Of a DNA stretch of 23,077 nucleotides, positions 1 through 23,077 are shown piece after piece; the first letter of the stretch is position 1; each line of letters starts with the position of its first letter. The DNA is taken from NCBI GenBank assembly GCA_002224055.1, contig AZLU01000384.1, forward strand, positions 1 to 23,077, in the 5' to 3' direction. The position numbers and the translations under genes are program-made. The notes under the pieces are model-generated. The model was not told the origin of the DNA. It saw only the letters and a program-made list of their open reading frames with translations, and searched no databases. Source of the stretch: Pezizomycotina sp. ARF18 (Eukaryota; Ascomycota).

Positions 1-1218
1 AATCGTTGTGAAGGACCTGAAGGTTCGTGCTTTTGGAGAATACGGCGGAACGCCTGTTGCCAAACGTACAAAACGGTGTAAGAGGAGGTTAGAGGTCTGT
101 GATATAGCCACTGATAGGCTTAAACAGAAACGGTCCACAAACGCTCCAAGGTGCGAGGTAGCGAAACTAACTTTGATGAGGCTGGTGAAGGCTGTCAGGG
201 TGAAACACCTCAGAGGAAAATGGACCACAACCCATTGATGCGTCCACCTAAGGAATTTGGCCTCAGCATGCGAGGGAGGGAACCTCCCATGAAGGATGGT
301 GAGGTATTCCTGCATGATAGGGGAAATAGGATATCATCAATCTTGTGTAGCGAATATATTACGCACACGCGAAAGCCGCTGCTCTCGAGCGTGGCATTTC
401 TTTCAAACGAGAACATAGATGATCACCACCGCTGAGAGCACCGCACGCGAAGGTGGGTGAGGCGGACTAGCCGGCTCGTGCTGCAGATCTCAGGCGAGTG
501 CTTCGTTGAAGTCTCGATGAACCGCTTTAAATGGGGGCTACGAACCGGGGAAAGGCAAACGACACCCCCAGCCCTGCATGAGTACAACGGTTTTTCCTGA
601 CAGAGGTCCCTCAATCCGGGCCGACGACGGAAAGCCAGCATCCGCGGCGACGCCATACTTGCGTTTTGGGCTGCCTATACGCTAGCCTCAATCCGGTAAG
701 AGAGATGCAGACTGAACGGGGGCTGTGGAATAAGATAATTGTATATATATAGTGGGGAGGATTAATTTAGAAACTCAATTAGGTAAGTGGGGACGAAAAA
801 TAAAGAAATAAAATAAGACTGTATGTCAAATATAAAGATCATATATACTTGAGTAAATGTATATACTTTATACATATAAGAACACACAATATACTAACAT
901 TATATATATTCAAAACCTTGCCATCGAAGTTTGTTGCTATCACTTTCTCTTACCTTATAGCAAGATGTCAATAGTTGGACTGTTATGCTGTCGTCGCCTC
1001 CGCCGCTCAAATCGCGGGAAACAGACTACCACGAAGGCTAAGTACGGTTCTAGAATTCAGGATACCGGCCCCTCATCTGCGCGCGCTTCCCAAACGTGTC
1101 ATCGTTGCTGGCTGAACGGTGTTTCCTGAGCAAGCTGGCTGAGAGGTTGGGGGATATGTTGCGGAAAGAGGGGGTTTCTAGACAGGGGGCGCTGTGTGGG
1201 CAGGGATACGGCTGCTAA
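1..1218 (+). CDS. Probable 3' part of an unrecognised protein-coding gene, frames broken
   Basis: I do not recognise this product. The stretch is clearly richer in G+C than the AT-rich DNA after it and has coding-like open stretches that change frame: about 8-238, 151-435, 478-600 and 600-685. A plausible intron lies at 696-960 (donor GTAAGA, pyrimidine-rich acceptor ending TTATAG), joining in phase 0 so that reading continues as ...YASLNP then QDVNSW.... A last stretch at about 1106-1218 includes SKLAERLGDMLRKEG and ends at TAA 1216-1218, with mostly G or C in third positions. No domain, signal peptide or membrane segment is evident. The frame switches resemble those in the recognisable genes further on, so one gene with sequence errors entering from the left edge is the simplest reading. 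It could instead be two genes, or the 630-1 direction on the other strand could be the coding one. Confidence 0.35.
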
Positions 1219-1556
1219 TTCTCCAGGGGAAAAAAAATAGTTCCCTGCCTTGCCTGCGAATGTGAGTGATTCTACTTATATAAACAAAAAAAATAAAAAG
1301 AAAAGATGCGATGCCCAAGAGTTGGTCAGTTTTTTTATTTTTTTAGCTTGCTTCAAAAAGGTTGCTGCTTATGCATAGGCACGTATGGTGTAATTGTGCG
1401 AGGCGAAGAAGAAAAGATTTTCAAAAAAAAAGAAAAAAGGAAGGAAATTGCTTGCGAAGAAGAAAGAGCAAGGGATCCCCGTCTCGGGTGCTTTTCCCTA
1501 TTATCCGCTGCGCTTTAGAAACTGAGACAATAAAAAAAATTTAAATAATAAATAAA

Positions 1557-1571
1557 GAGAGAGAGAGAGAG
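1557..1571. repeat. (GA)n microsatellite
   Basis: Short uninterrupted GA run in the spacer; no gene context. Confidence 0.8.
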
Positions 1572-2980
1572 GAGGTACTTTAACTTACTTTCCTACGGCC
1601 CGAACCGGAAAATACACTCCCTCATCAATAAAAGGGGGATTATTTATTTTTACACTATAAGCACCCTGGCTACGCTTGAAGCTCCTTATCTTCCTCAGAT
1701 GATGATACCCTGGCTTGATGTACACGTGCTAGCAAATCGTGAGGGCTGGTACCTTTTTCCCCTTTGACCAAGTTCAGGCCCTTTTGGTGTGCTGGCCTCG
1801 AACTTCGAACTGACGTCGGGTTAGCCCGCAAAAAAAGGATAAAAGACAAAAAACACAGGTGAAGATACTTCTTTAGTAGGTAGACAGAGGTATATAAGTA
1901 GGTGAATAAATCTCCGTCTGCTAAATTTTTACTATCTTCTTGCACCTTCTACAAACGTTCAATCAACATCTAGAGTGTTTCCTACTATATGTTGATACGG
2001 GCTATAGGCCTTCCACCATTTCCTTTGGCTTCCACCTTTTATTTGCTTTTTCGAAACCGGTTCTCTAGAACCTTTTACACCTTCTATTCTTGCTAATGCC
2101 ACATCCGTGATTATATAATATATTTTTTTTTCACGATTTTCCCCCATCTCGCGCCTTTCCTTCGTGAGTGGTTTCTTTTTCGGCTCGGATTGCTTGCTTT
2201 TTCCTGGATCGTTCATATTCACCGCTGCTAGACTTGTTATTAGCAATATCCTTTAGAAATTCCTTTCTTGTTTGAAGAAGAAGAAAATAAGACAACCCAA
2301 TTTATTATCTGTATCAATTTGGCCCGTCTGGCGCCATTTTTTTTTTTTCCTGGAGCCTCGGAGGAGTGAAAAGTGCATGAGAAGAGAGAATAAATAAATA
2401 CATAATAAATAAATAACAACCTCAGATTCCGTTATATATACATTATCACGTTCAGAAAGGAGAGGGTTATTGTAGAGTATATATGGAAACTCGGAAAAGA
2501 ACACCACCAATCTGCTGGAGTTAGCATTTTCGTAATAAAAAAAAAAGAAGGAAAAGACGAAAGGAGGCCGCTCTCATATATCGCTCGATATCTAAATAGA
2601 TAAATAAATCAATAAATAAAAATAATCTAAATAAATAAATAATAAACCAATTTATATTTATATATCAGTATTGATTTGAGCGCTTGATTTTATGACCGTA
2701 TTTATTTTATTATTTTATTATTATTTTATTATTATTATTGATTTATTATTATTATTATTTATTCCGTGTTTTGTTCCGAGTATCGTTTCAGCTAGTGATC
2801 CTGAAGTGATTTTTATTTGACCACCCGCTGTATTATACATATAACGCTTCGCTCACTTCCCCTATCTCTAGTTATCATTCTATTATTCCTCCTATATATT
2901 GGAGGATATGAGGATTAATATTTAATTCTTTGCAGTAATTTTTTTCAAGGCATTGATCGTAGTCCCCTTTCCGAATAGGC

Positions 2981-3014
2981 GTGTGTGGTGTGTGTGTGTG
3001 TGTGTGTGTGTGTG
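2981..3014. repeat. (GT)n microsatellite
   Basis: GT dinucleotide run with one GG interruption. The VCVCVC-type peptide obtained by translating it is an artefact of the repeat. Confidence 0.9.
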
Positions 3015-3574
3015 CTCCTCTTTGGAGTCTCTTTTCTATTTATTTATATTTTTGAGAGTATATTTTTTTTTTTAATTTTTATTCCACACACACTCTCTTC
3101 ATTTCTTTTCTTTTTTTTTCTTTTTTTTTTTTCCTTCTTCTCGTTATTTAAATTTTTTTTCTTTTCATTCTTTTATTTATCTACTTCTTGATATTATTTA
3201 TTAGTCCTTATTATTCCTTTGTATACGGTCGTTACTTTATAGATTGCTATCGTTATTATTAACACAAGTCCCTCTCTCTCGTTCTCCTGAGAGAATCTCT
3301 GCACTACTAGCTCATTTGGACTCGCCTGCTTCTTCCGGCACATCGTAGGTGTATCAAGGGAGAGAAAATTATATATTATATATACATATATATATTTATA
3401 TTTATACATTTAAAGGTACACCTCCTTCTCCACATTGGTGATGTTCTGATATTTCTCTTGTATATTTCTTTCTTCCTTCTTTATTTCCATGCTGTTGTTC
3501 TCCCAATCTACCAACTCTCATTACAAGGCGCGAATAGAAGGGCAAAGTCAGAAGCGAGGGGAGCAGGCAGAATG

Positions 3575-3631
3575 GAAACGGACGAGGAAGAGAAGACTTT
3601 GAAGAAACGGACGAGGAAGAGAAGACTTGAA
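3575..3631. repeat. Two-copy tandem repeat of about 29 bp
   Basis: A unit starting GAAACGGACGAGGAAGAGAA is present at 3575-3603 and again at 3604-3631. The copies differ by a single T in the run after GAAGAC (TTT in the first, TT in the second), so they are 29 and 28 bp. The purine-rich unit is in a spacer with no supported gene. Confidence 0.85.
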
Positions 3632-4415
3632 GAAAGGTCAAAGCAAAAGGCAGGAACTTCACACCACTGCAGCAATAACAATAAACAAACTGCGTCAAAT
3701 TATCTGCGTCAGTAAATCATCGGCATCGCGTCGGTATCAGTAGGTTGCAGATGTAACTGGGTTTCTCACCTTACACCTAAATCGCGTTTGGAGGCTGCTT
3801 TGGACGCTTCTAAAAAAAAATCTTCATAAGAAGGGGAAATTTTTTTCCTTAACGCCTTTATTCAAGAAATATCGCAGTAGAGAGGGAGTGATAACACCAT
3901 CGTGAAAAAAAGAAGAGAGAAAAGAGAAGAAAAAAATAATCGTTAATGACTATACTTCCGAAGTGAAAAGAAAAGAGCACTGATATAGAGCAATATAAAA
4001 AAGTTTTACCCACTGGAGCTGCCGAAAGAGTTGGCAAAACCCTGAACTAACGAGATTTTCCTTCGTCATTCCAGATAAATCTACCCACACCAAACAAAAA
4101 AAAAAAACAGCCACGAACGTCCCCGCCAGTAATAATATTAAGCCAGACCTCACCAACCGCAGACAGTTCCATCTTTTTCCTTCTTTCTTTCTTTTTTTTT
4201 TTCCCCCTTGCTTCGGTACTCGATATTTCAACTACAGGTAGTTTACCGTCCCTTTTCCATGAAGAGAAAAAAAAATTGAGAAAGAGGAGAGAGGAGAGGG
4301 AGAGCATGTCGCTTTCGAAAAAAAGAAAAAAAAAAATTTTTTTAACTATTTTTTTTATTTGACGTTTTAAAATACCTCTGTGATTTCTCCAAGGTTTAAA
4401 GGTCATACAAGTTAC

Positions 4416-6459
4416 ATGCCCATTCTAATGAACCGACCACAACACCAACCGTATCCCCCGGTGTATCATACACCTCAGTCGAATTCGCCGGCATCTGTCG
4501 CGTCGCCAACGGCTACTGATCACCGGTCGGTATATTCAACTCAACAGTTACCCCAGCAGATATATGGCTACCCGCAATCGTACCCTCTCCCCCACACCGC
4601 AGGGCGCAGTATCAACCCCACCCTCAACCATATGACCACCCAACCGCTGCTCATGTCGCAATCGGGCCCAAACGCAACGCACGCCAACATGGCTCCCATG
4701 CCCTCTCCTCCACAAAGCTTCTCAAACCCTCTAGGCCGATCCAGTCACTCGGTCGCTTCCCCGAACACCAATACCGGCCTCGTCCTCAACGCGGCTGCGG
4801 CAATAATGGTTGCATCACGGCCAAGGTTCGCTATCAGGTTCTTCGGTAAACCCTAGCGCCGCCCCGGGCCCGATTCCCGCTACGATCCTCTGGTCGTTCG
4901 TCAGGATAACAACGCGTGCAATGGATAGCGTTCGAATACTCTCGAGACCGGGTGAAGATGGAGTATACCTTACGATGCCGACTGAATCCGTAAACGTGGA
5001 TGCTCTGCCTCAGGATTTTAAGACTGAAAACTGTGTCTATCCCCGAGCGTGTTGTAGCAAGGACCAATATCGGGGTAACCGGCTGGTTTACGAAACGGAA
5101 TGCAACACCGTCGGGTGGGCCCTGGCTGAGTTAAATCCTGCTTGCGAGGGAAGAGGGTCTCATCCAGAGGGCAGTTGACAGCTGGAGAAATTCTAATCAA
5201 GACCCAAGGCTCCGCAGCCGTAGGGTCCGAAGGATGGCAAAATTAAACAACAGGAAGGCCGTTCACGCTAACCAGGTAAACACGATGAAATTCGAACTCC
5301 CCGGTGCACTCTGTCGGCCTGAGTATGAAACCTGCGGCTAGCATGATGCACACTCAACAGGCGCCTTCGCTGCATCACCACCACACCATCATCATAACCT
5401 CACACCCGGGGGATGCTGGGCATGAGGATGATATGGGAGCGATGCTTCAACACACCATGCTCATCAGTCGCCTTTCGTAATGCTGCGGGCATCGTGGGGT
5501 AAACAAGCCACCGCACCTTGCGGCGGCGCAAACGGCGGTGCGAGTCATCATCAGGATCTCAAATGTCCCAACGGGCGTACCGGATGATTTTTCCGGGAAT
5601 CATCACCATCAACCATCACCACAGCGCGCCACCGACCGGTGCCGACGGAAGGCCGCGGAATGTCTACCAGCCTTACCCGGCATCGTACCCGGCCGAGCCA
5701 GGTTCTAGCGCTTCGATCCCACCCTCCATGCATGATGCTTTGGACGGTAACCTTGCGGGCCCGGCGGCGGTTCGGTGGTCCAACCAGCACTGCAGTCGCG
5801 ACGATCCCACAAGCTGCTATGAATACCCCGGCAACTTCGAACATAGCACTCTTCGGCGATATCCCAGAGCACAAAAGGAGAAAGTTTATCCTAGTGGACG
5901 ATCCACACCGAGGAGCGCGCGTTCGTGTCCGAGTGATGCTAGATCAGGTTGAGATGGACGAATTCCCGATCTTACAGGAAATCCAACAGCGTCTATCCCA
6001 GGAGCTACTACGCCAGGCAAATGCAAAGCCCTCCACCATCATCTGCAACGGTTGTACAGAGCACGATACAGATTCCGCTGATGGATGGCAGCAGTTTGGA
6101 CGTGTCTACCCCATTGCCTTCCAAGAGCAAGAAAGAGAAGGAGATTGCTCTAAACGATCTGGGTATCGAATGAGCTGGAGTCAGAGTAGGGTTTGCCGGC
6201 AGAACGATGTTTCTCCAGAGAGCCTGTAAGTAGTACATTCCCCTAATACCGTGTTATTCCCTATATCCTCTTCCTTGTTTCTTTTGTTGTAGAGTCCTTT
6301 TATTGCCCGAATATTTGCTACATCCGATGCAGTAGACGCGTATAGGAACAAGATGCGGAGCAGCATGATGGCTGCTGGACAGGATGTTACGTCTATTGCG
6401 CCGCACCTGAAACCCGAGTCGGTAAAAGGAAATGGCTGGAGCGAAACCGGCCGTTCTAA
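4416..6459 (+). CDS. medA: MedA/medusa-like developmental regulator (DUF8032-type), frames interrupted
   Basis: Likely nuclear regulator of the fungal MedA (Acr1/Ren1) family, known for control of conidiophore or spore development. The N-terminus is Pro/Gln/Ser-rich (MNRPQHQPYPPVYHTPQSNS), with ATG 4416 as first choice and ATG 4428 as alternative. The strongly conserved region lies at about 4905-5275: FEYSRDRVKMEY and RCD (in shifted frames), then ALPQDFKTENCVYPRACC, DQYRGNRLVYETECNTVGWA, RGLIQRAVDSWRNSN and DPRLRSRRVRRMAK. A His-rich stretch is at about 5365-5400. A second conserved part at about 5850-6225 carries IPEHKRRKFILVDD, RVRVRVMLDQVEMDE, YRKSNSVYPRSYY and LNDLGYRMSWSQSRV. One intron, 6226-6332 (GTAAGT...GCAG), joins the final exon (ALDAYRNKMRSSMMAAGQDV ... 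RVGKRKWLERNRPF, stop TAA 6457-6459). Exons total about 1,937 bp, near 645 codons, close to the size I recall for Aspergillus MedA. Several single-base frame breaks occur. The family is clear; the medA symbol is from memory. Confidence 0.75.
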
Positions 6460-6981
6460 AACTTCCGGCTTGCGTAAAGTTCGAACGCTTACAAGTTAAC
6501 CATCGCCCGAAAAATATAAAAACACTCTTCTCACCAGTTCTCTCTCTCTCTTTTTTTTTTTTTTCAAGGAAAAAAAAAAGTAAATCCAGATCCGATTTAC
6601 TAGGTTTCCCTTGGACTAGTTCCCTGCCTTACGACTTATTCTCCTTGGTAAAAATACTAGGACTCGCTTCTCTTTTTCCTCTTCTTTTCCTACTCTTATA
6701 TCACTTTCTCACATAGCCCTTTTGTTTTCTTTTTTTTCGCCTTAGAGGCCCTGTTCTCATTGCCCTTTCATAGTTGCATATTCCTGCAATATATATATAT
6801 CTTCTCAGATTCATCCATTGTTGCATGCCCTCTCCCTTTTTTTTTCCAAGTTCCGGCAAATACTTAGCCAAATACTTCGTTGCTACACAAAAGTGTGAAG
6901 TAGCGAAGGCATATGCATTGCAAAGAATAACAACGTCGAAGAAATATTTAAAGGTTCAAGAGAGAAATCGAAATAAAAGTG

Positions 6982-7009
6982 TTTTTTTTTTTTTTTTTTT
7001 TTTTTTTTT
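6982..7009. repeat. T28 homopolymer
   Basis: Uninterrupted run of 28 T. Confidence 0.9.
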
Positions 7010-7456
7010 CTTCCTATCTTACCCAAAGGGCAATAAGAGCATTAATCGAAATTTATATTAGACAAGCATAAGTACAGGAAATTATCTCTTTACGAATATT
7101 TCCCCCTTCTTCTCACTTTTCTTTTCTTCCTTTTTTTTGTATTCTCAAAAAACATCAATGAACTTATTAAGAGGCGGAGTGTTTATTATTTTAGTCTTGC
7201 TCTTCCGGCCAGAGCCTCACTTCTGGGCCCGTGCCGGTACTCCTGGATGGCACTTCATTTCCTCTCCCCTTCTTCGCTTCGTTGTCCGTATCTGGATATA
7301 TATGTTTCCCTTCCTTCCTTCTCCTTCTTCTGTTTAGTTTTCCTGTATCACATTCAGTCTATGTACTGTACTAGCATACTGTTTAACGTTTGCACCGATG
7401 CTGAGCTTTTATACTGGTGGCATCCGACGAACTTGCGAGCATCATTCTTACAATTC

Positions 7457-7478
7457 TTTTTTTTTTTTTTTTTTTTTT
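7457..7478. repeat. T22 homopolymer
   Basis: Uninterrupted run of 22 T. Confidence 0.9.
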
Positions 7479-7930
7479 GCAATGTTTTTGTTACGTTACC
7501 GCAACTGAAAGTAAGTCATCTGTCTTTTTATTTCTTCCTTTTCCCTTCTTTTTCTCTCAACTTTGGTACTTATGCTATGGTGTTATTGTTATATTTCACG
7601 TAAATTTTTTCTTCTCTTCTTTTCTGTGTTATATATATTGACGCATGTATCATGACAAAAAATGGCACTTCTTCTTCTCCCTTTCTCAGGAGGCTACACC
7701 TCTTCTCGATTGCCGTCCTTTCATGGTCGTTGATTTCCACTGCATGACCACACAATTCCATCGCTTCATGGTTTAGCCTCGTTCCCAACATTATTTCTCT
7801 CTTGATTGAGGGTTACTTGGTTAGAGCAATTTGTTCTTGCTAATAAATTTTCTCTCTCATTTGTCTTTAATCCAATATATTTTTGTTCACGCAGATTATA
7901 ATAAAGTTTGTGGATCAGGAGAGAGATTTG

Positions 7931-7972
<42 letters not shown>
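7931..7972. repeat. T27-A15 junction tract
   Basis: Twenty-seven T are followed directly by fifteen A, making a perfect inverted repeat of 15 bp per arm with no loop. It could form a cruciform or strongly exclude nucleosomes. An assembly join between opposite-strand homopolymers is the other possibility. Confidence 0.85.
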
Positions 7973-7974
<2 letters not shown>

Positions 7975-8443
7975 TAAAAAAAAACTGCGAAGGAAATAGT
8001 TAGGTATTATTCTTTGTGTGCTTCTGAAGATATGTGCATATATACTCGAAGTGTATACAAATAGGTCTGGTACTGATATTACTGAAGCCGTTGAAATTAT
8101 TTGTTATATAGTAGTATGTACGTAAAAAAGTAATATAGAGACGTCTACACTGACCAGCGGGCAGAACAACTTGCATTTAGGGTAAGTATATACCAATATA
8201 CTTAAGTAAGTAATAAACAAAGGCCACTGTCAGATTCTATCGTTTCTTTAAACACCAGGTCCTACTTACTTTGAGGTATAAGTTGATGCAACGTCTTTGG
8301 GAGGAGGTGTATAAAGGGTTAGTTATAGAAGAATAAATAATATAATGCTTGGCTTTGACGATGTTGGATCAGCCTACGTGAAGGACATTTCTGCTGGAAG
8401 ATTGAAGCATCTTCTACATTCCTTTATACGCAAATTGTATCAT

Positions 8444-8463
8444 TATATATATATATATATATA
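8444..8463. repeat. (TA)n microsatellite
   Basis: TA dinucleotide run of about 20 bp in the spacer. Confidence 0.85.
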
Positions 8464-8606
8464 ATGGAGGTCGCATTCTCAGAGTGAAGTAGTCTCGCGC
8501 AGACTCTCCCGGAGAAAACCTTTGTAGGGGGAACCAAGAGCAAATCAGGTTACATAATATATAAACACAAAAAAAAAGTTCGTGCTTCCATTAAATACTA
8601 TTACAC

Positions 8607-8608
<2 letters not shown>

Positions 8609-8644
<36 letters not shown>
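8609..8644. repeat. T36 homopolymer
   Basis: Longest homopolymer in the window, 36 T; its true length is unlikely to be reliable. Confidence 0.9.
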
Positions 8645-8648
<4 letters not shown>

Positions 8649-9183
8649 AGAAAAATAGATAGATAGATACTGAAGGCGGTATGAGGATAATACTCGTGCT
8701 TGGTTATCTATTGCTGATAAGAAGACAGGTGCTGTTTGAGGGGATACACAATACTTGAAGTAAACATAGCCTATTGAATGCAGCCAACTTGTCTGTCGCC
8801 TCTCTTCCATACAAAGTATGAACTTTTTTAGTATCTACTTATTAGTAATATATAATATATGCGTGTTAACTAATGCTGACTGACGAGGACTGGCGGCTCT
8901 CCGAAGAGAAGTGGCAGCCCTTTCTCCCACTTCGCCTTCCCAAGGCCATATAAATTACCCGAGAATCTTTAAAAGTTCAGTGGTAGGGTTAAAATTTATT
9001 TATTTATTTATTTGTGTTGAATGTAGTATACTAGCTGCAGGTTGTAGCTGAAGAAAAAGGGACAATAGAGAGGGTTTTAGCTAAGAAGAGGACTGAAAGT
9101 GATTATACCCCTCCACATAAGTAAGGCAGTAGGTAGTATCATAATCAAAAGGATATTCGAATCCTTTTTCTCTATATTTTTCT

Positions 9184-9184
9184 T

Positions 9185-9219
<35 letters not shown>

Positions 9220-9220
9220 T
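9184..9220. repeat. (TTTA)n tetranucleotide repeat
   Basis: About nine TTTA units. A shorter tract of the same unit lies at about 8995-9014. The YLFIYLFI-type peptide from this region is an artefact of the repeat. Confidence 0.9.
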
Positions 9221-9295
9221 ATTTGTAATGACCGTTTCAATAGTGTCTTTTATTCGGTTCCGTACGACGACTTCCGGTCCTGCCCAATAGCACTC

Positions 9296-9317
9296 ATATA
9301 TATATATATATATATAT
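9296..9317. repeat. (AT)n microsatellite
   Basis: Uninterrupted AT run of 22 bp. Confidence 0.9.
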
Positions 9318-9855
9318 TTTGGCTTTGAAATTTGGACATCTAAATAATCGATAATCAATAATCAATAATCAACAACAATAATAATAATAATCAATATTTG
9401 ATTACGGTTTATTTTCTTTATCCTCCTTCATTCTCTCACTTTCTTTCTTTTTTTCATAATCGTATTCTTTCACTTTGATGAAGTTTTGAAAAGCCCTAAA
9501 ACCTTGGGAGATCTACTTGAGTGTTATCATTACTTGGTAGTCTTAACTCCCGTAGAGATCCTAAGCATTTTTCTCATCTGCAACGACAAATCGTAATATC
9601 AAGCAGTTCTCTTTCAAAATTCCCTTACTGCTATTTATCGAGAGAGCTATATAGTTGATATAATTTTACTAACAGCGTCAAAAGACCTTGTTACAAAACT
9701 CAAATACAAAGAAATTATTCTCATTATAAGTATTTTTTCGCCGGTATTAAAAGGTATCTGCGATACAAAGTAACCTTTCTTCGGTTTTGATATCGAAGAT
9801 GGGAGGACAGAAGCTGAGCAAAAAAAATACATAAAAAAAATAAATAAAAATAACT

Positions 9856-9893
9856 CCCCCCCCCCCCAAAAAAAAAAAAAAAAAAAAAAAAAA
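9856..9893. repeat. C12-A26 homopolymer pair
   Basis: Twelve C followed directly by twenty-six A. The base change between two long homopolymers is unusual and is prone to mis-sequencing. Confidence 0.9.
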
Positions 9894-10341
9894 CATAAAG
9901 GAGGAGAATCGTCCGAGTTATTATCTTTCACCTAATCTACATACATTTATATACTATATATATGTAAAGGTTTCAAGCAAAGGCGCGGATAGTAAAGCAA
10001 GTGAAGCGGTCACATATACACGGAAAGAGAAGGATAGACGCAAGAAAAAGCTGGTACGGGTGGAGATCTGAAGAATATATATCGACAAGAAAGAAAATAT
10101 ATAAAGAGAGAGAGCAAAGAGGGGTAATCTTAAAGGAAAAAAAGAGAAAAAAAAAGCTAATGACAACCCGCTTCCTATTTTTACCTTCTTTCTCCTGCTC
10201 GCGACATATATATTGCATAGAAGATCAATCTCGTCTTCCTTCCGTTCTTCCCCCACCCCCCTCTCTTATAAATCAAGCAGAGGAGAAGAAAAATAAGCAA
10301 AGAGCCTGTCGGTGTAGCCTGCAGGATTAACTGTAGTTAGC

Positions 10342-13300
10342 ATGGACCGCCAACACCAATATTCAGATCAGAACTCGCAGTATTACCCGCAGTATCAACC
10401 ACACGAACGTCGAGGGACACACAGAAAATTCAGAGTCATCCGGCATGGAGCGGCGTTATCAGAGATCTCGGACCCCTAGCTTTGACAGTGGTGACGACAC
10501 GACCTACTTCGACCGGTTTTAAAGCCCAGAGCAAACCGGGATGAGCTTTTCTACGACCCCGGCTTCTACAATGCGAGGCCGGGCCATCCGGAGGGAGTCG
10601 GCGCAAGACCTCCCCAGGATGCCCCTCAGCCTCCTTATCAGGCTTCATACCAGCACCAGCATCAGCACCAGCAGCACCAGTACCAGCAACACCAGCCGCA
10701 GCAATTCCAACAGCCGCAGCAAGTCGTTTTCCCAGCCTGCGCAACCATTGCCACCACAACCCAGCTCCCGCCTCCCCCGCCTCTGCCGTCGTATCAGAAC
10801 CAAAGCCCTCCCCCACCTCTAGGTGGTGCGGTACACCTCCTCGCCAGGCCCACAGCTTCGGATGCCCTTGCCACCGCTGAGCGTTCCTTGAGCCTAAGCA
10901 CTTACCTCCAGCACTCGGCGGTTGCACGCACAATGTCGATTATGACGAATTTGCCGCCCAGTTCGCCCTGGTGGGTACGGCGGGTTTAGTTCGTATATAC
11001 CACAGTCCCCTATTGGTAATTATCCGCAGCATTCTGTCGCATACGGATCACGCCGTACGGGGACCCATGTCAGCAAATTGGCCCAGCGCGAACATTCCTC
11101 AGGCAGTTTCGCAGCCCGCACCTTAATCCAGCGGCATATTCATCTCATCACCTCGCCGCCTCCGCCGAAACGCCCGACGGCCGCAAAGCGGCGCTATGCA
11201 GTACCAAAGTGCCGCCAGCCTAATAATCCTCTCCCACCACCTCCTCCCCTCCCCTCATCAGCAACACCCCAGACTCTAGCTTATAGCACTGAGGCAACAG
11301 GTGAACAGACCGCATTTTAATGTCGGCAACCTCAACCCCCGGTAACACTTCGCCACCAGCACAGCACATAGCGACGTTTCAGCAAGCCGCAGCAGGGTTA
11401 TTTCCAACACCAATCGTCTCCGCCAGCTGGAAGTTATGGAACACAGTCTTTGCGTTTCCGGCGCCACCCCACCGCCCCAGCAGCAGCAGCAGACTTTTCC
11501 GAGCATTTCCACGGTTCAACGCCAGCAGTCCCTTTCTCGTCCACACGATGGCCGTGCCGCTACTGGCGGCCCACAACACCAATACTATTCCAAATTATAA
11601 TCATCCTGGAACTGGCGCGACCGATAACACATCTGTTCCACTCGGTACGCCAGATGACACGACTGGACTTAGCGGTACTTATAGCGTTGCAAACGTAAAC
11701 TCCGCTCACTCAGCGGTGGGACTTCAGCGGACGACGAGCACTGTGTACTCTCAGAGTAGCGATAGCGTAACAAGTGCTGCGGATCCAATCAATCCACTTC
11801 CCACTCCACCGGTGCCACCCGGGCAACCACCTCAGACCACTCCCGATGCAGGGCTTCGTATCGACAAAATAGACCATATTCAATCTCGCAACAAGCCGAC
11901 TTACGGAGCGTCTCGCCGCAACATCGCGGGCTATATTATGCTCAGAATGAAACCTATGATAGGTTAGCCGACGCTACGTCGAACCGATCCGGGGACGGCC
12001 AGCAGAATGGTCTTTACGCACAGAATAATAGAGATTCAGCCAGATGCATTGCGCCAACCACAGCGACGAAACGAAAACCCCTGAGGACAGGACTGTAGGC
12101 TCCATCTCGCAAATAGGTTAGAATACTACTAAAATCGATACATTGATTAAATATTCCTCAAACCCTAAACCCCTCCCCCCTCTTTCTTCCCAATTGTTAC
12201 CCCCATTTTTACCCCATTTTCATCTCACTACTACTCTTTATGCACTATTAAATGATCCGTCTTCTTCCTCCCTTTCTTCTTATGCCCCCCCCCCCCCCTT
12301 TCTTTCTTTCTTTTTATCTTTTCCTTCTAATGTAATCATATAAATCTATCTGCTGACAAGATCAAAAACAGGTAATTCAACCGTCTCGCGCAATTCTAAT
12401 GGGAATTCTGCATATCATATGGGTCAACCTGGCAATAGCAGTGACGAAGCGGCTGCTGCTTGGGAAGCCATGCGCGCGGAAGAATTACGGGAGTTACGCA
12501 TTAGTGAGGAGAATGAGAAGCGCCACAAAAAGAGCACACCGGAGAATGATGGAGACGCCCTCGGCGATAGCATACTGCTATTTTATGGATGTAACTTCAT
12601 ATTCTGGCGGAGCGATGCCATTTTTTTGACGATGGTCACGCTTTACCTACTTTTCAGAAGCAGTCACGACCATAATGCTCCGGTTCTTCCGGGGCACGCC
12701 CTATCGCACGTTACCGTAGGCGGGCTTGAGGTAAATAACAATATAGGACACCCGATCTCGTCTCCAAGATCAGCAGATTCCGAGTCATCCGCCATGGGAA
12801 TGTCGACTATCCGTATCCAGACCCTTACATCGACATTCTCCATCCCTTCCCGGCGTTCGAATCTGCAGCCAGACGGACGCTTCCGGACTGGCGGGCTGCT
12901 AGAACCAGGGAGGAGGAATAGTTTTGTCGAAGGGGACGAATACGAGGGACTCAGCAGTGCCGGCAGAAAGCCTAGCGCTGCAGACGAGATGGATGACGAG
13001 AGTGACGACGATGGTTACGCTCAATTCCTCCCCGACTTGTCGTTCTATCCACCAGAGAGCATCCAGAATTACCATTCAGCTGGTTTGAATTCGCACCCCG
13101 TTGCCTCCAATCCCGCAAGACCAAAGAGCCGCTGGAGATTCTCGAGATCCATCGCAAGGTTTAGCCAGGTTACAGGAACTACCGGCCCGCTGCGGACCGA
13201 CACCAGAGCGTTCCAGACGGCACGTCGACAGCCCAGGCTTATCAACGGCACAGAGGGTCGGCTGCAAGCGAGCCTTAGTCTGAATTCCCACACGAGCTCC

Positions 13301-16300
13301 AGCAGGCTTTTATCTGCCTCGTTCAAAGACAGATGCTTCAGCTCAGTCAAAACCACACGGAGCTCGACCACCTGCCCCAAGACCTGTTAGCGCCCAAGTG
13401 CCGGCCGCGTCACACGGCACTCAAAATTACGAAGATGAAACCCTTGCCCTTGATCTTCCTTCTATACCTCTGAAGAATTCGCGCAAGTTTGATGCCACGA
13501 AGATTCCACCCAGAGAGATCAGGAAAATGCAAACCCTGGCTTTGAGCAAGTATTCACATGGCTAAAGGGTCTGACAGAAGGCGAGGAATTCCTTCGCGAA
13601 AAGAGCATTGTCGAGGCTATTGTGCCCTATTCACTCACATGTGCCCACCATGAATGTGGCTGATGCGGAAACTATAGCAGCCAGGGCCGTGAAACGTTGT
13701 GGGACTCAGAGGCTCTCCCAGGACGAGGAATGGGTGAAGTGGAACCCTAGTGCAGAGGTGTGCGGCGTAATATTCCAAGTATCTGAAGCGGATGTTACGC
13801 CCCACGCCTCCATGCGACAAAGCCTGATGAACCTGAGGTCGCTGGAAGGTGTTACTCGCACCATTGCGCGAGGACGTTAAAAAATATATCTATTGGTGCT
13901 CAGTTCGAGGACGGGAGCGGAAGAAAGAAGACGGGCTACGTTCTGGAAGCTGAAAGCGGAGGATATACCTGCACGAAATCGTTCAGACTGAACAAGAGTT
14001 CCTCGACCATATGAATGTTTTGCGCGGTCTATAAGGAAACGCCCACATGCAAGTCATTAAACCTGCCAAGTTTGAAAACTTTGTTCGAGAGGTATTCGGA
14101 AAGGCCGAAGCGGTCGAGAAGGTTAATGAGCATACCTGCTTCCGGAAACTCCAGTATCGACAGATGGAGCAAGGGCCTTGGGTCGTTGGCTTTAGTGACA
14201 TTTTTAGGGAATGGAATCAGGAAAGCTCGTCCAGCTTACATAGAATACGCCGCAGCTTTCCCAAGGCAGATCTGTACGTTCGACGGAGGAGCCGAACGTA
14301 ACATGCTTTTTCGGCAATTTTTAGAACAGTGTCGTCAAGACCCTCGCGCCAACAGGCTCGACTGCAGCACTTCCTGAAAGCGCCGATCACCAGGCTCCAG
14401 AGGTACGGGCTCCTGCTTTCGACCGTTCTGAAGCATTCGGAAAGGAGGGGATGAGAAACAATCACTTCAAGCTGCCATTGAGGAAATCAAGGCGGTCACC
14501 CTGGAGTGCGATTCTCGTGTCGACGAAATGACAAAGCAGGTCGTTCTTATTGAACTTGCCACGAAACTAAAGATGAGACCTGGTATGGAGTCAACTTACG
14601 GCTCGACGAGAAAGGAAGAGAGGTTATATACCGAGGTGACCTTCAACGTAGTGGGAACAACAAGTTTACATGGCTGGATACGCATGCTATATTGTTCGAC
14701 CACTACCTCGTGCTTGCAAAACGGTCTATCAGAAGGATGCTGGAACAGGCAGCAAGAAAACCAAACATGAGAAATACGATGTCTCACGGATGGTAAGACT
14801 TTAACCAAATGACTTGGCTTTTCTTTATTTCAATAGCTCCGAAACCCCCCTTCTTTTTTTTTTTTTTTTCTCAAAAAATTTGGAATGATGGGATTGCTAA
14901 CAAAGACTTACACGACATGTACACAGCCCATACAATGGATCTCCTAGTATTAGAGAATACTGGGATGAAGCACCAGTTGTAAAAATGCCGTGAAAGGCCT
15001 TGCCTTAGGGACCGCTACATCTAAAGTGCAACCCAGCCCGCTGCTGCAAGTAGAACGGGTCTTTGGCCTCAACAGCAACCCCTGGAAACCTACAGCACAC
15101 CCTTTCATCGGGCTCCACCGCTTCGAATTTGACTATTCCTCCGAAAACAACCAACTCTCAGCCGTTTAGAGAATGCCAATGAAAAAGTAATGTACCCTTT
15201 CCGAATAAAACACTTGGAAAGGGGAGAAAAGGGGAGGAGAATGTCTATACACTCTACGCTCAACAGCGAGCGCAAGAAACGATTGGTGTGCAAAAATAAT
15301 ATTGGCCAAGAAAGGCACGCTGCATCGCTGTTCCGACAAAATGCAGAACCGTTCCGTTTGCGTGTGATGTCCGATGTGTCCTTCGGATTCGACGGAAGTG
15401 ACGTCTTCTGCCGAGCCCGAAGTTGGTAAACGTCCGCGGTACACCGTTGGATAGAGCTATCAAGGAAGTAGAGGGATGTTTCCCGGCCCAAAACCCGCTG
15501 TTGTATGCAAATCGACAGTCAACTGTGCCACCGCCTTTCAAGTTGGGATGGGCTATGGCAAGCAAATGGTTGCGATCGGAACGGATACTGGCGTTTACGT
15601 TTCGGATTATCCAACCCCCGGGGATGGGCCAAGGTAATTTTACTCTATATCATTATCTTTTATTTATCTATCATTACTATTCTTCTTCAAGATTCTTGAA
15701 CAAAAAAGGTTCAAATAAATAAGAGATAGCTAATGAAAGAAAACTTATACTCGTTCAGGCAATCAATATCTCCCGCGTTACTCAGATAGCTGTCTTGGAG
15801 GACTTTAGCCTATTCCTTGTGCTAGCAGACAAATCCCTGATAGCGTATCATTTGGACAGTGTAGTTCCTCCGGCTCAGGGAACGGTCATAAGCGAATCGC
15901 CAAAAGGCCACCCCAAAAGCTCTCCGGCGCCCGGGACGTCGGGTTCTTTGCTACGGGCCGGATGAAGGAAAGAATCCTGGTCTTCTACAAAAAACGAGAG
16001 GGCTCAGTTCCACGTTCAAGGTGCTTGAGCCTGTTTTCCAGAAGGCAACCGAGAAACGGAGTCGTTTTTCAAGGAAAGGCTCGACCGAATTCTTCCGAGA
16101 TTTTGACGACTTTTACATTCCGACGATTGCTTCGGATAAATCTGTTCCATTCTTCCCTTGCAATTCAAACCTCGAAAGGTCTTGTAAACCCCGAAGCACC
16201 AAAGCGTCGTTATATACAATAAATAGGTCACACAGCTAAAGGTTAACACTTATAAAATGTATAGGCTTCGAAGTTATGACTCTGGATAAGAAACAGCCTT

Positions 16301-16815
16301 GGTCTATTCCAGAGCTCAAAGCTCCCCACGTAGTCGCAATAGCCAACCGCGTCAAGGAGCAAAGACCACTTGGCATGTTCAGGCTCTCGGATATCGAATT
16401 CCTTTTATGCTATGAAGGTATAAAATCTCCACCCTCAAGCCGTCGTATTTTAACGGTCTTCGCTGTTTGATTGTACAGAGAGCTGACTCGAAGGAACTTC
16501 AGAATGCGGAGTATTCGTCAACAAGCACGGTGACGTCTCTAGAAGCGTAACCATGGAGTTCGTAGGCAAAGCTAAACCTGTGCACACTATCCGCCGTACG
16601 TTCTGATATTCGACGCCGATTTCGTGGAAATCAGGAATGCGGACAATGGTAGGCTGAGGCAAGTCATCGCTGGCAGAGAAATAAGGTGCTTGGATGACGG
16701 CCAAAGCGGAGGGAGCGCTGGCCATCGTACGATCAAAGTAGGCATGGTCCACCCAGAAACGGATGGCAGGATGGTTGTGGTAGAACTGCTCCTGAACGAG
16801 GGGCAAAGAGATTAA
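10342..16815 (+). CDS. rom2: Rom2-type Rho1 guanine nucleotide exchange factor (DEP-DH-PH-CNH), frames interrupted
   Basis: Activates the Rho1 GTPase at the plasma membrane in the cell-wall integrity pathway. The N-terminus from ATG 10342 (MDRQHQYSDQNSQYYPQYQP) is Gln/His/Pro-rich. Then come acidic DEMDDESDDDGYAQFLPDLS (about 12985-13045) and a DEP-like domain (about 13490-13890: REIRKCKPW, WLKGLTEGEEFLREKSIVEA, MNVADAETIAARAV). The DH (RhoGEF) domain is at about 14000-14540 (KPAKFENFVREVFGKAEAVE, EQGPWVV, FLKAPITRLQRYGLLLS). The PH domain is at about 14560-15180 (YRGDLQRSGNNKFTWLDTHA, LFDHYLVLAK). The C-terminal CNH domain runs from about 15340 to the stop TAA 16813-16815 (YLSI-type core, VLEDFSLFLVLADKSLIAYH, TLDKKQPWSIPELKAPHV, CGVFVNKHGDVSRSVTMEFV, VEIRNADNGRLRQVIAGREI). 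Introns: 12117-12371, 14793-14926, 15634-15758, 16179-16264, 16418-16502. Exons sum to about 5.79 kb, near 1,930 codons, versus roughly 1,200-1,300 aa usual for the family. Many single-base breaks, mostly shortened homopolymers. Confidence 0.92.
10651..10722 (+). repeat. Gln/His codon repeat (CAG/CAC/CAT-rich) in the RhoGEF N-terminus
   Basis: Imperfect CAG-CAC-CAT tract reading as alternating Q and H (YQHQHQHQQHQYQQHQPQQF) in one frame. In another frame it reads as S/T repeats and on the opposite strand as an Ala/Gly-rich frame; these are shadows. Confidence 0.75.
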
Positions 16816-17170
16816 AAGAATACAAGAGCGATCCCTATGAGAATATTGGCTGAATTGTTTTTTTTTCCCGGGGGGATGGAAACATCATATATCACTCTCA
16901 CGTATCTGCTTGAAATCGTCTTTTGGTTCTAGTTAAATATTATTACCATTATGATTGCTGTTATTTCTTTCCGTTTTTGCATACAACGTCATCTTGTGGT
17001 TAGTTACTGGTAGTATGATTATTTGTTTGCATATACGCATCAGCTTTTCGCTTTCGTTTACATTTTACTTCTTACGCTTCTTTCGTCTCTCCATCAAACC
17101 TTCCCTCCTCCTCCTCCTCCTCCTCTTTTCTTCTTCTTCTTTCTCCTCGCTTTTAGCTGGCAGCTATAGC

Positions 17171-17193
17171 TTTTTTTTTTTTTTTTTTTTTTT
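17171..17193. repeat. T23 homopolymer
   Basis: Uninterrupted run of 23 T downstream of rom2. Confidence 0.9.
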
Positions 17194-17736
17194 AGCATCT
17201 TTGTCCGTTTGCTATGCCGGTTTGTTTCCCTTTTTCCACTTCCATTTTCAAGCTTACGCTGTTTTCTTTGTATGTGTAAGTAGTTTTTGCGAGAACAGAC
17301 GTTATCTCAAGTCTTACAAAATATTCTCTGATATACAAATTACAACCATTTATATATGTGGTATGTAAACATGTTAAATATCCAAGGCACATGTGTGTTC
17401 GTTCCATGAATTTACATAGCTACTCGGGCTATTGTATAATAAGACCTCTGACATATATATATATAATGTATATGTATATATTAGTGGCTTTGGAGCAATC
17501 AGAGTCGAAAAATACTTCTTTTCGTGATGATGATAATAAGGATACTTACTAAAGTATATAATTAATTATAAAGTCGTGACTTTTTAGTAGATTGTGTGTG
17601 ACGCTTTCCGGCAGGAGCCCGAAGTGAATGAACCCACCTCAACCAACAACTTATCACTCTTTTTTTTTTTAACCCCGCCTTACTTAGACGTCAGTGATTA
17701 TTATCGTATTCGGAAATATCGGCAGTATCGGGAGAC

Positions 17737-17739
<3 letters not shown>

Positions 17740-17771
<32 letters not shown>
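17740..17771. repeat. (TTA)n trinucleotide repeat
   Basis: About ten TTA/TAT units; the poly-Y peptide it encodes is an artefact. Confidence 0.9.
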
Positions 17772-17773
<2 letters not shown>

Positions 17774-17946
17774 AAGTATTCTAGTATTTATAAAAAGCAG
17801 GCACTTAAAAACTGATACCAAGTTGAACAACTTTCAGTGAAATCCTTATTTATTGCCTTCTTTCCTTCTTATCATCGTATAGAATACTTAACGACTTATT
17901 TGCTGGGACGAGAAGAAAAAGAAAAAGAAAAGCCAGGTTAGGTGAG

Positions 17947-17964
17947 TATATATATATATATATA
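17947..17964. repeat. (TA)n microsatellite
   Basis: TA run of about 18 bp in the sod1 upstream region. Confidence 0.85.
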
Positions 17965-18012
17965 CACATACGATATTTTATTTTAAAATAGAATAACTAC
18001 AACAAATTCCCC

Positions 18013-18046
18013 AAAAAAAAAAAAGAAAAAAAAAAAAAAAAAAAAA
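18013..18046. repeat. A12-G-A21 tract
   Basis: Two A homopolymers split by one G, upstream of sod1. Confidence 0.85.
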
Positions 18047-18150
18047 GAGGAATACATTACTACCACTACTACTCCTTAGTACTTACTCTTCCCAATTCTT
18101 CCCATTCTTCTCAGGTATTTGCTCCCTCGTGAAAAGAAAAAAATAAATAA

Positions 18151-18210
18151 CAATAAATCAATAAATCAATAAATCAATAAATCAATAAATCAATAAATCA
18201 ATAAATCAAT
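18151..18210. repeat. (CAATAAAT)7.5 octamer tandem repeat
   Basis: Seven and a half perfect head-to-tail copies of the octamer CAATAAAT, followed by TAAA and AAT repeats to about 18251. It sits about 170 bp upstream of the sod1 start codon, so it lies in the promoter or leader. Confidence 0.92.
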
Positions 18211-18220
18211 AATCAACGAA

Positions 18221-18251
<31 letters not shown>

Positions 18252-18380
18252 GGTACCAAGTGTATACGTCAATCCTAAGCCGTACTACTTTTATAAGCTG
18301 TTAACCACTATATACCATAGAATCGTCTCGATACAAGCCCTACTCTTGTTTACTCCTCCAGTCTCAAAAGTGAAATAAAA

Positions 18381-19369
18381 ATGGTTAAAGCAGGTGCGCA
18401 GTAGTTTATATAATTCCCTTACCGGGCCCCCTTCCTATTCCTTCACCTTTTCTCTTTTCCATTGCAAAAGCTATGTGCTGATATACTGTCACGGTATCCG
18501 AGGAGCTTTAGTTGCTGTACTCCGTGGCGATTCGAACGTCAAGGGAAAGGTCACTTTCGAACAAGATTCTGAAGATGGCCCTACGAAGATTAGCTGGAAA
18601 ATCACTGCAATGACGCCAATGCGAAGAGGGAATGCATATTCACCAATTTGGTGATAATACTAACGGATGCACTTCCGCTGGAGCTCATTGTGAATAGCGC
18701 CCGCCTTTAGGGGAAAAAAATTTTTTTTTTCAACTAAATCACAAAGAGATATATTTAAATACTTGTGCTAACTACTCCCCAAGTTAACCCTCATAACAAG
18801 GAACACGGTGCTCCGGGAGAAGATGAGCGCCACGTAGGCGACCTTGGAAACGTCGAAACGGATGCCCAAGGTACCGCGGAGGGTAGCATTGAAGACACCT
18901 TTATCAAGTTAATCGGCCCACACAGCATCGTTGGGTAAAAGATCTTGGTCCCATATTTTTTTCACACACGCACGCACATTGATATACTCTCCCTCTCTTC
19001 ATCCCTCCGCCCGTCCCCTTCTTCTAGCGGAACCCTTTAGAAAGAGGGGTAAAGAGGGGCAACATAATGGTACCGTCCTTAATATTGCATTTCTAACGAG
19101 ATATATCATCATGGTGTATTTCAGAGAACTGTCGTGGTACATGCCGGAACCGATGATCTGGGTAAAGGTGGACACCCTGAGTCCAAGAAAACGGAAATGC
19201 CGGTGCCCGCCCCGCTTGTGGTGAGTTAAGATCCATAACTATTCGTGTTTTGTCGAAGAATAGATGTATACACACACAGGCACACACACATATACATATA
19301 CATATATACATATGTTGAAGATTACGCTGACGAATTCTCGCGCTAGGTGTCGTTGGCATCAGCTCTTGA
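18381..19369 (+). CDS. sod1: Cu/Zn superoxide dismutase (EC 1.15.1.1), frame interrupted by single-base losses
   Basis: Cytosolic enzyme converting superoxide to hydrogen peroxide and oxygen. Five exons: 18381-18393, 18512-18689, 18784-18934, 19125-19220 and 19347-19369 (stop TGA), read as [16 protein letters not shown]..., [79 protein letters not shown]. Copper/zinc ligands are all present: the two His of MHIH, His of GAHF, His of KEHGAP, His and Asp of ERHVGD, and His of VVVHAG; so are the disulfide Cys of NGCTSAG and PACG and the active-site Arg of ARPACG. There is no signal peptide, so it is the cytosolic form. Single G bases appear missing at about 18607, 18628-18630, 18933-18935 and 19192-19194. 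Exons sum to 461 bp; adding four gives 465, exactly 154 codons plus stop, the usual family length. First-intron donor GTGCGC and second-intron donor GTGAAT are weak. ATG context AAAATGG is good. Confidence 0.96.
19269..19315. repeat. CA/TA-rich microsatellite in the last sod1 intron
   Basis: Mixed CA and TA(CATA) dinucleotide stretch inside intron 19221-19346, which ends with acceptor CGCTAG. Confidence 0.75.
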
Positions 19370-19486
19370 ATTCAGAGCAGCTACAAGCAGAGCCGGGCCG
19401 TTCCCGATTGGCCGGTGCTCGAGGTACATCGGTGCCTCTTCGTTCGAAATCATCTTTTGGTGTGATAAAAAGGGTTTAAACTTCTA

Positions 19487-19501
19487 ACGTCTTGAAGACG
19501 T
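19487..19501. repeat. Short inverted repeat ACGTCTT-G-AAGACGT
   Basis: Seven-base arms around one G, about 120 bp after the sod1 stop. The single-base centre makes an RNA hairpin of the full arms unlikely; it may be incidental. Confidence 0.5.
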
Positions 19502-19547
19502 AGAACGTTATGTTTCAATGCGTCATAGAAGACATCTTAAATATGGA

Positions 19548-19553
19548 AATAAA
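19548..19553 (+). promoter_or_regulatory. Candidate polyadenylation signal AATAAA for sod1
   Basis: Exact AATAAA 179 bp after the sod1 stop codon, at a usual distance for a fungal 3' UTR. Fungal signals are loose, so this is suggestive only. Confidence 0.45.
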
Positions 19554-19948
19554 AGCAAATTGAACAGATAAAAAGTCCGATGTACTCTGCAACCAAAAGA
19601 AAGAAAGAAAAAACTGCCAAGCGCTATAACCATAGCACCAAGCCAGGGAAAACATGACATCACTATAGCGAAGGTACAGAGATTAAGCTACAAGAATTAT
19701 GACTACAAATATCCCACATTCGGTAAAACATGTTCAATGCGAGAATGAGAGAACAAAATAGCGTTTAAAAAATGACTGTTAGAGAGGAAGAGAAACAACT
19801 CGAGCATAGAAGAGGTAAACAGGCTAAACAAGCACTTGTGAAAAGATCATCCAATGTCTATCCAATAGTATTCATGCCAGAATATTTCCGCAAACTAAAA
19901 AGGAAGAAGACAAAGAAAGAAAAGAAAAAGAAAATGAACCGGTTCAAG

Positions 19949-22737
19949 TCACGGCATTGTTGGGGTTATAACTAGGGACATTGTCAGCCACTCCCATTCT
20001 TGGGAGCTGGTTGCGTTAGGAGCCCGTTGTGAGGCTGAGGTAAGACCGGGGGCTTGTTGACTTAGTGATGATGTCCGCTGCGTACGTCCGTCAGGATTGT
20101 GTTTAGAGCGACGCCCCTTAGATGAATCTTCGTCTTGAACATCCAATACACTATATCTGCATTTCGCCGTTGTCGCTTCGAAAACGTGTTGCCCCTCAAA
20201 GTCCCATCTGAACTTTGCGATAAACCTGTTTCCTTTGAAATCGCTGGTGCTTTGATTCGCGCCTCAATACCGCCGGGAATAAAGTTGGCCCCGGAGCCAC
20301 TACCATTGGGACCAGCAGATACAGCGAAGCTAGATGCCGCGACTGGATCGACTTCCAACATGGAAGAATCTTGATGCTTAAAGGATGCGGTAGGGGTACC
20401 AGAAACTGGATAGAATTCTTTCGTCCGCCTTTTCTTGGACGTGCTATCGTCGGTATGGAGTTTCCCCGCCTCGATTGCGCTTCTTGATGATATCCGTTTT
20501 CAGGGAAAGGGCCTGACAACACCGTGAAGCTTCAGAAACAAACCACAGGCATTACAAAGCGGCTGACCTTCAGGGTTACGACGCCACAGAGGGGTAGTCT
20601 GGGTGAAGCAATTTGTACAGGTAGTAGGGCACCAGAGGGATTATTGGAAAATAATGCTTTGGATGCATCAGGTGACGGGGCCGAGACGGCTCCGTGGAAT
20701 TGAACCCGGACTCGGGTGGTGAGCTCGGGCTGGACTGGACACCAGAGTGGGGTTCCGGATTAATTGTACCACTAGAATTCGTAGGGTTATTGGACTTTGC
20801 GTGCTCATTCCAATGCCATTCGGGGTTAACGGATCGCCACGCACGTTAGCGTCTCTCTGGTTGCTCGGCGTAGCCATATGCGTCAAATGGCTACTAAACA
20901 TGAAATCATCGTGAGATTTTCGAGGCTCCACGTCAGTAGGCTCCAATTGCTCGTCTCTGGCATGGGGAACTTGTTCCTTCCCAGAGACGTTGTGGGCTCT
21001 GCGGACCATGGTCCCACTGGACATCCAGCCATTAGTGAAATTCTCCGTAGCACTGTGTAGGTTGCTGAAAACGTCACCGGATCCTGGTGACGCATCCCTA
21101 GTCCTCATCCCCATCATCGGAATCACCAACGAAATTAAAGATCCTGTCTCCCCTTAACAGCTGCGGTTCCGGAGATTGAAGGACGTGCGAAGGGTTGACG
21201 TGCTGGAAATAGTCGCCGATGAAGGAAAGCTGCTTTGAGGCATCATTGCCGCCTCAAAACCAAAAAGTAGCGGGTCTTGAGCTTGATTGTATAGGAAACG
21301 TTGGGATGACACGTCTTCATCTCCATTGTGGTTCCCCGTGGAAGGAACGTACCCCATAGTATTCTGTCCGCTACCTACGGGAATCGTATCAAAGAATAGC
21401 GAATTACCGTCGTGGCGATTGTGGGGGTAGAAGACGAGGGGAGACGGAAGTGCCAGGGAGTAGAGCCCTGAGGTGGGCCTGATGAACCTAGCGGCGCGCT
21501 CGTGCTGTTATATAACATATTGGACCGGCTGGTACGCATCACGCTCGATCCAAGCTGATGAAAATTAAATCTGGATTGGTAAGGGTCTGCGGAATGAATT
21601 GTAGCTTCAGGCTCTCCTCTCGACGTCATTGAAGAGCTTGAAGACAGTCAGGTAGCTGAAAATTCCGCAAACCAAAAATATTGGTATCTTGGTTGGGATG
21701 ATATAAATAGTAGTCAGGCAAGTCGTGGTCTTGAGGCGTTGAGTCGTTTGATATCATGACACTTGCTACCTGGGGGGAAAAATTTGCTGGTCTCTTCTTC
21801 TCCTTAACCGAAACACCCTCATCAGATATGATCAACAGCACGGGTCTAACAATTTTTAATTGCAAGCCAGAAATGAAAGCTGTGTATTGGTACGCGAAAT
21901 AACGTATCAAATCTATATAGGTATATATGTATATATATATAAAAGGGCTCGTCTGGTGATACGTACCTTTTTGCCAATGTCCATGCTAGTTTTTCGGACA
22001 TGTCGCTGTACGTAGTCGAAATCACTCACGCCGGAACTATTCATTACTGGTTGGCAGAGGTAGCGAGGTGGTGTTCATCGGAAGGTAATTGCCTCGGTGC
22101 AGGCTTTATTGAAATTGCTGTACTCGTAGTGTTGGTGGATGTTTTGACGATCATCATGGCCATCTTCGTGTCGAGGATTCTCAGAGAGAAACACTTCCAG
22201 GAGGGATCGTCGACGGCCATGATATCGTCCGAGTGAGCACACTCCGGTTCTCGTGTAGGTTCATGGCACTGCTCCATCCTATAAATTATTATAGATTATT
22301 GGCATGGGTTCCGCCGTCGCTTATTTGATATATATATATATTTCGGGGGAATGGGGAAAAAAACTTTATTCGTGTTTTTTCTCAGGTTACCTTCGGGATT
22401 TTGTGCTTTGTTCGCGCTTTAGCGCCATAGCCATCATCCTCCAGGTCAGGTTCTCCATACGCTGCTGATTAGGCAAGCTACTTTTTGTCTTGCTGTAGAG
22501 CTTCCATACTTCTGTGGCGAGAGGATCTCGCCTCTGCATGTCCGTCGGGTCATCGAGGGGAGACGCTTCCCTTCCTTCAAGTCCGGAAAGAAGGAATTCC
22601 GAAGAACCTCTGTCCGAGCGGCTTGTTGAACTCGAGATAAATCCAGATTGGGCCCTCGTTACTACAGAAAATGAACGTGAAGGTTTTAAAGGTGTTTGGA
22701 ATTGAAGGTGATCGAATATTCGATGTGCCTTTCTGGG
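19949..22737 (-). CDS. areA: AreA/NIT2 global nitrogen regulator (GATA factor), frames interrupted, 5' end unresolved
   Basis: Nuclear GATA transcription factor that activates nitrogen-catabolic genes when preferred nitrogen is lacking. The first visible exon ends at 22391 and holds the family motif [19 protein letters not shown], then MENLTWRMM (22432-22458). Intron 22279-22390 (GTAACC...TATAG); second exon 22278 to 21967 includes [18 protein letters not shown]; intron 2 starts at 21966 (GTACG), its acceptor lying somewhere near 21800-21830. The last exon holds [25 protein letters not shown], a Ser-rich middle, and one GATA zinc finger at 20545-20619 (C-X2-C-X17-C-X2-C: CTNC...[16 protein letters not shown]) followed by [24 protein letters not shown] and RKNSIQ. 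The C-terminus [11 protein letters not shown] is the conserved AreA end that binds NmrA. Visible exons total about 2.5 kb (near 835 codons; AreA is about 880). No in-frame ATG is found before 22537 (Met of TDMQRRD), though open frame extends to a stop at 22738-22740, so a 5' exon or frameshift is likely. Confidence 0.95.
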
Positions 22738-22840
22738 TCAGCAACCTTCAATACGCAGTTCGGCTCTTACTTCTTTTTTTTTCTTTTTTAACTTTTCTTT
22801 TTTCTTTTTTCCCTTCCTTTTCCCCCCTTTTTGATATCTG

Positions 22841-22846
22841 TGATAG
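22841..22846 (+). promoter_or_regulatory. HGATAR site (TGATAG), candidate AreA autoregulatory site
   Basis: Matches the HGATAR consensus bound by AreA, about 100 bp upstream of the open part of areA. A six-base match is weak evidence alone. Confidence 0.3.
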
Positions 22847-22933
22847 TCAAAATTGTACAGAGATCCCAGTGATTACCGCCAATAACTGAGCACTTATATA
22901 TAGCACTTATATCTCGCTTTTTTGAAGGTTTAA

Positions 22934-22939
22934 CGATAG
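22934..22939 (+). promoter_or_regulatory. HGATAR site (CGATAG), second candidate AreA site
   Basis: Second consensus match, 93 bp from the first, in the same upstream region. Confidence 0.3.
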
Positions 22940-23077
22940 GTGGATTTCGTGACGTTCAATTATATAGGTAAGAACATGTAGGCGAGGCAGGTAGAAATGT
23001 TTATTTTGTAAATGAAGAGGAGAATTTTGAAGGGAGGGGAAATAATATTTGAGGAATCAAAAGAAATGATTCTTTTT

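Follow-up and report, generated by a model that had tools for sequence, protein, structure and literature searches.

Scattered single-base losses in a draft assembly probably explain the broken genes of a Pezizomycotina contig

The reading frames of the genes recognised in the window, i.e., the entire 23,077-base contig C384 of a 408-contig assembly that totals 46,361,250 bases (46.36 Mb), are most probably broken only in the record. We give a probability of about 0.96 to the reading that these breaks are an artefact of an insufficiently polished draft assembly and that the genes are intact in the organism. The changes are found on many contigs, they affect genes that are not translated, the deletions are in excess within runs of the same letter, and they are private to one copy of a repeated gene. 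In the proposed mechanism, the consensus would lose one base from short same-letter runs at scattered places and, less often, would gain a base or lose two. Too few or uncorrected single-molecule reads may be the cause.

Four genes can be recognised in the window. The first one (4416..6230, forward strand) is presumably a velvet-family (VosA-like) gene, a name based on velvet motifs; its frame is broken several times, and two pieces of it scanned against Pfam gave no match at E 0.01. The second one (10342..16830, forward strand) is a ROM2/RGF-like Rho GEF gene with many overlapping open frames. Its Pfam pieces lie in separate frames and correspond to the RGF3 winged helix (PF23582, E 3.8e-9), the CNH domain (PF00780, E 1.8e-8), and a weak RhoGEF match (PF00621, E 6.1e-4) that falls under its cut-off. 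The third gene (18381..19369, forward strand) encodes the Cu/Zn superoxide dismutase SOD1, and the fourth one (19975..22737, reverse strand) an AreA-like GATA nitrogen regulator, whose N-terminal AreA domain was identified by Pfam (PF08550, E 1.9e-14) and whose zinc finger was recognised by eye only. This gene content (AreA domain, RGF3 winged helix, CNH, and weak RhoGEF), together with the ITS/5.8S region present in the assembly sequence, fits a filamentous ascomycete. When the window was scanned for Rfam families and for tRNA genes, neither gave a match.

To place the breaks in SOD1, yeast SOD1 was aligned to positions 18351-19400 of the window with a purpose-built frameshift-aware aligner. 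The alignment, which spans 18381-19366, fitted four introns and contained 92 identical residues among 146 matched codons, with no in-frame stop. Three minus-one events were called, at about 18607, 18621, and 19191, each at most 7 bases from a site listed in the preliminary description. At 18933, another of the listed sites, the aligner fitted an intron at the exon end plus one unmatched residue and called no break, a misfit that is consistent with a fourth one. In the control, which used synthetic sequences of about 62% identity with introns switched off, one deletion was called as minus-one in 20 of 20 cases and one insertion as a plain plus-one in 19 of 20 (the remaining one with extra events), with one false pair of calls among 20 intact sequences.

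Broken frames such as these are also a feature of pseudogene decay, and the many breaks in the window could mean that all four are pseudogenes whose working copies lie elsewhere or whose functions are dispensable. However, the search of the assembly revealed no second Sod_Cu locus, since the only two matches at E 0.001 are both in the window SOD1. In addition, all ten positions taken as the ligand, disulphide, and active-site residues of SOD1 are kept. For SOD1, this and the absence of in-frame stops agree with the earlier statement that catalytic residues are intact and that substitution-type stops are not seen.

In rom2, areA, and vosA, open frames overlap and repeatedly pass into one another. 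Six sites of base loss had been proposed in rom2, and three of them were followed. The hand-over between open frames at 14718 corresponds to a minus-one change, as claimed, and 14962 and 14981 jointly produce a net plus-one/minus-two change, the outcome expected of two single losses; the frame list has no entry for the short segment that separates these two sites. In areA, a minus-one frame change occurs just past the zinc finger, near 20506, and the frame is lost directly after the finger. A change at this place had been predicted, but the run named for it (20506-20508) is not unique, since several short runs adjoin there and provide more than one candidate for the lost base. The hand-over that follows, near 20499, belongs to the plus-one/minus-two class. 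As for the letters themselves, nine of the eleven places listed are single-letter as described (18607 being a single base), and for the other two, 13537-13539 and 19192-19194, the coordinates are displaced by one base.

A second copy of the window DNA was sought in the assembly with window positions 1-20000, a range that leaves most of areA outside, and none of the 141 matches listed lies in the gene spans. These matches fall in simple-repeat or low-complexity stretches, and therefore a direct copy comparison of the window genes is impossible. The segment 18131-18251 of the window is a CAATAAAT/AAAT repeat; its relatives are found on many other contigs, most of them with an identity of 75-93%. 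Also in the window, a 28-29 base unit occurs twice in head-to-tail order (3575..3635, no strand); the two copies match at 96% with 3% indels and differ in the length of one short run.

Among the contigs with lengths seen, the numbering follows decreasing size, and C384 is a short one. It might therefore be imagined that this small contig of 23 kb alone is poor, within an otherwise sound assembly, but this reading, to which we give a very slim chance, is already contradicted by the genes found elsewhere. The best actin locus, at C382:14051-15874, agrees with yeast actin at 336 of its 368 matched codons and has four deletion-type breaks (three minus-one, one minus-two), with no plus-one event and no in-frame stop. 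This locus and one on C15 were the two aligned from the 20 actin-family matches on six contigs. The C15 locus, the best-scoring one, at first resembled actin but was assigned to an actin-related protein because its identity amounts to only 141 of 364 matched codons; the events called there (three minus-one and two plus-one) are unreliable at that level and were thus left uncounted.

The chaperonin family is represented by 33 pieces at eight loci. Counting mechanically as a switch any neighbouring pieces in different frames that overlap or lie less than 40 bases apart, we found 13 switches, none of which leaves space for an intron, at seven of the eight loci, on contigs C20, C24, C53, C54, C99, and C139; this count is rough, as the overlap exceeds 70 bases in three of the 13 pairs. 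The eighth locus, with two pieces 924 bases apart, is uninformative. Nine of the switches are minus-one and four belong to the plus-one/minus-two class, a proportion that counts against the simplest form of our explanation: a missing base is the main class of change, as had been proposed, but to say that one base is missing every time would go too far.

Short frames are also seen in the stretches sampled across the assembly. In eight stretches of 4 kb sampled on contigs from 22 kb to 1.12 Mb, the longest stop-to-stop frame in the standard code has 209 aa, and the stretches of C1 (1.12 Mb), C8, and C20 likewise show short frames, against the idea of a fault limited to C384. The H3 gene on C32 is spread over three frames, no near-identical H4 was found among the histone loci fetched, and the tubulin search of the assembly gave four short matches. 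The breaks noted in the window are real in the sequence as given, but the proposal that four genes share a lesion was too narrow, as it extends to actin, chaperonin, and rRNA genes across the assembly. That actin, with no in-frame stop, and seven of the eight chaperonin loci are broken alike, and that untranslated RNA genes carry the same lesion, makes gene decay very improbable and strongly supports the earlier interpretation of the breaks as sequence error.

The genes for untranslated RNAs allow the copies of one gene to be compared within the assembly. The 5S rRNA gene has 15 matches (L012-L026), 11 of which are near-identical and close to one of two forms. These two forms differ at about ten places, and further copies are divergent and pseudogene-like. 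Each of the 11 copies was compared with the nearer form, excluding the last base, and the four divergent copies (L023-L026) were dropped. The comparison yielded 13 deletions, one insertion, and five substitutions, the copies L012, L013, L014, and L016 (4/11) showing no difference, with L012 and L016 being the reference forms. Twelve of the 13 deletions lie in runs of 2-4, although runs of two or more make up only a 0.41 share of the bases in the commoner form (P 1.7e-4 for the deletion excess) and 0.34 in the other one. The deleted letter was G or C in nine of the 13 cases. Three of the dropped copies (L023-L025) contain five deletions and four insertions amid many substitutions, a less lopsided ratio than that of the 11 copies counted.

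A similar picture was obtained with the rDNA on C189, where one unit was set against three others, over 1665, 2430, and 1570 bases, and showed three run-length differences and no substitutions. The differences lie in runs of about 4-9 and are differences in length between units. Thus, both in the 5S genes (11 of the 15 matches) and in the rDNA, indels, chiefly deletions in runs, outnumber substitutions. The C189 units (L089-L092) are nearly identical in their readable parts, the others reading N. The spacing of the first three matches is 10,867 bases or double this value, and that of the last one is 10,861. Regarding tRNAs, 33 of the 54 matches are on contig C50, and the nuclear copies are too few for a comparison.

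These copies also bear on the possibility that the sequence is real and that the breaks are overcome by ribosomal frameshifting on a wide scale or by insertional RNA editing like that of slime-mould mitochondria. Changes spread over many contigs, affecting RNA genes too and consisting mostly of one missing base, could be expected from such a system. Nevertheless, the altered sites vary among otherwise identical 5S copies and rDNA units, and unaltered copies coexist with altered ones, so that there are no fixed editing sites. In addition, frameshifting cannot compensate a change in the 5S and rDNA genes because they are untranslated. Changes private to single copies argue against gene decay, programmed frameshifting, and RNA editing alike, and we regard a frameshifting or editing system as extremely improbable. 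Closest to negligible is the variant in which the genome truly carries private single-base run contractions at such a density and these are tolerated through pervasive transcript slippage or editing.

Contig C50 (231 kb; L054 and those loci of L059-L088 that lie on it) contains nad1, cob, atp6, and intron ORFs of the LAGLIDADG and GIY-YIG families, with a GC content of 0.22-0.29 in the stretches seen, and has the appearance of a mitochondrial genome of very large size or of a concatenate. Since a mitochondrial molecule would receive deeper sequencing, fewer errors are expected in it. One of the eight sampled stretches is on C50 and contains a frame of 308 aa in code 4: this single open frame covers 248 of the 298 nad1 profile positions and then nad1 leaves the frame. 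The cob/LAGLIDADG frame has 383 aa, and atp6 matches in frame only positions 3-128 of 217. The contrast with the other contigs is weak, since these frames were chosen for length.

Concerning the kind of error, the window has nine runs of at least 15 bases, all of A or T, the longest being a T run of 36 (8609..8644, no strand), and the stretches sampled elsewhere contain runs of up to 28. This persistence of A/T runs of 15-36 also speaks against our explanation, since it is unlike platforms that cut long runs. A wholesale shortening of long runs is thus doubtful, and single bases would rather be lost here and there from short ones. For the four window genes, the run-length counts are mostly near the expectation for independence, so that one missing base per few hundred would be invisible from such counts alone. 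The density of events is three or four per about 460 coding bases in SOD1, four per about 1,100 in actin, and 14 per about 1,300 bases in the 5S genes, being far lower in the rDNA.

This pattern resembles that of unpolished long-read assemblies as treated in a paper on the subject (PMC12007338), which cites Watson and Warr and reports an association of deletions with runs of two to eight bases, as well as frameshifts and false pseudogenes in many genes, with insertions being less tied to runs. The resemblance includes run-linked deletions, frameshifts, and false pseudogenes. The pattern differs from the nanopore assembly described in the same paper, where most deletions followed runs of four to five, in that the 5S deletions lie here in runs of 2-4, the rDNA differences in runs of about 4-9, and the long A/T runs persist.

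The artefact is therefore of an ordinary and well-described kind, it is spread over the assembly, and it provides no support for a biological frameshift system. The comparison of 5S and rDNA copies inside one assembly separates consensus error from biology, without the need of reads or of a related genome. The broken frames matter solely as a warning: if this assembly were annotated automatically or analysed for gene content, essential genes would be reported as missing or as pseudogenes.
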